From NCBI GenBank assembly GCA_947377285.1, contig CANCFT010000001.1, positions 62,001 through 126,000 on the forward strand: DNA of 64,000 nt. Reading direction: 5' to 3'. Under the pieces are notes generated by a model. The model saw only the letters and a program-made list of their open reading frames with translations, ran no database searches and was not told where the DNA came from. The translations under genes and the position numbers were made by a program. This DNA comes from Bacteriovoracaceae bacterium (GTDB lineage: Bacteria; Bdellovibrionota; Bacteriovoracia; Bacteriovoracales; Bacteriovoracaceae). Numbering within the stretch: the stretch's first letter is position 1; the number at the start of each line of letters is the position of its first letter. Positions 1-64,000 of this stretch are shown here, in pieces.

Positions 1-393
1 CATTCAAGAATATATATAAGTAATTTTTCACTTGGTAAGTTTAAAATTCAAGAAATTAACGGAAAAACGTATTTTGTGTCAGAAGTCTTTCCAATGAATC
101 CTCATATGGGAAGAATATCTAAAGAAAAAATGATTGATTTGATAAAGTCCAAATGGAAAATAACAAGTATTGTTTTACCTGCGGCTAAAATAAAAAATAA
201 CTTGATTTTAGCCCATGAGCAAATATCAGACTCAAACGTTCATATAACTAATTCGAGAATTCCAGCTCAAGAAATAATCCCAAATGAAAAAGTACCATTA
301 GTTTTTTGGATAACACTAGCACTTGGGAGCGCTGTCTTTGGCTTTATTTATTTAAAACTTTCTCAAATGGAAAATAAAAATAAAAAAAATTAA
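1..393 (+). CDS. 3' part of a membrane-anchored protein, truncated by window start
   Basis: The frame is open from base 1 to the TAA at 391-393, so this is the C-terminal part (about 130 residues) of a gene that begins upstream; the internal GTG at 76 need not be the start. One hydrophobic stretch of about 20 residues beginning VPLVFW lies near the C-terminus and is followed by a short Lys/Asn-rich tail. This predicts a single membrane anchor with the basic tail in the cytoplasm. I recognise no family. The stop codon abuts the next gene (matrixin-like protease), so the two are probably co-transcribed. Confidence 0.6.
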   Translation, partial: HSRIYISNFSLGKFKIQEINGKTYFVSEVFPMNPHMGRISKEKMIDLIKSKWKITSIVLPAAKIKNNLILAHEQISDSNVHITNSRIPAQEIIPNEKVPLVFWITLALGSAVFGFIYLKLSQMENKNKKN

Positions 394-409
394 ATTAAAA
401 ATATATTTA

Positions 410-2215
410 TTGATTTTTATTTGGCTTGGGTTAATGCAAGCCAGCGATGCATATATTTTTACACAAACAAAATCGGGAATCCCAATTCATTGGGCCAGTT
501 CTGTTTCTTTAATTGATATTTATGTTAACCCTCAAAATAATTTAAGTCTTAATGAAGAAACCGTGGACTCAATTGCTGCCAATTCGATTTCAGAGTGGAA
601 TAACTTATCTAGAATTAACTTAAGGAAAAACTCAACTACTCTTAAAAATCAACCTGGTATTAATGAAATCTATTTTTCTTCAGATGATATTTTTGGATCA
701 GGTGTCGCTGGATTAACTTTAGTCGAATTTCGAGAATTTGATGGTCAAATAATTGGAGCCGATGTCGTTATTAACGAAAACTTATTTCAAACTCCTTCAA
801 CTAATCCAACAAATGATTTATACCTAGGAAATATTTTTACTCATGAACTTGGACATTTGTTGGGCTTAAGCCATGGGCAGGTGATGGGTTCGACTATGTT
901 TTATTTAACGTCACTAGGCCAATATAAAATATCAGATGATGAAAAAGCAGCAATTTTCACATTATATCCGACAGGAGATCAATCAAAGGGAACATTAACA
1001 GGCAAAATTGTTGGTGGAAAAAAATTAGCTTCAGTTTTTGGAGCTCAAGTTCAAGCAATTTCTGTGAAAACTGGAAAAGTAATGGGCGCGAGTATTAGTG
1101 AACTTGATGGCAAATTTACAATCGGAGGCCTACCCAGATTTGATCAGTATTATATTTATACAAGTCCTGTTAAGCAAATTGGAATTCCAAACAATTACGC
1201 AAATGCTCGTAATGATTTTTGTGAATCATCGAAACCCTATAGAGGAAGTTTTTATCAAGCATGTGGTGGAAATTCTGAAGGCTTCCCCGAAGCCATTAAA
1301 CTAGAGTCAACTTCTGTTAATGTTGGTAATATTTCAATCCGATGCAATTTAGATTCTCCTCCTGAATATCTTCAAAAAAAGAATTCAATCAATAAAGACT
1401 TTAATATTAACTCTTATACTCAATCTGGATTGGGAGGAAGTTTTGTAGGTTTTTTTTCAAATTCTGAAATTCAAAAATCAGTAAATAGTGAAGTTTATGA
1501 TAGTTTTCATGTTGATTTAACGAGCGTAGGGAATTGGAATTTATATTCCACTTCTACTTCACTTTATTTGGAAGTAAAAGTGTTGAGTCAAAGTTTTAAT
1601 TCTATTTTTAAGCCAAATGTTTTTGTTTCAAATTCAACAGCGTCTTATGTTACGGTTCCTTCCTATGCTCTAGAAAATGACAATCGGATCAATATTGATT
1701 CAAGCATTCATTACCCAATCGATTTGCAAGATTCTTCTAAAAATAATTTTTCTATAAAAGTGCAACCTGTTTTAGGTACTGACCCGAGAAATACTATTTT
1801 GAATGACACCACTAATTTTTCATCTGATATCCCATATTCAAAATCTCAAATCTTTCCAGGAATAGACTCTTTGTCGAGCAGTAGTAATTTCCAAGATGGA
1901 CTTTACTTTTATTTTGTAATTACAACTATCGTCTCAAAAAATAGTGACGGGATAAATTACACTCAAGTAGCATCTAAAAATGACTTAATATCCGATAATA
2001 CTAATTGTCCAGATGCCATAAATACATACGCTTTAAATAATTATAGTGCGAATGGCATTTCTACTAAAAACAATAGAAATGGTATTGTCGCGTGTGGAAC
2101 GATTTCAGATAAAAATAATACGAGTGGTGGTCCCGGTGGCTTTTTTGTGGGCTTACTTTTCTGTGTAATTATATTCAATTTATTAAATAGGAATAATAAA
2201 TATTCAACAAGATGA
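410..2215 (+). CDS. secreted matrixin-like zinc metalloprotease with C-terminal membrane anchor
   Basis: The extended zinc motif HExxHxxGxxH is seen as H145, E146, H149, H155 (HELGHLLGLSH), followed by a Met-turn-like GSTMFY. This is typical of the metzincin (matrixin, M10) clan, so a secreted endopeptidase is expected. The protein has a hydrophobic N-terminus ending around ASDA. After the catalytic domain (about residues 1-190) come a carboxypeptidase-regulatory-like beta stretch and several hundred Ser/Asn-rich residues. The C-terminus has a GGPGG motif, a hydrophobic segment and a basic tail, resembling bacterial C-terminal sorting anchors (GlyGly- or Myxo-CTERM types). The TTG at 410 gives a very short signal peptide. 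The frame upstream back to 368 encodes a lysine-rich n-region but no ATG, GTG or TTG, so an ATT at 389 overlapping the preceding stop is possible. Substrate unknown. Confidence 0.8.
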   Translation: MIFIWLGLMQASDAYIFTQTKSGIPIHWASSVSLIDIYVNPQNNLSLNEETVDSIAANSISEWNNLSRINLRKNSTTLKNQPGINEIYFSSDDIFGSGVAGLTLVEFREFDGQIIGADVVINENLFQTPSTNPTNDLYLGNIFTHELGHLLGLSHGQVMGSTMFYLTSLGQYKISDDEKAAIFTLYPTGDQSKGTLTGKIVGGKKLASVFGAQVQAISVKTGKVMGASISELDGKFTIGGLPRFDQYYIYTSPVKQIGIPNNYANARNDFCESSKPYRGSFYQACGGNSEGFPEAIKLESTSVNVGNISIRCNLDSPPEYLQKKNSINKDFNINSYTQSGLGGSFVGFFSNSEIQKSVNSEVYDSFHVDLTSVGNWNLYSTSTSLYLEVKVLSQSFNSIFKPNVFVSNSTASYVTVPSYALENDNRINIDSSIHYPIDLQDSSKNNFSIKVQPVLGTDPRNTILNDTTNFSSDIPYSKSQIFPGIDSLSSSSNFQDGLYFYFVITTIVSKNSDGINYTQVASKNDLISDNTNCPDAINTYALNNYSANGISTKNNRNGIVACGTISDKNNTSGGPGGFFVGLLFCVIIFNLLNRNNKYSTR

Positions 2216-2448
2216 TTATTAATAATTTTTTTATTCTCATTAGGTTTGAATAATTAGTGCCCATATTTTAGGTCAGTTTCTAGTAATAGCTTGATTGTTT
2301 TGTTCAACTATATCCAAATTAATATTTTTATTTGTTAAATTATAACGAAATTAAGGCATCTCCCTTGAGAAAAAACGTCTATGGGACGATAATCAGATGA
2401 GTACGGAAGTTGAAAATAGAATTGCTCTACTTTAATCAAGAGAAACAT

Positions 2449-3294
2449 ATGATCAGAAAACCATGGCCGATAATTTTAATTTCTTTTGTGTTTTTCCTTA
2501 TTCCATTTTTTAACATTCTAATCAACTTTCTAATTTTTAGAACGGATTACACCTTTTATGATTATATTTATAGTTTGTTAGTTGTACCAACTAATTACCT
2601 TGCTCTTTTTGATATGGTTGTCCCAAGTTTAATTGCAGGTTTCGCAGTGTACTCCGTCAAAAAATGGAGTTATCCTGTTTTTTTAGTTTGCATGGCCTGG
2701 TTGACTTACCAAATGCTTTCGACTTTTTCACCTCATATAAGATTTTCGTTACTTTTATTAACTATAATTCTACCGATGATTATTAATATTCTATATGTTT
2801 CATACATTTTATTACCTAATGTTAGGGCCGCCTATTTCGATCCACGACTTCGATGGTGGGAAACTAAACCTAGGTATATATTTTCGACTGAAATGAGTAT
2901 AGAAGAAAATGGAAAATTAACAGCTGCTCAAATAACTAATATTTCGGAGGGGGGCATTTTTGCTATTGTATCAGTTCCTGTTGAACCGAATACAGTTGTA
3001 AATTTAAAATTTGTTATTCTTGAAAATCCAATTGAATTAAAAGCTAAAATTGTCTATCGAAAACCAGATGGAGCTTCACATGGTCTTCAGTTTTTTGAAA
3101 TGAATCGCAATCAAAAATTACTAATGAAAAAAACAATTGCTAAATTGGCGAAAGAAAATTACGAAGCTGTTAGACCAGTTCCAGTATGGACAGAAGATTT
3201 TATCAATTGGTTTAGCACATTAGTGAAAACTGGAAAGGGATTTGTCCCAGAAATTCCCAATATTCACGGGATGCCCCCTAAAAACAAACTCTAA
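2449..3294 (+). CDS. membrane protein with C-terminal PilZ domain
   Basis: The first 125 residues or so contain about four hydrophobic membrane segments; a cytoplasmic PilZ domain follows (about residues 135-235). PilZ domains bind cyclic di-GMP and relay it to motility or envelope functions. The (D/N)xSxxG motif is present as N164-I-S-E-G168. The upstream RxxxR motif is not canonical: R142 is there but the position four residues before it is E138, with other arginines at 133 and 135, so ligand binding is uncertain. I chose ATG 2449 because AAGAG lies just upstream; a TTG at 2410 would add 13 residues. The gene stands alone, with 230 bp of non-coding sequence in front. Confidence 0.75.
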   Translation: MIRKPWPIILISFVFFLIPFFNILINFLIFRTDYTFYDYIYSLLVVPTNYLALFDMVVPSLIAGFAVYSVKKWSYPVFLVCMAWLTYQMLSTFSPHIRFSLLLLTIILPMIINILYVSYILLPNVRAAYFDPRLRWWETKPRYIFSTEMSIEENGKLTAAQITNISEGGIFAIVSVPVEPNTVVNLKFVILENPIELKAKIVYRKPDGASHGLQFFEMNRNQKLLMKKTIAKLAKENYEAVRPVPVWTEDFINWFSTLVKTGKGFVPEIPNIHGMPPKNKL

Positions 3295-3436
3295 AGATTT
3301 CATATCTTTATTGCTCTAAGCTTTGTTTTTAAGCGCTTATTCTAAAGAAAAAAAATTTACATGGTGTCTTACATTTGTTCTAAACTAATGTAGTTTGTCC
3401 CTCATATTATAGCATTTAGGTAAATATGAGGTAAAT

Positions 3437-3643
3437 ATGATTGCTCTCAATCAAACTGAAGACTCGCATGATTTTTTTCGGGGTAGAGGATACTCTGGTG
3501 CCTTGATTCAAAATTATAGTGATTTCCCCTTACGGCTTTACTTAGATAATAAAATAATTCCAAATAATATTTTACTATCACTTAGACCATTAAGAAATGA
3601 ATCTGAAAAAAAACAAGTCTTATATGTATCGGGAAAGTTATGA
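3437..3643 (+). CDS. small protein coupled to the hybrid kinase (68 aa)
   Basis: A 68-residue ORF with a good ribosome-binding site (GAGG a few bases before ATG 3437). Its stop overlaps the start of the following hybrid histidine kinase (ATGA at 3640), a classic translational-coupling arrangement. It has no signal peptide, membrane segment or recognised domain and is probably cytoplasmic. Position and coupling suggest a partner or modulator of the kinase, or a leader ORF controlling its translation; that is inference. Confidence 0.5.
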   Translation: MIALNQTEDSHDFFRGRGYSGALIQNYSDFPLRLYLDNKIIPNNILLSLRPLRNESEKKQVLYVSGKL

Positions 3644-5631
3644 GTGATCGTAAAAAAATTATAGCTGAAGCAGAGAATACACAAAAGAATTGGCACGATA
3701 TATTTATGCAAACGCCGATTCCCATGGCCATTATGAAAGGGCCTAACCACATATTCAGCTTGGCCAATTCGAGTTATCTTAAATTAGTAGGAAAAGAAGT
3801 TTTTAATAAATCATTTTTAGATGTATTTAATAATTATAATTCAGAAAAAATTATTCCAATTTTAGATATTGTTTTTCATCGTGGTGAATCCATTACAAGT
3901 AAAGAAACTAGTTTTAACGTTAAAAATTTAAAAGGTCATTTTTCAGAATTAATTGTAAATATTGAATATCATCCTTTTCGAGATGATCTTGGAGAAACAA
4001 TCGGTGTTATGGTAATAATTCATAATATTACTGATCAGGTCTTGGCGCGAAGAAAGGTTGAAGACAGTGAAGCGCGGTATAAATCTCTAGCAGATACTAT
4101 TCCCCAATTAATGTGGACAGCATCTAAGTGCGGAACTATTAATTACTCTAATGAAAGAAGCCTGCGCTATTCGGGGATTAGTTCAAATCAAAATTATGGT
4201 AAAAGTTGGAAACAATCAATTCATCCAGATGACCGTAACAGAGTAGTAGATTCATGGATGAATAGTATTACGACAGGAGATATTTTTATTCAAGAGTATA
4301 GAATCTTGAATACGAATGGAAATTATCGCTGGTTTTTAGGGCAAGCATTGCCTGTTAAAAATGAATATGGAGAAATTCTCTATTGGAATGGAACTGCAAC
4401 AGATATTGATGATTATAAAGAAATGAAGAAAGAGCTTTTAATTTCTAAGGAAGTTGCTGAAAATGCCAACGCAACCAAAAGTGCATTCTTAGCTAATATG
4501 AGCCATGAAATAAGAACCCCCTTGAGTGCAATCATAGGTTTTACTGAATTACTTAAAAATTCAGAAATATTAAGTAATAATCAAGTTCAGTACCTTGATA
4601 TTATTCATCGAAATGGAAACGCTTTGACAGGAATAATTGACGATATTTTGGATTTGGCAAAAGTTGAAGCTGGAAAATTGGAAGTTGAGAAAATTGAATT
4701 TTCATTAATTGATTTATTAAATGAAGTTATCGAGTTACTCATGCAAAAAGCAAATTGCAAAGGTATCTCACTTTCAATAAAAATATTCTCAGAAATTCCT
4801 AATAAAATTTGGTCTGATCCAAAAAGGTTGAGACAAATATTTATAAATATAATTGGTAATGCGGTTAAATTTACATCAATTGGAAGTGTGGATGTTGTAG
4901 TGAAAGCAGAACATATTGAAAATAAAAAATTAAAAATATTTGTCGAAGTTATCGACACGGGCAGTGGAATCACAGACAAACAGCGAATACGTTTATTTGA
5001 GCCTTTTATGCAAGCGGATATTACGACTTCAAGGCAATTTGGTGGAACAGGGTTAGGACTCGTTTTATCTAAAAGATTATCAGAAACACTTGGAGGAACT
5101 ATTTCTTTAGAGAGTTACGAAAAAAATAAAGGGAGTACGTTTGTTATTAGTTTCGAAGCTGGAATTAAGAATATTTCAACTGAGACTATTGAAACTAAAA
5201 TAGAAGTCTTTGATCCAATAAAAAGTTTGCCGCTAGAGGGGATGAAAATTCTTTATGCAGATGATTCCTTAGATAATCAGTTTTTAATTGAACATTTTCT
5301 AACCAAAGCAGGAGCTAAGGTGTCACTCGCATGTGATGGGGAAGAAGCTGTTAAGGGTGCATTGGAAACTGAATATGATGTAATCTTAATGGATATTCAA
5401 ATGCCAAAGATGGATGGATATAGGGCTGCAAAAATATTAATGGATCTCAACGTTAAAGCACCTATTCTTGCTTTAACTGCCCATGCAATGACTGAGGAAA
5501 AAGAAAAGACAAGATTGATTGGTTTTGACGGTCATTTAACAAAGCCATTTAACTTCAATGAACTTTTACACGAAATTGTGATTAGGGTATCAGCTGAGCA
5601 TAAAGTCTTAAATACTAAACAGTTCAATTAG
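3640..5631 (+). CDS. soluble PAS-PAS hybrid sensor histidine kinase/response regulator
   Basis: Domains in order: PAS (about residues 15-125), PAS with PAC (about 140-265, including WNGTATDI), HisKA with phospho-acceptor H289 in MSHEIRTPLS, HATPase with a G-rich lid (QFGGTGLGL), and a receiver domain near 535-655 with phospho-acceptor D585 in MDIQMPKMDGY and the conserved lysine K635. There is no membrane segment, so the kinase should sense a cytoplasmic signal through its PAS domains. Phosphate would pass from H289 to the fused D585 and then to an unseen partner; no phosphotransfer protein or output regulator is adjacent. It is translated from an ATGA overlap with the 68-residue gene upstream. 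Confidence 0.92.
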   Translation: MSDRKKIIAEAENTQKNWHDIFMQTPIPMAIMKGPNHIFSLANSSYLKLVGKEVFNKSFLDVFNNYNSEKIIPILDIVFHRGESITSKETSFNVKNLKGHFSELIVNIEYHPFRDDLGETIGVMVIIHNITDQVLARRKVEDSEARYKSLADTIPQLMWTASKCGTINYSNERSLRYSGISSNQNYGKSWKQSIHPDDRNRVVDSWMNSITTGDIFIQEYRILNTNGNYRWFLGQALPVKNEYGEILYWNGTATDIDDYKEMKKELLISKEVAENANATKSAFLANMSHEIRTPLSAIIGFTELLKNSEILSNNQVQYLDIIHRNGNALTGIIDDILDLAKVEAGKLEVEKIEFSLIDLLNEVIELLMQKANCKGISLSIKIFSEIPNKIWSDPKRLRQIFINIIGNAVKFTSIGSVDVVVKAEHIENKKLKIFVEVIDTGSGITDKQRIRLFEPFMQADITTSRQFGGTGLGLVLSKRLSETLGGTISLESYEKNKGSTFVISFEAGIKNISTETIETKIEVFDPIKSLPLEGMKILYADDSLDNQFLIEHFLTKAGAKVSLACDGEEAVKGALETEYDVILMDIQMPKMDGYRAAKILMDLNVKAPILALTAHAMTEEKEKTRLIGFDGHLTKPFNFNELLHEIVIRVSAEHKVLNTKQFN

Positions 5632-5697
5632 GGCAAAAATGGCATCACTTTATAATAATTTTGACACCAGTTCAGAACACCTGTTCAATAATAAGGG

Positions 5698-5753
5698 TCA
5701 GTTTCAATTGATTGCATTGGCACAGAAAGTGCTTTAGTCAATTGTGTTCCTGA
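5698..5753 (+). promoter_or_regulatory. long inverted repeat in the leader of the pilus operon
   Basis: Nested inverted repeats: TCAG (5698) with CTGA (5750), CAATTGA (5705-5711) with TCAATTG (5738-5744), and GCAC (5720) with GTGC (5729) around an AGAAA loop. No U-tract follows, so it is not a standard terminator. It lies between the kinase stop and the first pilus-subunit gene, about 36 bases before the ATG, and probably forms a 5' UTR structure of the pilus mRNA. Confidence 0.4.
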
Positions 5754-5789
5754 TCTAAAATTGCTTTTTAATTTTTATAAGGAGATTTC

Positions 5790-6263
5790 ATGAAGAAATT
5801 ATTTTTAGCTTCCCTTTCATTAACGTTTATTCTTTCACCGTCTTTTGCTGCAACAACTGGAAGCTTACTACTTCAAGGTGTAGTTCCTCAAAAAATTAGC
5901 TTAAGTGTGACAGCGCAGTCTGTCGCCTCAACGTTAGATCTTTCGACTTCTCAAACTGATTTGGCAGTGGCATCAGTAGATGAAAAATCAAACTCAAAAA
6001 CAGGATATAAAGTAACAATTGCTTCAACGAACTTGGGAAAACTCAAAAGAACAGATGGCGCTGATGTGTTTTCCTATACTATGAAATATAATGGGTCAGC
6101 AGTAGCACTTACTTCTGCTGCAGGAACAACCTTAACAAACTCTACGTCGAGCACAGTAAATGCTGTAAAAGGCGTTTCGATTAGTTACACTGGTGTTGCA
6201 GCTGAATCAATGATTGAAGGGACTTACGCTGATACTGTGACCTTTTCGATTGCAGCCAATTAA
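5790..6263 (+). CDS. major fimbrial subunit-like secreted protein
   Basis: 157 residues with a clear signal peptide (MKKLFLASLS to SFAA). The mature protein is small, beta-rich, Ser/Thr/Ala-rich and has no cysteine. It ends in an alternating pattern (DTVTFSIAAN) like the last beta strand used in donor-strand exchange by chaperone-usher pilins. It is followed by a second subunit, a PapD-like chaperone, an usher and a tip-type subunit, which makes a pilin role the best inference. The start has a strong AAGGAG site. It is the first gene of the locus and is followed by a hairpin, which fits high expression relative to downstream genes. The absence of a disulphide suggests an archaic-type system. 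Confidence 0.75.
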   Translation: MKKLFLASLSLTFILSPSFAATTGSLLLQGVVPQKISLSVTAQSVASTLDLSTSQTDLAVASVDEKSNSKTGYKVTIASTNLGKLKRTDGADVFSYTMKYNGSAVALTSAAGTTLTNSTSSTVNAVKGVSISYTGVAAESMIEGTYADTVTFSIAAN

Positions 6264-6279
6264 TTTCAAGATAACCGCT

Positions 6280-6312
6280 AAAGCTTGTCGGGTATTGTCC
6301 CGATAAGCTTTT
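6280..6312 (+). terminator. strong hairpin between pilin and second subunit gene
   Basis: AAAGCTT G TCGGG (6280-6292) pairs with CCCGA T AAGCTTT (6299-6311) around a six-base loop, giving about 13 base pairs ending in TTTT. The next gene's ATG begins at 6313, directly after the stem. It probably acts as a partial terminator or mRNA-stabilising hairpin that sets pilin above the assembly genes, and it may hide the start site of the next gene. Confidence 0.7.
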
Positions 6313-6678
6313 ATGCTAAAACTGATAGTCTTTTATGCCCTTTTTCTTAGTAGTATCCAAATTTCGAAAGTACAAGCGGAGTCCCGATCGGCATTATCAT
6401 TAAGGGCCAACGTACCATCTTCAATTACAACTAATATACAAGAATCAAAATTGAGTTCCACTCAGTCAATTTGGATGTTTTCTAGCCAAATGAATTCTCG
6501 TTATTCGAGTGAAGGTCAAAAATTCGAAGTAGAAGGTTTAAATCAAGAAGGGCTTGAAACCCACGTGAAAAAATTAGTGAAAATGGATCGAACTATTCAG
6601 TTTGAAGTAATAATTAATATTCTTAAGTCGACAACGCCTGCAGAAAAGCCCATATTTTTAAAAATATCCGCAAATTAG
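6313..6678 (+). CDS. second (minor) fimbrial subunit-like secreted protein
   Basis: 121 residues with a signal peptide (MLKLIVFYAL to KVQAE). It resembles the upstream subunit in layout: a short beta-rich mature protein with an alternating C-terminal strand ending KISAN. Sequence identity to the upstream subunit is low, so the pilin assignment rests mainly on position. No Shine-Dalgarno sequence is visible, because the ATG follows directly on the hairpin at 6280-6312; translation may depend on that structure opening. The chaperone gene follows after about 50 bases. Confidence 0.6.
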   Translation: MLKLIVFYALFLSSIQISKVQAESRSALSLRANVPSSITTNIQESKLSSTQSIWMFSSQMNSRYSSEGQKFEVEGLNQEGLETHVKKLVKMDRTIQFEVIINILKSTTPAEKPIFLKISAN

Positions 6679-6727
6679 CTTTTCCCCATATTATTTTATC
6701 GATAAGATAAGCTGCACTCTTACAAGG

Positions 6728-7480
6728 ATGTTTCAAGGAATGAGACCAAAATTAAGATTATTTTTCTTTAGTTGTGTTAGCTTACTTTTTAGTCTGAATT
6801 CCTATGCATTCAAGTTTTCACCTATGTCTACAACTTTAACTGGTGCTGCTTCCACTAAAAGTACATTGTTCTTTTTGGAAAATGATTCAAACCAAGCAAT
6901 TGCTGTACAAGTGAACCTAGCTAAAAGAGAGATGGATATTAATGGAGTAGAATCTAATCCTCAAATTATTTCAAGTGATGAACTTACACTTTATCCAACT
7001 CAATTAATTATTCCTCCAAACGAAAAACGTTCTGTGAAAGTAACATGGACTGGAAATAAACCTCCAATGAAAGAACTATCTTTTAGATTAATAGCAGAGC
7101 AACTGCCTATTGAGCTTGATAAAAATAAAAATAAGAAATCGAGTATAAAAGTCCTTTTGAGATATGTGGCTGCTCTTTATCTTAAACCAGAGGATTATGT
7201 ATCAGATGTTAAAATTTTAGAAACAAAGGATCTGGATAAACGATTTTTAATTCAAGTTGAAAATATTGGAAAAAAGCACCAGGTTCTTTCAAATCTTAAG
7301 TTGAGTTTTAGTGACGAGAAAACTAAAAAAGAAATTATTTTATTCGCTGAAGACTTAAAAGGAATGAGTGGAGAAAACATTTTAGCAGAATCTAAACGAA
7401 TCTTTGTTTTTCCCAAAACAGGAAAGTTCTTAGAGTTAAAAATGACTGATAAGGTGAAAATTACTTTTGATAAAGATTAA
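6728..7480 (+). CDS. PapD-like periplasmic pilus chaperone
   Basis: A signal peptide (LRLFFFSCVSLLFSLNSYA) is followed by a two-domain immunoglobulin-like chaperone of about 225 residues. Typical features are the F1-G1 strand region with LIIPPNEKRSVKVTW followed by the FRLIAEQLP strand and a second beta domain. Such chaperones give a donor strand to pilus subunits in the periplasm and deliver them to the usher. The start is either ATG 6728 or ATG 6740; AAGGA at 6724-6728 is too close to the first and somewhat far from the second, so the first four residues are uncertain. The 3' end overlaps the usher gene. Confidence 0.85.
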   Translation: MFQGMRPKLRLFFFSCVSLLFSLNSYAFKFSPMSTTLTGAASTKSTLFFLENDSNQAIAVQVNLAKREMDINGVESNPQIISSDELTLYPTQLIIPPNEKRSVKVTWTGNKPPMKELSFRLIAEQLPIELDKNKNKKSSIKVLLRYVAALYLKPEDYVSDVKILETKDLDKRFLIQVENIGKKHQVLSNLKLSFSDEKTKKEIILFAEDLKGMSGENILAESKRIFVFPKTGKFLELKMTDKVKITFDKD

Positions 7481-9944
7481 TTTTTCCAATTACATACATT
7501 GCTTATTAAAAATCATTTTTGTCGGAGTGATTCAAACTGTATTCATTTTACATTCAGTTCATGCGGAAACTACTGATCAGCTGTTTAAAAAAGTTTTTGG
7601 CAACTCTCAAGAGAGTAGGCGAGTTGTCCTTGATGCGACTCTGGGAGAATTCTATCTTGGTGAAATCGAAGTTGTAATACTCAGAGATAAGATTAAAGCG
7701 TTTTCAGGGCCAGATTTAGAAAAGATTTTAGGTGAAAAAATTCGAGAAGAAAAAAAAGCTATTTATAATTTTAAATTAAAAGAAATACCCTCCTCACAAA
7801 TTCTGTTTAAGTATACCTATTATCCTTCTGAGCTACGGGTTGCTCTCGATATCTTAACTACTGACTTAAAACCACTCGAAGCAAATGTTTTTGAAGATTT
7901 AATTCCTTATTATTCTAGAAAGGCAGTTGAACCTGCCCTTTTTAGCTTTGGAACAAATTATAAATTAGAAGATATTCAGGTGAGAAATCTAGATCAATCA
8001 CACACTTTCCTTGCTCAAGTTGATTCATTTATGAATATTAAAAATATTGTTGGTGAAAATCAAATGAGCTATCTTTCAACTCGCTCAAACAACCCATGGT
8101 ATCGACAAAATTCAAAAATAACTTATGATCGTCCACACCGTATGCAGCGATTTGAAGTTGGTGATGTAAATTTTCCAATTATTGGACTTCAGCAATCGCG
8201 TACATTGGGAGGAGTGTCTTTTTATCGAGATTTTTCATTAAATCCCTACCGGGCCACTGGACCTACATCATCTTTTGAATATGAAATTGAATCGAGATCC
8301 CTTGTAAAAACTTTTGTGAATAATACAATTTTAAAAACAGAATATATGAATGCTGGAAGATATTCAGTAAAGGACATTCCGTTAAATAATGGAATAAATA
8401 AAATCATTGTAGAGATAACTGATGATTTTGGAAAAAAGAAAGTTCTTATTTTTAATGAATCAGGTTCACTTGATTTATTAGCACCAGGGTTAAACCGATA
8501 TTCACTCGCGGCAGGTTTTCCTTCACAAGATTCCGATAACAATAAAAAATATGATGATAACTCAGGTGCTTTTTTAACAGGCTTTTACCAGCATGGATTT
8601 AATAAATTTTGGACTTCCGGAGGATATGCCCAAGGAAATAAAAAGTTTACACTAATTGGTACCAATAATATTTTTTCTACCAGTTATGGAAATTGGGCCG
8701 TCGATGTTGGAGGGACTCAAAATAAAATACATAGTGGTGAAGAGCTTCAACTAACTTATCAGCTTAATTTGTTTGGTGCCTATTGGTACGATAGTCATAC
8801 ACTTACTGCGAAGTATGAATATCTTACTCCTTGGTTTAATGGAGCAGGAGAGAATTTTGAAAATCGTTTTGATAGCAATATCAGTTTAAATTACAGCGTA
8901 CCTCTTCTGGAAAAATTCAACATTGCTTTCGGTGCTAATTATCAAAATCCACGAATCGGTGATATTTCAAGGCTAAGTTATAATTCAAGTTTAACGGCAA
9001 AGGTGTTTGAATCAAGTTCTCTTACTTTTTACTTTGCTAGATCACGAGATGAGTTTAAGTATTGGTCAACACAGCTTTATTTTTTCTTAAATATGACTTT
9101 TGGGGAAAGTTCGACTTTTGCTTCTGCTTTTTACGAAAAAGATACCCAAACTAAAAGACTAACTGTTATTCACGACAATGGAACGCAATTAAATAGTTTA
9201 AAATTATCTGCCAGTGCCAATGATAATTTAAGCACTAGAGAAGGATCAATTGATATGCAATACAATACTTCATTGGTCGATGTTGGTGCCCGAGAAGAAT
9301 TGATCCATACTAAAGGATCAAAAACAGGCACGAGAACTTCATTAAGATTTTTAAGTGCCTTTGCTTTTGTTAACAATGGTTCTGATAAAGGTTTTTCAGT
9401 TTCAAGACCAATTGCCAATAGTTTTGTTATATTTAAACCACATGAAAATTGGAGAGGACAAAAGTTTGGAGTTCAATCTGCAAGTAGTTCTCAAGCGGAT
9501 TCGAGCACAGGATTATTCGGTGAGTCTCTCGTTTCAGGTTTAACACCTTATCAGTACCGCCGCTTGCAATTAGATCCAAGCCGACTTGAACAAGGATATA
9601 TACTTGGGCAAGAAAGTTTTGTCGTTTACCCAAGGTATCGAAGTGGAAATTTATTTGTAGTTGGAAATTCTGGATTGCTAGTTTTAAGAGGAATTATTAC
9701 GGATATAAATAAAATTCCCCAACCTCTAAAAGTTGGATTTTGGACTTCGCGATCTGGGAAAGTCACCCCATTTTTTACAGGTCGTGAAGGTGAATTTTTT
9801 ATCGAAGGCGTCGAGCCTATGCTCGGCACACTCCAATTGGAAGATGAAGCCTTTGAATCAAAAGAAATGAATTTAGAATTAATAAAAAATGGCTTGATTG
9901 ATATCGGTACTATCGAGCTCCCTTTAAAAGAGAGTCCATTATGA
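7467..9944 (+). CDS. outer membrane fimbrial usher
   Basis: 825 residues, normal for the usher family. After a signal peptide (CLLKIIFVGVIQTVF to VHA) come an N-terminal chaperone-binding domain, a large beta-barrel region with conserved usher features (GDVNFPIIGLQQSRTLGG; alternating aromatic strands) and C-terminal plug-like beta domains (RGIITDINKIPQP to the end). Ushers form the outer-membrane pore through which chaperone-bound subunits are polymerised. The TTG start at 7467 lies 14 bases inside the chaperone gene, so translation is probably coupled. The stop overlaps the next ATG (ATGA). Confidence 0.88.
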   Translation: MIKINFSNYIHCLLKIIFVGVIQTVFILHSVHAETTDQLFKKVFGNSQESRRVVLDATLGEFYLGEIEVVILRDKIKAFSGPDLEKILGEKIREEKKAIYNFKLKEIPSSQILFKYTYYPSELRVALDILTTDLKPLEANVFEDLIPYYSRKAVEPALFSFGTNYKLEDIQVRNLDQSHTFLAQVDSFMNIKNIVGENQMSYLSTRSNNPWYRQNSKITYDRPHRMQRFEVGDVNFPIIGLQQSRTLGGVSFYRDFSLNPYRATGPTSSFEYEIESRSLVKTFVNNTILKTEYMNAGRYSVKDIPLNNGINKIIVEITDDFGKKKVLIFNESGSLDLLAPGLNRYSLAAGFPSQDSDNNKKYDDNSGAFLTGFYQHGFNKFWTSGGYAQGNKKFTLIGTNNIFSTSYGNWAVDVGGTQNKIHSGEELQLTYQLNLFGAYWYDSHTLTAKYEYLTPWFNGAGENFENRFDSNISLNYSVPLLEKFNIAFGANYQNPRIGDISRLSYNSSLTAKVFESSSLTFYFARSRDEFKYWSTQLYFFLNMTFGESSTFASAFYEKDTQTKRLTVIHDNGTQLNSLKLSASANDNLSTREGSIDMQYNTSLVDVGAREELIHTKGSKTGTRTSLRFLSAFAFVNNGSDKGFSVSRPIANSFVIFKPHENWRGQKFGVQSASSSQADSSTGLFGESLVSGLTPYQYRRLQLDPSRLEQGYILGQESFVVYPRYRSGNLFVVGNSGLLVLRGIITDINKIPQPLKVGFWTSRSGKVTPFFTGREGEFFIEGVEPMLGTLQLEDEAFESKEMNLELIKNGLIDIGTIELPLKESPL

Positions 9945-10891
9945 AAAAATGTTTTTTAATTTTAATTGTTCTATTCACTATTCATTTGAATCTTTCAAGT
10001 GCCTGGGCAGATTGTGGGTATAGATTAGATAATCAAAGTCTCAATTACAATTTTTCTGATAATAATCTTGCAACTCAAGCAACTGTTTCGATAACAAGAC
10101 AAAAGGACAACGGAGTTAACTGTGCCAATTTTTTTCTAGCCTATACAAAAGGATGGTCTGGTAATTACAATCGTCGAGTTATAAACGTTGAGAACGGAAA
10201 TATTCTTTATTATAATATTTTTAAAAATAGTAATTTAACTGGAGTATTGAAAGAGTCAGGTGATATTTCTTCACCAGATGAGACTTTTATTGGATCACTC
10301 GTCAAAAATCAAACCAATTACTATTCTTACTACCTCGACTTAGCTCCACTAGGGGCAACTTTACCAGCCGCAGGAATATATTTAGATCAAATTCAAATTC
10401 AAGCTTATTCTGGAACTTACTCTAATACAAAAAGTTTTGAGACTGCTCGTGATTTATCAATCGTTGTATCTGTTCCTAAATTAACGTCAATTTCTTTAGT
10501 AGAGAGTGGAGGTTCATATGATCCAGCTCAAACTAGTAAAACATTGGATTTTGGCGAATTAGAAACCAATGAGGAATTGGGTTTTGATGTAAGAGTTGTT
10601 ACTAATGCAGGATATAAGTTAAAAGTTTCCTCCTCGAATAATGGATTATTAAAAATTCCAGGAAGTAATAATTCATTGTCTCAAATCTCTTATAATTTTT
10701 ACTCTAATGGCTCGCTTATAAATCTTGGAAGTTCTGCAAGTTCTTCTGTTACTATAGCTTCAGGAACAGGAGTGACAACTGCTCAAGGTGCCAAAGTTCC
10801 TATTAGAATAGTTATTGGATCCGTGGATGCTGCAAAGACTCCAGGTACGTACCAAGACTATTTAACGCTTTCAACTATTTCGTCAGATTAA
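9941..10891 (+). CDS. two-domain secreted subunit, probable pilus tip adhesin
   Basis: 316 residues with a signal peptide (MKKCFLILIV to SSAWA). The N-terminal half has two cysteines near residues 25 and 58 that could form a disulphide; the C-terminal half (about 170-316) is pilin-like with a final alternating strand (DYLTLSTI). A gene twice pilin length at the end of a chaperone-usher operon is usually the tip adhesin, with a receptor-binding domain fused to a pilin domain. The start overlaps the usher stop by four bases. The binding target cannot be read from sequence; prey or surface attachment is speculation. Confidence 0.65.
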   Translation: MKKCFLILIVLFTIHLNLSSAWADCGYRLDNQSLNYNFSDNNLATQATVSITRQKDNGVNCANFFLAYTKGWSGNYNRRVINVENGNILYYNIFKNSNLTGVLKESGDISSPDETFIGSLVKNQTNYYSYYLDLAPLGATLPAAGIYLDQIQIQAYSGTYSNTKSFETARDLSIVVSVPKLTSISLVESGGSYDPAQTSKTLDFGELETNEELGFDVRVVTNAGYKLKVSSSNNGLLKIPGSNNSLSQISYNFYSNGSLINLGSSASSSVTIASGTGVTTAQGAKVPIRIVIGSVDAAKTPGTYQDYLTLSTISSD

Positions 10892-10938
10892 TAAAGTTGA
10901 ATTGTCAAAATAGGGACGATTAAGTTAAAAGGAATTCT

Positions 10939-11937
10939 ATGCAAAAACAAATCTGTCTAACAGGAATTAAAGCCACCGGAATGCCCCATTTGGGAAATTA
11001 TATTGGCGCGATAAAACCGGCCATTGATATGGCCAACACTGGTTCATTTCAGTCTTATTATTTCATTGCTGACTATCATTCTTTAGTTTCTATTCATGAT
11101 GCTAAGATGATGAAAAATTATACTTACGAAGTGGCAGCTGCATGGCTTGCGATGGGTTTAGATCCCAAAGCTATTACACTCTATAAGCAAAGTGATATTC
11201 CAGAAATACTTGAACTTCATTGGATGCTTTCTTGTTTTACGACTAAAGGATTAATGAATCGAGCTCATGCTTATAAAGCAGTCGTTCAAGAAAATGAAGG
11301 ATTGGAAAGAGATTCAGATCACGGAATAAATATTGGTTTATTTACTTATCCAATTTTAATGGCCGCAGATATTATGATTCTCAATGCAGATGTTGTCCCT
11401 GTCGGCGCAGATCAACTTCAGCATATTGAAATAGCGAGAGATATCGCAACTGTATTTAATAATACATATGGCAGTAAACTTAAACTTCCAAAAGCAATTG
11501 TAAGTGAAGGAAACAAACTTCTTTCAGGACTTGATGGAAGAAAAATGAGTAAGAGTTACGGCAATCACATTCCATTATTTTCTAGTGATAAAGAATTAAA
11601 AAAACTTATCAACAGAATAACAACTGATTCAAGCGGTCCTCTAGATCCAAAAAATCCTGACGACTCACTGATCTTTGATTACTACGGACAATTTGCTTCA
11701 GCTGAGCAAACTTTAGCACTTCGAGCTTGGTACTTAAAAGGAATCGGATGGGGAGAAGCTAAAATGGAACTCCTATCAGTACTTAATTCTAGTCTCTCTG
11801 GACCTCGCGAAATATACGCCGAACTAATGGGTAATACTTCGAAAATTGACTTGATTTTAGAAGAGGGAGCAGCTCGGGTGAGACCACATGCTCAGAAATT
11901 AATAAGTGAATTAAAACAGTCCATAGGCTTGAAATAA
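10939..11937 (+). CDS. trpS: tryptophan--tRNA ligase
   Basis: 332 residues, the usual length for bacterial TrpRS, a class Ic synthetase charging tRNA-Trp. The HIGH-type signature is PHLGN (16-20) and the KMSKS loop is at 202-206 (RKMSKSYGN). The family segments with PVGADQLQH and the preceding GLFTYPILMAADI are also present. ATG 10939 has an AAAAGGA site. It starts 47 bases after the pilus locus, but its function is unrelated, so read-through may be incidental. Confidence 0.96.
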   Translation: MQKQICLTGIKATGMPHLGNYIGAIKPAIDMANTGSFQSYYFIADYHSLVSIHDAKMMKNYTYEVAAAWLAMGLDPKAITLYKQSDIPEILELHWMLSCFTTKGLMNRAHAYKAVVQENEGLERDSDHGINIGLFTYPILMAADIMILNADVVPVGADQLQHIEIARDIATVFNNTYGSKLKLPKAIVSEGNKLLSGLDGRKMSKSYGNHIPLFSSDKELKKLINRITTDSSGPLDPKNPDDSLIFDYYGQFASAEQTLALRAWYLKGIGWGEAKMELLSVLNSSLSGPREIYAELMGNTSKIDLILEEGAARVRPHAQKLISELKQSIGLK

Positions 11938-11974
11938 TTTGTATTTAATTGATCAGAACTTTTTTACACACAGG

Positions 11975-12060
11975 GCTAGTCATAACGCTTTTTCTGTCGT
12001 AGAAGGGCTCTACTAATAAAACGAATCTATCCTCGTTAAAGCTTTTTTTGCGTTATAAAT
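11975..12060 (+). promoter_or_regulatory. structured leader upstream of deaD
   Basis: The 183-base gap before deaD holds an inverted repeat ATAACGC (11982-11988) / GCGTTAT (12050-12056), enclosing a small hairpin AACGA / TCGTT and a TTCT / AGAA hairpin. Long structured leaders are known for cold-shock RNA helicase genes; this could be one, but no promoter was located with confidence. Confidence 0.3.
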
Positions 12061-12120
12061 GTTGCGGTTTTCATTTAAAGCAAGGTGCGAGGTGAAGATC
12101 CACATTCAACGGAGTAAAAA

Positions 12121-13920
12121 GTGACATTTCAAGAATTGCCACTACGAGAGTCATTGCTTAAAGCAATCGCAGAAAGAGGCTACGTAGAGCCAACAGACAT
12201 CCAACAACAAGCTATTCCAGCTCTTGCTACTACAGACACAGACTTTGTAGGCCAAGCTCAAACAGGAACCGGTAAGACAGCAGCATTCGTGCTTCCTTTA
12301 CTTCACAAAATTGATCCAACGTCTCGCGATGTTCAGGCCCTCATCCTGACACCAACTAGAGAATTAGCTAATCAAATTAATGATGAAATTAAAAAATTCT
12401 CAACTTACGAAAAAATTAAAACAATTCCAGTTTACGGTGGAGTTTCACTTGAAGGTCAAGTGAGAGGTCTTCGACGTGACCGTCCACAAATCGTTGTGGG
12501 AACACCTGGGCGAGTACTTGATCTAATTGAGCGCGGAGTTTTAATTTTAGATAATGCTAAATTTGCAGTCTTAGATGAAGCAGATGAAATGTTAGATATG
12601 GGATTTATCGACGATGTAAAATCGATTCTTTCTAACTTAGGTGAATCGAAAAAAACTTGGATGTTCTCGGCAACTATGCCAGCTCCAATTCTTAATTTAA
12701 TTAAGACGTATTTAAAAGATCCTTTGGTCGTAAAAGTTCAAAAGAAAACTTTATCAAATGAATCAATCGAGCAAAAACATTATGTCGTTCGTCACTCTCA
12801 AATGAGCGAAGCAGTATGCAGAATTCTTGATTCTCTAGATGATTATTACGGAATGATTTTTTGCCGTACGAAAATCGATACAAAATCATTAGCAGACGAA
12901 TTGAATGCTCGTGGGTATCCGTCAGATTCAATGCACGGAGATATGTCACAACAACAACGTGACATCACAATGAGAAATTTCAAGAATAAAAAAATTAATA
13001 TGCTTGTTTGTACTGATGTTGCCGCTCGTGGAATTGATGTTGATAACCTTACACATGTTATTAACTTTGGACTTCCACAAGATATCGAATCATATGTTCA
13101 CCGTATCGGTCGAACAGGACGAGCAGGTCAAACAGGTGTAGCTATTACTCTTGTTGAACCAAGTGAACGTTATAGACTTAGAATGGTTGAAAACAATACA
13201 AAAGCTCGCATCGTTCAAGCTATTCTTCCAACACCAAAAGATTTGAAACAAGTTCTTGTTCGTAAAGAACTTAAAAAGTTTGATGCTCTAATTGAGAAAT
13301 TAGATAAACTTGAAACTGACGAAGTATTTGTTGAAAAATTTGAGGCAATGGAAAAATCAGATCTATTAAAAGTTATGTATAACCATTTATTTCAATCGCA
13401 AATCTCTCGTTATGATTCAGCTCCTTCATTAGAAGTTGCAGAACAAAGACGTCCAGATAACAGAGACACTCGTGGGAATGATTCAAACAGAGGCAACACT
13501 TCAACATCTGCTCCACAAGGTCGCACTAGCAATAATGGAAATATGCGCTTTTTTGTTAACATTGGAAAAGACCATGGCTTAACGCTTAAGTCACTTCTTG
13601 GATCGATTGCAGGAATGGTCAATGTTGATGAAAGAATGATTCGCAATGTAGATATGAAAGAAACATTTTCATTTTTAGAAGTTCCTGAAAACTTTGGAGA
13701 TGCACTTTTAAAAGTAGCAGGGCCAACAATTAATGAAAGAAATGTTCGTTTTGAATTAACTCGATCAGCTCCTATGAGCAGACCTTCATATGGTGGAGGC
13801 GGTGGTGACCGTGATAGAAGACCAAGTTTCCGTGGTCGATCTGGAAATGGCGGAGGAAGTAATTTTTCTGGTGATCGTGGTGACAGAGCTCCAAGTTCAG
13901 AAAGATCTTTTCGCTCTTAA
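12121..13920 (+). CDS. deaD: DEAD-box RNA helicase with DbpA-type RNA-binding domain
   Basis: ATP-dependent RNA helicase, probably acting in ribosome assembly or mRNA turnover. Motifs are complete: Q motif near the N-terminus, AQTGTGKT (46-53, K52), PTRELA, TPGR, DEAD (152-155), SAT, TDVAARGID and HRIGRTGR (327-334). A DbpA/CsdA-type RNA-binding domain lies at about 475-547 and the tail is Gly/Arg/Ser-rich, also expected to bind RNA. The GTG start is supported by CGGAG eight bases upstream. The gene is monocistronic, with a long leader and a strong terminator behind it; cold induction would fit the family but is not shown. Confidence 0.93.
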   Translation: MTFQELPLRESLLKAIAERGYVEPTDIQQQAIPALATTDTDFVGQAQTGTGKTAAFVLPLLHKIDPTSRDVQALILTPTRELANQINDEIKKFSTYEKIKTIPVYGGVSLEGQVRGLRRDRPQIVVGTPGRVLDLIERGVLILDNAKFAVLDEADEMLDMGFIDDVKSILSNLGESKKTWMFSATMPAPILNLIKTYLKDPLVVKVQKKTLSNESIEQKHYVVRHSQMSEAVCRILDSLDDYYGMIFCRTKIDTKSLADELNARGYPSDSMHGDMSQQQRDITMRNFKNKKINMLVCTDVAARGIDVDNLTHVINFGLPQDIESYVHRIGRTGRAGQTGVAITLVEPSERYRLRMVENNTKARIVQAILPTPKDLKQVLVRKELKKFDALIEKLDKLETDEVFVEKFEAMEKSDLLKVMYNHLFQSQISRYDSAPSLEVAEQRRPDNRDTRGNDSNRGNTSTSAPQGRTSNNGNMRFFVNIGKDHGLTLKSLLGSIAGMVNVDERMIRNVDMKETFSFLEVPENFGDALLKVAGPTINERNVRFELTRSAPMSRPSYGGGGGDRDRRPSFRGRSGNGGGSNFSGDRGDRAPSSERSFRS

Positions 13921-13954
13921 GAAAATTTCGGTATAATATCTGTAAAATAAAATA

Positions 13955-13985
13955 GAAAGGCACTCAAATTTGAGTGCCTTTCTTA
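13955..13985 (+). terminator. intrinsic terminator of deaD
   Basis: A perfect 14-bp hairpin: GAAAGGCACTCAAA (13955-13968) with TTTGAGTGCCTTTC (13969-13982), followed by TTATTT. The flanking A and T runs could let it work in both directions, but only the plus strand has a gene ending here. Confidence 0.9.
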
Positions 13986-14000
13986 TTTCAGGGATCAATT

Positions 14001-15074
14001 ATGTCGAAAAATCTTCTCTTTACAGGTGGCGGTAGTGGCGGTCATGTTATGCCGGCCCTTACAATTATAAAAAAAATAAATACAAATAAAGAATATAATG
14101 TTCATTATATTGGTGGAATCAAAAGTATTGAACGTGAATTAGTGCAAGATTATGACCTCACTTATCACCCCATACATACGGGAAAATTAAGAAGATATTT
14201 ATCAGTAGAGAATATTAAAGATACATTAAATGTATTCGTGGGCCTTGTAGATGCTTTTAAAGTTTTATGGAAATTCAATCAATTGGATACACTTGTTTTT
14301 TCGACAGGTGGCTTTGTAAGTGTTCCAGTTGTTATTGCAGCAAAATTACAGTTTAAAAAAGTATTTATCCATGAACAGACAAGCAGAGTAGGACTTGCAA
14401 ATAAGATATGCTCTATTTTTGCAGATAAAATTTTTATAAGTTTTGAAGAATCTTTTAAATATTTTAACGAACAAAAAACTTATTTTTCTGGATATCCCTT
14501 AAGAGAAGCTTGTTACACAACTACAATAAATCCAATTCAGATCAACGGAAGAAGTTTAAATGATTCATCACTTCCGATTTTATTCGTAACAGGCGGAGGT
14601 AATGGAGCTCAACTCATTAATAAATTAATTCTCAGAAATCTAGAAATCTTAACATCGAGATATTTAATTATTCATCAAGTTGGAAAGGCATTTATCAATG
14701 AACATCGAGAAGTTAAAAATCCCAATTATTTGCCAATCCCTTTCATAGGTCCAGAAATGATTGACCTGTTTAAACTTGCAACTGTAACACTTTCTAGATC
14801 TGGTGCTGGTACTGTCTGCGAATTAATTGCCGTAGGGAAAAGATCGATTTTTATTCCCTTAAAAATTGCCCAAAAAAATGAACAATTTTTTAATGCACTC
14901 GAAGCTCATAAGAAATTGGGATCAATCATTATTGAAGAAAAAGAATTAACGGATGAGTCTTTTTTAGTGGCACTTCATGAAATCGGAACAGAGAATCCAA
15001 TGAAAAAAGTGCAAAAGCAAAACGGATTAGATTATCTTTCAAAAGAAATCTATAATTCGTTTTCAAATTCTTAA
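14001..15074 (+). CDS. murG: MurG-type UDP-GlcNAc transferase
   Basis: 357 residues with the layout of MurG (GT28), which adds GlcNAc to undecaprenyl-PP-MurNAc-peptide (lipid I) to make lipid II on the inner face of the membrane. Seen: the N-terminal glycine loop TGGGSGGHVMPAL (residues 8-20), a second loop TGGGNGAQL in the middle, and SRSGAGTVCEL with a downstream FIPL...QKNEQ segment as in the UDP-GlcNAc site. The start is ATG 14001 with AGGGA upstream; the frame extends back to 13974 but that part lies in the deaD terminator. It is outside any visible division/cell-wall cluster, so it could be a second MurG or a related glycosyltransferase. The 3' end overlaps the convergent regulator gene by 12 bases. 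Confidence 0.75.
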   Translation: MSKNLLFTGGGSGGHVMPALTIIKKINTNKEYNVHYIGGIKSIERELVQDYDLTYHPIHTGKLRRYLSVENIKDTLNVFVGLVDAFKVLWKFNQLDTLVFSTGGFVSVPVVIAAKLQFKKVFIHEQTSRVGLANKICSIFADKIFISFEESFKYFNEQKTYFSGYPLREACYTTTINPIQINGRSLNDSSLPILFVTGGGNGAQLINKLILRNLEILTSRYLIIHQVGKAFINEHREVKNPNYLPIPFIGPEMIDLFKLATVTLSRSGAGTVCELIAVGKRSIFIPLKIAQKNEQFFNALEAHKKLGSIIIEEKELTDESFLVALHEIGTENPMKKVQKQNGLDYLSKEIYNSFSNS

Positions 15075-15722
15075 TATATATCCTCGAGATTTAATTGTTT
15101 TAATATAGCGAGAAAATGGCATCAATTTTTTTCTCAGATTAGACAAATGTGTATCGATATTTTGATTTTGAACATGAACATTTGGCCAAAGTAAATTTGT
15201 TATATACTCTCTGCTAAAAACTTTATTTGGATTTTTTGCTAGTAAGTGAATAAGTTTAAATTCTATTGGTGTTAATTGAATTTTCTCTTCTGCTATCTCT
15301 GCCATTTGCATATCACAATAAAGCTTGAATCCGTCAAATGAGAGAATATTATCTGATGCTGTTGATGGTGTTAAACTGATCTTATTTTTAATTCGGGCAA
15401 TTAACTCACGCAATGATACTGGCTTTACAATAAAATCATCTGCTCCAAGACTAAGTCCTTTGACAATTGATTCTTCAGAAGGGTCACCACTGAGAAAAAT
15501 GACAGGTAAGTCAGGATGGGTGACTTTAAATTTTTGGTATAATTCAAATCCATTAATTGTTGGCATATGAAGATCTAGGAGAATTAAATCAGTTTGAGTT
15601 TTACCAAGAAATCCTAAAAGATCTATAGGATTTTGAATGAGTTCTAAGTTAAACGTTGGGGACAAAAGCTCATTGTAGCTTCTCAAGTTATCTTTTACGT
15701 CATCTACAATGGTAATGTGCAT
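15063..15722 (-). CDS. OmpR/PhoB-family response regulator
   Basis: A receiver domain (residues 1-115; acidic pair near the N-terminus in IVDD, phospho-acceptor D50 in LLDLHMP, conserved K100 in IVKP) is joined to a C-terminal winged-helix DNA-binding domain (about 125-218; LTPIEFKLIHLLAKNPNKV, SNLRKKL). It activates or represses promoters when phosphorylated. I chose the ATG at 15722 because GGAG lies six bases upstream and the receiver begins directly there; an ATG at 15734 would add four residues. No cognate kinase gene is adjacent. It converges with the murG-type gene, overlapping by 12 bases. Confidence 0.9.
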   Translation of the reverse strand: MHITIVDDVKDNLRSYNELLSPTFNLELIQNPIDLLGFLGKTQTDLILLDLHMPTINGFELYQKFKVTHPDLPVIFLSGDPSEESIVKGLSLGADDFIVKPVSLRELIARIKNKISLTPSTASDNILSFDGFKLYCDMQMAEIAEEKIQLTPIEFKLIHLLAKNPNKVFSREYITNLLWPNVHVQNQNIDTHLSNLRKKLMPFSRYIKTIKSRGYILRI

Positions 15723-15888
15723 TTTGCGCTCCATAAATAATCTTTCCCTATTTGTTCTATCAATAAATTATAAAGCTAATTATATTGAATTCAATTAGGC
15801 AACGTAGAATTGCCGTTTCCTTGAGTTTAAAACCTTAACAAATTGATATTATTATAGAATTAGAATATGTGGAAGGGGCGAAGTGCCA

Positions 15889-15920
15889 TTGGCCAAAGGA
15901 AAAAAGATCCCTTTCGCCAA
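15889..15920 (-). repeat. imperfect hairpin downstream of the chalcone-isomerase-like gene
   Basis: TTGGCCAAAGG (15889-15899) pairs with CCTTTCGCCAA (15910-15920) with one mismatch. It lies just after the stop of the minus-strand gene at 15944, so it may end or stabilise that transcript, although no clear U-tract follows. Confidence 0.35.
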
Positions 15921-15943
15921 AGTCTTGAAATTTAAGTGCTTAT

Positions 15944-16501
15944 TTATTGACCCAATAGCCCATTTCGAAGGTTTTCGTCGCGTGGATTCACAAACCAAAT
16001 ACTCAAGAGTGCACGTGAGAAATCTGCACCTGAGATTTTTTCAATGGCCTTACCCTTTGAGGCTATTGCTACCCCATCAGCTAAAAACGAAATAACCATT
16101 ATGTCATTCTTTACGACATCGGTAACAAAAGAATTGAATTTATCTAATTGAGTTTTAAAAGTTGCATGATTTGAATTTGCCGCTTCCATACCTTCTGAAA
16201 AAGCTTCTCTTAGTTTTTTAGCTTCAACGTCTCGGACAAAATGCATTACGATTTGCTTTGGAGATGAATTTGCTAAAATAGCATTTGCTTCTTTTGATTT
16301 TTGCTCAAGGTAAAGTGCACCGTAATAAACTTTAACCTTTAAAAAAGTTGCTTTTCTTATACCAATGCCGTTGAGGAGAAGTTCTTTCCCCTCAACGATT
16401 GATTTATCAGCAAAATTAATTCCATCAAGTGTGGCAGCATTGATAGGTAATGAAAATGAAAATGAAAATGAAAAAACAATCATAACGAATAATTTTTTCA
16501 T
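15944..16501 (-). CDS. secreted chalcone-isomerase-like protein
   Basis: 185 residues with a signal peptide whose core is an FSFSFSFS run, ending at INAAT. The mature part matches the bacterial chalcone-isomerase-like family in pattern (GKELLLNGIGIRKATFLKVKVY near the start, YLEQKS and MHFVRDVEAKKLREAF in the middle). Members are periplasmic; most lack the plant enzyme activity and may bind fatty acids or similar ligands. The signal peptide is encoded by a (TGAAAA)4 repeat (plus-strand view). It lies just downstream of typA on the same strand, five bases apart, so it may be co-transcribed with it. Confidence 0.75.
   Translation of the reverse strand: MKKLFVMIVFSFSFSFSLPINAATLDGINFADKSIVEGKELLLNGIGIRKATFLKVKVYYGALYLEQKSKEANAILANSSPKQIVMHFVRDVEAKKLREAFSEGMEAANSNHATFKTQLDKFNSFVTDVVKNDIMVISFLADGVAIASKGKAIEKISGADFSRALLSIWFVNPRDENLRNGLLGQ
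16451..16474 (-). repeat. (TGAAAA)4 microsatellite inside a signal peptide
   Basis: Four tandem copies of the hexamer TGAAAA (plus-strand view) encode the alternating Phe-Ser core of the signal peptide of the chalcone-isomerase-like protein. Changes by one unit stay in frame and alter the length of the hydrophobic core by two residues. Confidence 0.85.
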
Positions 16502-16506
16502 TAACC

Positions 16507-18342
16507 TTATCCTTTTCTAACTACAGAGCGCTTATTTCCAACAAGTTCTTTTTTTCTAATACGGATTGATTGAGGAGTAATTTCTACCCATTCATCATTA
16601 TCAATCCAGTCCAATGCCCATTCAAGTGTTCTATTAACAATTGGTGGAAGGATTGGTTGTTCATCTTTTCCAGCAGTTCTTACAGATGTTAAATGTTTTT
16701 CTCGAACACAGTTAAGAACTAGATCGTTAGGACGAGTGGCTTCACCGATAACCATACCTTCATAAGTCATCTCACCTGGCTTAACAAATTGTTTACCAGA
16801 AGAAAGTAAATTATAAAGAGCGTATGGAGTCATCTTTCCAGCTCTATCTGAAACTAAAGCACCGTTTTGTCTTCCTAACATTTCTCCAGTAAATGGTTTG
16901 TATCCCATAAATTCTGAAGACATTAATCCAGCTCCACGAGTATCAGTTAAGAAAATCCCACGGTATCCAATTAGTCCACGAGAAGGAATAACAAAAACCA
17001 TACGTGTTCTTGCTTCTCCTAGTGGCATCATGTTTTCCATAATTCCTTTTCTAATAGAAAGTCTTTCAGTAATAGCACCTGTAGATTCATTTGGAATATC
17101 GAGAACAACTTTTTCAAATGGCTCTAACTTAGTTCCATCTTCTGCGTATTGGAAAAGAACTTGTGGACGACCAACCATTAACTCGAATCCCTTACGACGA
17201 AGTTGTTCGAAAACGATAGCTAACTGAAGTTCTCCACGTCCTTTAAGGATGAAAACTTTTGGATCGTCTGTTCCTTCATATTGAAGAGCAACGTTTGTTT
17301 TAATTGAGTCTTGTAAAAATTCTTCAAGTTTTCTTGAAGTAAGGTATTCACCTTCTTGTCCAGACATAGGTGAAGTAGAAACTGAAACTTGAACCCCTAC
17401 TGTAGGTGGTTCAACTGTAATACGAGGAAGTGGTTCTACTTTTGTTGTTGAGACAATTGTATCTCCAATTTTTGCGTTATCGATACCGGCAACGATAACG
17501 ATCTCTCCAGCGTCAGCTGTTTCAACTTCAGTAATAGCTAAAGCCGAGAATTCTTGAATGGCCGTAACTTTAGAAGTTTTGTTTTTCTTATCAACGTCGC
17601 AAAGAGTGTAGTTACCACCTTTTTTAATTGATCCTCTTTGAATACGACCAATAGCTAGAGGTCCTAGGTATGGCGAGTATGAAAGATTTGTAACTAAAAG
17701 CTGAAGGTCAGATCCTTCAGAAACTCTTGGTTGTGGAAAGAAATCAGAAACCATTAAATCAAGGATTGGATTAATGTCTGTTCTTACAACTTTATAATCA
17801 TGAGTTGCCCAACCAGCTCTAGCTGAAGAGTAAATAATAGGAATATCTAAATCGAAGTCTTCTATATTAAGCATTGAAGCTAGTTCTAAGAAAAGTTCTT
17901 CGATATCGTGTTTAACTTCTTCGATACGTTCATCTGGTCTATCGATTTTATTGATAACAACAGCGATTTTTAATCGTTGTTCCATTGCTTTTGTTAGAAC
18001 GAATCTTGTTTGTGGAAGAGGTCCTTCTGAAGCATCAACTAGAAGAAGAATTCCATCTACCATCATTAGAGATCTTTCAACTTCACCACCGAAGTCAGCA
18101 TGTCCCGGAGTATCGAGAAGATTAATTTTTGTATCTTTCCAAACGAACGCACAGTTTTTTGCAGTAATTGTAATTCCGCGCTCTTTTTCAATTTCACCAG
18201 AGTCCATTACTCTATCAGTCATCTCTGCGCGAGCATCGAAAGTTCCTGATTGTCTCAAAAGACAGTCTACGAGAGTTGTTTTACCATGGTCGACGTGAGC
18301 TACGACGGCAATGTTTTTTAATTTAGAATAATTCTTAGACAT
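16507..18342 (-). CDS. typA: translational GTPase TypA/BipA
   Basis: 611 residues, standard for TypA. GTPase motifs: G1 AHVDHGKT (15-22), the G2 region RGITIT (55-60), G3 DTPGH (77-81), G4 NKID (131-134). The EF-Tu domain II, EF-G-like domains and the TypA-specific C-terminal domain follow, ending in a lysine-rich tail. TypA binds the ribosome and is needed under stress such as cold, where it aids 50S assembly. I set the start at ATG 18342, preceded by AAGGA; the open frame continues to 18621, but that part overlaps the divergent ABC-F gene and reads as its antisense. It is divergent from the ABC-F gene with about 100 bases between them. Confidence 0.95.
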   Translation of the reverse strand: MSKNYSKLKNIAVVAHVDHGKTTLVDCLLRQSGTFDARAEMTDRVMDSGEIEKERGITITAKNCAFVWKDTKINLLDTPGHADFGGEVERSLMMVDGILLLVDASEGPLPQTRFVLTKAMEQRLKIAVVINKIDRPDERIEEVKHDIEELFLELASMLNIEDFDLDIPIIYSSARAGWATHDYKVVRTDINPILDLMVSDFFPQPRVSEGSDLQLLVTNLSYSPYLGPLAIGRIQRGSIKKGGNYTLCDVDKKNKTSKVTAIQEFSALAITEVETADAGEIVIVAGIDNAKIGDTIVSTTKVEPLPRITVEPPTVGVQVSVSTSPMSGQEGEYLTSRKLEEFLQDSIKTNVALQYEGTDDPKVFILKGRGELQLAIVFEQLRRKGFELMVGRPQVLFQYAEDGTKLEPFEKVVLDIPNESTGAITERLSIRKGIMENMMPLGEARTRMVFVIPSRGLIGYRGIFLTDTRGAGLMSSEFMGYKPFTGEMLGRQNGALVSDRAGKMTPYALYNLLSSGKQFVKPGEMTYEGMVIGEATRPNDLVLNCVREKHLTSVRTAGKDEQPILPPIVNRTLEWALDWIDNDEWVEITPQSIRIRKKELVGNKRSVVRKG

Positions 18343-18442
18343 GCGGGCTAATCCTTGGTTTGGGCACTTATGCTTCTTACAAAATATATATAATGAATTT
18401 CGGCAGAGAATAGCATAAGATGGCCCCTTAAGCGAGATAACA

Positions 18443-20275
18443 ATGATCCAAGCAAAAAATTTATCCAAACATTTCGGTGGGCAAGAGCTCTTCGACCGTG
18501 TCAGTTTCCAGTTAGGAGGCCGCGAAAGAGTCGGTCTTGTGGGACGCAATGGTTCGGGGAAATCGACCCTGTTTAAACTAATTCTCGGAGAGTTATCCGT
18601 CGATTCTGGAGAAATAACCATACCTAAAGGTTATAGACTCGGAGCTTTGGAGCAGCATATCCATTTTACTAAACCAACGGTTTTAGAAGAGTGCATCCAA
18701 GTACTAAACCCTGAAGATTTTTTAGAGTATGAAGCAGAAAAAATCCTTTTTGGTTTAGGTTTTTCTGACGAAGATATGCAAAAAGACCCAAAGAGTTTTT
18801 CAGGTGGTTATCAAATTAGGATAAATCTCACCAAAGTTTTGCTTCAGGCCCCTAATTTACTTTTGTTGGATGAACCAACTAACTACTTAGATATAGTCTC
18901 TATGCGATGGCTAAAGTCATTCCTTAAAAACTTTCCTGGTGAAATCATGTTGATTACCCATGACAGAGAATTTATGGATGATGTTGTCACACATACGATG
19001 GGACTACACCGTCAGCAATTAAAAAAAGTTAAAGGCGATACGGCGAAATTTTATGAGCAAATTCTTCAAGACGAAGAAATGTACGAAAAAACACGCGAAA
19101 ACTTAGATAAAAAAAGAAAAGAAATGGAAGCGTTTGTTGAGCGCTTTAAAGCCAAGGCTTCAAAAGCCGCTCAGGCTCAATCAAGAATGAAAGCATTACA
19201 AAAAATGAGCACTATGGACAAGCTCAATGACGTAGATGTTTTAGGTTTTCGTTTTCGATTTACAGAATGTCCGGGTAAACAAATTGCAGAAGTAAAACAT
19301 TTAGCATTTTCATATGATGGCGACGAAAAAAATACGCTCTTTCACAATTTAAGTTTTCCAATAAACCGTGAAGACCGCATTGGTATTATCGGAAAAAATG
19401 GAAAAGGAAAATCGACTCTATTAAATGTCATAGGAGGGATGCTTGAACCTGTAACAGGTAAAACAAGTTATCATCCATCAGCAGCTGTAGGGCACTTCGG
19501 TCAAACGAATATCAATCGTTTGAAAATGGAAAATACAATTGTCGAAGAAATCCAAGAAGAAAATTCGGACTTAAGTATTTCTGGCGTCCGAAATATTTGT
19601 GGAACGATGATGTTTGAAGGCGATCTTGCTAAGAAAAAGATTAAAGTTTTATCTGGTGGAGAGAGGGCTCGAGTTCTCTTGGGTAAAATTTTAGCGAAAC
19701 CGGCCAATCTGTTATTATTAGATGAACCAACGAACCATTTGGATATGGAATCAATTGAATCTCTCACGGAAGAAATTGGCAATTTTCCAGGGGCAGTTGT
19801 TATTGTTACTCATAGTGAAATCATGCTTCGCAATTTAGCGACGAAACTCATTATTTTCCACAATGGTAATGCCGAAGTTTTCAATGGGAATTATGATGAT
19901 TTTCTTGAGAAAATCGGTTGGGAAAGTGAAGAAACTAAACCAAATAAAGCCGGGAAGCGTAAGCTTACAGAAAAAGAAATAAAGCAACGCCGTGCTGAAA
20001 TTGCGATCGAAAGGGCCAAACTAGTTAAGCCCTTAAAAGAAGAAATTGAAAACGTTGAGAGTGAAATTACAAAAAATGAAACTCTACTTGGACGCATTAA
20101 CGGAGAACTTGAAAAAGCAGCGATCAGCCAAGACTCATCTAAGTTAACAGACTATACTCATGCTATTGGTAAGCTTAATCAAATTATTGAAAATTTGTTT
20201 GAGAAGCTTTCTAACACAAATGAAAATCTCGATTTTATTAATAAAAAATATGACCTAGAGTTGGAGCAATTATAA
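18443..20275 (+). CDS. ABC-F family ATPase
   Basis: Two ABC domains on one chain without membrane segments, the hallmark of ABC-F proteins that act on the ribosomal E site. First domain: Walker A at 34-42, signature FSGGYQ (119-124), Walker B D143-E144. The inter-domain linker is charged and helical (about 200-260). Second domain: Walker A at 317-325, LSGGE (403-407), D427-E428. A C-terminal coiled coil (about 495-610) matches the Uup/YheS/YbiT style. Both catalytic glutamates are intact. The exact subfamily, and whether it affects antibiotic resistance, cannot be told from sequence. The stop codon shares one base with the proposed AUC start of the next gene. Confidence 0.9.
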   Translation: MIQAKNLSKHFGGQELFDRVSFQLGGRERVGLVGRNGSGKSTLFKLILGELSVDSGEITIPKGYRLGALEQHIHFTKPTVLEECIQVLNPEDFLEYEAEKILFGLGFSDEDMQKDPKSFSGGYQIRINLTKVLLQAPNLLLLDEPTNYLDIVSMRWLKSFLKNFPGEIMLITHDREFMDDVVTHTMGLHRQQLKKVKGDTAKFYEQILQDEEMYEKTRENLDKKRKEMEAFVERFKAKASKAAQAQSRMKALQKMSTMDKLNDVDVLGFRFRFTECPGKQIAEVKHLAFSYDGDEKNTLFHNLSFPINREDRIGIIGKNGKGKSTLLNVIGGMLEPVTGKTSYHPSAAVGHFGQTNINRLKMENTIVEEIQEENSDLSISGVRNICGTMMFEGDLAKKKIKVLSGGERARVLLGKILAKPANLLLLDEPTNHLDMESIESLTEEIGNFPGAVVIVTHSEIMLRNLATKLIIFHNGNAEVFNGNYDDFLEKIGWESEETKPNKAGKRKLTEKEIKQRRAEIAIERAKLVKPLKEEIENVESEITKNETLLGRINGELEKAAISQDSSKLTDYTHAIGKLNQIIENLFEKLSNTNENLDFINKKYDLELEQL

Positions 20276-20703
20276 TCTTATTAAAAGCACTAATCTTATT
20301 TGTTATTTTTTCACAATCAACTTATGCCGATGAATGCCGTGGCGACTTTAAAATGATTGTGACTGGTTTAAATAGCGATGAAGGGCAAATTAAATTCGAC
20401 CTCGACAACTCTAGTGAAACATTTAGCCCTAAAGAAGATGGTAAACCTTCATTTACCAAAGGGCGTTCACCTATTAAAGACAAGCGAGTTGAATATTTAT
20501 TTAAAGATATACCCTGTGGTGAATACGCCGTTAAACTTTATCACGATGCCAATATGAACCAAGATCTAGATAAAAATTTTCTCAAAATTCCAACAGAACA
20601 GTATGGTTTTTCAAACTGCAAAGGATGCATTCTTCCCCCGAAATGGGATAAAGCTAAATTTCATTTTGATAAAGAACATACTTCTATTACAATTGAAATC
20701 TAG
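20275..20703 (+). CDS. secreted DUF2141 protein, probable AUC start
   Basis: The conserved part matches the DUF2141 family (VTGLNSDEGQIKFDL early, then PCGEYAVKLYHDANMNQDLD and EQYGFSN), small secreted beta-sandwich proteins of unknown function. The first in-frame ATG (20350) would cut off an obvious signal peptide, LLKALILFVIFSQSTYA, encoded just upstream. That peptide has no in-frame ATG, GTG or TTG back to the stop at 20251. An ATC at 20275 lies eight bases after GGAG (20263-20266) and shares one base with the stop of the ABC-F gene (TAATC, like the common TAATG). I therefore place the start at ATC; ATA 20272 or ATT 20269 are alternatives. Three cysteines in the mature part fit export. Confidence 0.7.
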   Translation: MLLKALILFVIFSQSTYADECRGDFKMIVTGLNSDEGQIKFDLDNSSETFSPKEDGKPSFTKGRSPIKDKRVEYLFKDIPCGEYAVKLYHDANMNQDLDKNFLKIPTEQYGFSNCKGCILPPKWDKAKFHFDKEHTSITIEI

Positions 20704-20707
20704 TTTT

Positions 20708-21919
20708 TTACAATGCTAACCCTACATTGAAGTGAATATGTGATGATTTATCTTGAATATTGTATCCGTATTCAACATTGATCCCAGGAATACTGATTTT
20801 TTTTAAATAATAGCGTAGGCCACCACCAATTGTATTTTCGTTAAGATGAGCTCCATTATAAATAGAATTAATCAGAACACTGCGAGTATTTTCAAAAAAA
20901 CTAACGGCGTAAAATCTATCCCAAATATGGTGCTGGTACTGGAACATAGTGGCGGCGTATCTTTGCATATGAATCGATTCACCATCGTATCCTCTAAATC
21001 CTTCATGAGCTCCTTCAGAGAAGTTATAAAAAAAGGTTTTGGCAGATGCAAGTGCTAAGTTTTCAGACAAATTGACAAAATGTTCATCGAAAACTGGGTA
21101 AGTCGCTACAAGTTCAATTTTTCCATTAAAAAATGTATTGCCACCGTCCTTAGGTCTAAGTGCATAAGCATTAGCAGTAATAAAATAACCTTTATAAAGA
21201 GTATCAAGTTGTTCAAAAAATTTAATATTATAGCGAGTTCTTAAACCAACTCCTTCGTAAGTTTGATCTAGGGAAGATTGAGTTTGTGTTTTCGTTTGGA
21301 CAATTTCTTTTTTAAATAGAATTGGACCAGCTTTAAAAACCATATTTTTATAGAAAAAATTGGGTGTTAATTCAAAAGCTGTTGTTCGTGATTCAAATTC
21401 ATTTTGCATGACTTTATGTCGATAGAAACGGGAAAGAGTGTTAAGTCGAACGATAAGAGAAGAAATTCCTAAATTGCTAGAAAAGAAATTTTCTGAATTA
21501 TAGAGAAGTAAATAATTGAGTCCTGCATTCGTCCAAGCAACGGCCGGAACTAATGTTTCAAGCCGACCTAAGAAATTATTTTCGTAAAAACCAATTCCTC
21601 TGATGTAATAGTCACCAGATTGAGAGATCAGGGGAACAGGGACAATCGTCCATTTATCTTCAATGACAATTTTTAAAATGCCTTGATCAAATGTACAGGA
21701 TTTCAAAATATATTGAGGATTTTGCGAAACTCTAATTTTCAGATCGAGAAAGTCTGCAGGAGTAAGATCGTCCCCGATATTGACATTCACTCTGCGCAGC
21801 AAGGCCCATGGTTTAGTCTTTGAATGACCGCTTATTTGAATATCTTTAATGACTTCCGCTTTTAAAGGATTTATTTGAAAAAGCACAATGGAAATAAGCA
21901 AAAAGACAGCTTTTAGCAC
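20708..21919 (-). CDS. POTRA / beta-barrel outer membrane protein (BamA/TamA-like)
   Basis: 403 residues with a signal peptide (LKAVFLLISIVL to PLKA). A single POTRA-like domain follows (about 20-95; VIKDIQISGHSKTKPWALLRRV, then VSQNPQYILKSCTFDQGILKIVIEDKW), and the rest is an outer-membrane barrel related to the bacterial surface antigen family, ending FNVGLAL. It is too short for BamA itself and may insert or export a specific substrate. I chose GTG 21919, which has GGAG six bases upstream and gives a clean signal peptide; ATG 21979 would add 20 polar residues in front of it. It is transcribed divergently from the phosphonate cluster and converges on the DUF2141 gene. Confidence 0.75.
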   Translation of the reverse strand: MLKAVFLLISIVLFQINPLKAEVIKDIQISGHSKTKPWALLRRVNVNIGDDLTPADFLDLKIRVSQNPQYILKSCTFDQGILKIVIEDKWTIVPVPLISQSGDYYIRGIGFYENNFLGRLETLVPAVAWTNAGLNYLLLYNSENFFSSNLGISSLIVRLNTLSRFYRHKVMQNEFESRTTAFELTPNFFYKNMVFKAGPILFKKEIVQTKTQTQSSLDQTYEGVGLRTRYNIKFFEQLDTLYKGYFITANAYALRPKDGGNTFFNGKIELVATYPVFDEHFVNLSENLALASAKTFFYNFSEGAHEGFRGYDGESIHMQRYAATMFQYQHHIWDRFYAVSFFENTRSVLINSIYNGAHLNENTIGGGLRYYLKKISIPGINVEYGYNIQDKSSHIHFNVGLAL

Positions 21920-22067
21920 GAGGAACTCCAGGGGAATTGTTGATTTTCTTGTACTAAGAATTACCTGCTTTGTCTTCAAGCAAATGGATCATATTTAACT
22001 TCAAAATAGTTGAATTCTCTAGTGGCAGGTGCTATTTTGTCCCCCTAAACATGCCAGGGATAACACA

Positions 22068-23000
22068 ATGCTAAAAGATAACTTTTACTATTCATTTTCT
22101 AGTGATGCTCAAAATGAAATTTATGATTATATAAAATCCCTTCATACATATACAAAAATTGAAGAGGCGAAAATTTTAGGAAGTGACGATTGCTTAACTT
22201 TTAGAACTGAAGTTGAAGTAGTGAGAAAAGAATTAGAAAATGGAAAGCGAATTGTCATCGTTAAGCCATTTGTTGATTTTCAAAATAAATATACAATTTT
22301 AGAACAGAGAACTCTTTTTTGGTTAATGGGAAATGTTTTGGGAGAAACTCTCATCCAAAATGAAGCTGGCGATAGAGCTGTATTAGTCTATGACCGCGAT
22401 AGAACCAATTCAATGACAAAAGGTGCTCGTTATCACCAAACACGCGAAGGCGGAACAATCCACACAGATAATGTCAATGTTCCATTTAAGTGGGAATACC
22501 TACTTCTTGCCTGCATCTCTCCGGCGATGGCAGGTGGAGAAAATATTTTAGTTAATGCTCTCAATGTTTATAAAATTCTCAAAGAAAAACACCCCGATGT
22601 TTTAGCAATCCTTGAGAATAATTTTTTATGGGAACAACGTGGTGTGGCCGATGTTACATACGAGGCACCAATAATAACTTATAACTTATTAGGTGAACCC
22701 GAATTTCGCCATCTTCGTCCATATATGGAATCAGCTCATAAAAAATTAGAAAGACCATTATCAGATGAACAGATGTACGCTCTCGATACACTCGATGCGG
22801 TTTTAGAGCATTCGGATAATCAATATAGACATTCATTTGTTGCTGGAGAAATTCTACTTACGTACGATGCCCAAGTTCTTCATGGCAGAACTTGCTTCTC
22901 TGATGCTTTTAATGCTGTTGTTGTTCATGATTGGGTAAAAGATCATCACAAACCATTAAAAAGAACAATGGATCGCATCTGGGCTAAAAAAAGACAATAG
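22068..23000 (+). CDS. TauD/CAS-like Fe(II)/2-oxoglutarate oxygenase, phosphonate cluster
   Basis: 310 residues. The HxD...H iron triad is seen as H132-T-D134 and H272 (in VLHGR), in the fold pattern of the TauD / clavaminate-synthase-like family (GGTIHTDN, GGENILVNA). Such enzymes use O2 and 2-oxoglutarate to hydroxylate a substrate. Standing at the head of a phosphonate operon, it is a candidate for hydroxylating AEP, its lipid or a precursor at C1. The usual arginine about 10-15 residues after the last histidine, which holds 2-oxoglutarate, is not obvious here (only R274 is close). ATG 22068 follows AGGGA; the frame extends to 22029 without a better start. The next gene follows after 29 bases. 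Confidence 0.75.
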   Translation: MLKDNFYYSFSSDAQNEIYDYIKSLHTYTKIEEAKILGSDDCLTFRTEVEVVRKELENGKRIVIVKPFVDFQNKYTILEQRTLFWLMGNVLGETLIQNEAGDRAVLVYDRDRTNSMTKGARYHQTREGGTIHTDNVNVPFKWEYLLLACISPAMAGGENILVNALNVYKILKEKHPDVLAILENNFLWEQRGVADVTYEAPIITYNLLGEPEFRHLRPYMESAHKKLERPLSDEQMYALDTLDAVLEHSDNQYRHSFVAGEILLTYDAQVLHGRTCFSDAFNAVVVHDWVKDHHKPLKRTMDRIWAKKRQ

Positions 23001-23029
23001 ATTATTTAGGATTAAAGGAATTAAAGAAT

Positions 23030-23773
23030 ATGCCACAATATACAGCACTCATTTTAGCCGCAGGATATGGATCGAGAATTTCAGACGTCACAACTGATCC
23101 TAAAAGTTTACTAAAGATCAATGAAAAAACTTTAATGGACTGGCACTTTGAAGCATGGAAATCAGTCGGGATTCGCAATGTCGTTGTTGTTACAGGATAT
23201 AAAAAAGAAGTACTTGAGTCATACTTAGAAAAATATAAAATGGATTTTGATATTCATTTTGCGGTCAACGAAGATTATAGAGTGAAAGGTAATACCTTTT
23301 CTTTTCTGTATGGACTTGAAAAAATTCAAGGCAATTTTTTATTATTTGATGCTGACTTGATTTATGACAAAAAAATATTAGCAAGTTTTATTGAAGATGA
23401 ATCCCCTAATCAAATACTTGTTGGCGAAAGTTCAATTGATGATATTGAATGCGCCAAGACAATGATTGATCAAAATGGATTTGTCCGTTTAACAATTGAT
23501 AAGCGTGCTGTCTCTCCATCAGAGCGCGAAGAATTTGCTTTTGCAGGCGAGGCTATGGGAATATTAAAATTCTCACAAGCCTATAGAGACGATATGTACC
23601 AAGCTTGCGTTAGTTTTTTAAAAGAAGAAAAAAATATTTCAAAAAATTGGGAACACGTGATGAATGAGTTTTTACTCAATCACAATATGAATATTCATCG
23701 AACCGTTAGTGATCGGTGGGTAGAAATTGATAATAAAGAAGACTTGGAAAAAGCTAAAAGATTATTTGAATGA
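23030..23773 (+). CDS. MobA/PntC-type nucleotidyltransferase
   Basis: 247 residues of the sugar/alcohol-phosphate nucleotidyltransferase superfamily: N-terminal LILAAGYGSRI (NTP loop with G-x-G-x-R), DPKSLLKI lysine motif, LLFDADLIY (metal aspartate) and a closing WVEIDNKEDLEKA motif. Directly upstream of a CDP-alcohol phosphotransferase and in a cluster that makes AEP, the best inference is a CTP-dependent enzyme making CMP-AEP (or CMP-hydroxy-AEP), as PntC-type enzymes do. CTP versus other NTP use cannot be read from sequence. Its stop overlaps the next ATG (ATGA), so the two are translationally coupled. Confidence 0.8.
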   Translation: MPQYTALILAAGYGSRISDVTTDPKSLLKINEKTLMDWHFEAWKSVGIRNVVVVTGYKKEVLESYLEKYKMDFDIHFAVNEDYRVKGNTFSFLYGLEKIQGNFLLFDADLIYDKKILASFIEDESPNQILVGESSIDDIECAKTMIDQNGFVRLTIDKRAVSPSEREEFAFAGEAMGILKFSQAYRDDMYQACVSFLKEEKNISKNWEHVMNEFLLNHNMNIHRTVSDRWVEIDNKEDLEKAKRLFE

Positions 23774-24651
23774 ATTGGCTAAAAGAATATAAATTATCAC
23801 TAAAAAATCTTCATGCAGAAGAGCCACTCGATGTTTATTTTTATAGACCAATAGCTTTTATTGTTGTGAAAATTTTTTACCCATTACCAATTACTCCAAA
23901 CCATTACTCACTTGCAGCACTACTGTCGGGTATAGCGGCAGGTTACCATTTCTTAAAAGGAACGGCCCTTGGATTTAAATGGGGAGCCTTTTTCTTTTTA
24001 TTATTTGCCATTCTTGATTGTTGCGACGGAATGGTCGCAAGACTCAAAAAAAATGGAACAGAATTTGGTCGATTAATAGATGGGATAGTTGATTATCTCG
24101 TCAATGTTATCGTATATACGACAATTGCCTTAGGGTTAAAGAAACAATATTCTCCGGAATTAATTCAACCATGGATTCTTGTTGTCATTGCAGGTGTTTC
24201 AAAAGCAATTCATTCAATTTCGTACGACCACTATTTAACAGAATACCTTTCATATGAAAAAGGGGACAGTGGATTCGTCGTTAGAGAAATTGAAGATTTG
24301 CGCAATAGACTTGAGGAAAGTAAAAAAAATAACGGGGCCGGAATTCAGGTGCGCGTGCGAAGGTTCGCTCTAAATCTTTATTTGATGTATTCAAGTATCC
24401 AAGCAGGTACTCAAGAAAAGCCACTAGTTTTTAATCCAAGACAATATTGCGAAAAAAATTTACGAGCATTAAGAATGTGGTCTTTTATTGGTCCTTCTGT
24501 TCATATTTCTGTTTTAATAATAGCCTGTATTTTAAATGAACCAACCCTTTTATTTTTTCAAGCTGTAGTTTTTGGAAATTTATGGTTAATGATGATGTTT
24601 ATTTATCAATGTAAGATTAATCAGCAATTAGCTGAGGAAAAGGCAGCATGA
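23770..24651 (+). CDS. CDP-alcohol phosphatidyltransferase family enzyme
   Basis: The full family signature is present: D83xxD86G87xxA90R91 x8 G100 x3 D104 x3 D108. These residues bind CDP/CMP and two metals. About six membrane segments lie in 293 residues. Members transfer a head group between a CMP-activated donor and an alcohol acceptor at the cytoplasmic face of the inner membrane. In this operon the expected donor is CMP-AEP and the acceptor a lipid alcohol such as diacylglycerol or ceramide, giving a phosphonolipid with a C-P bond. ATGA overlaps at both ends couple it to the nucleotidyltransferase and to the LysE-type gene. Confidence 0.85.
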   Translation: MNWLKEYKLSLKNLHAEEPLDVYFYRPIAFIVVKIFYPLPITPNHYSLAALLSGIAAGYHFLKGTALGFKWGAFFFLLFAILDCCDGMVARLKKNGTEFGRLIDGIVDYLVNVIVYTTIALGLKKQYSPELIQPWILVVIAGVSKAIHSISYDHYLTEYLSYEKGDSGFVVREIEDLRNRLEESKKNNGAGIQVRVRRFALNLYLMYSSIQAGTQEKPLVFNPRQYCEKNLRALRMWSFIGPSVHISVLIIACILNEPTLLFFQAVVFGNLWLMMMFIYQCKINQQLAEEKAA

Positions 24652-25286
24652 TAACAGCATTAGTACTTGGTTTATTGACTGGCTTTTTAATTTGTATTCC
24701 AGTAGGGCCTATTAATGTTTGGGTAGTAAATACTCTAATTAAACATGATTTTAAATCAGCCTTTGCTATTGCTCTTGGTGGATCATTAATGGATTTCGTC
24801 TATTTTATGATTATTTTATCAGGACTTTCTCTTTTTCACTTTTCACCAAAAACAACTTTTATTCTAAAAATTGTTGGTGTGGTCTTTCTATTAATTTTTG
24901 GATTGAAAGAATTATTGACAAAAAAACAGGATTTTAAATTAGAACAAGATATCGACAAGAAAGAGCCGACAATATTAGCTTTTTTCTTATTAGGCGTAGC
25001 GATTTATTCATCAAATCCTACATTAGTTGCAACGATGTCAGGGCTTGCGGCAGTCATCAAGTCTTGGAATCTTTTTTTAAATTCTCTTTTAAACTATTTT
25101 GCTCTCTCTGTGGGCCTGGCCTTGGGTTCAGCTTCTTGGTTTTATCTATTATTGAAAATAGTTCAGAAGTATCAGAATCGAATCCCTGAAAAGTTTTTTA
25201 TCAACTTCAGCCGAACTTGTGGGGCGCTGATCGTACTCTTTAGCTTGTATATGGCCTTTAATGTTTATAAGGAAACCTTAATATGA
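24648..25286 (+). CDS. LysE/RhtB-family membrane transporter
   Basis: 212 residues with about six hydrophobic segments and the family motif near the N-terminus ([12 protein letters not shown]). LysE/RhtB proteins export amino acids and related small molecules. Coupled by ATGA overlaps on both sides inside the phosphonate operon, it could export an aminophosphonate or move the product lipid, or balance the intermediate pool; this is inference from position only. Confidence 0.75.
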
Positions 25287-26923
25287 AACAACCAATCGTA
25301 AAAAAAACAACTCAACTTAGACAAATGTTGAATTCAAGTGAGCTTGAATTCTTAATGGAAGCCCATAATGGTATGTCAGCAAAGATTGCTGAGGAAGCAG
25401 GATTCAAAGGTATTTGGGGATCTGGATTATCAATTTCAGCAGCATTAGGTGTACGCGATAATAATGAAGCTTCTTGGACGCAAGTTTTAGAAGTTGTAGA
25501 ATTTATGAGTGATGCCACTAAGATTCCTATTCTTTTAGATGGTGATACTGGATACGGAAACTTCAATAATATGAGAAGACTCGTGACAAAACTTGAGCAA
25601 CGTGGAGTTGCAGGAGTTTGTATTGAAGATAAAATTTTTCCTAAAACAAATTCATTTTTGCGTACTGAAGCTCAGCCTCTTGCAGACATGGATGAATTTT
25701 GTGGAAAAATTAAAGCCGGCCAAGATACTAAAAGTGATGATGATTTTAATATCATCGCAAGAGTTGAAGCACTTATTGCAGGTTGGGGATTAGGCGAAGC
25801 ACTTAAAAGAGCAGATGCTTATAGACTTGCTGGAGCAAACGGAATTTTAATGCACTCAAAAATTTCTAAGCCAGATGAAATTCTAGCTTTCATGAAAGAA
25901 TGGGGAGAAAGAAGTAAGTCGTGTCCTATCGTTATCGTTCCAACTAAATATTATGCAACTCCAACAAATGCTTTTAGAGAAGCCAATATATCTGTTTGTA
26001 TCTGGGCCAATCACCAAATGAGAATGGCGGTTACAGCTATGCAAAATGTAACTAAAACTATTTTTGAAGAACAATCTCTAATGAATGTTGAAGATAAAAT
26101 CGTTTCAGTTGCTGAACTTTTCCGTCTTCAAAATGATAAAGAACTTGAGGCAGCAGAAAAGTTATACTTATCAGTTGCAGATGCAGACAAACCAAGAGCT
26201 ATTTTTCTGGCAGCTTCTCGCGGAGCTGAGTTAAAAGAATTAACAGAAGATAAACCGAAAGTTTTAATTGATATCAATGGGAAGCCATTAATTGAGCAGT
26301 CAATTAATCATTTTTATGAACACGATATTAAAGATATTTCAATTGTTCGTGGATATAAAAAAGAAGCTTTTAAACTTCAAAATATTAAGTATTACGACAA
26401 TGATAATTTTGAATCAACAAGTGAGCTTACTTCTCTCTTTTTAGCAAAAAAAGAAATCGTTGATCATACTGTTATTTCTTATGGTGATATTCTTTATAGA
26501 AAATATATCCTAACTCGTTTATTAGAAGAAAAAGGCGATATCACAATTGTTGTAGATGCTGCTTTAACTCAAAGAGCTTCAGGTTACGAAGGAGACTTCG
26601 TTTTATGCTCTCGAGCACACAGCCATAGTATTTTCAATGCTGATAATGCTGAACTTAAAGGAATTAAATTTGGAAAAGCGTCAGAGAACAAAGAAGCTCA
26701 AGGTGAGTGGATTGGTTTGATGAAAACAAACAAGTTAGGTTCAGAAGTTCTTTCAAAAACTTTGGCAGAATTATCAACGGCTCCGGACTTCAATAAATTG
26801 AAATTACCGGATCTAATGAACAAACTTTTAGAGAAAAAAGTAAAAATAAATGTCATGTATATTGATGGTCATTGGTTGGATGTAGACAACTACTCTGACG
26901 TTTCTCGTGGGCAGAAATTTTAA
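25283..26923 (+). CDS. aepX: phosphoenolpyruvate mutase fused to nucleotidyltransferase
   Basis: The N-terminal domain (about 1-290) is PEP phosphomutase, which rearranges PEP to phosphonopyruvate and forms the C-P bond. The hallmark EDKxxxxxNS is present (E115-S124) with the metal site [10 protein letters not shown] (D86, D88). After a linker, the C-terminal domain (about 304-546) is nucleotidyltransferase-like: [22 protein letters not shown] and a closing GHWLDVDN. Its first loop reads LAASRGAEL rather than the usual LAAGxGSRL. PepM-PntC fusions are known, and the C-terminal domain is then a CTP:AEP cytidylyltransferase. The start overlaps the preceding stop (ATGA). Ppd follows 25 bases downstream. 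Confidence 0.93.
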
Positions 26924-26948
26924 TTAAAAGTATTTTACAGAGGCAAAT

Positions 26949-28106
26949 ATGATTTCAGCAGATAAGTTTTTAACTCCGGCACGTGAATTAGGTTTTAATT
27001 TTTTCACAGGGACTCCCTGTTCTTACCTAAAACCATTCATCAATTATGTAATTGATACAGATGGATTTGATTTCATCGACAGCGTGAATGAAGGTGATGC
27101 GCTTGCAATCGCTGCAGGAGCGACTATTGCTGGAAAACGTGCAGTTGTTATGTTTCAAAACTCAGGACTTGGGAACGCGGTTAACCCGATTACATCTCTG
27201 ACTTATACTTTTAATCTTCCAGTGATGATCATCACAACTCTTCGTGGAGAGCCAGGTGGAGCTCACGATGAACCTCAACATGAATTGATGGGGCAAATTA
27301 CAACTGAAATGCTTGAAACGATGAGACTGAAATGGGCCTATTTTCCTAATACTGAGGCTGAAGTCATGCCAGCTTTAAAATTGGCAGATGATCATATGAA
27401 ATCTACTCATCAACCATTTGTATTTGTGATGAGAAAGGACGATATTGCTGAATATAAACTTCAAAAAAAACCAGCGGTTTCAAAAAAATCTTTTTCAATT
27501 AATCATTCTGATCTTTTTGAGCTTGAATATAAAGAACGCACAACGAGAACTCCAGTTCTTGAAGTTATTCAAAATGTTTTAGGCCAAGAAGTTGCTGTGG
27601 TTGCCACGACTGGTAAAACAGGGCGTGAACTTTATGAAGTCGGCGATCTAAAAAATCAATTTTACATGGTTGGTTCTATGGGATGTGCCTTAGCTTTTGG
27701 GTTGGGAATTGCTTTAAATAAACCAGAGTTAAAAGTTCTAGTTGTTGATGGTGATGGAGCTCTTTTAATGCGAACAGGTTCAATGGCAACAGTGGGTGCC
27801 TATAAACCAAAAAATTTGATTCATTTACTTATCGATAATGAAGCTCATGATTCCACTGGGGGACAAGGAACAGTCACAGGTGGAATTTCTTTTGGGGCGA
27901 TTGCCAGTGCATTCGGATACGAAAAAGTTTACTCAACCGATAAACTAGAAACTTTTAAAAATATCCTTAATGAAGTCAAGAATTCAAATGCATCTACTTT
28001 TATCCATTTAAAAACACAAAAAGGCTCTCCTGAGAAATTGGGTAGACCAAAAGTAACACCGGCAGAAGTGAGTGTTCGTTTTGCTGAATTTATCCAATCT
28101 AAATAA
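26949..28106 (+). CDS. aepY: phosphonopyruvate decarboxylase
   Basis: 385 residues, a thiamine-diphosphate enzyme that makes phosphonoacetaldehyde and CO2 from phosphonopyruvate, pulling the unfavourable PEP mutase step forward. The N-terminal PYR domain has NEGDALAIAAGA with the activating glutamate. The RGEPGGAHDEPQHELMG segment is typical of this family. The C-terminal TPP-binding motif begins GDG (268-270) and runs to the DNEAHDSTGGQ segment. AGAGG precedes ATG 26949. A strong terminator directly after the stop marks the end of the first transcription unit of the cluster. Confidence 0.93.
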   Translation: MISADKFLTPARELGFNFFTGTPCSYLKPFINYVIDTDGFDFIDSVNEGDALAIAAGATIAGKRAVVMFQNSGLGNAVNPITSLTYTFNLPVMIITTLRGEPGGAHDEPQHELMGQITTEMLETMRLKWAYFPNTEAEVMPALKLADDHMKSTHQPFVFVMRKDDIAEYKLQKKPAVSKKSFSINHSDLFELEYKERTTRTPVLEVIQNVLGQEVAVVATTGKTGRELYEVGDLKNQFYMVGSMGCALAFGLGIALNKPELKVLVVDGDGALLMRTGSMATVGAYKPKNLIHLLIDNEAHDSTGGQGTVTGGISFGAIASAFGYEKVYSTDKLETFKNILNEVKNSNASTFIHLKTQKGSPEKLGRPKVTPAEVSVRFAEFIQSK

Positions 28107-28116
28107 TGAGTATAAT

Positions 28117-28147
28117 AAAAAAGCAGGAAATTTCCTGCTTTTTTTTT
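28117..28147 (+). terminator. intrinsic terminator after phosphonopyruvate decarboxylase
   Basis: AAAAAAGCAGGAAA (28117-28130) pairs with TTTCCTGCTTTTTT (28131-28144) with further T residues to 28147. It separates the operon 22068-28106 from the M13 peptidase and phnW genes; read-through may still occur. Confidence 0.9.
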
Positions 28148-28159
28148 GAAAAGGAATTC

Positions 28160-30160
28160 ATGATTATAAAAAAAATTATTCAAGTTTTGAGTTTTTTAAT
28201 AGCAGCAAATGCTTTTGGTGCAAGTAGCGAAATCCCTCTTAAACGAGTATTTCCCATAAACCCTAAAATAAGTCCTTGCGAAAATCTTTATGAGCACGCT
28301 TGTTCAAAAACGATTGAAAGTTTTCAATTGCGGGCAGATCGCAAGCGCCATTCATTTGCTTTTAGTGATTCAGCAGAACGTATTTTAGAATTTAAAAAAA
28401 ATTATTTATTGGATCTAAGTAAGAACAGCTTACCAAATGCTGGGGCCGATAGTGAACTTACAGGTCAAGTTAAAAATTTTTACTTATCTTGTATGAATAA
28501 AGATGCAAGGGCTAAAGAAGAAGTGAGTTTAGTTCAAAGTACGATTAAAAATCAAAATATGATTTCCTCTAAAGATTTGTGGGTAAAGGGCCAAGTGCTA
28601 AAAATGCACAGTGGAAAAAGTGGATTTTTAGGATATGGCATGGAGGATAATTTTGATGATTCAAGAAAATCCGATTTAATGATTGGTGTAGGGTATTCTT
28701 TTTTACCTGAAAAAAGTTATGCCAAAAATAATGAATTAGTTAAAGCTTTTAGAACACTTACAACTGAATACTTCAAGGCAATAGGTGTAGACCGTGCTGA
28801 GGAGCGTGCCTTAGTTATAGAGAAATATGAACTAGAGCAACAAGAGAATCGTTTATATCCAGTTGAGGCCCGCATTGCTTATTCACAAAGAAGGTTTGTT
28901 ACAAAAAATGAATTAATAAAACTTTTTCCAGATTTACAATTAAAAGTATTCCTAGATCAAATTCCCAATTCTACTTATATTCGTAATATCAATCCGAAAA
29001 CTATTCCCTTTCTCAATAAAATTGTTAAAACCTATTCTCTGGATGAACTTAAAACATTAGAACTTTTTTATGAACTTATTCATAAGCTAGACCTTGGATA
29101 TCCCCAAGTTTACGAAAAAAATTTTGAGTTTTCAAAAATCTTTCTAGGCGGAAAAATTAAAAGGTCAGTCTTAGATGAAGAATGCACCACTTTAACTATT
29201 GGCAGTTTTGGAGCGGAGTTAGATTATTTAATACTACCAAAGCTCTTTCCACATTTTTCTTCGGATAAAGTAGCCGAGTTAGTTGGAAAAATTAAAAGTA
29301 GTATTTTAGAATCGTTATCAAAAAATACTTGGCTGTCTTCAGAAGCAAAAAAAGAAGCAAGTAAAAAAATATCGACTGCCTTTATGAGACTTGTCGCTCC
29401 TCCAAAATTAGAAGATTGGAAGTTTTTACCAAGTTATTCCTATTCAGTGGATACATATTTGGCCAATAATGAAAAAAGAAATGAACTTTCTGATGAAAGA
29501 GAGTTTAAATATTTTACTGAACTTAAAGATATTCGTTCATGGGAAGGAGTTCAGCCATTAGTTGTTAATGCCTTTTATCAGCCGTCTTATAATCAATTCA
29601 CAATGCTTCAAGGAATTTTACAATATCCATTCTATGACCAAGAAAATTCAGAAATTGAAAATTTGGCCGGAGTAGGAATGGTTGTAGGTCATGAACTAGG
29701 CCATGCAATTGATGATCAAGGTTCTAAATATGACTCTGAAGGAAGGCTTCGTGACTGGATGACTGCCAAAGATTTATTGAAATTTAAAGAATTAACAAAG
29801 TCACTTATTGCTCAATACAATCAGGCCGGGATGAATGGGGAATATACTTTAGGTGAAAATATTGGAGACCTGGTTGGCTTAACAGCTGCCTATGATGCAG
29901 CCTTTAGTCAAAACACAACAACTCAAAAAACTCCATCGAAAGAAGAAAAGAAAAAATTCTTTTTAAACTATGCTCGCTCATGGTGTGAGGTTCAATTACC
30001 TGGAACTAAGCAGTTGCGTTTAAAGTCTGACCCACATTCCTTAGGTATTGCGAGAGTCAATGAAATCGTCAAACATTTTGCTGGTTTTCAAGAAGCGTTT
30101 GACTGCAAAGATACAGATCCAATGGTTTTACCTGCAGAAAAAAAAGTACATATTTGGTAG
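28160..30160 (+). CDS. secreted M13 (neprilysin/PepO-type) metallopeptidase
   Basis: 666 residues with a signal peptide (IIKKIIQVLSFLIAANAFGAS). The M13 zinc site is complete: HExxH as H511, E512, H515 (VGHELGHAIDDQG) and the third ligand E566 in GENIGD with D570. The family C-terminus is present (RVNEIVKHFAGFQEAFDC and a final W). M13 enzymes cut short peptides in the periplasm or outside the cell. ATG 28160 has AAGGA five bases upstream. It lies between ppd and phnW, separated from ppd by a terminator, so a link to phosphonate metabolism is doubtful. Confidence 0.93.
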   Translation: MIIKKIIQVLSFLIAANAFGASSEIPLKRVFPINPKISPCENLYEHACSKTIESFQLRADRKRHSFAFSDSAERILEFKKNYLLDLSKNSLPNAGADSELTGQVKNFYLSCMNKDARAKEEVSLVQSTIKNQNMISSKDLWVKGQVLKMHSGKSGFLGYGMEDNFDDSRKSDLMIGVGYSFLPEKSYAKNNELVKAFRTLTTEYFKAIGVDRAEERALVIEKYELEQQENRLYPVEARIAYSQRRFVTKNELIKLFPDLQLKVFLDQIPNSTYIRNINPKTIPFLNKIVKTYSLDELKTLELFYELIHKLDLGYPQVYEKNFEFSKIFLGGKIKRSVLDEECTTLTIGSFGAELDYLILPKLFPHFSSDKVAELVGKIKSSILESLSKNTWLSSEAKKEASKKISTAFMRLVAPPKLEDWKFLPSYSYSVDTYLANNEKRNELSDEREFKYFTELKDIRSWEGVQPLVVNAFYQPSYNQFTMLQGILQYPFYDQENSEIENLAGVGMVVGHELGHAIDDQGSKYDSEGRLRDWMTAKDLLKFKELTKSLIAQYNQAGMNGEYTLGENIGDLVGLTAAYDAAFSQNTTTQKTPSKEEKKKFFLNYARSWCEVQLPGTKQLRLKSDPHSLGIARVNEIVKHFAGFQEAFDCKDTDPMVLPAEKKVHIW

Positions 30161-30181
30161 TTATATATAACGAGGTTTTTT

Positions 30182-31294
30182 ATGAAACAAGTGAAACGAA
30201 ATATTCTTCTTAACCCAGGCCCTGCCACAACAACTGATACTGTGAAAAATGCAATGGTCGTTCCTGATATTTGCCCTAGAGAGATTGAGTTTGGCGAGTT
30301 AACTCTCTCGGTACGCAATGATCTTATTAGAGCGGCTTATGGTGAAAAAAACCATACCTGTGTTATGTTAACATCCTCTGGTACTGGTGGAGTTGAAGCA
30401 TGCTTAACTTCAGTCATTCCTCATGACAAAAAAGTTTTGATTCTCAATAATGGAGCCTACGGTGAGCGCATGCAAAAGATTTGTGATGCTTATCAAGTGG
30501 CCCATATTGATTATAACCAAGACTGGGGTCATCCATTAGATTTGAATATTGTTGATGAATTATTAAAAAAACACCAAAAGGAAATTTCACATTTGGCTTT
30601 TATTCACCATGAGACGACAGTGGGGATTCTTAATCCACTAAGTGAGCTTTCAACTATTGCTCAAAAATATAATGTAGAAACAATTGTTGATGCAATGTCA
30701 TCTTTTGCTGGTCTAAAAATTGATGTTGAAAAAGATAATATTCATTACCTCGTATCTTCTTCCAATAAATGTATCCAAGGAATGGCAGGTATTAGCTTTG
30801 TTATTGCCAATTTAAAATCTTTACTCAAAACTCGAGAAATTAAAGCTCGCAATTACTATTTCAATCTACTAGAAAATCATCTTTATCTAGAAAAAAATAA
30901 GCAATTTCTTTTCACACCACCGGTTCAAACTCTCTATGCTTTAAGACAGGCAGTTTCTGAATATTTTGAAGAAGGTCCAGAAAATCGATTTGCTCGATAT
31001 GCCTCTATGTATGAAATAATGAAGAAAAAAGTTCGTGAACTTGGATTTACATTTTTAGTGGAAGAGAAACATCACGCCAAATTATTAACATCTATTATGG
31101 ATCCCAAATCTCCAGCGTATTCATTTAATGAAATGCATGACTATTTATTCGAGCGAGGCTTTACTATTTACCCTGGGAAAGTCGGTCATATCAATACTTT
31201 TAGGCTTTCTAATATAGGGGCCATATATCCCAAAGATATTGAAGATTTCTTGAAAGTATTTGAAGAATACCTTCGTGTGAAAAAAATTATTTAA
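30182..31294 (+). CDS. phnW: 2-aminoethylphosphonate--pyruvate transaminase
   Basis: 370 residues, class V aminotransferase fold. The family-typical N-terminal segment LLNPGPATTTDTVK, the SSGTGGVEA phosphate-binding loop and the PLP lysine K196 in SSSNKCIQG are present. In phosphonate synthesis the enzyme runs in the direction phosphonoacetaldehyde plus an amino donor to AEP, completing the route begun by PEP mutase and decarboxylase upstream. No phosphonatase (phnX) gene is nearby, which favours synthesis over breakdown. It starts 21 bases after the M13 gene. Confidence 0.92.
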   Translation: MKQVKRNILLNPGPATTTDTVKNAMVVPDICPREIEFGELTLSVRNDLIRAAYGEKNHTCVMLTSSGTGGVEACLTSVIPHDKKVLILNNGAYGERMQKICDAYQVAHIDYNQDWGHPLDLNIVDELLKKHQKEISHLAFIHHETTVGILNPLSELSTIAQKYNVETIVDAMSSFAGLKIDVEKDNIHYLVSSSNKCIQGMAGISFVIANLKSLLKTREIKARNYYFNLLENHLYLEKNKQFLFTPPVQTLYALRQAVSEYFEEGPENRFARYASMYEIMKKKVRELGFTFLVEEKHHAKLLTSIMDPKSPAYSFNEMHDYLFERGFTIYPGKVGHINTFRLSNIGAIYPKDIEDFLKVFEEYLRVKKII

Positions 31295-31302
31295 TTAAAT
31301 TA

Positions 31303-31911
31303 ATGAAAGATTTAAGAGAATTATCGAAAAAAATACATTCTAAATTGAATGAAGTCTCAACTGTGTTTGGTCAATTCCAAACTCAATCGACATTGAATTG
31401 TCCTCCTGGATGCGGGAAGTGTTGCTATAAGTCCGATATCTCTTGTTCGCCTTATGAGCTTTTGCCTATGGCATTTTCCTTAATGGAAAATGGAAAGGCA
31501 GAAGCGGTTCTCGCAAAAGCTTATTCACCCAATGGTCTACATTGTCTTTTTTTAGAAGTTAAAGATGAGCTTAATAGAATGGGAAGCTGCACTGAATATG
31601 AAAATCGACCATTCATTTGCCGGGCATTCGGGGTGTCGGCTCGGTATGGCAAGCACCAATCTATTGAAGTTTCAATTTGTAAAACTTTACGAGACAAACA
31701 AGGCTTAATGCCCTTGATTTCCTATTCGAATGATGAAATTCCTCATATTGATAGTTGGAAAAAAAATCTAGAGACAATTGATCCTCAACTACTTTTAATA
31801 GAACGACCAATAAATGAAAGTATTATTTTTTTATTAGAAAAACTATTATTATGGAAGCAATTAGCACCGCTAGATTTTTGCACGAATGACAGCTTCTCCA
31901 CTAATTCTTAA
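31303..31911 (+). CDS. YkgJ-family cysteine-cluster protein
   Basis: 202 residues, cytoplasmic. A CxxxCxxCC cluster (C33, C37, C40, C41) with C48 and later cysteines near CLF, SCTEY and FICRAFG is the pattern of the YkgJ family, thought to bind zinc or iron. Biochemical role unknown. It follows phnW by eight bases without a visible ribosome-binding site, and its last 42 bases overlap the convergent MaoC gene. Confidence 0.8.
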   Translation: MKDLRELSKKIHSKLNEVSTVFGQFQTQSTLNCPPGCGKCCYKSDISCSPYELLPMAFSLMENGKAEAVLAKAYSPNGLHCLFLEVKDELNRMGSCTEYENRPFICRAFGVSARYGKHQSIEVSICKTLRDKQGLMPLISYSNDEIPHIDSWKKNLETIDPQLLLIERPINESIIFLLEKLLLWKQLAPLDFCTNDSFSTNS

Positions 31912-32262
31912 AAGTTTATCAGGGCCATACGCTTCTGTCTTTACAGTAAAAATGGGCTTTCCTTCTTTTTGTGCAATGACTTCTAACCTATAATTTAAAA
32001 CTTCATCTAAATAGACTGGAGCGTGAAATTTAAAAGATTGCCCGAGATAAATAGTTCCAGCGCCAGGAAATGAATTAGCAAAAATTTTGGAAAAAAAAGA
32101 AGCGGAAAGCATACCATGAGCAAGACGCCCTTTAAAGCCCTGTGCAATTGCGGCAACATCTTCAAAATGAACTGGGTTATAATCATTTGAGAATTCAGCA
32201 AATTTTTCTATAAGCTTCCCTGTTATTTGAATTTCCTCTTGGTAAATGTCTCCAACTTTCAT
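31870..32262 (-). CDS. MaoC-type (R)-specific enoyl-CoA hydratase
   Basis: 130 residues forming one hot-dog domain. The catalytic hydratase motif is D27-Y-N-P-V-H32, followed by GFKGRLAHGML. PhaJ-type enzymes hydrate trans-2-enoyl-CoA to (R)-3-hydroxyacyl-CoA, linking beta-oxidation to other lipid or polyester pathways. ATG 32262 has AAGGA eight bases upstream; the open frame extends to 32328 but without a better start. The 3' end overlaps the convergent YkgJ gene by 42 bases, unusually long for this window. Confidence 0.88.
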   Translation of the reverse strand: MKVGDIYQEEIQITGKLIEKFAEFSNDYNPVHFEDVAAIAQGFKGRLAHGMLSASFFSKIFANSFPGAGTIYLGQSFKFHAPVYLDEVLNYRLEVIAQKEGKPIFTVKTEAYGPDKLLRISGEAVIRAKI

Positions 32263-32306
32263 TATGATGTCCTTGTACTTAATTTTTTTAATATAGGTAA
32301 TTTTAA

Positions 32307-33299
32307 TTGAAGAAGAGCTTACTTGCATTGTTTTTTATTTTTATCTTTTTCTCGAGTAGGGTTTTCGCTTATGATCATGAATTTATCATTACTGATATTG
32401 TAAGTGATCAAAATTTACAAATTGAGCGATTAGATAAGCAAATAGAAGTTTTACCTGGTGATATTTTAGCCATTTATTCACACCAATCAAATGAAGTCTT
32501 AGGTTATGCTATTGTCGATTCAATTACTGATAGTTCTGACTTATTTATGGTCACGATAGAAAGCCATCATAAAAATGGACTCATTAGACCAGAGAATTAT
32601 CTAAGGAAATTAGATTTAACAAGATTAAATAACGATATACCAGCACGGTACGATTTAGCTTATAAGGCCGGAAGTAATATTGCTTCTAAGTATCGACCAT
32701 TAGTCTATGCGGGCTTAATTCAGGGAATGACCGCTACTAATTTAAATAAAAGTGAATGGATCATTGGTCCTTCTATTTTAGCTTATGGTCTAACGGCTAA
32801 TTCTCAATTGGATATTAATTTAGCATCGACTCTTTTTGGTGTTTTAAATTTAGGTTTGAAAAATAAATTAATAGATAATGATGACTACGAGTTAGCAATA
32901 GAAAATGGATTTCAGTATTACCCAAGTACAAAAAAAGGCTCCTATCAATTTACCGGATATTTGGATATGGCCTCGAATTCTAATTTTAAATCTTATGCGA
33001 AATTTAAGTTATTTACTAAAAAACCTGAAGATCAATCAATAAGCAATAATGAAGAATATAGTCGAGATTTTAACTTAGAACTCCAACTTGCTTATGGTTA
33101 TATCTTTTCGAATTGGAATCAAATGATTTTTGGACCAAAAGTTGATGTTAACAAAAAACATGTTGGTGGAGTTATTGGTTATTATATTTTAGATAAAAAT
33201 ATTAATACTATGTTTGGTGTTTCTTCTAATGATTTTTCTGAACTTCGTCTCGGGAAACAAGCATATTTACTTAATTTAGATCTCTGGTGGAGATTTTAA
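32307..33299 (+). CDS. secreted, probable outer-membrane beta-barrel protein, unknown function
   Basis: 330 residues with a signal peptide (KKSLLALFFIFIFFSSRVFA). The first 90 mature residues form a compact domain that looks like a small beta unit (ITDIVSDQNLQIERLD...EVLPGDILAIY). The remainder is made of alternating strands ending WWRF, typical of outer-membrane barrels. No family recognised. The TTG start at 32307 has no strong ribosome-binding site. It is divergent from the MaoC gene and meets mtnC with a four-base overlap. Confidence 0.6.
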   Translation: MKKSLLALFFIFIFFSSRVFAYDHEFIITDIVSDQNLQIERLDKQIEVLPGDILAIYSHQSNEVLGYAIVDSITDSSDLFMVTIESHHKNGLIRPENYLRKLDLTRLNNDIPARYDLAYKAGSNIASKYRPLVYAGLIQGMTATNLNKSEWIIGPSILAYGLTANSQLDINLASTLFGVLNLGLKNKLIDNDDYELAIENGFQYYPSTKKGSYQFTGYLDMASNSNFKSYAKFKLFTKKPEDQSISNNEEYSRDFNLELQLAYGYIFSNWNQMIFGPKVDVNKKHVGGVIGYYILDKNINTMFGVSSNDFSELRLGKQAYLLNLDLWWRF

Positions 33300-33976
33300 A
33301 CTGTAATTTCATCAAATGATTTAACTTGCGCGTGACCCGTGTTGGGTACAGTTCCAATTCTTACAAGTTGTACGGTTTGAAAACCTGCGGTCTTAGCAGC
33401 ATCTAATTCTTCAGAAATATCAGAAAGAAAAAGAATATCTTTAGAGGGGATGCTTAATTGCTGGCTAATTTTCTGATAACTTGCGATTTCACGTTTGTGA
33501 CCAATAGTTGTATCAAAATTATTTGAAATGAATTTATTGAGATTGCCAAAAAGTGAAAATCCAAACAAATCTTTTTGAGCCTTGATAGATCCTGAAGAAT
33601 AAATTCCGAGTGTAATATTTTTATTTTTCCATTTTTCTAAAACAGCAGGCACTTCTTGATAAACATGTCCTTTAATTTCTCCTGATGTATAGCCTTCGTT
33701 CCAAATTAGCCCTTGAAGTTTTTTAAGAGCAGGGTGTTTTCTATCGACATTTATCCATTCAATGAGTTGATTAATAATTTGTTGATTATTGGGTAAATGG
33801 TTTTGCTCATTATTTACAGTGAGTTTTACTTCCTCGAAAATTGTTAAAATTTCAGGATCATTTTGATGAGAGTTAATAAATGCAGGAATTCTCTCTTTAG
33901 AGTAGGGAAATAAGATATCATGAACAAAACTTATCGAAGTGGTTGTCCCTTCGATATCCATTAAAATATATTTCAT
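33296..33976 (-). CDS. mtnC: acireductone synthase (enolase-phosphatase)
   Basis: 226 residues of the HAD superfamily. The nucleophile motif is MDIEGTTTS (D7, E9), followed by IYSSGSIKAQKDLF and the SDISEELDAAKTAGF metal segment, all typical of MtnC. It converts 2,3-diketo-5-methylthiopentyl-1-phosphate to acireductone in methionine salvage. It is the last gene of mtnB-mtnD-mtnC, starting with an ATGA overlap. Confidence 0.94.
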   Translation of the reverse strand: MKYILMDIEGTTTSISFVHDILFPYSKERIPAFINSHQNDPEILTIFEEVKLTVNNEQNHLPNNQQIINQLIEWINVDRKHPALKKLQGLIWNEGYTSGEIKGHVYQEVPAVLEKWKNKNITLGIYSSGSIKAQKDLFGFSLFGNLNKFISNNFDTTIGHKREIASYQKISQQLSIPSKDILFLSDISEELDAAKTAGFQTVQLVRIGTVPNTGHAQVKSFDEITV

Positions 33977-34506
33977 AAATTATGAATCGGGTTATAGTTC
34001 GCGTCGATTCCTGAGTCTGTATAATTAGGAACCCAACCTTCAATATTTGAAAATATTCTAATGGCCTTAACAAAATATTGTGGAGCTAAGTCAAACCAAT
34101 GGCGAAAGTTTTTTGGTACAGACATAAAGTCACCTCGCTCACAAGTAACACAAAGAATTTCTTCATTATCTAAATGAAACCAAAATTTACCGACACCATC
34201 TACAAAAAATCGAATTTCGTCTTCACTATGCGTATGCTCTTTCATGAATTTTTCTCTGATCACTAAAAGATTAGGCGTCTCCGGGTGAACATTGATAACG
34301 TCAGCAACAGCATAGCCGTTTTTTTTCATGAAGGGATTAAGTTCATGAGCATAAGCTGCAAGTATTGTCTCTTGATCAGCATCGATTGAAAGCTCCTTAG
34401 AAGCGATCCATTGATCAATCATAATTCCATGTTGAAACAAAAGGTTTTTAATACTCGTGAAATCTGTAATAGTTATGTTTTCTTTTGCAATTAATAAGCT
34501 TGCCAT
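33973..34506 (-). CDS. mtnD: acireductone dioxygenase
   Basis: 177 residues, a cupin with the metal ligands H91, H93, E97 (KEHTHSEDE) and H136 (FRHWF). With Fe(II) it makes 4-methylthio-2-oxobutanoate and formate; with Ni(II) the off-pathway product forms. It overlaps mtnB by one base and mtnC by four, so the three are one translational unit. Confidence 0.95.
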   Translation of the reverse strand: MASLLIAKENITITDFTSIKNLLFQHGIMIDQWIASKELSIDADQETILAAYAHELNPFMKKNGYAVADVINVHPETPNLLVIREKFMKEHTHSEDEIRFFVDGVGKFWFHLDNEEILCVTCERGDFMSVPKNFRHWFDLAPQYFVKAIRIFSNIEGWVPNYTDSGIDANYNPIHNL

Positions 34507-35153
34507 TAGTAACCTCTTCGTGAATTTAGATAATACTTAAATATATATTCAAAAACTTCTAAGTGCCGTTTAGCTTCTTCAACACTATCACCCCAAACAT
34601 ATACTCCGTGGCCCCTTAAAAGTAGTCCATAATTATTTTTTTGCTCTAATATTGCCGGTTTAATTTGTTCCGCTAAAAGTGCAATGTCTTGAGTGTTATC
34701 AAAACATGGAATATTTATTTTGAGTTCGTGAGTTTTAACACCTTTGAAGCCTTTCAATAATTCAAGCCCTTCTATCGTGGCATAAAGTTTTCCATAAAAC
34801 AGATCGGCAAACAATAGAGAGTCGAGGAGGTGACTATGTAGGACGCAGTTAGCTTTTGTAATTTGGTAAATAGTTAAATGAATATCTGTTTCATCTGATG
34901 ACTTGCGGTTTGATTTTAAATAGTCTGGATGCATTTTTCTAGTTTCAAAAAAGATGGGGAGAAAGTTGTCTTCGCTGAATCTACTTTTATCAATTCCAGA
35001 CTCTGAGACTAGTGCGATATCAGGACTAGTTTTCGAGCGCAGTGAATAGTTTCCACTAGTCGCAGGATTGTGGCCTAAACTATTCATAACTCTTACAAGA
35101 GTGGCCAGTTTTTTCATTTCTTCATAGTCTTGAGCGCTAATGATAAAAGACAC
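34506..35153 (-). CDS. mtnB: methylthioribulose-1-phosphate dehydratase
   Basis: 215 residues of the class II aldolase family: ATSGNYSLR near the N-terminus, zinc ligands H106 and H108 (LHSHLLDS) and the late LLRGHGVYVWG motif. It dehydrates methylthioribulose-1-phosphate in methionine salvage. First gene of the mtnBDC operon, with AGGA just before the ATG. mtnA and mtnK/mtnN are not in this window. Confidence 0.94.
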   Translation of the reverse strand: MSFIISAQDYEEMKKLATLVRVMNSLGHNPATSGNYSLRSKTSPDIALVSESGIDKSRFSEDNFLPIFFETRKMHPDYLKSNRKSSDETDIHLTIYQITKANCVLHSHLLDSLLFADLFYGKLYATIEGLELLKGFKGVKTHELKINIPCFDNTQDIALLAEQIKPAILEQKNNYGLLLRGHGVYVWGDSVEEAKRHLEVFEYIFKYYLNSRRGY

Positions 35154-35172
35154 ATAAATCCTGGGTAAAAGT

Positions 35173-35269
35173 ATTTACTCTATATAGTAAATCTTGCTTT
35201 TTTTGGCCACCAGTATGTAGTAAAGATGTATTAAAGATGTAGTAAAATTTTAATAAATACGAAGTAAAT
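35173..35269. promoter_or_regulatory. AGTAAA-rich divergent control region of the methionine-salvage genes
   Basis: Between mtnB and the aminotransferase gene lie a perfect inverted repeat ATTTACT-N6-AGTAAAT (35173-35192), three tandem 11-mers (ATGTAGTAAAG, ATGTATTAAAG, ATGTAGTAAAA at 35215-35247) and a further AGTAAAT (35263-35269). The shared word AGTAAA suggests one DNA-binding protein acting on both promoters. No SAM-riboswitch-like structure is evident. Confidence 0.6.
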
Positions 35270-35279
35270 AAGGATACAA

Positions 35280-36437
35280 ATGAAGCCATTCAATCATGCA
35301 GTGACAAATTTTAAAGAATCGATCTTTTCGACCATGACTAAACTAGCTATTACACATGAAGCAATTAATCTCTCTCAGGGGTTTCCCGACTTTGAAGGAC
35401 CAAAGTGGATCATTGACCTAGCTAAAAATGCGATGGATCAAGGTCATCTCAATGGAAATGTTGGTAAAAATCAATATGCTCCTTCATTCGGTATACTTCC
35501 ACTTAGAGAAGCGATTGCGAATAATTACAAAAGATTTTACGGAGTTGAATTTAATCCTCTCAATGAAATAGTTGTTACCAATGGAGCGACAGAAGCCATT
35601 TTTTGTACTTGCATGGCCTTACTTAACCCAGGGGACGAAGTCGTAGTCTTTGAGCCATTTTATGATTCTTATTTAGCATCATTACAAATGGTTGGAGCGG
35701 TAATAAAGCCTGTCACTTTAATCGCCCCTGATTTTTCATTTGATAAAAATGAATTATTCTCAGCAATAGGGCCAAAAACAAAAATGCTTATTTTAAATAA
35801 TCCACATAATCCAACTGGAAAAATATTTTCACTGGCAGAAATTAAATTGATTGCTGAACTTGCAAGAAAATTTGATTTTCTTATTTTATCAGACGAAGTT
35901 TATGAATTTTTAACTTTTGATGAGTCTCATATCCCTACTGCTTCTTTTGAAGACCTAGCAGTTCGGACAATTACGATTTCTTCAACAGGGAAAACGTTTG
36001 GCTTAACAGGTTGGAAAATTGGTTGGGCAGCAGGTCCTGCTGATATAATTAAAGCGATTCATAATGTACATCAATTCACTACTTTTTGCGTGGCCCATCC
36101 TCTTCAAGTAGCGATGGCCGAAGCACTTAATAAAATGGATGAGTACTTAGTCGATTTTAAAAAGCAGTACCGTAATAAAAGAGACTTATTAGTTACAGGG
36201 CTAAAAGCTGCAGGCTTCAACGTCTTAAATCCTGCCGGGACCTATTTTGCGATGGCAATTCTTAAGGAAGGTGAAAATGATATTGAATTTTGCCAGAAAC
36301 TTATATTAGAAAAGAAAGTTGCCGTTATTCCAACTTCTGCTTTTTATATGAAATCAAACGCAGGTAGTTCAATGATTCGTTTTTGTTTTGCTAAAACAGA
36401 TGAGACCTTGAAAGCGGCATTGAAAAATTTAAACTAA
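35280..36437 (+). CDS. methionine-type PLP aminotransferase (salvage last step)
   Basis: 385 residues, class I/II aminotransferase. Features: NLSQGFPDFEGP near the N-terminus, NNPHNPTGK, and the PLP lysine K238 in SSTGKTFGLTGWKIG. The overall pattern resembles the YbdL-type methionine aminotransferase. Divergent from mtnBDC and sharing their control region, it is well placed to convert 4-methylthio-2-oxobutanoate to methionine. A kynurenine or broad-range aminotransferase is the main alternative. Confidence 0.88.
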   Translation: MKPFNHAVTNFKESIFSTMTKLAITHEAINLSQGFPDFEGPKWIIDLAKNAMDQGHLNGNVGKNQYAPSFGILPLREAIANNYKRFYGVEFNPLNEIVVTNGATEAIFCTCMALLNPGDEVVVFEPFYDSYLASLQMVGAVIKPVTLIAPDFSFDKNELFSAIGPKTKMLILNNPHNPTGKIFSLAEIKLIAELARKFDFLILSDEVYEFLTFDESHIPTASFEDLAVRTITISSTGKTFGLTGWKIGWAAGPADIIKAIHNVHQFTTFCVAHPLQVAMAEALNKMDEYLVDFKKQYRNKRDLLVTGLKAAGFNVLNPAGTYFAMAILKEGENDIEFCQKLILEKKVAVIPTSAFYMKSNAGSSMIRFCFAKTDETLKAALKNLN

Positions 36438-36447
36438 AAATATAATA

Positions 36448-36482
36448 AAAAAAGCCCTTTAGATTTTAGTCTAAAGGGCCTT
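36448..36482 (-). terminator. intrinsic terminator between aminotransferase and RND genes
   Basis: GCCCTTTAGA (36454-36463) pairs with TCTAAAGGGC (36470-36479). On the minus strand the stem is followed by a T7 run, so it ends the RND operon efficiently; on the plus strand the tail is weaker. Confidence 0.85.
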
Positions 36483-36490
36483 AGTAAAAG

Positions 36491-39400
36491 TTAGGCCATA
36501 AAAATTTTCTTCATAATATTCCCAGACCAAACTCTAAATCTTTCGATAAAAGTATAGGCTGCAGGAATAACCACAAGAGTTAGAATTGTTGAAGAGACAA
36601 GCCCTCCAATAACAGCTATTCCCATTGAAGTTCTTTGTTTTGAAGCTTCATTTAATCCAATGGCAAGTGGAATCATTCCGGCAATAAGGGCAAATGAAGT
36701 CATTAAAATCGGACGAAGGCGAGATTTACCAGAGGCGATAATGGCATCGTATAGACTCATTCCTTGCTGAACTTGTTGATTAGCATAATCAACTAGTAAA
36801 ATTGAGTTCTTCGTTGCAACACCTAAAAGCATAATACAACCAATCATTGAAAATAAATCTAAAGAAGAGTGTGCCATTGCTAAGGCATAAAAAGCACCAC
36901 ACATCGCAAGAGGAAGTACAAGCATGATAGTAAGTGGAGTGACAAAGGACTCATATAATGATGCAAGAACAAAATAAATGAACATGATTCCAAGTCCACC
37001 AGCTACAATCATATTGGCCATTAACTCTTGAAAGTTTTCAGCTTGTCCTACAAATTGGTAGTGCATAGTACTTGGCAATTTTATTTCATCACTTAACATA
37101 CGTTTGATATCTGCAATAGCTCCACCCATTCCTGGTCCATCAGGAGCAATATCAGCGGAAATTTGAATATAGCGACCTCTATCCTGACGATTAATATTAG
37201 CAGGTCCTATTGTTTCAAATGGAGTCGTCATACTGCTTAATTTAATAAGCGAGTAATTGATGTTTGGAACATAAGTATCATCATATCCAAGTTTTAAATT
37301 TCTTTGATTTTCTTGTAAACGCACACGAATATCATATTCTTCGCCATTTTCTCTAAAGACAGCGGCTTTTGAACCTTCAATAAGAGTTCTTAATTCAGAA
37401 CCCATTAAAGTTGTCGAGACACCAAGTTTTTCAGCTTTATTGCGATCAGGTACAACTTGAAATTCAGGTTTACCAGGTCGATTTGTACTATCAACATCTT
37501 TAAGAGCAGGGTGGTGCTTGAGTTTTTCAAATAATAATCCAGAATATTTTTCAATTTCTTTCATATCATCACCAACAATATTTATGTTGAATGGACGCTG
37601 GCCTCCACCTACGGCATCAAAATCTTTAACGGCCGGGTTAGCATAGGCAAATGGTTTTAACTGACCTCTTATAATTTCTTTAAATTGAGAAGTTGAAATT
37701 CCTTTTCTTTCTTTACCTGGGACAAGGTTTACAAAAATGCTCGCTTTTTCTGGCTGACCATTCTTATCACCAACTGTTAATACAGTGTTTTTCACTTCTT
37801 TATTTTTTCTTACTAGATTTTCTACCTCAGTAGCAACTGTATTCATCCCGTCAAGACTTGTTCCAGGTTTTAGATCAACAGAGACGATAAATTCACCTGC
37901 ATCTTGAGGAGGTAAAAAAGTTTTGGGAACAGTTTTTAAGGCAGCAAAGCTGGCAATAAAAATAATGAAAGCTCCAACCAGGATGACCATTGGTCGTTTT
38001 AAAGTGAATTTTAAAACACTCACATAGACATCCTCAAGCCAATTCTGGAACTGGTTGAATGCTACTAACATGGCCCCTAAAGTATGGTCATAGATACCAA
38101 CTTTCTTTTTAATATGGCCTGGTTCATGTTGTTCAATTTTTCCTGCGAAATAAGCAGAAAGCATTGGGGCCATCGTAAGTGCATCAAAAAGTGAAATGAC
38201 TAAAGCAAAACATACTGTTAATCCAAATTCTTTAAAGAACTGACCAACAACTCCATCCAAGAAAGCAATTGGACCAAAAACAGCAATAACTGTCAGGGTC
38301 GTAGCAACAACTGCTAGTGTTACTTCATTTGTTCCTTTGATCGCAGCATTTACTGGATCTTCACCCATTTCAATATGCCTAAAAATATTTTCCCTAACAA
38401 CAATAGCATCATCAATGAGTAGTCCTACAGCTAATGAAAGGGCCAGAAGTGTCATGATGTTTACGGTAAAGCCGGCAGCAGCTAAAAGTATAAACGATCC
38501 TAGCAATGAGTTCGGTAGGGCAAGTCCTGTGATGATCGTTGATCGACCAGAACCTAAAAAGAAATAGACCACTATGATTGTTAAAATAACTCCAAAAATA
38601 ATAGTTTCGTAAACATCGTCCACGTTGGCTTTAATTTGTTTAGCCCCGTCGCGAACAACTTCAAGTTCAATTTTATTATTTTCTAACTTTAAAGATTCGT
38701 TAATTTTAAGCGCTTTCTTTTTAATGGCTTCAGCTACACCAATTGTGTTAGAACCAGATTGTTTATAAATAGAAAGTAAAATAGCTTTTTTACCATTAAA
38801 ATATCCGTAACCTGTTCTTTCTTCGAGTGAGTCAGTTACTTTTGCAACATCTTTTACAGTGACAGGAATATCGTTACCAACAAAGTTTACAATTGTGGAT
38901 TCAATTTCCTTAATAGTTTTATACTCCCCAAGTGTTCTGAAAACTGAGTCACTGGTACTCGTCGAAACTTTTCCAGCTGGAATATTTTGACCAGAAATTT
39001 GAAGGCGACTAGTGACTTGCGAAGCAGAGAGTTCATGAGACTTTAATTTATTGCGGTCGAGTTCAACTTTAATTTCTCTTTTTCTACCACCAACAATTTC
39101 AACTAGCCCAACTTGATTGATTTGCTCAAATTGAGGTTTAATTTTTTTATCTACAATTTGATAGAGCTCTCCATCAGAAAGTTCAGATTGAACTGCAATT
39201 GTGACAATCGGTTGATCGGCAGGATCGAGTTTTCTAATGACTGGCTCTTGGATATCAGTTGGCAATTTTTTGCGAGCTGCTGAGACTTTATCGCGTATTT
39301 GTTGTTCAGCATATTTGATGTCAGTACTTAAGCTAAATTCAGCAATAATAACTGAAACGTTTTCTAAGTTTTGCGATGAAAGCTTTTTTAGACCAGGAAC

Positions 39401-39619
39401 GTTTGAAAGCTCTTCTTCGTAAACTTTTGATACTAATGTTTCAACTTCTTCAGGACCAGCACCAGGGTATACGGTGGTTACAGTGACAATTGGAAAAGTT
39501 ACATTTGGAAATAAGTCGACGGGTAGTTTTTTAAGTGAAAGCCATCCTACGACAAGAATGATTGTAACTATACAAGTTATAAAGACGGGACGTTTAATTG
39601 ATAAACTTGCCAAATTCAT
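36491..39619 (-). CDS. RND-family (AcrB/HAE1-like) efflux pump
   Basis: 1042 residues, normal for HAE1-type RND pumps. The N-terminus (NLASLSIKRPVFI) is typical, there are twelve predicted membrane helices with two large periplasmic loops, and TM4 carries the proton-relay pair D403-D404 (LLIDDAIVV). It uses the proton gradient to export hydrophobic or toxic compounds. It is the last gene of tetR-tolC-RND, with an ATGA overlap with the TolC gene and GGAGG before the start. No membrane-fusion (adaptor) gene is present in the operon or nearby. Confidence 0.94.
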   Translation of the reverse strand: MNLASLSIKRPVFITCIVTIILVVGWLSLKKLPVDLFPNVTFPIVTVTTVYPGAGPEEVETLVSKVYEEELSNVPGLKKLSSQNLENVSVIIAEFSLSTDIKYAEQQIRDKVSAARKKLPTDIQEPVIRKLDPADQPIVTIAVQSELSDGELYQIVDKKIKPQFEQINQVGLVEIVGGRKREIKVELDRNKLKSHELSASQVTSRLQISGQNIPAGKVSTSTSDSVFRTLGEYKTIKEIESTIVNFVGNDIPVTVKDVAKVTDSLEERTGYGYFNGKKAILLSIYKQSGSNTIGVAEAIKKKALKINESLKLENNKIELEVVRDGAKQIKANVDDVYETIIFGVILTIIVVYFFLGSGRSTIITGLALPNSLLGSFILLAAAGFTVNIMTLLALSLAVGLLIDDAIVVRENIFRHIEMGEDPVNAAIKGTNEVTLAVVATTLTVIAVFGPIAFLDGVVGQFFKEFGLTVCFALVISLFDALTMAPMLSAYFAGKIEQHEPGHIKKKVGIYDHTLGAMLVAFNQFQNWLEDVYVSVLKFTLKRPMVILVGAFIIFIASFAALKTVPKTFLPPQDAGEFIVSVDLKPGTSLDGMNTVATEVENLVRKNKEVKNTVLTVGDKNGQPEKASIFVNLVPGKERKGISTSQFKEIIRGQLKPFAYANPAVKDFDAVGGGQRPFNINIVGDDMKEIEKYSGLLFEKLKHHPALKDVDSTNRPGKPEFQVVPDRNKAEKLGVSTTLMGSELRTLIEGSKAAVFRENGEEYDIRVRLQENQRNLKLGYDDTYVPNINYSLIKLSSMTTPFETIGPANINRQDRGRYIQISADIAPDGPGMGGAIADIKRMLSDEIKLPSTMHYQFVGQAENFQELMANMIVAGGLGIMFIYFVLASLYESFVTPLTIMLVLPLAMCGAFYALAMAHSSLDLFSMIGCIMLLGVATKNSILLVDYANQQVQQGMSLYDAIIASGKSRLRPILMTSFALIAGMIPLAIGLNEASKQRTSMGIAVIGGLVSSTILTLVVIPAAYTFIERFRVWSGNIMKKIFMA

Positions 39620-41043
39620 TTAGAACCTCCGGCACTGAAAGTTTTAAGTTGAGCGTAAATATTTAATATATTTGTTTCATTTTGAATTCTGGTCAATTCA
39701 GATTGAGCATAATCTTGTTCAAAATTTAAAACTTGAAAAGTTACGGTGCGTCCTTTACTTAGGCGCTCTCTTTCATTTGCGGCTTTAAACTTTTGAGCTT
39801 CTTCAATTTTTTCGACTAAAGAGAGTTTAATTTTGGCATCTTCAAATCGCGAAACCAAATCATTCCATTGTTGCTCTTGTTCAAAAAGTTTTCGTTGGAA
39901 ATTTTGTTCTGCCGCAATTTGCTCTTTTTTGTACCCAGTAATATTATTAGTCGTTGTTCCAAAATCAATTGGTGTAGAGAATCGTATACCAATCGCTTTA
40001 GTGTCATGATTAGTTTTAAGGGAATTAGTGAGTGCGGTATCTTTAGCAGGATTTCGACCATTCATTGCGTATGAACCATAAACTTCTAAAGTTGGCTTAT
40101 TCTTTTCAATCGATAAATCTGCACTTGCCTTTGAAATTTTTTGAACTTCGAGGGCCGCTTTTGTGTCGTCTCTTAAATCTTCTTTAGAAGGGAGAGTAAG
40201 TTTTTTAATTTTATTTGAATCAACAGATTCAACTTCTTCATCTATAGAATCATTGTCAATCCCTCTGAGTGAATTGACCGATCGTTGAAGGTTTTTTAAT
40301 TCTTGAGATGAACTTTTTAATTCATATTCACGAGCTTTATAGTTTGCGTCTGCTTGTAAAAAATCAGCATTTTCAGCTAAACCACTTTTAAGTCTATTCT
40401 GGTTCCATGTCCTAATTTTTAAAGCACGTTCTAGACTCTCTTTTTGAACTTTAACGACTTTTCTCACTTGTGAAAGCGACCAATAAAGTGTTTCTGCCTG
40501 AGCAAGGGTCGCTTTAATTTTAAAATTTTCACTATGTTTAGTTGCTTGAACTTGAGATGTTATAATGGTTTCTTGAGATCCACTTTCACGACCTAAAAAA
40601 TTTCGCCAAAGAGATTGTGAAAGCTCTAGAGATGCAATTCCATCATGAAAATCACTTACTGGTAAAAAAGTAGGTAGGGCATCATAAATTTTTGTGTGGG
40701 AAAAACTATATCCAAGCTTTCCAACTAAACCAAAATTAAATTGCTCTTGGATCCCGGCCGTTAGAAAACTATAGTCAGTACGATCCCCTTGAGCATTGAC
40801 GTTTGTTGTTGGTTTTTTATCAATGGCAGATTGAGCTTGGGCAAAAAAGCTTGGGCGAAAAATTAATTTTCCTTCGCTAGCTCGTTCTTGAGTACCTTCA
40901 ACAATTAATTTACTGGCCGTTACTGATTGATTTTTTCCTTCAACTTGCTTTAGAAAATCTTCTAAAGTTAGTTGAGCAGAAAAACTCACTACTGGAAGAG
41001 CTGCGATTGAGAACACTAAAATGTTCACACGAAAGAGCTTCAT
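39616..41043 (-). CDS. TolC-family outer membrane efflux protein
   Basis: 475 residues with a signal peptide (LVFSIAALPVVSFSA). Long helical repeats with heptad-like patterns (SQVQATKHSENFKIKATLAQ and later segments) and two strand-rich regions per half match TolC. It would form the trimeric exit duct for the RND pump that follows. The start has AGGAG upstream and lies three bases after the tetR-type gene, so the three genes are one unit. Confidence 0.88.
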   Translation of the reverse strand: MKLFRVNILVFSIAALPVVSFSAQLTLEDFLKQVEGKNQSVTASKLIVEGTQERASEGKLIFRPSFFAQAQSAIDKKPTTNVNAQGDRTDYSFLTAGIQEQFNFGLVGKLGYSFSHTKIYDALPTFLPVSDFHDGIASLELSQSLWRNFLGRESGSQETIITSQVQATKHSENFKIKATLAQAETLYWSLSQVRKVVKVQKESLERALKIRTWNQNRLKSGLAENADFLQADANYKAREYELKSSSQELKNLQRSVNSLRGIDNDSIDEEVESVDSNKIKKLTLPSKEDLRDDTKAALEVQKISKASADLSIEKNKPTLEVYGSYAMNGRNPAKDTALTNSLKTNHDTKAIGIRFSTPIDFGTTTNNITGYKKEQIAAEQNFQRKLFEQEQQWNDLVSRFEDAKIKLSLVEKIEEAQKFKAANERERLSKGRTVTFQVLNFEQDYAQSELTRIQNETNILNIYAQLKTFSAGGSK

Positions 41044-41046
41044 TTA

Positions 41047-41700
41047 TTACTCCTGAATTTTTAAGCCATCAAAAAAGATGGATATTAAGTTATTTATAAA
41101 ATGTTCTGAATATATTGAATCTTTGAGAGACTTATTGAAATATTTTTCACCAACATGATTAACTCTTAGAGATGTAGTGAGAGAGTGAAAAAAGACTGAA
41201 GCTAAGATGACTGTATCTAAATCCTTTCTGATGAGATTTTTAGTTTTGGCATCTTCAAACATCTCGACCATAGTTGTATAGACTTTGAAAAATGTTTCTT
41301 GGAAAATATCTTGTATTAAAGGATTTTCAGTTTCAATTTCTCTGCAAACCATTTTCGTAGTATGCATATTTTCTAAGCCTTCTTTTATATAATCTTCACA
41401 AAAAAGTTTTAAACGTAGCTTGAGTTCCTCAGTAGAATTAACTTTCGTTAAAATTTGAGAAGCAGAATTTAATCGGCTTTCGCCATAAATTTTAAAACAT
41501 TCTCTATAAAGTCCTTCTTTTCCACCAAAGTGATATTTTATGGCGCTGACGTTGACGTTGGCACCATCGCATATATCTCTGACAGAAGCTCCTTCAAAAC
41601 CTTTTTCTCCAAAGTGCTTCTCTGCTTCCGATAAAATTAAGTCTCGTGTATCTGCAGGAATAACTTTTCGCCCAAAAAAAGAGCAAACTTTTTCAACCAT
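41047..41700 (-). CDS. TetR-family transcriptional regulator of the efflux operon
   Basis: 217 residues. The N-terminal helix-turn-helix is typical (RDLILSEAEKHFGEKGFEGAS, then ICDGANVNVSAIKYHFGGKEGLY); the C-terminal ligand-binding domain is helical and resembles the CerR/YbiH-like group. Being first in the operon, it most likely represses itself and the tolC-RND genes until a ligand binds. GAGG precedes the ATG. A candidate palindromic operator lies at 41757-41776. Confidence 0.92.
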   Translation of the reverse strand: MVEKVCSFFGRKVIPADTRDLILSEAEKHFGEKGFEGASVRDICDGANVNVSAIKYHFGGKEGLYRECFKIYGESRLNSASQILTKVNSTEELKLRLKLFCEDYIKEGLENMHTTKMVCREIETENPLIQDIFQETFFKVYTTMVEMFEDAKTKNLIRKDLDTVILASVFFHSLTTSLRVNHVGEKYFNKSLKDSIYSEHFINNLISIFFDGLKIQE

Positions 41701-41756
41701 ATAGGCCTCACAAATTTAACGCAATTGTTTGAGAGAATAACATGAATGTTTAAATA

Positions 41757-41776
41757 TTTAAAACGATTGTTTGAAA
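41757..41776. promoter_or_regulatory. candidate TetR operator
   Basis: The 20-mer TTTAAAACGATTGTTTGAAA matches its own reverse complement at 16 of 20 positions (TTTxAAACxATxGTTTxAAA). A second copy of the ATTGTTTGA half lies at 41724-41732, 42 bases away. Position just upstream of the regulator gene supports an operator role; no experimental support. Confidence 0.4.
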
Positions 41777-41800
41777 TAATTCTTACATCTTAAGCAATAA

Positions 41801-42196
41801 TCAAGACTTATGATGCTTTAGGCAAATAGAATTAATACAATATCTTAGCCCGGTTGGTTTTGGGCCATCCTCGAAAACATGGCCTAAGTGAGAATCACAT
41901 TGAGAACATCTTACTTCGACTCGTTTCATTCCAAGGCTGAAATCCTCAATTAGTCGAACATTTTTTGAGCCGACAGTGTCGTAAAAAGCTGGCCATCCAC
42001 TTCCAGAATCGTATTTTGTTTGTGAAGAGAAAAGCTTGTTGCCACAAGCGGCGCAGAAGTATGTACCTGGTTCAAAAAATGAATAATACTCGCCTGTAAA
42101 TGGTCTTTCTGTGCCACACATACGCAGAATTTTAAATTCTTCATCGTTGAGTTTCTTTTTCCATTCATCATTATTATTTTCATTATTTTCAGACAT
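41801..42196 (-). CDS. msrB: peptide-methionine (R)-S-oxide reductase
   Basis: 131 residues. Zinc cysteines C48, C51, C97 and C100 and catalytic C120 (LRYCINS) are all in place, with GSGWPAF and HLGHVF motifs. MsrB repairs the R-sulfoxide of methionine in proteins. ATG 42196 follows AGGGA and starts one base after the hemJ stop; the open frame extends to 42217, inside hemJ. No signal peptide, so it is cytoplasmic. Confidence 0.95.
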
Positions 42197-42197
42197 T

Positions 42198-42740
42198 TTA
42201 GAGTCCCTTTTTTTCACGAATCTTTTTGTATTTTTTTATCGCAAGCATTAAAAGAATGATAAAAGCAATGAGTCCAGCAATTCCATAAACCATACTCAAG
42301 ACATTTTTAAGGACAACTAAAAAGACAATGGCGACTAGGAAAATTGTCGAAATTTCATTTATTATTCTTAAAGACATTGGGGAGAATGAAATTATATTGT
42401 TTTGTTGTTGCTTAAATATTTTACCGAGAAATAGATGGTAAGCATAAAGACCTGCTACAAAGACAAGTTTTAAAATTAACCATGGAAATTGAGTTAAAGG
42501 CCAAAAATTTGAAGCCAAAGTTGAGCCAAAGAAAAGTACAACAATTGCTGAAGGCCAAGTTATTCCATACCAAAGTCGTCGTTGCATAATTTTAAATTGG
42601 TCTTGTAGTATTGTCTTTTCCGTCAAAGTTTTTGAGTCTGCTTCTGCAAAATAGACAAATAATCTTGGCATATAAAATAAACCCGCAAACCAAGTTACAA
42701 CTGAAATAATGTGAATAGATTTAAAAACTAAGTAGTTCAT
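42198..42740 (-). CDS. hemJ: protoporphyrinogen IX oxidase HemJ-type
   Basis: 180 residues with four to five membrane segments. The family pattern is seen in the N-terminal [24 protein letters not shown] (H10 and the following R), the central [10 protein letters not shown] and WLILKLVFV, and [17 protein letters not shown]. HemJ oxidises protoporphyrinogen IX to protoporphyrin IX in haem synthesis. It forms a two-gene unit with msrB; the link is probably only transcriptional. Confidence 0.88.
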
Positions 42741-42771
42741 AATTTTTGAATTCTAGGCTAGATTATCTATT

Positions 42772-43374
42772 ATGAATAGAGTGTTTTATATTTTTCGACA
42801 CGGAGAAACTGACTGGAATCGCCAGCGAAGATGCCAAGGTCATACAAATACGAAGCTTAATGAAAATGGTGAGCAGCAAGCCAAGGAGCTCGCAATGAAG
42901 TTAAAGGACTATCCTTTAGACATAATTGTTTCAAGTGATCTTGATCGGGCCTTTATTACAGGCACATTTGTTGCTGAAAAAAATTGCATTCCCTTGAAAA
43001 TCGATTCTCGTTTGAGAGAAATGAGTTATGGACAGGCTGAGGGAATGTTATTTGATGATGCAATTAAACTATATGGAACAGAGCTTTGGCAGAAACTCCA
43101 GTCTTTTAAGCGTGAAAATGATCAGGTAGGATTTCCTGGTGGAGAGACAAGACAAATTGCCCGAGAGCGCTTTCATTCGGCCTTAATTCATCTTGTTGAA
43201 ACGACGACATATACAAATATTGGTATCAGTACACATGGGGGAGCGCTTCGAAATATTCTCCATAGCTTTTTGCCTGAGGACCATCACATACTTCCTATTC
43301 CTAATTGTGTTGTCTATAGATGTGAATACATTTCGGATATTAAAAATTTTAAAGTCGATCCAACTCCTTTATAA
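42772..43374 (+). CDS. histidine phosphatase family protein
   Basis: 200 residues of the phosphoglycerate-mutase-like superfamily. RHG motif at 9-11 with the phospho-accepting H10 (IFRHGETDWNRQ) and the second histidine in STHGGAL near 160. Small members act as phosphatases (CobC-, GpmB- or PhoE-like); the substrate cannot be told. Divergent from hemJ. Confidence 0.85.
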   Translation: MNRVFYIFRHGETDWNRQRRCQGHTNTKLNENGEQQAKELAMKLKDYPLDIIVSSDLDRAFITGTFVAEKNCIPLKIDSRLREMSYGQAEGMLFDDAIKLYGTELWQKLQSFKRENDQVGFPGGETRQIARERFHSALIHLVETTTYTNIGISTHGGALRNILHSFLPEDHHILPIPNCVVYRCEYISDIKNFKVDPTPL

Positions 43375-43610
43375 AGTTTTTCGTTTGGCAATGCAGTTAC
43401 TTGATTAACTTCAATAATCCAACGAAGAAATCAAAGGAAAATAGTTGGATATATAAGACCTCTAACATCTTCTTTTTCTCTGAATACTAATGACCTTGGT
43501 CAAGTAACATGAGTTTAAGATAATACAGGTTTTTATCTAATGCCATTTTTGCCACTAGGTTGATTGAATTTAACTTTATGGATTAAAATAATCCTAAGTG
43601 GGGTTTTCAA

Positions 43611-44420
43611 ATGAACATTTTTAAATACGTTACAATTTTTACTACTTTAACTTCAATTTCAGTAGGATATGCTGCTCAAAGAAATTTATGTGATGATCTC
43701 ATTGATAGTGGAACTAGTTCCACTGAGCAAATCAAAAAATGTCTCAACGACTCGAGATTTGGACCGTCACAGTATTACAAAGAGCAAGAGTCTTTAAATA
43801 AAACGACCAGTGAAGATAAGGCCAAAGCGGAAAAAGCTAAATCAGAAGCGGACTTAGTGGCCAGCACTGACGTACTTAAAAAAACCAGTAATTTAGAATT
43901 CAAAAAATTTTCGGAAGCTGATTTACTAAGTGAAGGATTTGGGAAGCCTTTTTATGCTTTTCAAGGAGATCGCAATTTTAAAACGAAACGAATTGTTGAG
44001 GGAGATGTTCTTTGCAATTATTTAGGTTATGAAAAAGCTCAAGCCAGCACAGTTTCAGAAGAACTATGGGAAAATAAGAATGGGACTTTAAAAATTGATA
44101 AAGAAGGCTTGATATTCAAGAAAAATTTATTCGGCTTTGTCAGTAAAAAGCCAGAAGCTTATCATGATGAAAATAATGAATATACAGTTAGGAAATACAT
44201 AGAGATTACTTGTGTAAGACGAAAAGATAAAAATCTTAAAGATTCAGCAGATGTTCTGAAGGTAATTAATGAATTTTTGGTAATGAATGATGATTTAAAT
44301 AAATCAAGTAAACCTGATAAGAATTTGGGTGTCAACGACAGCTCAATAGCTCCAACTAAAGTTGAAAAAACACCTTATAGTTATACTTCTCCATTGAAAC
44401 AAGATGTCATCAGTAAGTAA
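43611..44420 (+). CDS. secreted protein of unknown function
   Basis: 269 residues with a signal peptide (MNIFKYVTIFTTL to GYAA). The first mature part has two cysteines and a Lys/Ala/Glu-rich coiled segment (KAKAEKAKSEADL); a central domain (about 105-205) contains KRIVEGDVLCNYLGYEKA and EITCVRRKD, with two more cysteines; the C-terminus is Ser/Lys-rich. I recognise no family. It meets the caspase-like lipoprotein gene tail to tail with an 11-base overlap. The 236 bases upstream show only a weak inverted repeat (ATCCAAC / GTTGGAT). Confidence 0.6.
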   Translation: MNIFKYVTIFTTLTSISVGYAAQRNLCDDLIDSGTSSTEQIKKCLNDSRFGPSQYYKEQESLNKTTSEDKAKAEKAKSEADLVASTDVLKKTSNLEFKKFSEADLLSEGFGKPFYAFQGDRNFKTKRIVEGDVLCNYLGYEKAQASTVSEELWENKNGTLKIDKEGLIFKKNLFGFVSKKPEAYHDENNEYTVRKYIEITCVRRKDKNLKDSADVLKVINEFLVMNDDLNKSSKPDKNLGVNDSSIAPTKVEKTPYSYTSPLKQDVISK

Positions 44421-45693
44421 ATTGCGGGTCTCTTTTTAAATAACTGAAGCCCCTCATTAAGTTTAAATATTCTGTTGCAATATTTTTAGGGGAAAAATTA
44501 GGAACTGTTTCCAATTTGCATGTTCCAGGAATTGGTCCAACTTCTGATGTTTTATATTTGCAAATGACTTTTGCATGACAAGATTGAAAATCACAATTGA
44601 GTTCATTTGTTGGATGAGATTGATATTCTAAATCACCTTTATTGATTGCTGCTTCAATACCTCGGACACACCGATTAAAATAATTGTTGTTTTTACCTGT
44701 TGAACAAAGCCAATCAAAGACGATTTCTTTAAAATCTTCATTTGTAGAAGAAATACTAATAGGATGAAGAGAAGGAAAACTTAAAAGTGACATGGCCATT
44801 CCTCTAACACATCGGTCATCTTGATTGTTCTCGTAATTACAAAAAAATTTATCAAAACTTAACCCTCCTTCTTCAAATGTTCCCCAAAATGAAGAATAAT
44901 TTTCTCTAGATGATTTCATTCTTGTGCAAAAGCCCAAGCTACAAGAGAGATTTGAGTTAAAGCTAAATTTATTAAAGAGCACGTAGCCTCTTCTATTCCA
45001 ATCTTCTTCTTTATACCACATCCCATCTAATTCGATTCTTTCAAACATTGAGCTAGTGAGGGAGCCGGAGACCGGAAGTGCTAGTCCTCGACTTAAGTCT
45101 GGAGCTAGATAAAATCCTGTATTGCAGCCATTTAATGTGACATATGCATCTGGAAGAAATTTAGGTCTCAACTCTTTTAGTTCAGAGTAATGTGCACTCG
45201 GGTCAAACACTGATCCTGATTTTCCAATAATCATGGCCCATGGAGAAGAGTGTCCATAAAAATCAAGGCTAGCAATTTTATTGAATTCTCCGATTTCACT
45301 TAAAAGATATTTCGCATTAAATTTTTTGGGAACTACTTTAACAACTGAAATTTTATATTTTTCAAAAACTTGTTCATCACTCATTCCTTTCACATCAGGG
45401 CCACTCATAAAAACGACTTGATGGTCAGGCCAAAGGTCTTTATATCGTTGGGCCCTCGAAATTCCTGACTGAAAAAACTGATCAGAATCTTCTTTAACAG
45501 CAGATCCGACTACAATTATATGAGTAATTTTTTCTGAATCATATTTAATGAGTCCATTTTTAAAAAGTCCAACTCGATAGCCACTTCCCTGCAATTCAAC
45601 GGTAGAGGTTGTTTGAATATTATTTTCCGAAATTGAATGACATGAAATTATTAACAATATAATAAAGAGGAAAAAAATGGCGCTGCTTTTCAT
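44410..45693 (-). CDS. lipoprotein with caspase-like (clan CD) His/Cys signature
   Basis: 427 residues. The N-terminus is a lipoprotein signal (IILLIIS followed by C18). The central region has a His motif LDFYGHSSPW (H148) and, 40 residues later, YVTLNGCNTGF (C190), each after a hydrophobic strand. That is the order and context of the catalytic His-Cys dyad in clan CD peptidases (caspase, gingipain, CHAT families). The C-terminal half is cysteine-rich (at least eight Cys), suggesting disulphides in the periplasm. GGAGG precedes the ATG. The peptidase assignment is inference; an inactive or non-peptidase member of the fold is possible. Confidence 0.6.
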   Translation of the reverse strand: MKSSAIFFLFIILLIISCHSISENNIQTTSTVELQGSGYRVGLFKNGLIKYDSEKITHIIVVGSAVKEDSDQFFQSGISRAQRYKDLWPDHQVVFMSGPDVKGMSDEQVFEKYKISVVKVVPKKFNAKYLLSEIGEFNKIASLDFYGHSSPWAMIIGKSGSVFDPSAHYSELKELRPKFLPDAYVTLNGCNTGFYLAPDLSRGLALPVSGSLTSSMFERIELDGMWYKEEDWNRRGYVLFNKFSFNSNLSCSLGFCTRMKSSRENYSSFWGTFEEGGLSFDKFFCNYENNQDDRCVRGMAMSLLSFPSLHPISISSTNEDFKEIVFDWLCSTGKNNNYFNRCVRGIEAAINKGDLEYQSHPTNELNCDFQSCHAKVICKYKTSEVGPIPGTCKLETVPNFSPKNIATEYLNLMRGFSYLKRDPQFTY

Positions 45694-45895
45694 GTCTTAG
45701 GCCTCCGAAGAGAAATAGAAAAAAATACTTGTAAAGGAAATCTCAATTCGAAACTCCTCGTCAATGACAATACTTTTTTGTTTGAGTCATGCAAACTACT
45801 TATGAAGTTCTTTGCATAGGCATAAAATCAGCGAGTAAATTATCATAGAGATTTATTAATAATCTTATTCAAGGAAGTTATTTTCGGGGAAGTAA

Positions 45896-45994
45896 ATGCT
45901 TACACATATTAGGCAGGTGACAATGCCTTCGATCCTTTCGAATCTTCAAAAAAAAATAGATCAAAAAACAAGAAAAATAATTAAATTTTTATGA
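45896..45994 (+). CDS. possible 32-residue basic small protein
   Basis: In the 474-base gap 45694-46167, ATG 45896 is preceded by GGGGA at the right spacing and opens a 32-residue frame ending at TGA 45992-45994. The C-terminal half is lysine-rich and could form an amphipathic helix (QKKIDQKTRKIIKFL). Nothing else is recognisable in this gap apart from a small palindrome GAATATATTC near 46150. It may be a real small protein or chance. Confidence 0.3.
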   Translation: MLTHIRQVTMPSILSNLQKKIDQKTRKIIKFL

Positions 45995-46167
45995 CCCATT
46001 TTGACAAATGTGAAATCAAAAACTTATCGAGAATTTACGTAACCCATTAAATTTTTTACTATTTAAATGTAGAATATTTTTATAATTCTATAGCTAAAAG
46101 CTATTCCTGAGAGTATTTGTCAGACATTAATTCTGTTATTGAAATAGAATATATTCCATAGTTACTT

Positions 46168-46521
46168 ATGAAAAAAATCCTAATACTTGAAGATGACCAA
46201 TCAATACTTGAAATGCTTGAAGAAATTCTAGCAAGTGAAGGCTATGAAGTTTATACAAGTATGAATGGAGTAGAAGGAATTTCTACTTTAGAGTCAATAA
46301 CTCCTGATCTAATTTTAACTGATGTTTCAATGCCTATGATGGACGGATTTGATTTTGGAAAACGATTATTACTACATCCAATTTGGAAAAACATTCCCAT
46401 CCTTGCAATGTCTGCTGAAGACCAAAAAAAAGATAAATTAGAATTTCATGGACTTAATAATTTCATTAAAAAGCCATTGGAAATCAATCACCTATTAGAA
46501 TGTTTAAGTGTGATCTCTTAA
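46168..46521 (+). CDS. single-domain response regulator (CheY-like)
   Basis: 117 residues, only a receiver domain: acidic pair D9-D10, phospho-acceptor D52 (LILTDVSMPMMDG), S/T in AMSAED and K103 in IKKP. It would carry phosphate from a histidine kinase to a target protein rather than bind DNA. It converges with the cNMP-binding gene, overlapping by four bases. No clear ribosome-binding site. Confidence 0.9.
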   Translation: MKKILILEDDQSILEMLEEILASEGYEVYTSMNGVEGISTLESITPDLILTDVSMPMMDGFDFGKRLLLHPIWKNIPILAMSAEDQKKDKLEFHGLNNFIKKPLEINHLLECLSVIS

Positions 46522-47276
46522 CTTTTAGTTATGAGTTTATTAGCACTTCTCAATCGTTTTGAGAGCGTATTCATTAAAGCCTTTGCCCAGGCAGGACGTT
46601 TGAATAGTATCTTATCAAATAGACCAATAGGTACTTCTATAAGCTCAGACTCAATTACAGCTTCAATAAATGCAGAGCGTGGCTCTTTGTTGATATAACT
46701 CATTTCACCAACAAATTCACCAACTCCAATATTACCTATGATTACTTTTTGGCCATTAATCATATTGAAGGCGCGTAGCTCTCCATGCTTTAGAATATAA
46801 ACGTACTCAGCTACGTCTCCTTCTTTAATTAATATATCCCCGGGAAATAAAGTTCGAAGGAAATAAGCCGTTGGTTCACTGTGAGTGTTAAAACCCAGGG
46901 CCTTATCAAGGCAATAGGCAAATTCAGTTTCTATAATTTTATCATCAATAAAATATACTTTTCCCGAAACAATCTCATCTAAAAATTGAACTTCGGCAGG
47001 TGGATGTCCGATAATAATAATAGCAGAATTAGGATTTACATTTTCTTGTAAAATAGTTTCAACTACTTTCAAAATATCAACTTTATTATTTTCCGAGTCA
47101 GCAATAATAACATCAATTTGAGAATTTTGTATTTTTGAAAGTCCAATTCTAGCGTCGGGTGCATTTAATACTATTGAATGTTTGTTATGAGTCGATATGA
47201 AATCACTCAAAACACTTTGGCGTTCATGGTTACTTGAAATGATTAAGAGATTCTTTTTTTTTGTTTCATTTTGCAT
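46518..47276 (-). CDS. pseudo-receiver plus cyclic-nucleotide-binding domain protein
   Basis: 252 residues. The N-terminal 125 look like a receiver fold but with the acidic pair replaced (IISSNHE), only an aspartate at the phospho-site (VIIADSE) and no clear lysine at the end, so it is probably not phosphorylated in the usual way. Residues about 140-240 are a cNMP-binding beta-roll (LFPGDILIKEGDVAEYVYILKHGELRAF, GVGEFVGEMSYINKEPRSA). No DNA-binding domain follows, so this is not a CRP-type regulator. It would respond to a cyclic nucleotide and act through protein contacts. Confidence 0.8.
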   Translation of the reverse strand: MQNETKKKNLLIISSNHERQSVLSDFISTHNKHSIVLNAPDARIGLSKIQNSQIDVIIADSENNKVDILKVVETILQENVNPNSAIIIIGHPPAEVQFLDEIVSGKVYFIDDKIIETEFAYCLDKALGFNTHSEPTAYFLRTLFPGDILIKEGDVAEYVYILKHGELRAFNMINGQKVIIGNIGVGEFVGEMSYINKEPRSAFIEAVIESELIEVPIGLFDKILFKRPAWAKALMNTLSKRLRSANKLITKS

Positions 47277-47422
47277 AATTGAATATTACTTCAAAAGTGT
47301 GATTTGCTGCAATTGTTTTATGGTCAACCATTTTACTCAGAAATATTTGCCGATTTGTCTTAATTATTAAATCTACGATAAAATAGGAGTAGGCTCATCA
47401 AAATCATACAAGGAGTATGCAA

Positions 47423-47518
47423 ATGGCTAAGGGACAAGAAAAAGGAAAAGTTAAGTTAACTACAAAAGAGAAACAGGATCGCAAAAAGGAAAAAGCTAAG
47501 ACTAAAAAAGAAGATTAA
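47423..47518 (+). CDS. small lysine-rich protein (31 aa)
   Basis: ATG 47423 has a strong AAGGAG site eight bases upstream and opens a 31-residue frame beginning MAKGQEKGKVK with about a third of its residues lysine. It is followed within 25 bases by an intrinsic terminator, which makes a compact monocistronic unit. Short basic proteins starting MAKGQ are common in Proteobacteria but have no assigned role; ribosome or nucleic-acid contact is plausible. Confidence 0.65.
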   Translation: MAKGQEKGKVKLTTKEKQDRKKEKAKTKKED

Positions 47519-47542
47519 ATTAATTTAAGATATCATCTTACG

Positions 47543-47575
47543 AGGGCATCGATTTTTTTCGAGGCCCTTTTTTTT
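47543..47575 (+). terminator. intrinsic terminator of the small lysine-rich gene
   Basis: AGGGC-A-TCGA (47543-47552) pairs with TCGA-G-GCCCT (47559-47568) with one mismatch and is followed by T7. It touches the stop codon of the convergent hydrolase gene. Confidence 0.85.
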
Positions 47576-48497
47576 AATTTTTTAACCAGATTTTAAAATC
47601 ATTCACACTTAGTTCAGGAATTTCTTCCATTGGCACATGACCCACTCCCTTATAAGTTACAAAATAAGCATTTGGAAGATCATTCTTCCAGCGCGGGTTG
47701 AATGGAATCCACTGATCTTTTTCACCCCACATAACCATTACTGGCATTTTTAAACTCTTTAATGGTTCAGTTTGTTCAGTATTGGAAACAGTTTCTAAAT
47801 ATTGAAATAGTTTCACTGTCGCTTCATGATCTCCAGGGAAATGATTGATATCAAAATAAAGTTGATACGTTTCTTTACTAATTCGAGAAGTGTTACCATA
47901 GACAGAGTCTACATTCCTATTCACGAGAAATTGAGGAATCATCGTGACAGGTAAATCTCTAATTATTGGAGTTATCATTAATTTCATAATAGAAGGGAGT
48001 TCTTGAGGATAAGCGGCTGAATCAATTAATCCTAATTTTAAAATACGGTCAGGATTTTTGATAGCATAATTCCAAGCTAGTAGCCCGCCTAGAGAGTTGC
48101 CTACTATGACAAACTTCGGAGGAATATCCATCTTCTTGAGAAAGAGTTCAATGGTGTGCAAGTAATTTTCAATAGTATATTTATTATTTCCCATTTTCCC
48201 AGTTAATCCAAAAGCAGGAATATCAAAACGAATGATTCTATGATCTTTTTTTAAATTTTCAGTCCAACCATTCCAAGTATGAAGTGAAGACAATACTCCA
48301 TGCATGAGTACAATTGTCGGTCCATAGCCTTCGTCTCTGTAATGGACACGCGTTCCTTCAATATCAATAAATTTCGAAGGAGCAGATGCATATTTGGCTT
48401 CAATTTCTAATTGAGTTGGGTCGTGTCCACAACTAATAAAAAGAAAAATTATAAAGAAATAAATTAAAATATTATTATTCATAAACGTAAGAATCAT
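47574..48497 (-). CDS. alpha/beta hydrolase, probable lipoprotein
   Basis: 307 residues. The N-terminal hydrophobic stretch ends in FIS-C23-G, a lipobox, so the enzyme is probably membrane-tethered in the periplasm. The triad is clear: S135 in GNSLGG, D261 in WGEKDQW and H287 in GVGHVPME, with the oxyanion motif LMHGVLSS. It should hydrolyse an ester or similar bond; the substrate is unknown. ATG 48482 is an alternative start, and neither has a good ribosome-binding site. Confidence 0.85.
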   Translation of the reverse strand: MILTFMNNNILIYFFIIFLFISCGHDPTQLEIEAKYASAPSKFIDIEGTRVHYRDEGYGPTIVLMHGVLSSLHTWNGWTENLKKDHRIIRFDIPAFGLTGKMGNNKYTIENYLHTIELFLKKMDIPPKFVIVGNSLGGLLAWNYAIKNPDRILKLGLIDSAAYPQELPSIMKLMITPIIRDLPVTMIPQFLVNRNVDSVYGNTSRISKETYQLYFDINHFPGDHEATVKLFQYLETVSNTEQTEPLKSLKMPVMVMWGEKDQWIPFNPRWKNDLPNAYFVTYKGVGHVPMEEIPELSVNDFKIWLKN

Positions 48498-48613
48498 TAG
48501 TATTAAAGTTTAAAAAATAGTTTAGCAGAAGTAGATCAAATGATAATGATAAAATTTAAAAATGACTTATCTTTAGTATCAACTAGACGAGTCATAAAAG
48601 GGCTTGTTAAAAT

Positions 48614-48638
48614 AGTTGGAGACTTATTGGCTCCAACT
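48614..48638. repeat. perfect 8-bp hairpin in intergenic region
   Basis: AGTTGGAG (48614-48621) and CTCCAACT (48631-48638) around a nine-base loop, in the 293-base gap between the hydrolase and the glycosyltransferase operon. No U-tract on either side. It could be an operator or an RNA structure; nothing else is recognised in the gap except a T-rich run near 48737. Confidence 0.4.
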
Positions 48639-48790
48639 TAATAATTATAAAGAGATACAAATAGTGTATTTTATTAATTCTCACCAATTCTCTGCCAAAA
48701 TCTTGCATATCCTATAATTAATTTGCAGCTCGGTTTTTTTTTTTAGTATAGTTTGGCTTCAGAATCATTTGATTAAAAAATGGAGATGAC

Positions 48791-50002
48791 GTGAATATTG
48801 TTTATGTATCAGACCAATACTGGCCATCTATTAGTGGTGTTCCTGTTTCAATGGATTCATTTAAAGACAATTTTACTCAAAGGGGTCATAATATCTCGTT
48901 AATTGTTCCTGATTATCCAGATGCCGCTGAATGGGACAAAAAACATAATGCAAAAAATATTTTTAGATTCCGTTCTCGATCAATTTTTTTTAATAAAGAA
49001 AATCGTTTAGTTTGCAAATCAGAGAAGAATAAAATTTATGAGAAACTCGACTCAATTCGACCTGATATTATCCATATACACACTGAATTTGCGCTAGCTA
49101 AAATGGTTATAAAGTATGCCAAAAAAAATAATATTCCATTGGTTTTAACCGCCCATACTAATTGGGAAGAATTAATAAATGAATACATAAAATTTATACC
49201 GCATAAAATTGCTAGATTTTATTGTCGATCAATTCTTCGTAGAATTTTTAATAAAGTAGATATCGTCATTGTTCCAACGACTTTGATGGAATCTCGTTTA
49301 AATCAATATTATATCCAAAGTCCAATTCAAGTTATCCCAACAGGAATCAATGTAAGTCATTTTTCTCGTACGATTTATGATACTGAAATAAATCGAAATT
49401 TTATTTTGGATAGTTTAGCTGATCGTATTAAAGACAAAAAAACTCTTTTATATGTTGGAAGATTGGGGAAAGAAAAAAATATAAAATTCTTGTTAGATGC
49501 TTTTGGCCAGTTAGTTAAAAGTAATAATGATATCAAATTAGTCATTGTTGGAGATGGTCCTGCAAAATCTGAACTCGAAAGTTATGCAAATTTTCTTGGG
49601 CTTGAGGGGCGTGTTATTTTTACAGGATTTGTTCAAAGAAATATGTTGGCTGAGTTTTATTCTATGGCACATATTTTTATATTTGCTTCAAAAGTTGAAA
49701 GTCAAGGATTAGTTATTCTTGAATCGATGACTTGTGGTACACCGGTCGTTGCGATTGGCGAAATGGGAACCAGAGCATTGATGGCCAGCGGTGATGGCGG
49801 ATATATGGTAGATGATGATTTAGATTTATTTATCGAAAAAGTAGAACTATTATTAAACGACACTCAAGTTCATAAAATAAAATCTGCTGAAGCCTTAAAA
49901 GAATCAAAAAAATGGTGCAGCGATATCATGGCTTCCAAAGTGCTTACGCTTTATGAAGATCTGTTGATTGAAAAAAGGATACTCCGTGAAATTACAAATT
50001 AA
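48791..50002 (+). CDS. GT4-family glycosyltransferase
   Basis: 403 residues, GT-B fold of family GT4. The N-terminal domain begins NIVYVSDQYWPSISGVPVS; the C-terminal domain has LLYVGRLGKEKN and the EX7E donor motif (E303 to E311, in VESQGLVILESM). The pattern resembles enzymes that glycosylate diacylglycerol or phosphatidylinositol, but the substrate is not certain. The GTG start has GGAG upstream. It leads an operon of transport genes, and the next gene begins inside its 3' end. Confidence 0.88.
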   Translation: MNIVYVSDQYWPSISGVPVSMDSFKDNFTQRGHNISLIVPDYPDAAEWDKKHNAKNIFRFRSRSIFFNKENRLVCKSEKNKIYEKLDSIRPDIIHIHTEFALAKMVIKYAKKNNIPLVLTAHTNWEELINEYIKFIPHKIARFYCRSILRRIFNKVDIVIVPTTLMESRLNQYYIQSPIQVIPTGINVSHFSRTIYDTEINRNFILDSLADRIKDKKTLLYVGRLGKEKNIKFLLDAFGQLVKSNNDIKLVIVGDGPAKSELESYANFLGLEGRVIFTGFVQRNMLAEFYSMAHIFIFASKVESQGLVILESMTCGTPVVAIGEMGTRALMASGDGGYMVDDDLDLFIEKVELLLNDTQVHKIKSAEALKESKKWCSDIMASKVLTLYEDLLIEKRILREITN

Positions 50003-50765
50003 AAAAAGTTCTTTATTCTTTGCTGTTGCAGTTTTGTTTTCATTCATTTTAACAAATGTTATGGCAGCAGAACTAAAGCCAGATATTAAAAAAATATTGG
50101 ATAATGTCGATAGGTTATACCGTTCAGAGCATAGTTTTGCGACACTTGAGATGCGTATTGAAACTCCTGATTGGAAACGAAATTTAGAAATAAATGTTTG
50201 GGCTTCTGGGCTTGATAAAACATTTATTAGAATTCTTGCTCCTCAAAAAGATAAAGGAGTAGCTACTCTAAGAATACAAAATGACATGTGGAATTTTTTT
50301 CCCAAAATCGACAAAGTAATGAAAGTTCCACCATCAATGATGATGGGATCATGGATGGGCTCAGATTTTACAAACGATGACTTAGTAAAAGAAAGTACAT
50401 TTTTAAAAGATTACGAATCTAAATTAACAACTCCTGATTCGAAGAGTCCTGACAATGTTAATTTTTATATTGAATTAAAACCTAAAGAAAGAACTGCTTC
50501 TGTTTGGGACAAAATTATCTTGGTCGTTAACAAAGAAAACTCGATTCCTGTACGCCAAGAGTATTATGACGAAAAAGGAATTAAGGTAAGAGAGTTACTT
50601 TTTAAAGATGTTAGAAAATTTGGAATTAAATCACTACCTGCAATTATGGAACTTACACCTTTAAATAAACCTGGGCACAAAACAGTTATAGAATATAAAG
50701 AATTAAAATTTGATCGAGTTGATGAAAATATATTTTCTCAAATTTCGCTGCAAAAACGCATCTAG
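49986..50765 (+). CDS. periplasmic LolA-like lipoprotein/lipid carrier
   Basis: 259 residues with a signal peptide (KKSSLFFAVAVLFSFILTNVMAA). The mature part matches the outer-membrane-lipoprotein-sorting (LolA-like) family: RSEHSFATLEMRIETPDWKR, a hydrophobic WNFFPKIDKVMKVPPSMM loop and DFTNDDLVKES. Such proteins carry lipoproteins or lipids across the periplasm. The GTG at 49986 with AAGGA upstream is the best start; it overlaps the glycosyltransferase gene by 17 bases. Two permeases and an ATPase follow. Confidence 0.82.
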   Translation: MKLQIKKSSLFFAVAVLFSFILTNVMAAELKPDIKKILDNVDRLYRSEHSFATLEMRIETPDWKRNLEINVWASGLDKTFIRILAPQKDKGVATLRIQNDMWNFFPKIDKVMKVPPSMMMGSWMGSDFTNDDLVKESTFLKDYESKLTTPDSKSPDNVNFYIELKPKERTASVWDKIILVVNKENSIPVRQEYYDEKGIKVRELLFKDVRKFGIKSLPAIMELTPLNKPGHKTVIEYKELKFDRVDENIFSQISLQKRI

Positions 50766-50786
50766 CCTCAATTCACAGCTGGACCT

Positions 50787-52019
50787 ATGTTAATTTTAAA
50801 AATAGCATTTAGAAATATTTTTAGACAAAGACGCCGATCAGCGTTTACAATTTTAACGATGGTTGGAGGATTTGTCTTATTCTCTTTAGCCTTGTCTATC
50901 TCAGAAGGAACTTACGCAACTGTCATTGAAAAGTTTACGAAATCCTATACAGGACATTTGCAAATTCATAAAAAAGGTTATTTTGAAAAACCTTCTCTCT
51001 ATAAATCAATTACTGAGTACGAAATATTAAATGAACAGTTGAAAAAAATTCCTGGAGTTAGTTCTTGGACTCCAAGGGCCTATTCAGCATCTTTAGCCTC
51101 GAAAGATAAAAAAACAGCTATTTCCAAAATTATTGGAATTAGTCCAGATCAAGAATCAAAAACAACTTCGATTAAAAATAAATTAAAAGAAGGTAGATAC
51201 TTGAATGAATCTTTAATTGTTAATAATGAAGTGATAGTGGGAGCAGGTCTTGCTGAAACTCTTAAATTAAATCTTGGTGAAGAATTTGTATTAGTGGGTC
51301 AAGGTGCTGATGGTTCGATTTCAAATGATATTTTTAAAGTTGTTGGAATATTAAAAGGCGATGTCTTTTCCATGGATCGAAATTATTGTTATATGGATCT
51401 CAAAATGGCCCAAAAATTTCTATCCCTTGATAATGGTTTTCACGAAGTGACCATTGTCCTAAACGATTATAAAAAATCTGAAGAAATGGCCCTATTGCTA
51501 AGCCAAAATTTAAAAAATGCGAATATAACTAATATGGAAGTCTTGGCATGGCCAGTTCTTGAAAAACAATTTTACAATACGATGGTTTTTGAAAAACGAG
51601 GGATGAGAATATGTTTAATTGTCATTGTCATTATTGTCGCCATTGGTGTCCTTAATACCGTTTTGATGACAATACTCGAACGAACTACCGAATATGGCGT
51701 TTTACGGGCCCTTGGAACCCGACCAATAATGATTTTTTGGATGATTATTTTAGAGAGTGCAGGCTTGGCCATCATCTCTATTATTTTAGGATTTATTATA
51801 AGTTTTACGATAAATTATTGGGTGTCAATTCATGGAATTGATTACCCCGCACCTATAGATATTGGTGGTTTTTCCATAACTACAATGTATGGCCTTATTT
51901 ATCCAGGCGCTTTTATCGTTCCAACTGTCGTTACTTTTTTTACCGCATTATTTGTAAGTATCTTTCCAGCAGTTCGAGCAATGAGGATTATTCCTGTTGA
52001 AGCGATGAGGATGAGTTGA
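50787..52019 (+). CDS. ABC transporter permease, FtsX/LolC-LolE type (first)
   Basis: 410 residues: an N-terminal membrane helix after FRNIFRQRRRSAFTIL, a large periplasmic MacB-like domain (about 40-270), then three membrane helices with the FtsX motif LERTTEYGVLRALGTRP. Proteins of this type extract lipoproteins or other cargo from the inner membrane using mechanical force from the ATPase. Paired with the next gene, it should form a heterodimer. Confidence 0.88.
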   Translation: MLILKIAFRNIFRQRRRSAFTILTMVGGFVLFSLALSISEGTYATVIEKFTKSYTGHLQIHKKGYFEKPSLYKSITEYEILNEQLKKIPGVSSWTPRAYSASLASKDKKTAISKIIGISPDQESKTTSIKNKLKEGRYLNESLIVNNEVIVGAGLAETLKLNLGEEFVLVGQGADGSISNDIFKVVGILKGDVFSMDRNYCYMDLKMAQKFLSLDNGFHEVTIVLNDYKKSEEMALLLSQNLKNANITNMEVLAWPVLEKQFYNTMVFEKRGMRICLIVIVIIVAIGVLNTVLMTILERTTEYGVLRALGTRPIMIFWMIILESAGLAIISIILGFIISFTINYWVSIHGIDYPAPIDIGGFSITTMYGLIYPGAFIVPTVVTFFTALFVSIFPAVRAMRIIPVEAMRMS

Positions 52020-52033
52020 GGAGAAATTTGTAA

Positions 52034-53263
52034 ATGTTGATGATTATCAAACTAGCATGGAGAAATATTTTTAGGAATAAGAGGCGTACTCTGCTCTCAG
52101 TTCTTGCCATCGGCGTAGGTCTTGCAGCGATGATGTTTGCAGATGCACTAATCGTTAGTCTTGGTGAAACAATGGTCAGTTCGGCAACTGAAAACTTTTC
52201 GGGAAATGCTCAAATTCATCAAACTGGTTTTATGAAAAACTTTGATGTTGAAAAAGTGATAGCAAATAATGATAACAATCAACTCTTAAACGAACTTAAA
52301 AATGAAAAATTGCTAATAGGTTTCGCCCCTAGAGTTCTTAGTTATGGAATGTTAACTTCAACTACAGATGCAAACAATATCGTTGTTTATGGAGTTGATT
52401 CTGAAAAAGAAAAAGAAGTATCAAAGCTATCAACGGTTATTATTAAAGGTGAATATTTAAATAAACTAGATGATAAAAAAATTCTTGTTGGTAAAAAACT
52501 TGCTGATAATTTAAATATAGATGTTGGTGACCGAATTGTTGTGACTGTGGCAAAAGCAGGAGCAGGCGATCTCTCTCAAGAAATGTTTCGAGTCGGTGGG
52601 ATTTTTTCCTTTGGAATTAGGGAATTGGATGAAAATGTTGCATTTTTAAATCTCAATGAAGCTCAGAAAATTCTCAATCTCGGAAATAATCTTCATGAAA
52701 TAGCTCTCAATTTTAAAGATTTAAATCTTCCTGCACAGAAAAATTTTCCATTTGCACAGAAATATTCAACTGGTGGTAATGAAGTTTTTGGTTGGAATAA
52801 GATGTTTAAAGAATTGGCATCTATTTTAAAATTCACTCAGTTCTCATTGGGAATATTAGCTTTTATATTATTTGGAATCATTGCCTTTGGAATCATGAAC
52901 ACGCTATTCATGTCTCTCTATGAAAGGATGTTTGAGTTTGGTGTATTAAGAGCTGTGGGGACAAGGCCTACTGTTGTTGGAAGAATGATTGTATATGAAG
53001 CTTTTTTATTAGCATTTATTAGCTCTATTGCGGGTGTGATTATAGGTATTATTTGTATTTCTTTTTTCTCACGTTATGGAATAGATTATCGGGGAATTGA
53101 ATATGCTCATCTAGTGTTTAAGGATAAAATTTATCCACATTTTAGGCTAATTCAATTTATTCTTTATCCACCTAGTTTAATCGTTTTTGCAACATTTGTA
53201 GGATTATACCCTGCAATCTATGCTGCTAAAATCATTCCAGCAGTAGCTTTAAGAAAAAAGTAA
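52034..53263 (+). CDS. ABC transporter permease, FtsX/LolC-LolE type (second)
   Basis: 409 residues with the same layout as its neighbour: WRNIFRNKRRTLLSV at the N-terminus, a periplasmic domain, then SLYERMFEFGVLRAVGTRP in the membrane part. Similarity between the two suggests an old duplication. GGAG lies just upstream of the ATG, 14 bases after the first permease. Confidence 0.88.
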   Translation: MLMIIKLAWRNIFRNKRRTLLSVLAIGVGLAAMMFADALIVSLGETMVSSATENFSGNAQIHQTGFMKNFDVEKVIANNDNNQLLNELKNEKLLIGFAPRVLSYGMLTSTTDANNIVVYGVDSEKEKEVSKLSTVIIKGEYLNKLDDKKILVGKKLADNLNIDVGDRIVVTVAKAGAGDLSQEMFRVGGIFSFGIRELDENVAFLNLNEAQKILNLGNNLHEIALNFKDLNLPAQKNFPFAQKYSTGGNEVFGWNKMFKELASILKFTQFSLGILAFILFGIIAFGIMNTLFMSLYERMFEFGVLRAVGTRPTVVGRMIVYEAFLLAFISSIAGVIIGIICISFFSRYGIDYRGIEYAHLVFKDKIYPHFRLIQFILYPPSLIVFATFVGLYPAIYAAKIIPAVALRKK

Positions 53264-53295
53264 TAATTTTTGAATTTTTATTGGAGTCAAATATT

Positions 53296-54000
53296 ATGAG
53301 CACAGAAGAAAAATTACAATCAAATGACATTCTTCGAACTGAAAATGTTATCAAAACATATATTAGTGGTGAGATTGAGGTAGCTGCTTTAAATAAAATA
53401 AATATTGCTATTAAAAAAGGTGAATTCACTGCGATCGCTGGCCCTTCTGGTTCTGGTAAATCTACTCTTTTAAACTTATTAAGTGGGCTTGATAAGCCAA
53501 CGACTGGGATTGTTTATATAAACGAAATGCCGATAAGTAATATGAGCGGGAACGAGCTTTCTGATTTTAGACGAGACCACATAGGATTTATCTTTCAGTC
53601 CTATAACTTAATTCCAGTTTTAACAGTCAAAGAAAATATTGAATATATTATGTTAATACAAGGAATACCTGAGGAAGAGCGATTGCATCGAGTGAATGAA
53701 ATACTCAAAGATGTGGGTCTTGTAGAGATGGGAAACCGAAGACCAGCTCAATTATCAGGAGGGCAGCAGCAAAGAGTGGCAATCGCCAGAGCGGTGGTAT
53801 CAAGACCAGCTATTATTTTAGCTGATGAACCAACTGCGAATCTTGATTCAAAAACAGCAAATAATTTAATTGATATGATGAAATCTCTCAATGAAACGAA
53901 AGGAATTACTTTTTTATTTTCGACACATGATAAAAGAATTATGGATCATTCAAGGAGAGTTATTATTTTAAAAGATGGAATTATAGACAGTGATAATTAA
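53296..54000 (+). CDS. ABC transporter ATP-binding protein (LolD/MacB type)
   Basis: 234 residues. Walker A at 49-57 (GPSGSGKST), Q-loop FQSYNLIPVL, signature LSGGQQQR (from 153), Walker B ADEPTANLD (D177, E178) and the switch histidine in FSTHDKR. The FtsX-type permeases upstream are its partners. I chose ATG 53296 with GGAG upstream; a TTG at 53281 would add five residues. The next gene starts inside its 3' end. Confidence 0.93.
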   Translation: MSTEEKLQSNDILRTENVIKTYISGEIEVAALNKINIAIKKGEFTAIAGPSGSGKSTLLNLLSGLDKPTTGIVYINEMPISNMSGNELSDFRRDHIGFIFQSYNLIPVLTVKENIEYIMLIQGIPEEERLHRVNEILKDVGLVEMGNRRPAQLSGGQQQRVAIARAVVSRPAIILADEPTANLDSKTANNLIDMMKSLNETKGITFLFSTHDKRIMDHSRRVIILKDGIIDSDN

Positions 54001-55183
54001 GTTTTTTAAAGCATTCTCGCTAGTTTTAATTTTGTTTTTTTCAATCGAACAAAATTCATTTGCCCTGAATGGGTCTTATAAAACTTTTATCTCGGAATCT
54101 CAAAATACAAATGAAGATAAATTTTTAAGTACTTTCACGAACACATTTAGGCCGAAATTTGTTTGGTCACCCAATGATAAATTCAGCTTTTATACAGCGT
54201 ATGCAATATCTGCCAATATTCAAAGTACAACTCTGCCACTAAATAATGGAATAAAAAGAACTTACAGAGCAGCTGATTTAAATCCTGATTTGTATACTTC
54301 AAATCATTCAGGTCAATCAAATGTTTTAGTTAATCAGAACCTTGATAGGTTCTATCTGAGTTATTCTGCTCAGTGGGGAAATTTAAACATTGGTCGGGCC
54401 CCAATTGCTTTTGGCTCAGCTAAGATTGTTAACCCAACAGATGTTTTAACGCCCATAACTTATCAAACATTAGATAAAGAAGAAAGGGTAGGCGTAGACA
54501 CTATCAGGATGAATGTCGCCCTTGGTTCATTGAGCTTACTAGATGTGGGATATGTTTTTGGTGATAAATTAAAAAAATCTAAAAGTGCTGCCTTTGTTAG
54601 ATTGAAATCGAATTATCTTGAAACTGATATTTCTGCCTTGCTTATGGATTTTCAGGACAATTTACTGATTGGTCTAGACTTGGCCAGGTCAGTTGGAAAA
54701 GCCAGTGCATGGTTTGAAGCTGCTTTAGTATCACCTAAGTATTTTGAAAATAATTCAAATAATAATTTGAAAAACTATGTTCGAGCAACAATAGGAATGG
54801 ATTATAAATTAACAACGAATGTTTATAGCTATATTGAGTTCCATTATAATGGAGCTGGTTCTGTTGAAGCTAAGAAATATTTTTTATTACAATCTAATAC
54901 GGCTTACACGCAAGGTGGAGTTTCACTTCAAGGTGTTCACTATCTCATTCCAGGTTTGACTTACGAGTTGAGTTCACTGTGGAAATTAACAGCCCAGTGC
55001 TTATTTAATGCAAATGATCTTTCTATTTTTAATAATTTGGCACTTGAATATAATATTGCCCAAGACGCTTTTATAGACCTTGGTGCTTATGTTCCAATGG
55101 GGACAAAGTCCCCATCAGTTCAAAAATCAGAGTTTGGAGTTTATCCTAAAATTTTATATTCTTCTTTAAGATTGTACTTTTAA
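53990..55183 (+). CDS. outer-membrane beta-barrel protein of the transport operon
   Basis: 397 residues with a signal peptide (IIKFFKAFSLVLILFFSIEQNSFA). The mature part is made of alternating amphipathic strands with many Tyr/Phe girdle residues and ends SLRLYF, as expected of an outer-membrane barrel. The NLNIGRAPIAFGSAKIVNPTDVL segment resembles porin-like families. It starts with GTG overlapping the ATPase gene by 11 bases, which ties it to the LolA-like/ABC unit as its likely outer-membrane component. Confidence 0.7.
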   Translation: MIIKFFKAFSLVLILFFSIEQNSFALNGSYKTFISESQNTNEDKFLSTFTNTFRPKFVWSPNDKFSFYTAYAISANIQSTTLPLNNGIKRTYRAADLNPDLYTSNHSGQSNVLVNQNLDRFYLSYSAQWGNLNIGRAPIAFGSAKIVNPTDVLTPITYQTLDKEERVGVDTIRMNVALGSLSLLDVGYVFGDKLKKSKSAAFVRLKSNYLETDISALLMDFQDNLLIGLDLARSVGKASAWFEAALVSPKYFENNSNNNLKNYVRATIGMDYKLTTNVYSYIEFHYNGAGSVEAKKYFLLQSNTAYTQGGVSLQGVHYLIPGLTYELSSLWKLTAQCLFNANDLSIFNNLALEYNIAQDAFIDLGAYVPMGTKSPSVQKSEFGVYPKILYSSLRLYF

Positions 55184-55635
55184 TGACAATTAGATCTATT
55201 TGGGTAAGCTGTAGATTCTTCACAAATAAAAGTTATCTTATCACCTTGATTTAATCCCAAATTTTTAACACCTTCACTTAAAATTAATTTGATCTCAATA
55301 ATTTTTTCGCTTTTCCATTCTTCATAATCAAAATCACAATCTTTAGATGACTGAGCTTGCTCTATTATTTTAGATGATACTTCGCTAAATATAACATCAG
55401 CATCCTCAAGAGTATTGGGTGTTTCTGATTTATCAAAAAGAGGAAGTGCTTTTGTATTGTCTGCTTCTGTACCAATTACTGACATACCATAACTGCCACC
55501 AATGGGATAATTTCCTAAGTAATCTAATTTATGTGTTAAAGATTTACAATTTTCCCCTCTGTAGGCATGAGTTGCAAATGCGTTGCTAGAAAATAAAGCT
55601 GCGACTAATAAACTAAGTGAAAAGATTTTTTTCAT
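55180..55635 (-). CDS. small secreted protein, unknown function
   Basis: 151 residues with a clear signal peptide (MKKIFSLSLLVAALFSSNAFA) and AGGAG before the ATG. Four cysteines in the mature part (ENCKSL, SKDCDF, TFICEES, RSNCH) suggest two disulphides. No family recognised. It overlaps the convergent barrel gene by four bases and sits 27 bases after another small secreted protein gene, with which it probably forms an operon. Confidence 0.6.
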   Translation of the reverse strand: MKKIFSLSLLVAALFSSNAFATHAYRGENCKSLTHKLDYLGNYPIGGSYGMSVIGTEADNTKALPLFDKSETPNTLEDADVIFSEVSSKIIEQAQSSKDCDFDYEEWKSEKIIEIKLILSEGVKNLGLNQGDKITFICEESTAYPNRSNCH

Positions 55636-55662
55636 AAATACTCCTAAAGTTTTAAAAATAAA

Positions 55663-56202
55663 TTAACAAGACATTCCCGAATTATAAGTAAGCTCACAAT
55701 CAAGTACCTGTGCATCTATGTTGATTTCAGTGTTATCTATATTTACATTTCCGTGAACGACACCCTGAAAAAGTGCTTTACCATTTGAATCATAACAGTC
55801 TTCTTTTTCGGCCTTTAAGCTCCATTTAACGGAATTGTTTTGATTATCAAAAGCTTTAACAGTTTCAGGGATAGCTACCACTCCAAAAAAACCTGTATTT
55901 GCTTTCTGATCAAAGGGTACTTCCGCAGTGACGGTAATAACTTTTAGTGGTGAATTGTGAAATGTTGTTCCGTAATTATTCGACTCATCAGGAGTTGTCA
56001 GTTGAAATTTTTTGTTTTCAATACTCATTTCAATTATCGGAGCAGACCATCTTGCTCCATTTGAACGTTTAAGTGAGAGTTCAATTCTTTGATTTGCACC
56101 AGAATTCTTAGCAGATTTACAAGCTAGTTTATGGCTTCCTGGATTTGCAAATGCGTTGTTGAGTAAAGTTGTAAAAATAAAGATTGCAAATAAGAGTTTC
56201 AT
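55663..56202 (-). CDS. small secreted protein, unknown function
   Basis: 179 residues with a signal peptide (MKLLFAIFIFTTLLNNAFA) and AAGGA before the ATG. The mature part is beta-rich with four cysteines (LACKSAK, KEDCYDS, VLDCELTY, GMSC). No family recognised. Divergent from a LysR-type regulator that may control it. Confidence 0.6.
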   Translation of the reverse strand: MKLLFAIFIFTTLLNNAFANPGSHKLACKSAKNSGANQRIELSLKRSNGARWSAPIIEMSIENKKFQLTTPDESNNYGTTFHNSPLKVITVTAEVPFDQKANTGFFGVVAIPETVKAFDNQNNSVKWSLKAEKEDCYDSNGKALFQGVVHGNVNIDNTEINIDAQVLDCELTYNSGMSC

Positions 56203-56267
56203 TTTGTGTTCCTTATGTTGATTTAAATTTCTACATCAAAGTATTTTACTTTGTTTGAGTTGATAAT

Positions 56268-56307
56268 TAGAATGATTAATAGCTATCCATCTAATATATA
56301 GAATGAT
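56268..56307. promoter_or_regulatory. candidate control sites between secreted-protein and LysR genes
   Basis: TAGAATGAT occurs twice (56268-56276 and 56299-56307), 31 bases apart, i.e. on one face of the helix. Nearby TTGAT and ATCAA half-sites (about 56219-56239) form a spaced dyad of the kind LysR proteins use. Weak evidence. Confidence 0.3.
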
Positions 56308-56324
56308 CCTAAGTGGACGAAATT

Positions 56325-57221
56325 ATGGAATTAAATTATCTTCGAGTTTTTTATCAAGTCGCAAAGGATGGAAAATTTTCAGAGTCAGCCAAAAAACTTA
56401 ATATTAGTCAGTCGGCCTTAAGCCGTTCAGTCAGCTTGCTTGAAGAGGCCGAAGGCGTTGTACTATTTGATCGGTCTAAAAATGGAGTTGCACTTACACC
56501 TAAAGGGCTAGATGTTTTCAGGCTATGTGAGCAATTGTTTAAAACCGAAAAAGAGATAGAAAATCTTTGCCGAGGTGTTCAAGAAAAATGTGAAGGGCAA
56601 TTATCTTTTGCTGCCTCTGATCATGTCATCAATGATTATCTGCCAAACTTATTACATGAATTTAGACGACAGTATCCTAAAGTTGTTCCTTCGATTCGTT
56701 CCGGAACACCTGATGAGATTATTAATTTACTTCTTACTACTGATTGTGAATTTGCATTAATGTTTGCCAAAATTAATACGCCCCAAATTGAATTTCGCCG
56801 TTTGCATCCAGAAAGTATGTCCTTAGTCTGTCATCCTGATTTATGGAAAGAGTGTAAATCTTCAAGTAATGAGAAAACACTCCACAAGATTATTAATAAT
56901 TATGGTTATATTAGTGGGATTGGAGCTTTAATGGGGCGGAGGTCTTCGAACGTTCTCATTGAATTGTTTGGCCAGCTCCCAACGATTGGGATTGAGGTTA
57001 ACAGTCAAGAGTCGCAAAAACGTTTTTGTCTAGCGAGAGAAGGCGTGGCTTATCTAGCAAACTTTATGGTGAAAAAAGAAATCGAAAATGGAGAACTTTA
57101 TGAAATCTCAGTTGAGCATATTCATGAATTTCATTTGTGGTTGGCGACTCCAAGAGGAAAGTATATGAGTCTTACTTCTCGAACATTTTTAAAACAACTT
57201 GATTCCCAATTAGAATTTTAA
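56325..57221 (+). CDS. LysR-family transcriptional regulator
   Basis: 298 residues. The N-terminal winged HTH is typical (LNYLRVFYQVAKDGKFSESA, LNISQSALSRSVSLLEE, LFDRSKNGVALTPKG); the C-terminal part is a periplasmic-binding-protein-like effector domain. Such regulators usually act on the divergent gene, here the pair of small secreted proteins. ATG 56325 is the natural start; GTG 56313 would add four residues. Confidence 0.92.
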   Translation: MELNYLRVFYQVAKDGKFSESAKKLNISQSALSRSVSLLEEAEGVVLFDRSKNGVALTPKGLDVFRLCEQLFKTEKEIENLCRGVQEKCEGQLSFAASDHVINDYLPNLLHEFRRQYPKVVPSIRSGTPDEIINLLLTTDCEFALMFAKINTPQIEFRRLHPESMSLVCHPDLWKECKSSSNEKTLHKIINNYGYISGIGALMGRRSSNVLIELFGQLPTIGIEVNSQESQKRFCLAREGVAYLANFMVKKEIENGELYEISVEHIHEFHLWLATPRGKYMSLTSRTFLKQLDSQLEF

Positions 57222-57241
57222 AAAAACCGAGATATCGTAAC

Positions 57242-57270
57242 TTGTTTCTATAAAATTATGTCGATATACT
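57242..57270 (+). promoter_or_regulatory. candidate sigma-70-type promoter for prolyl oligopeptidase
   Basis: TTGTTT (57242-57247) and TATACT (57265-57270) with exactly 17 bases between them, about 40 bases before the ATG. Confidence 0.45.
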
Positions 57271-57311
57271 AATTAAATAAATTAAATTCAAACTAATTAG
57301 ACGAGGTTAAA

Positions 57312-59294
57312 ATGACTGATAAATATCTTTGGTTAGAGGAAGTTTTATCTGATCAATCCATCAATTGGGCAAAAGAAATAAGTCATGAATCTATCCAAAA
57401 GCTTAAAAGTTTTTTAGATTTTGAAGATATAGAAAACAAAGCATTGGATTTTTTTGGGACAAGAGAAAAAATTCCATATGTCTCAATAGATGACAAATAC
57501 GTTTATAATTTTTGGACAGACGATGAACATATCCAAGGAATTTATCGTCGCTGTTCTATTGAGGAATATTTAAAAACCAATCCAGATTGGGAGAGCGTAT
57601 TAGATTTAGATGAACTTTCTCTTTCTGAAGACGTTAAATGGGTTTTTGAAAACTTAGTATTAAATGAAAGTAAAACGCGTGCAATGGTATTTATCTCTCC
57701 CGGCGGAAGTGATGCAAATATCGGCCGTGAGTTTGATATGTTGACAAAAAATTTTATTCCAGATGGTTTTATTCTTCCTGAATCAAAAGGGGAAGCCCAC
57801 TGGGTGAATGATAATACACTTAGATTATGCAGAACATTTGGCGAGGATTCAGAGACAGATTCTGGATATGCACGAACTATCCGTGACTGGAAGCGTGGGG
57901 AACCTCTTGAAGCAGCTAAAATAATTTTTGAAGTTGCTCAAAATGATATGATGGCACATGCTAATGACATTAAAACTAAAGATAAAACATTTTATTTTTT
58001 GTGTAGAGTTATTGATTTTTATAATAAAGAAGAGCAAGTCTTTAAAGATGGGCATTGGATCAAATTGCAACTTCCAAAAATGTATTCAGACTATGGAGTT
58101 GTCAAAAATCAATATATTGTAATGTTAAAAATGGACTGGAAAGAATTTAAAATAGGTGATGTGATTTCCTATGATTTAGAAACACATGCAACAAGTTTAA
58201 TTTTATCAGTTGGATTAAATGAATCAGTTTATGAAATAAGTTATTCAGAAACTGGAATCTATATAATCATCGACGAAGATGTTAAAGGAATTCTTTATAA
58301 AATTACTTTGCAAGACAACGAACAATGGACCCAAAGAAAACTAGAATTACCCGCAAATGGCAGCATTGATTACTTATCAACTAATTTTATGAACGATAAA
58401 TTTTTTGTTGGTTTTAGTTCTTTTAATCAACCTTCAACATATTATTACGGTGAAGGAGAAAAGATTGTATGTGTGGCCAAGAAGGCCCCTTCTTTCTTTG
58501 ATTATAAAAAAGTAATTGTAAAACAACAATTTGCAACGAGTTTAGATGGAACCAAAATTCCTTATTTTCTTGTTCATAGAAATGACTTAGTTTTTGATAG
58601 TACGAATCCAACAATTCTTTATGGGTATGGAGGTTTTGAAGTTTCATTAAAATCAAGTTTTAGCAATGAAATAGGTTCATCTTGGTTAGAAAAAGGTGGA
58701 GTTTGGGTAATGTCTAATATTCGCGGCGGCGGAGAATATGGACCCAATTGGCATCAAAGCGCCTTAAAAGAGAATCGATTTAAGGCCTATGAAGATTTTT
58801 TTGCAATCGCTGAGGAATTAATTCGTTTAAAAATAACTAACAAAGAACATTTAGGAGCAATGGGCGAAAGTAACGGAGGCCTCTTAATGGGGGTTTGCTA
58901 TACTCAAAGACCAGATTTATTTAAAGCAATAAATTGTGGTGTCCCATTATTAGATATGCATCGTTATCATAAACTTTTGGCGGGTGCCAGCTGGATGGCA
59001 GAATATGGAAATCCAGATGATGAACATGACGGAGCTTATATCCGATCAATTTCTCCCTATCAAAATATAAAAGAAAATGAAACTTATCCTGTAATTTTTT
59101 TAAATACTTCAACCAAAGATGATCGTGTTCATCCCGGGCATGCTCGCAAGTTTTGTGCAAAACTTGTTGAACATAACCACCCTGTTTATTATTACGAAAA
59201 TATTTTGGGCGGACATGGAGGAGCTAGTAATTTTAAAGAGACGGCTTTTTTGCATGCTTTGGAAATGAGCTTTTTTTGGAAGTATTTAAAGTAG
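57312..59294 (+). CDS. prolyl oligopeptidase family serine peptidase (S9)
   Basis: 660 residues: an N-terminal beta-propeller (about 70-385) and a C-terminal alpha/beta hydrolase domain. The triad is S520 (MGESNGG), D603 (KDDRVHPGH) and H635 (GGHGGAS); NIRGGGEYG is also typical. It cleaves after proline in short peptides. No signal peptide is seen, so it is cytoplasmic, perhaps for use of peptides from degraded protein. GAGG precedes the ATG. Confidence 0.93.
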   Translation: MTDKYLWLEEVLSDQSINWAKEISHESIQKLKSFLDFEDIENKALDFFGTREKIPYVSIDDKYVYNFWTDDEHIQGIYRRCSIEEYLKTNPDWESVLDLDELSLSEDVKWVFENLVLNESKTRAMVFISPGGSDANIGREFDMLTKNFIPDGFILPESKGEAHWVNDNTLRLCRTFGEDSETDSGYARTIRDWKRGEPLEAAKIIFEVAQNDMMAHANDIKTKDKTFYFLCRVIDFYNKEEQVFKDGHWIKLQLPKMYSDYGVVKNQYIVMLKMDWKEFKIGDVISYDLETHATSLILSVGLNESVYEISYSETGIYIIIDEDVKGILYKITLQDNEQWTQRKLELPANGSIDYLSTNFMNDKFFVGFSSFNQPSTYYYGEGEKIVCVAKKAPSFFDYKKVIVKQQFATSLDGTKIPYFLVHRNDLVFDSTNPTILYGYGGFEVSLKSSFSNEIGSSWLEKGGVWVMSNIRGGGEYGPNWHQSALKENRFKAYEDFFAIAEELIRLKITNKEHLGAMGESNGGLLMGVCYTQRPDLFKAINCGVPLLDMHRYHKLLAGASWMAEYGNPDDEHDGAYIRSISPYQNIKENETYPVIFLNTSTKDDRVHPGHARKFCAKLVEHNHPVYYYENILGGHGGASNFKETAFLHALEMSFFWKYLK

Positions 59295-59329
59295 GTTTGA
59301 TTTTTTATTCTAAATACTAGGAGCATTTT

Positions 59330-59905
59330 ATGGCCGGAGAAAAAGATATTTTATCGCTGATTGCCCAGTTAGATACTCAGGGTGATATTCAAGCAGAAAT
59401 AATTATTCAAAAAATAAAGAAAATTGGAAAAGTAACAATTCCCTATTTGATAGATGCAGCTCAAGATGAAAAGTTTCCAAGAGTAATGAAATGGAGTCTT
59501 TTGGCAATAGGTGCAATTGGTGACGAAAAAGGAATTCCTGTTCTAATTAAGGCCCTGAATCATGAAAGGATGACAGTTAAATTGCAAGCCATTAGTGGAC
59601 TTGCAAGAATGAAGCATAAATTATCAGCAAAAAAAATTGAATTACTTCTTAATGATGAGAGTGGTGGAGTACGTGGACGGGCCATTAAAGCGTTAATTAT
59701 TTTGAATAATATTTCCGTTGTTAATTCAATTCCACCATTGCTTAATGATTCAATGTGGTACATTCGCCAGGAAGCTTGTAAGGCATGTGAGCATTTTAAG
59801 ATTGAAAGCTCAATTCCAATTTTATTGGAGTTAGAAAATTCAGATGAAAAAATGGTAGTTCGTGCAGCGGCACGTAGTGCTCTTCGAAAAATAATACAAA
59901 AATAA
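59330..59905 (+). CDS. HEAT-repeat protein
   Basis: 191 residues, about five helical repeats of some 31 residues (e.g. KGIPVLIKALNHERMTVKLQ, NSIPPLLNDSMWYIRQEA, SSIPILLELENSDEKMVV), each with the Pro-x-Leu-x-x-Leu pattern of HEAT/PBS-lyase-like repeats. Such proteins are scaffolds for protein binding; the partner is unknown. AGGAG precedes the ATG, 35 bases after the peptidase gene. Confidence 0.82.
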   Translation: MAGEKDILSLIAQLDTQGDIQAEIIIQKIKKIGKVTIPYLIDAAQDEKFPRVMKWSLLAIGAIGDEKGIPVLIKALNHERMTVKLQAISGLARMKHKLSAKKIELLLNDESGGVRGRAIKALIILNNISVVNSIPPLLNDSMWYIRQEACKACEHFKIESSIPILLELENSDEKMVVRAAARSALRKIIQK

Positions 59906-60051
59906 ACCTCTAGAAAAAATAGATCAATTAAGTAGATAATTATTATACGTCTTTTAACTCGTACCCAGTTTATGGGCTGTTTAATTGCTATTAATAAAAC
60001 TGAATTATATAAAGAGTTTGACCAGATAAAACTTTGAAAATAGAATAAACA

Positions 60052-60750
60052 ATGATGAAATTGTTGTTAACTTTAAGTATCGCCGTTTTTTTAGAACAAG
60101 CGCTTGCTCTAGAGTGTCCACCTGGACAATATATTGTATCTGCCCATAGTCGGGATTCTTATAATCGAAATGATGGAACATTTATAAGAAGTACAAAAGT
60201 TGAGGCGCATTGCCGGAGATATAATTTTTTTAGTCCTCTTAAATTAACCTTTCTAAGTAAAATGCCAGTAGGCTGGCCAAATCAGCTCGAGCTTTTTAAA
60301 AATTGGACTCCTCAAGAAAAGAAAGAAATAGAAAAATCTTTCAATTCTCTTCCGAAAATTCTTAAAAATTTAGGTGAAGTTAAACTCTACAGATCAGTTA
60401 AATCATTGTTTCCAAATAATCAATCAACATCAGGACCTGATGATTCGATTATTGTATTTTACGATAGTGCTAAGCAATTTGGTTATAGGCAAGCACTCGC
60501 TCATGAGATGGGCCATATTTTATTTTCTAAATTAAGCAAAGAAGAAAGAGAAGACTATATTTCTGTCGCAAGATGGAGATTCACAAAAGGTTATTTTGAA
60601 ACTTCTCGTAAATCTTTTTCTGAACCTGATGGGATATTATCCCCTGAAGAAGATTTTGCTAATAATGTTGAGCATGCTGTCAGTAAGAATGATTTAACAG
60701 ATGAACAGATCACAAAATATTTACAATCCTTACTAGGGATAAAAAAATAA
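60052..60750 (+). CDS. secreted zinc metallopeptidase-like protein (HExxH)
   Basis: 232 residues with a signal peptide (KLLLTLSIAVFLEQALAL). Zinc motif H151-E-M-G-H155 (LAHEMGHIL), with acidic residues E199-E200 in SPEEDFANNVEHA as candidates for the third ligand, a gluzincin-like arrangement. Two cysteines (C22, C54) near the mature N-terminus. I cannot name the family. It is coupled by a TAATG overlap to a lipoprotein gene. The 145 bases upstream show no clear promoter. Confidence 0.7.
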   Translation: MMKLLLTLSIAVFLEQALALECPPGQYIVSAHSRDSYNRNDGTFIRSTKVEAHCRRYNFFSPLKLTFLSKMPVGWPNQLELFKNWTPQEKKEIEKSFNSLPKILKNLGEVKLYRSVKSLFPNNQSTSGPDDSIIVFYDSAKQFGYRQALAHEMGHILFSKLSKEEREDYISVARWRFTKGYFETSRKSFSEPDGILSPEEDFANNVEHAVSKNDLTDEQITKYLQSLLGIKK

Positions 60751-61247
60751 TGAAAAAAATAATTGTATTAACCACGCTCTTTTGTTTGATAACTTGTTCA
60801 AAAAATCAGATTTCAAATAGTCAATCTTCTACGATTAGAAAGTATCGGACATCGTGGGACTTAATCTACCAAATTGAAACTGAAAAATGGAATAAAGAAA
60901 AGTTACTCGCATTTTTTGGTCAGCCTAATGAAATTGTAGATGAGAAAAATAGTGCAGGTGAAAATCTAATATATGACGATCCCAATTCCGGTCATCAAAG
61001 ATGGTCATTTGGAATTAATACGAAGCAAGAGTTAACTGATATAACTTTTATACCAGACATCAGTGACGGTGAAAATTTTACAGAAAAAAAAATAATTGAA
61101 AAATGGGGAAAAAACTGTCAGAGAAAAAAGGATATTGATAGTACACAACATTTTGTTAGATATATTTATCATTTAGATTGCAATGAAATACATCGTGCAT
61201 ACTTTAACAACCACAACGAAGTAACTAGTATTTGGATACAATTATAG
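60750..61247 (+). CDS. lipoprotein of unknown function, BamE-like pattern
   Basis: 165 residues with a lipobox at LIT-C16. The KWNKEKLLAFFGQPNEIV segment followed by a RWSFGINTKQELTDITF strand pair resembles the BamE/SmpA-type alpha-beta fold, but similarity is weak. It starts with a one-base overlap (TAATG) on the secreted peptidase gene, so the two may work together at the outer membrane. Confidence 0.6.
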   Translation: MKKIIVLTTLFCLITCSKNQISNSQSSTIRKYRTSWDLIYQIETEKWNKEKLLAFFGQPNEIVDEKNSAGENLIYDDPNSGHQRWSFGINTKQELTDITFIPDISDGENFTEKKIIEKWGKNCQRKKDIDSTQHFVRYIYHLDCNEIHRAYFNNHNEVTSIWIQL

Positions 61248-61600
61248 GGGCGGTTCGCATTATTTAAAATTGGTAAATTCGGCCCTGTGATCTTTTTGAG
61301 ATTAAAGTCTCTACCTTTTAAAACAAAACCCAGGAATTGAGAATTTGTCGTTTTTGGATTAAAAGGCAGTCAAGTAGCTTTACGAAGGTCAGGATATTTA
61401 ATTCTCTTGTATCGGATTGCATTTCTCCCTACTCTTGTTTTGCAGAATTCAATTGCGATGTTCTCTATCCCGGATACTGTGAAGATTAATTGGAATATGG
61501 ATAAAGAATTTTATACAAATGAATTATCGCAGGCGAAAGCCTTCGGTTCTATTAAGATCATAAATGGTTCTGGAAATATTGGTTCGAATACCTTGATAAT
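61248..61600. other. intergenic stretch without supported gene
   Basis: About 350 bases between the lipoprotein gene and the tRNA. An open frame from 61407 runs through the tRNA antisense and is not credible. A short GC hairpin (AGGC / GCCT near 61533) lies downstream of the tRNA on the minus strand and may help end its transcript. Confidence 0.4.
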
Positions 61601-61684
61601 TGGTGCCCCGGGCCAGACTCGAACTGGCACGCCTTTCGACAACAGATTTTGAATCTATCAAGTCTACCATTTCATCACCGGGGC
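61601..61684 (-). tRNA. tRNA-Leu (anticodon CAA)
   Basis: Read on the minus strand: acceptor 5' strand GCCCCGG pairs with CCGGGGC, discriminator A, encoded CCA at 61603-61601. The anticodon stem ATAGA / TCTGT holds the loop TTCAAAA (anticodon CAA). A long variable arm (class II) and a T arm with GTTCGAGTC are present. The CCA end is encoded. Confidence 0.95.
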
Positions 61685-61717
61685 AGAGCTCTATAATAAG
61701 AGAGGGGGAACTTATCG

Positions 61718-62677
61718 TCAATGAGATTTAAGAAGTTCTAGGGCCTCTATGGCCGTAAATCGAAAAATATCATCTCCCAAATTTTTCTTTAATTCACTAT
61801 TATCAAGGGTTGAAGGGTATTTTAAATAATCAATTAGGTAATGGGGGAATTTCCATACAGGAGTTAAGATTTTAGCTAACTGCTCAACCACGACAATGGG
61901 GACTTTCAGCTTTTTGACATTAATAATTTTAGCCGCTTCGTGAAGTGTGATGACATCATCACCAGCAACATTATAAATACCAGTTTTTAATTTTTCGGCC
62001 GAGTCGACAATAATATTGGCCATATCAAATTCGTGAACAAATTGAAACATCGGGTTGTAATCAACTGGCAAAGGAGCATAAGGAGTTTTTAAAAATTGGG
62101 TAATTGAATTTTTAATTTGTGGACCGATGATATTGCACGGTCTGAGGACAACAGTTTCAATACTATTTTGATTTTTCCACATCCAGTTCGTACACATTTG
62201 ATCCATTTCAACAACATCCCTAAGTTCAGCGTATTTAAAACTTCCGCGCAGAGGGGAATCTTCTTTTAAAAACATAGAATTATCGGAGAGCGCTCCATAG
62301 ACGTGATGGGTACTCAAGATTACAACTTTTTTACATTGAAATTTTTGCGCCAGTTCTAAAATTGTATTCGTGCCTACTAAATTGATATCAATTCGCTTAT
62401 TAATATTTCCCATTGCTGGAGAGTGACCGAGTCGACCTAAGTGAAGAATCGTATCAAATTGAAACTCCCTAAAAATCTTTTCAAAATTCGTCCGAGTGTA
62501 TTTCATTTGTTGATAGGTTAATTGTGGTCTACTTGGCACATTGTCTATATCGCGCGAATCAACACCATGGATTTTAATATTCGAATTTTTTTTTATTAAA
62601 AGCTCAGCTGTAATTTTAGCCAAAGCTCCTTGAATACCGATGATTAAAACTGATTTCATTGCAAGTGAGTGGTTCAT
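61718..62677 (-). CDS. NAD-dependent epimerase/dehydratase family protein
   Basis: 319 residues, extended SDR fold. The nucleotide loop is IGIQGALAK (G14xxG17xxA20), followed by acidic VDSRD, the STHHVYG segment (S122, T123) and FKYAELR. At the catalytic YxxxK position the sequence has Y149 but R153 instead of lysine, unusual for an active SDR. A LRPCNIIGP segment follows. The start is a TAATG overlap with the acyltransferase gene, so the two are translated together and may act in one lipid or surface pathway. Substrate unknown. Confidence 0.8.
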   Translation of the reverse strand: MNHSLAMKSVLIIGIQGALAKITAELLIKKNSNIKIHGVDSRDIDNVPSRPQLTYQQMKYTRTNFEKIFREFQFDTILHLGRLGHSPAMGNINKRIDINLVGTNTILELAQKFQCKKVVILSTHHVYGALSDNSMFLKEDSPLRGSFKYAELRDVVEMDQMCTNWMWKNQNSIETVVLRPCNIIGPQIKNSITQFLKTPYAPLPVDYNPMFQFVHEFDMANIIVDSAEKLKTGIYNVAGDDVITLHEAAKIINVKKLKVPIVVVEQLAKILTPVWKFPHYLIDYLKYPSTLDNSELKKNLGDDIFRFTAIEALELLKSH

Positions 62678-63477
62678 TACTTTTTTCTCTTCATAAGTGA
62701 GCGTCGGTTTTTAAGACCATTTTGCGTTAATTGTTGAATTTTTTGTTCGATTTCATTTAAATAAAAATCGAGATCTTCATCTAGCGCTTCTGGGCTTAAT
62801 CCACTAGGGAGAGAATAAGGTTCTCCAATATAAATGTCTACTGGAGACGGCAAGGGAAATAAATTAGCAGATAGTGGGAAGGCTGGAATTTTAAAAAAAT
62901 GGGCTAACTTTTTTAAATGTATCACATAGGGAAAAAATTCTTCAGCACCTACAACAGCGATAGGAAGAATTTCAGATCCAGAAGCGATGGCCATTCTCAA
63001 AAATCCTCTAGTAAAGCGTTGAAGCTTATAGTGATCCTTTGTATTTTTAGCTATTCCTTTTACACCTTCTGGAAAAATTAAAACTGATTCACCTCTTTTA
63101 AGCAAGTTTAGGCAGTTCGTTCTATCTCCTAAGACTGCTCCGCCTTCACTCGACCATCTCCCTAAAAATGGAAGTGAAGTAAGAAATCTCTCGATTAACG
63201 GACGCAATATACGAGGAGAGTCAATTTCGGTAGCAAAGGCCGTACAAATAAGCAATCCATCAATAGGAACTTGACCAGTATGGTTTGAAACGACCATATA
63301 AGGCCGATCTTTAACGTTTTCTTTTCCGTGAACCACAACGTTGAAATAATAATGGTAAAATGGCCATATCACTTTTAAATCCGCGATAGCACGCTTAGGT
63401 TCTAGCCCCCATGGATCACGGTTTTTGGAATACCGAAGACTTAAATCTGCTTCAATTGCTTTAAACTGTTTAAACAT
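62677..63477 (-). CDS. lysophospholipid acyltransferase family protein (PlsC-like)
   Basis: 266 residues. Acyltransferase block I reads SNHTGQVPID (H66, D73, slightly wider than the usual HX4D) and block III is IFPEG (134-138). No long N-terminal membrane anchor is obvious, though several amphipathic stretches suggest membrane association. It would transfer an acyl group to a lysolipid or related acceptor. I use ATG 63477; a TTG at 63483 is the alternative. Confidence 0.83.
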   Translation of the reverse strand: MFKQFKAIEADLSLRYSKNRDPWGLEPKRAIADLKVIWPFYHYYFNVVVHGKENVKDRPYMVVSNHTGQVPIDGLLICTAFATEIDSPRILRPLIERFLTSLPFLGRWSSEGGAVLGDRTNCLNLLKRGESVLIFPEGVKGIAKNTKDHYKLQRFTRGFLRMAIASGSEILPIAVVGAEEFFPYVIHLKKLAHFFKIPAFPLSANLFPLPSPVDIYIGEPYSLPSGLSPEALDEDLDFYLNEIEQKIQQLTQNGLKNRRSLMKRKK

Positions 63478-63627
63478 AACCAACTGGATCTCTCTTAAGT
63501 TTGAATACTCATCTAAATAGATCTAAATAGCTTTAATGCTACCAAAAAATTCAATCTTCACAAGGAAGGAGTCAAAAGTTATACTTATTCTATCTTTCGA
63601 CAATATTCTGACTATAGGTTATAACTA

Positions 63628-63984
63628 ATGAAAAAAAATTCAAATTGGAAAGCGAACTTGGACCGCTTGTTTTTTACTTTTCACCAAGAAGTGATTAAGG
63701 CCGGTGTTATTGGAAGGAAACTATTAACTGCTTCAAGAACAAATGCTCACCTTAAAGACACATATGAAGAACTTGGCCGATTATTAGAAAAAGGCATTGA
63801 GTCTGGTGAAATAGAATGGGATTCTGCCAAAGTTAGAGCGCTTCTTCATACTGCCAATGCTTGTAAAAAAGATTTAGAACATCTTGAAAAACAAGTTTAT
63901 AAAATTAAATTTTCAGCAGGCCCAAAAGGTCCTGAAGATATTTCATTACAAATTACTGATAAATCAAAAAAAAATAAAGAATAA
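63628..63984 (+). CDS. small helical cytoplasmic protein, unknown function
   Basis: 118 residues, no signal peptide or membrane segment. Mostly helical (FHQEVIKAGVIGRKLLTAS, then DTYEELGRLLEKGIESGEI, KVRALLHTANACKKDLEHL) with a charged lysine-rich tail. I do not recognise the family. The ORF stands alone near the window end, 150 bases from the divergent acyltransferase gene. Confidence 0.6.
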   Translation: MKKNSNWKANLDRLFFTFHQEVIKAGVIGRKLLTASRTNAHLKDTYEELGRLLEKGIESGEIEWDSAKVRALLHTANACKKDLEHLEKQVYKIKFSAGPKGPEDISLQITDKSKKNKE

Positions 63985-64000
63985 TTATTCGTTAGTATCT

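Follow-up and report, generated by a model that had tools for sequence, protein, structure and literature searches.

A conserved phosphonate gene cluster in a Bacteriovoracaceae genome, very probably for membrane lipids with a carbon–phosphorus head group

Results

Gene content and order of the cluster

The DNA analyzed here, referred to as the window, is a 64,000-nucleotide stretch of a Bacteriovoracaceae genome (assembly GCA_947377285.1, contig CANCFT010000001.1, positions 62,001–126,000 of the forward strand), and the gene cluster spans positions 22068–31294 relative to it (Table 1). The comparison set consisted of 129 genomes of the family, designated by G numbers, of which the 20 that carry the TauD-type oxygenase (TauD) are called cluster genomes. 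A search of the window against Rfam gave 0 matches.

Table 1. Features of the cluster, with positions relative to the window
Feature	Position	Strand	Evidence or remark
Promoter-like stretch TTGAATTCTCTAGTGGCAGGTGCTATTTTG before first gene	22010..22039	+	seen by eye in relatives too
TauD-type Fe(II)/2-oxoglutarate oxygenase, candidate AEP or AEP-lipid hydroxylase	22068..23000	+	PF02668 4.3e-19
Stand-alone PntC-like cytidylyltransferase (NTP), canonical motif LAAGYGSRISDVTTDPK	23030..23773	+	best PDB 6pd1 9.3e-15
CDP-alcohol phosphotransferase (CDPOH), proposed CMP-AEP:ceramide transferase	23770..24651	+	PF01066 1e-11
LysE-family membrane protein, possible flippase/exporter	24648..25286	+	PF01810 8e-21
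PEP mutase (PepM) with fused nucleotidyltransferase-like domain lacking the motif Arg	25283..26923	+	TIGR02320 3.8e-118
Phosphonopyruvate decarboxylase (Ppd)	26949..28106	+	TIGR03297 416.4 bits
Terminator-like hairpin and T run, probable end of TauD–Ppd unit	28114..28147	+	inverted repeat; folding energy
M13 metallopeptidase, probable bystander	28106..30160, start probably 28161	+	PF01431, PF05649
2-Aminoethylphosphonate aminotransferase (AEPT)	30182..31294	+	TIGR03301 417.4 bits

The family scan showed that all three enzymes leading from PEP to 2-aminoethylphosphonate (AEP) exceed their equivalog cut-offs (PepM, 393.6 bits with TIGR02320 against 319.55; Ppd, 416.4 against 312.5; AEPT, 417.4 against 360.8), which confirmed the complete PEP-to-AEP route proposed in a first-pass annotation of this DNA. 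The LysE-type protein and the Fe/2OG oxygenase named there were likewise recovered by their PF01810 and PF02668 matches. The PepM translation fits EDKxxxxxNS, the PepM motif given in the available text of PMC6697681.

Four ATGA overlaps had been claimed; three of them lie between real genes (23770, 24648, and 25283), whereas the fourth (28106) opens a doubtful M13 start. The M13 gene itself, omitted from the first-pass annotation, separates Ppd from AEPT in the window. Ppd is followed by hairpin arms at 28114–28130 and 28131–28147 (−15 kcal/mol, z −4.16), although a pattern scan of the window did not list the hairpin at 28114–28147. In view of this terminator-like hairpin and the M13 gene, a single operon reaching AEPT was rejected. 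The peptidase was rejected as a part of the pathway, since it lies between Ppd and AEPT in just 6 of the 15 stretches showing both.

The order TauD–NTP–CDPOH–LysE–PepM–Ppd, on the same strand of one contig, was found in 12 of the 20 cluster genomes; four of these (G005, G006, G007, and G010) have a gene for a GNAT acetyltransferase (~173 residues) lying between PepM and Ppd. The G113 cluster gave no match to LysE, and neither did the interval between CDPOH and PepM in G012. Visual inspection picked out a stretch similar to the promoter-like one ahead of TauD in several Bacteriovorax relatives and, in G016, ahead of LysE; it did not reveal one in more distant genera, and a regular expression for the stretch gave no matches.

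Nucleotidyltransferase domains

Both of the nucleotidyltransferase domains reported for the cluster were found by family scan, but the one fused to PepM lacks the arginine that PntC needs. According to the available text of PMC6697681, GxG(T/S)Rx4-8PK is the PntC motif, mutation of Arg15, Lys25, or Lys153 of Tde-PntC to alanine leaves <10% activity, and two assayed PntCs acted on AEP, with CMP-AEP being identified. The stand-alone NTP of the window carries this motif as GYGSRISDVTTDPK, and its nearest solved structures are 6pd1 (PntC-AEPT; 9.3e-15) and then LicC (1jyk). The motif Arg is present in 19/19 rows of the stand-alone NTP alignment, where more than 200 bits was required and the G053 protein thereby dropped. 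In the PepM-fused domain the corresponding stretch is LAASRGAEL; the Arg of GxG(T/S)R is lacking there and in all 20 rows of the PepM alignment. These rows had to exceed 300 bits and 300 residues; they include one protein (L053) from a different cluster in G053 and leave out fragments (G012 and the N-terminal piece of G014) as well as the distant PepMs of G028, G060, G061, G071, G075, G107, G109, G119, and G128.

Given the absence of the motif Arg from the fused domain, the idea of two equivalent cytidylyltransferases was rejected, and we regard the fused domain as a probable non-catalytic or altered partner. The GxG(T/S)R..PK motif is common to the stand-alone NTP and the PntCs of Treponema denticola (6pd1/6pd2) and Atopobium rimae. 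The T. denticola PntC is fused to AEPT, whereas the PntC-like NTP of the window stands alone and is predicted from its sequence.

CDP-alcohol phosphotransferase

CDP-alcohol phosphotransferases carry the motif D-x2-D-G-x2-A-R-x8-G-x3-D-x3-D. It is complete in the CDPOH of the window, as the first-pass annotation had stated, and D83, D86, G87, A90, R91, G100, D104, and D108 are invariant in 15 aligned homologues. A separate tree of CDPOH sequences left out the two G008 fragments. The enzymes of the ordered clusters range down to 33% identity to that of the window, and one CDPOH query against named genomes gave two loci. A CDP-alcohol phosphotransferase match occurs in 19 cluster genomes; the twentieth, G016, has a broken assembly in which none was found. 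That nearly every set contains such an enzyme, and that the family scans found no glycosyltransferase or LicD family among the proteins of the set, argues against a pathway whose product is a phosphonate-decorated surface glycan or a small phosphonate set free from the cell rather than a lipid, an alternative that we regard as very improbable. The conserved gene set very probably builds membrane lipids with a carbon–phosphorus head group.

Ceramide-type genes and the acceptor of the head group

The genome that contains the window has a single AONS-family match at 1e-10, the nearest solved structures of which are serine palmitoyltransferases (SPTs). The protein misses the cut-off of NCBIfam NF047600 (487.7 against 640 bits), which is still its best library match. 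The SPT gene adjoins GNAT (ceramide-synthase-like), epimerase-like (reductase-like), and FA_hydroxylase genes, so that the locus, with acyltransferase-like and reductase-like neighbours flanking or following an SPT-like gene, presents a ceramide-pathway layout. This resembles, by layout, the Caulobacter Spt-bCerS-CerR set of SPT, acyltransferase, and reductase-like gene, and differs from it in the nearby FA_hydroxylase gene, as far as the available text of PMC11087976 describes that set. Fourteen further SPT loci contain GNAT in 14/14 cases and the epimerase-like gene in 13/14; a search of GNAT against solved structures gave one chance-level match only.

SPT orthologues (>520 bits) were found in 19/20 cluster genomes and in 48/109 others. 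The total of 67 was kept from 73 genomes matching at 1e-60, after dropping six with a best match below 400 bits (G065, G066, G067, G074, G108, and G109). G012 is the sole cluster genome without SPT; the neighbour genes are present there, on a contig that stops at the expected site of SPT. Counted by genus, the association is a weak one (7/7 genera, Fisher p 0.028, shared descent not corrected for), and 13 of the 19 SPT-bearing cluster genomes belong to one genus; co-occurrence was therefore rejected as proof.

Linkage was observed in two draft assemblies, both of sister species. In G015, CDPOH lies between a second ceramide-synthase-like gene (GNAT) and a sphingolipid-desaturase-like gene (PF08557), and in G016, a sphingolipid-desaturase-like gene lies upstream of LysE–PepM–Ppd, 94 bases from LysE. 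A homologous desaturase (355 bits) resides within the SPT locus of G069. CDPOH itself adjoins ceramide-type genes in G015 only; it has no such neighbour in the window, where the cluster contains no sphingolipid gene, and PF08557 gave no match in the genome to which the window belongs. The linkage in G015 and G016 points to ceramide as the likely acceptor and, with less force, to AEP hydroxylation by TauD.

CDP-alcohol phosphotransferases often act on diacylglycerol-type substrates. The AEP head group might thus be placed on diacylglycerol, giving a glycerophosphonolipid, i.e. a phosphono analogue of phosphatidylethanolamine, with the ceramide locus using other head groups. Such an acceptor would also agree with the finding that SPT is much more widespread (67/129 genomes) than the cluster, and with the sharing of the gene plan by Mycetohabitans and by Roseomonas, where it lies beside hopanoid genes, no ceramide gene being annotated in those stretches. 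The similar sets in Burkholderiaceae and Roseomonas mean that the acceptor need not be ceramide. We consider diacylglycerol unlikely all the same, since the head-group genes adjoin ceramide-synthase-like or sphingolipid-desaturase-like genes in G015 and G016, and a sphingolipid-linked phosphonate is reported in the available literature on B. stolpii.

TauD-type oxygenase

The nearest solved relative of TauD is FrbJ (5eqn; 2.1e-12, 50.3 bits), which we take to be a phosphonate-pathway oxygenase. H132, D134, H272, and R303 are invariant in 14 rows, and the H, D, and H align with FrbJ; presumably, they form the HxD...H iron triad, with R303 as the distal Arg. The best NCBIfam match is a weak one to TmpA (trimethyl-AEP hydroxylase), scoring 42.9 bits where the cut-off is 400. 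An AlphaFold model built from three close sequences reached a mean pLDDT of 45, too low for further use. TauD had no relative in viral contigs; plasmids gave 20 records, all below 60% identity (26–30% among the 10 matches listed).

TauD occurs in 20/129 genomes and adjoins the stand-alone NTP gene in 19 of these, the G016 copy being cut at a contig end. It is present in 18 of the 22 genomes with PepM over the cut-off, a count that is partly circular since cluster genomes were defined with TauD in hand; two more TauD genomes (G012 and G014) have a PepM cut by contig ends. The four lacking it are G053, G061, G109, and G128, and in G061, CDPOH and LysE occur together with a PntC-AEPT fusion but no TauD match. 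TauD-like paralogues and one extra copy are located away from the cluster; in the genome of the window, a paralogue of 40% identity lies beside hemN.

TauD might instead act on some other molecule, such as the acyl chain or the sphingoid base, with plain AEP as the head group: the phosphonate-oxygenase matches are weak, the G061 set does without TauD, and the hemN-linked paralogue points the same way. Hydroxylation elsewhere appears rather doubtful to us, because TauD is first in the cluster, next to NTP, in 19 of the 20 genomes having it, the sources available describe hydroxy-AEP in B. stolpii membranes, and the SPT locus already holds an FA_hydroxylase gene.

Discussion

What the genomes show is which genes are present, how they are ordered and linked, which motifs they encode, and how they co-occur; from this we infer each of the reactions, the acceptor molecule, the site of hydroxylation, and the role in transport. 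PepM would convert PEP to phosphonopyruvate, Ppd would decarboxylate it, and the aminotransferase would then yield AEP, which the stand-alone PntC-like NTP would activate to CMP-AEP. CDPOH would transfer the phosphonate to the 1-OH of ceramide, the synthesis of which is assigned to the SPT locus at a separate site in the genome, TauD may hydroxylate AEP at C1, in the free or activated state or once bound to lipid, to give a 1-hydroxy-AEP head group, and LysE probably serves in lipid flipping or substrate transport. We put the probability that the cluster makes a ceramide phosphonolipid head group with all steps as proposed at roughly 0.65.

A B. stolpii sphingophosphonolipid with 1-hydroxy-AEP is known second-hand, from Watanabe 2001 as cited by others, and the serine palmitoyltransferase of this species is already characterised. 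Of the lipids named in the first-pass annotation, the hydroxy-AEP form is thus documented, whereas the available texts do not mention one with plain AEP. Its suggestion of an AEP-type head group on a Bacteriovorax ceramide lipid gains from the ceramide-type locus and the G015/G016 linkage, the lipid itself being still predicted from genes. B. stolpii belongs to the same genus; its lipid chemistry was measured, whereas the genome of the window, known from genes alone, contains both a ceramide-type locus and head-group genes. The literature searched, with subscription papers mostly outside it, assigns no head-group genes to B. stolpii, in keeping with the earlier remark that the enzymes are unassigned.

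The overall gene plan is already known from Burkholderiaceae sets and from a Nostoc set read as phosphonolipid synthesis. In Mycetohabitans rhizoxinica pBRH01, and also in Burkholderia stagnalis and Cupriavidus sp. P-10, one array holds a CDP-alcohol transferase, an oxygenase annotated as 2OG-Fe(II), a membrane protein, a stand-alone NTP, Ppd, and AEPT, as in the window, and the PepM-NTP fusion likewise carries LAASRG. The oxygenase matches HalD (PF23169) instead of TauD, the membrane protein matches LPG_synthase_TM instead of LysE, and the CDP-alcohol transferase is shorter and distant from that of the window (27.9 bits). The phosphonate cluster of a Nostoc lichen cyanobiont similarly contains a CDP-alcohol transferase, OG-Fe(II) oxidase, NTPT, pepM, ppd, and AEPT, and it was read as phosphonolipid synthesis (PMC5987646). 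Its putative membrane protein is HpnL, and in the available text, by which alone the likeness was drawn, the description gives no sphingolipid link.

We propose, tentatively and at somewhat less than even odds, that the cluster represents the first complete genetic route for a bacterial ceramide phosphonolipid, with a CMP-AEP:ceramide phosphonotransferase of the CDP-alcohol fold, a new TauD-family AEP hydroxylase, two unrelated oxygenase (TauD/HalD-like) and membrane-protein families in the same slots, and a fused domain retained in non-catalytic form. The cluster also suggests that some PEP-mutase-fused nucleotidyltransferase domains may not be active cytidylyltransferases. TauD is a candidate enzyme for hydroxy-AEP in the lipid pathway. 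The cluster supplies one candidate gene for each step of the lipid reported from Bacteriovorax, which opens the pathway to genetic testing, and the rearranged copies of the sister species provide a testable genetic basis for this lipid.

Gene content of the cluster

The window lies at G000:C1:62001-126000 of the organism's own draft genome (G000; 3.45 Mb, 68 contigs). The three enzymes that lead from PEP to 2-aminoethylphosphonate (AEP), namely PEP mutase (PepM), phosphonopyruvate decarboxylase (Ppd) and AEP aminotransferase (AEPT), all exceeded their equivalog cut-offs, confirming the complete route proposed in the first-pass annotation.

Genes of the cluster and linked genes. Rows for the window (G000) are from the family scan; L denotes fetched stretches of other genomes.
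Feature	Genome	Position	Strand	Remark
TauD oxygenase	G000	22068-23000	+	
Stand-alone nucleotidyltransferase	G000	23030-23773	+	
CDP-alcohol transferase	G000	23770-24651	+	
LysE	G000	24648-25286	+	
PEP mutase	G000	25283-26923	+	fused nucleotidyltransferase domain
Phosphonopyruvate decarboxylase	G000	26949-28106	+	
M13 peptidase	G000	28106-30160	+	
AEP aminotransferase	G000	30182-31294	+	
GNAT acetyltransferase (PF13302; 172-174 aa in all four)	G005	L041:8321-8845	cluster strand	
GNAT acetyltransferase	G010	L042:9029-9553	cluster strand	
GNAT acetyltransferase	G007	L045:8447-8968	cluster strand	
GNAT acetyltransferase	G006	L047:6816-7334	cluster strand	
Second GNAT	G015	L119:7965-9098		upstream of CDPOH; 72% identical to G000 GNAT
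CDPOH orthologue	G015	L119:9114-10019		
Fatty-acid desaturase	G015	L119:10108-11118		downstream of CDPOH; sphingolipid delta4-desaturase domain PF08557

The region 22068-31294 had been described as one operon with four ATGA overlaps. Three of these lie between real genes (23770, 24648 and 25283); the fourth opens the doubtful start of the listed M13 ORF at 28106, and the true start is probably 28161. An inverted repeat with a T run follows Ppd (arms 28114-28130/28131-28147; fold -15 kcal/mol, z -4.16), and none of 200 shuffles was equally good. The repeat was absent from the output of a pattern scan for promoters and terminators, but since the scan's counts were near shuffle level (32 promoter-like sites vs 38.6, sd 6.6; 10 terminator-like sites vs 6.3, sd 2.3), this weighs little. 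Thus, the transcription unit likely extends from TauD to Ppd, with M13 and AEPT outside. Three ORFs on the reverse strand at 33296-35153 presumably resemble, by reading, methionine-salvage genes (enolase-phosphatase, acireductone dioxygenase, MtnB-like), and an aminotransferase-like ORF lies at 35280-36437.

Both nucleotidyltransferase domains of the first-pass annotation are present, but they are unequal. The available part of one source (PMC6697681) gives the PntC motif as GxG(T/S)Rx4-8PK and reports that alanine at Arg15, Lys25 or Lys153 of Tde-PntC left <10% activity. The stand-alone nucleotidyltransferase (NTP), whose closest solved structure is PntC, had the motif Arg in all 19 aligned rows, whereas the PepM-fused domain had it in none of 20 (one of these, L053, belongs to another cluster). 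In Mycetohabitans, Burkholderia stagnalis and Cupriavidus the fused domain likewise has LAASRG, and in Roseomonas it has LAASAG, so the Arg-less trait is more widespread.

Distribution across genomes

PepM (TIGR02320) matched in 30 of the 129 genomes of the class, in 22 above cut-off, and the oxygenase (TauD) in 20; a 14-row TauD profile found the identical 20 among 368 genomes of the phylum. According to gene maps, 12 of the 20 (window counted) carry TauD, NTP, CDP-alcohol phosphotransferase (CDPOH), LysE, PepM and Ppd in one order and strand. The cluster of G113 is without LysE, CDPOH is not in its place in G015 and adjoins PepM in G012, the clusters of G002 and G069 reach contig ends, and those of G008, G014 and G016 spread over several contigs. 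Of the 15 cluster stretches that show both Ppd and AEPT, 6 have an M13 gene between them. In four of the 12 ordered sets (G005, G006, G007, G010, all Bacteriovorax relatives), a small GNAT gene splits PepM and Ppd and might N-acetylate AEP; the window lacks this gene. An extra TauD of G008 (L131:3610-4518) is 62% identical to the window's, and no other cluster gene matched on its contig.

TauD is missing from four of the 22 genomes with PepM above cut-off (G053, G061, G109, G128). The phosphonate set of G053 is a different one (PepM, Ppd, nucleotidyltransferase, AEPT; L053:5991-10562), and TauD, CDPOH and LysE had no match in the fetched stretch. G061, with no TauD match in its genome, has CDPOH and LysE beside a 618-aa PntC-AEPT-like fusion (L120:6993-10364).

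Linkage to candidate ceramide genes

G000 has a single AONS-family match at 1e-10; its top model is serine palmitoyltransferase (SPT; 487.7 bits, below the 640 cut-off), and solved SPTs are its best structure matches. The gene adjoins a GNAT-like acyltransferase, an NAD-epimerase-like protein and FA_hydroxylase, a locus similar in gene kinds to the Caulobacter Spt-bCerS-CerR set as described in the available part of PMC11087976. SPT orthologues were found in 19/20 cluster genomes vs 48/109 others (Fisher p 1.1e-5 when genomes are counted, 0.028 when genera are, both uncorrected for shared descent); the best match had to exceed 520 bits, and six genomes that matched more weakly were left out. 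The comparison took in 14 more SPT loci, 10 from cluster-bearing and 4 from cluster-lacking genomes, out of 66 further genomes with an orthologue; GNAT was present in 14, and the epimerase-like gene and FA_hydroxylase in 13 each within the stretch. In the SPT-lacking cluster genome, G012, these three genes lie on a contig ending just before the place of SPT.

In G015, CDPOH lies between a second GNAT and a desaturase. This CDPOH falls among the cluster enzymes (20-row clade, 100/100) and groups with the Bacteriovorax CDPOHs nearest the window's (fork 91/88, not starred) in the midpoint-rooted tree. In G016, LysE-PepM-Ppd is preceded on the same strand by a 208-residue piece of this desaturase, which shares 171/208 residues with the G015 protein and stops 94 bases before LysE. 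These drafts are of one genus, and both arrangements may be one event. The homologous desaturase of G069 lies inside the SPT locus; PF08557 matched in 41/129 genomes and not in G000. A second CDP-alcohol transferase of G000 (G000:C5:12318-13208; L122) is distant (26% identity, separate eight-row clade).

Proposed pathway and known phosphonate sets

Gene content, order, motifs, co-occurrence and linkage were observed directly. We propose that PepM, Ppd and AEPT would convert PEP to AEP, that the stand-alone NTP would activate it as CMP-AEP, and that CDPOH would move the head group onto ceramide, with TauD as putative C1 hydroxylase and LysE as putative transporter. Hydroxylation is the weakest enzyme assignment, since TauD is far from the known phosphonate oxygenases (FrbJ, E 2.1e-12; TmpA model, 42.9 bits against a cut-off of 400). 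A TauD-family paralogue beside hemN (G000:C7:110756-111649; L121), 40% identical to the cluster TauD, has relatives in G006, G009 and G013. Of the AEP and 1-hydroxy-AEP sphingophosphonolipids ascribed to B. stolpii in the first-pass annotation, the hydroxy-AEP form has second-hand backing, as a membrane constituent of that species (PMC8154272, PMC12366243), and so has the link of the phosphonate to a sphingoid base (PMC6148460).

Mycetohabitans rhizoxinica carries a row of CDP-alcohol transferase, 2OG-Fe(II) oxygenase, LPG-synthase-like membrane protein, stand-alone NTP, fused PepM, Ppd and AEPT, and B. stagnalis and Cupriavidus have matching ORFs in like order. In Mycetohabitans the oxygenase is HalD-like (PF23169) and the membrane protein LPG_synthase_TM, whereas those of the window are TauD and LysE; neither matched any of 11 proteins from Mycetohabitans and Roseomonas. 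The similar set of Roseomonas marmotae (L169:6909-19572) adjoins the hopanoid genes hpnH and shc, which suggests that the lipid acceptor may vary between groups. PMC5987646, following Yu 2013, assigns sets of this kind from Nostoc and from Burkholderia to phosphonolipid synthesis; with the sets compared here, this means that the general plan is already known. As far as literature searches show, what is new is the variant with TauD and LysE, the proposed link to ceramide and the match to a reported lipid whose head-group genes had not been assigned. While it is within a known kind, the cluster opens the old question of the genes for the reported Bacteriovorax lipid to direct testing.
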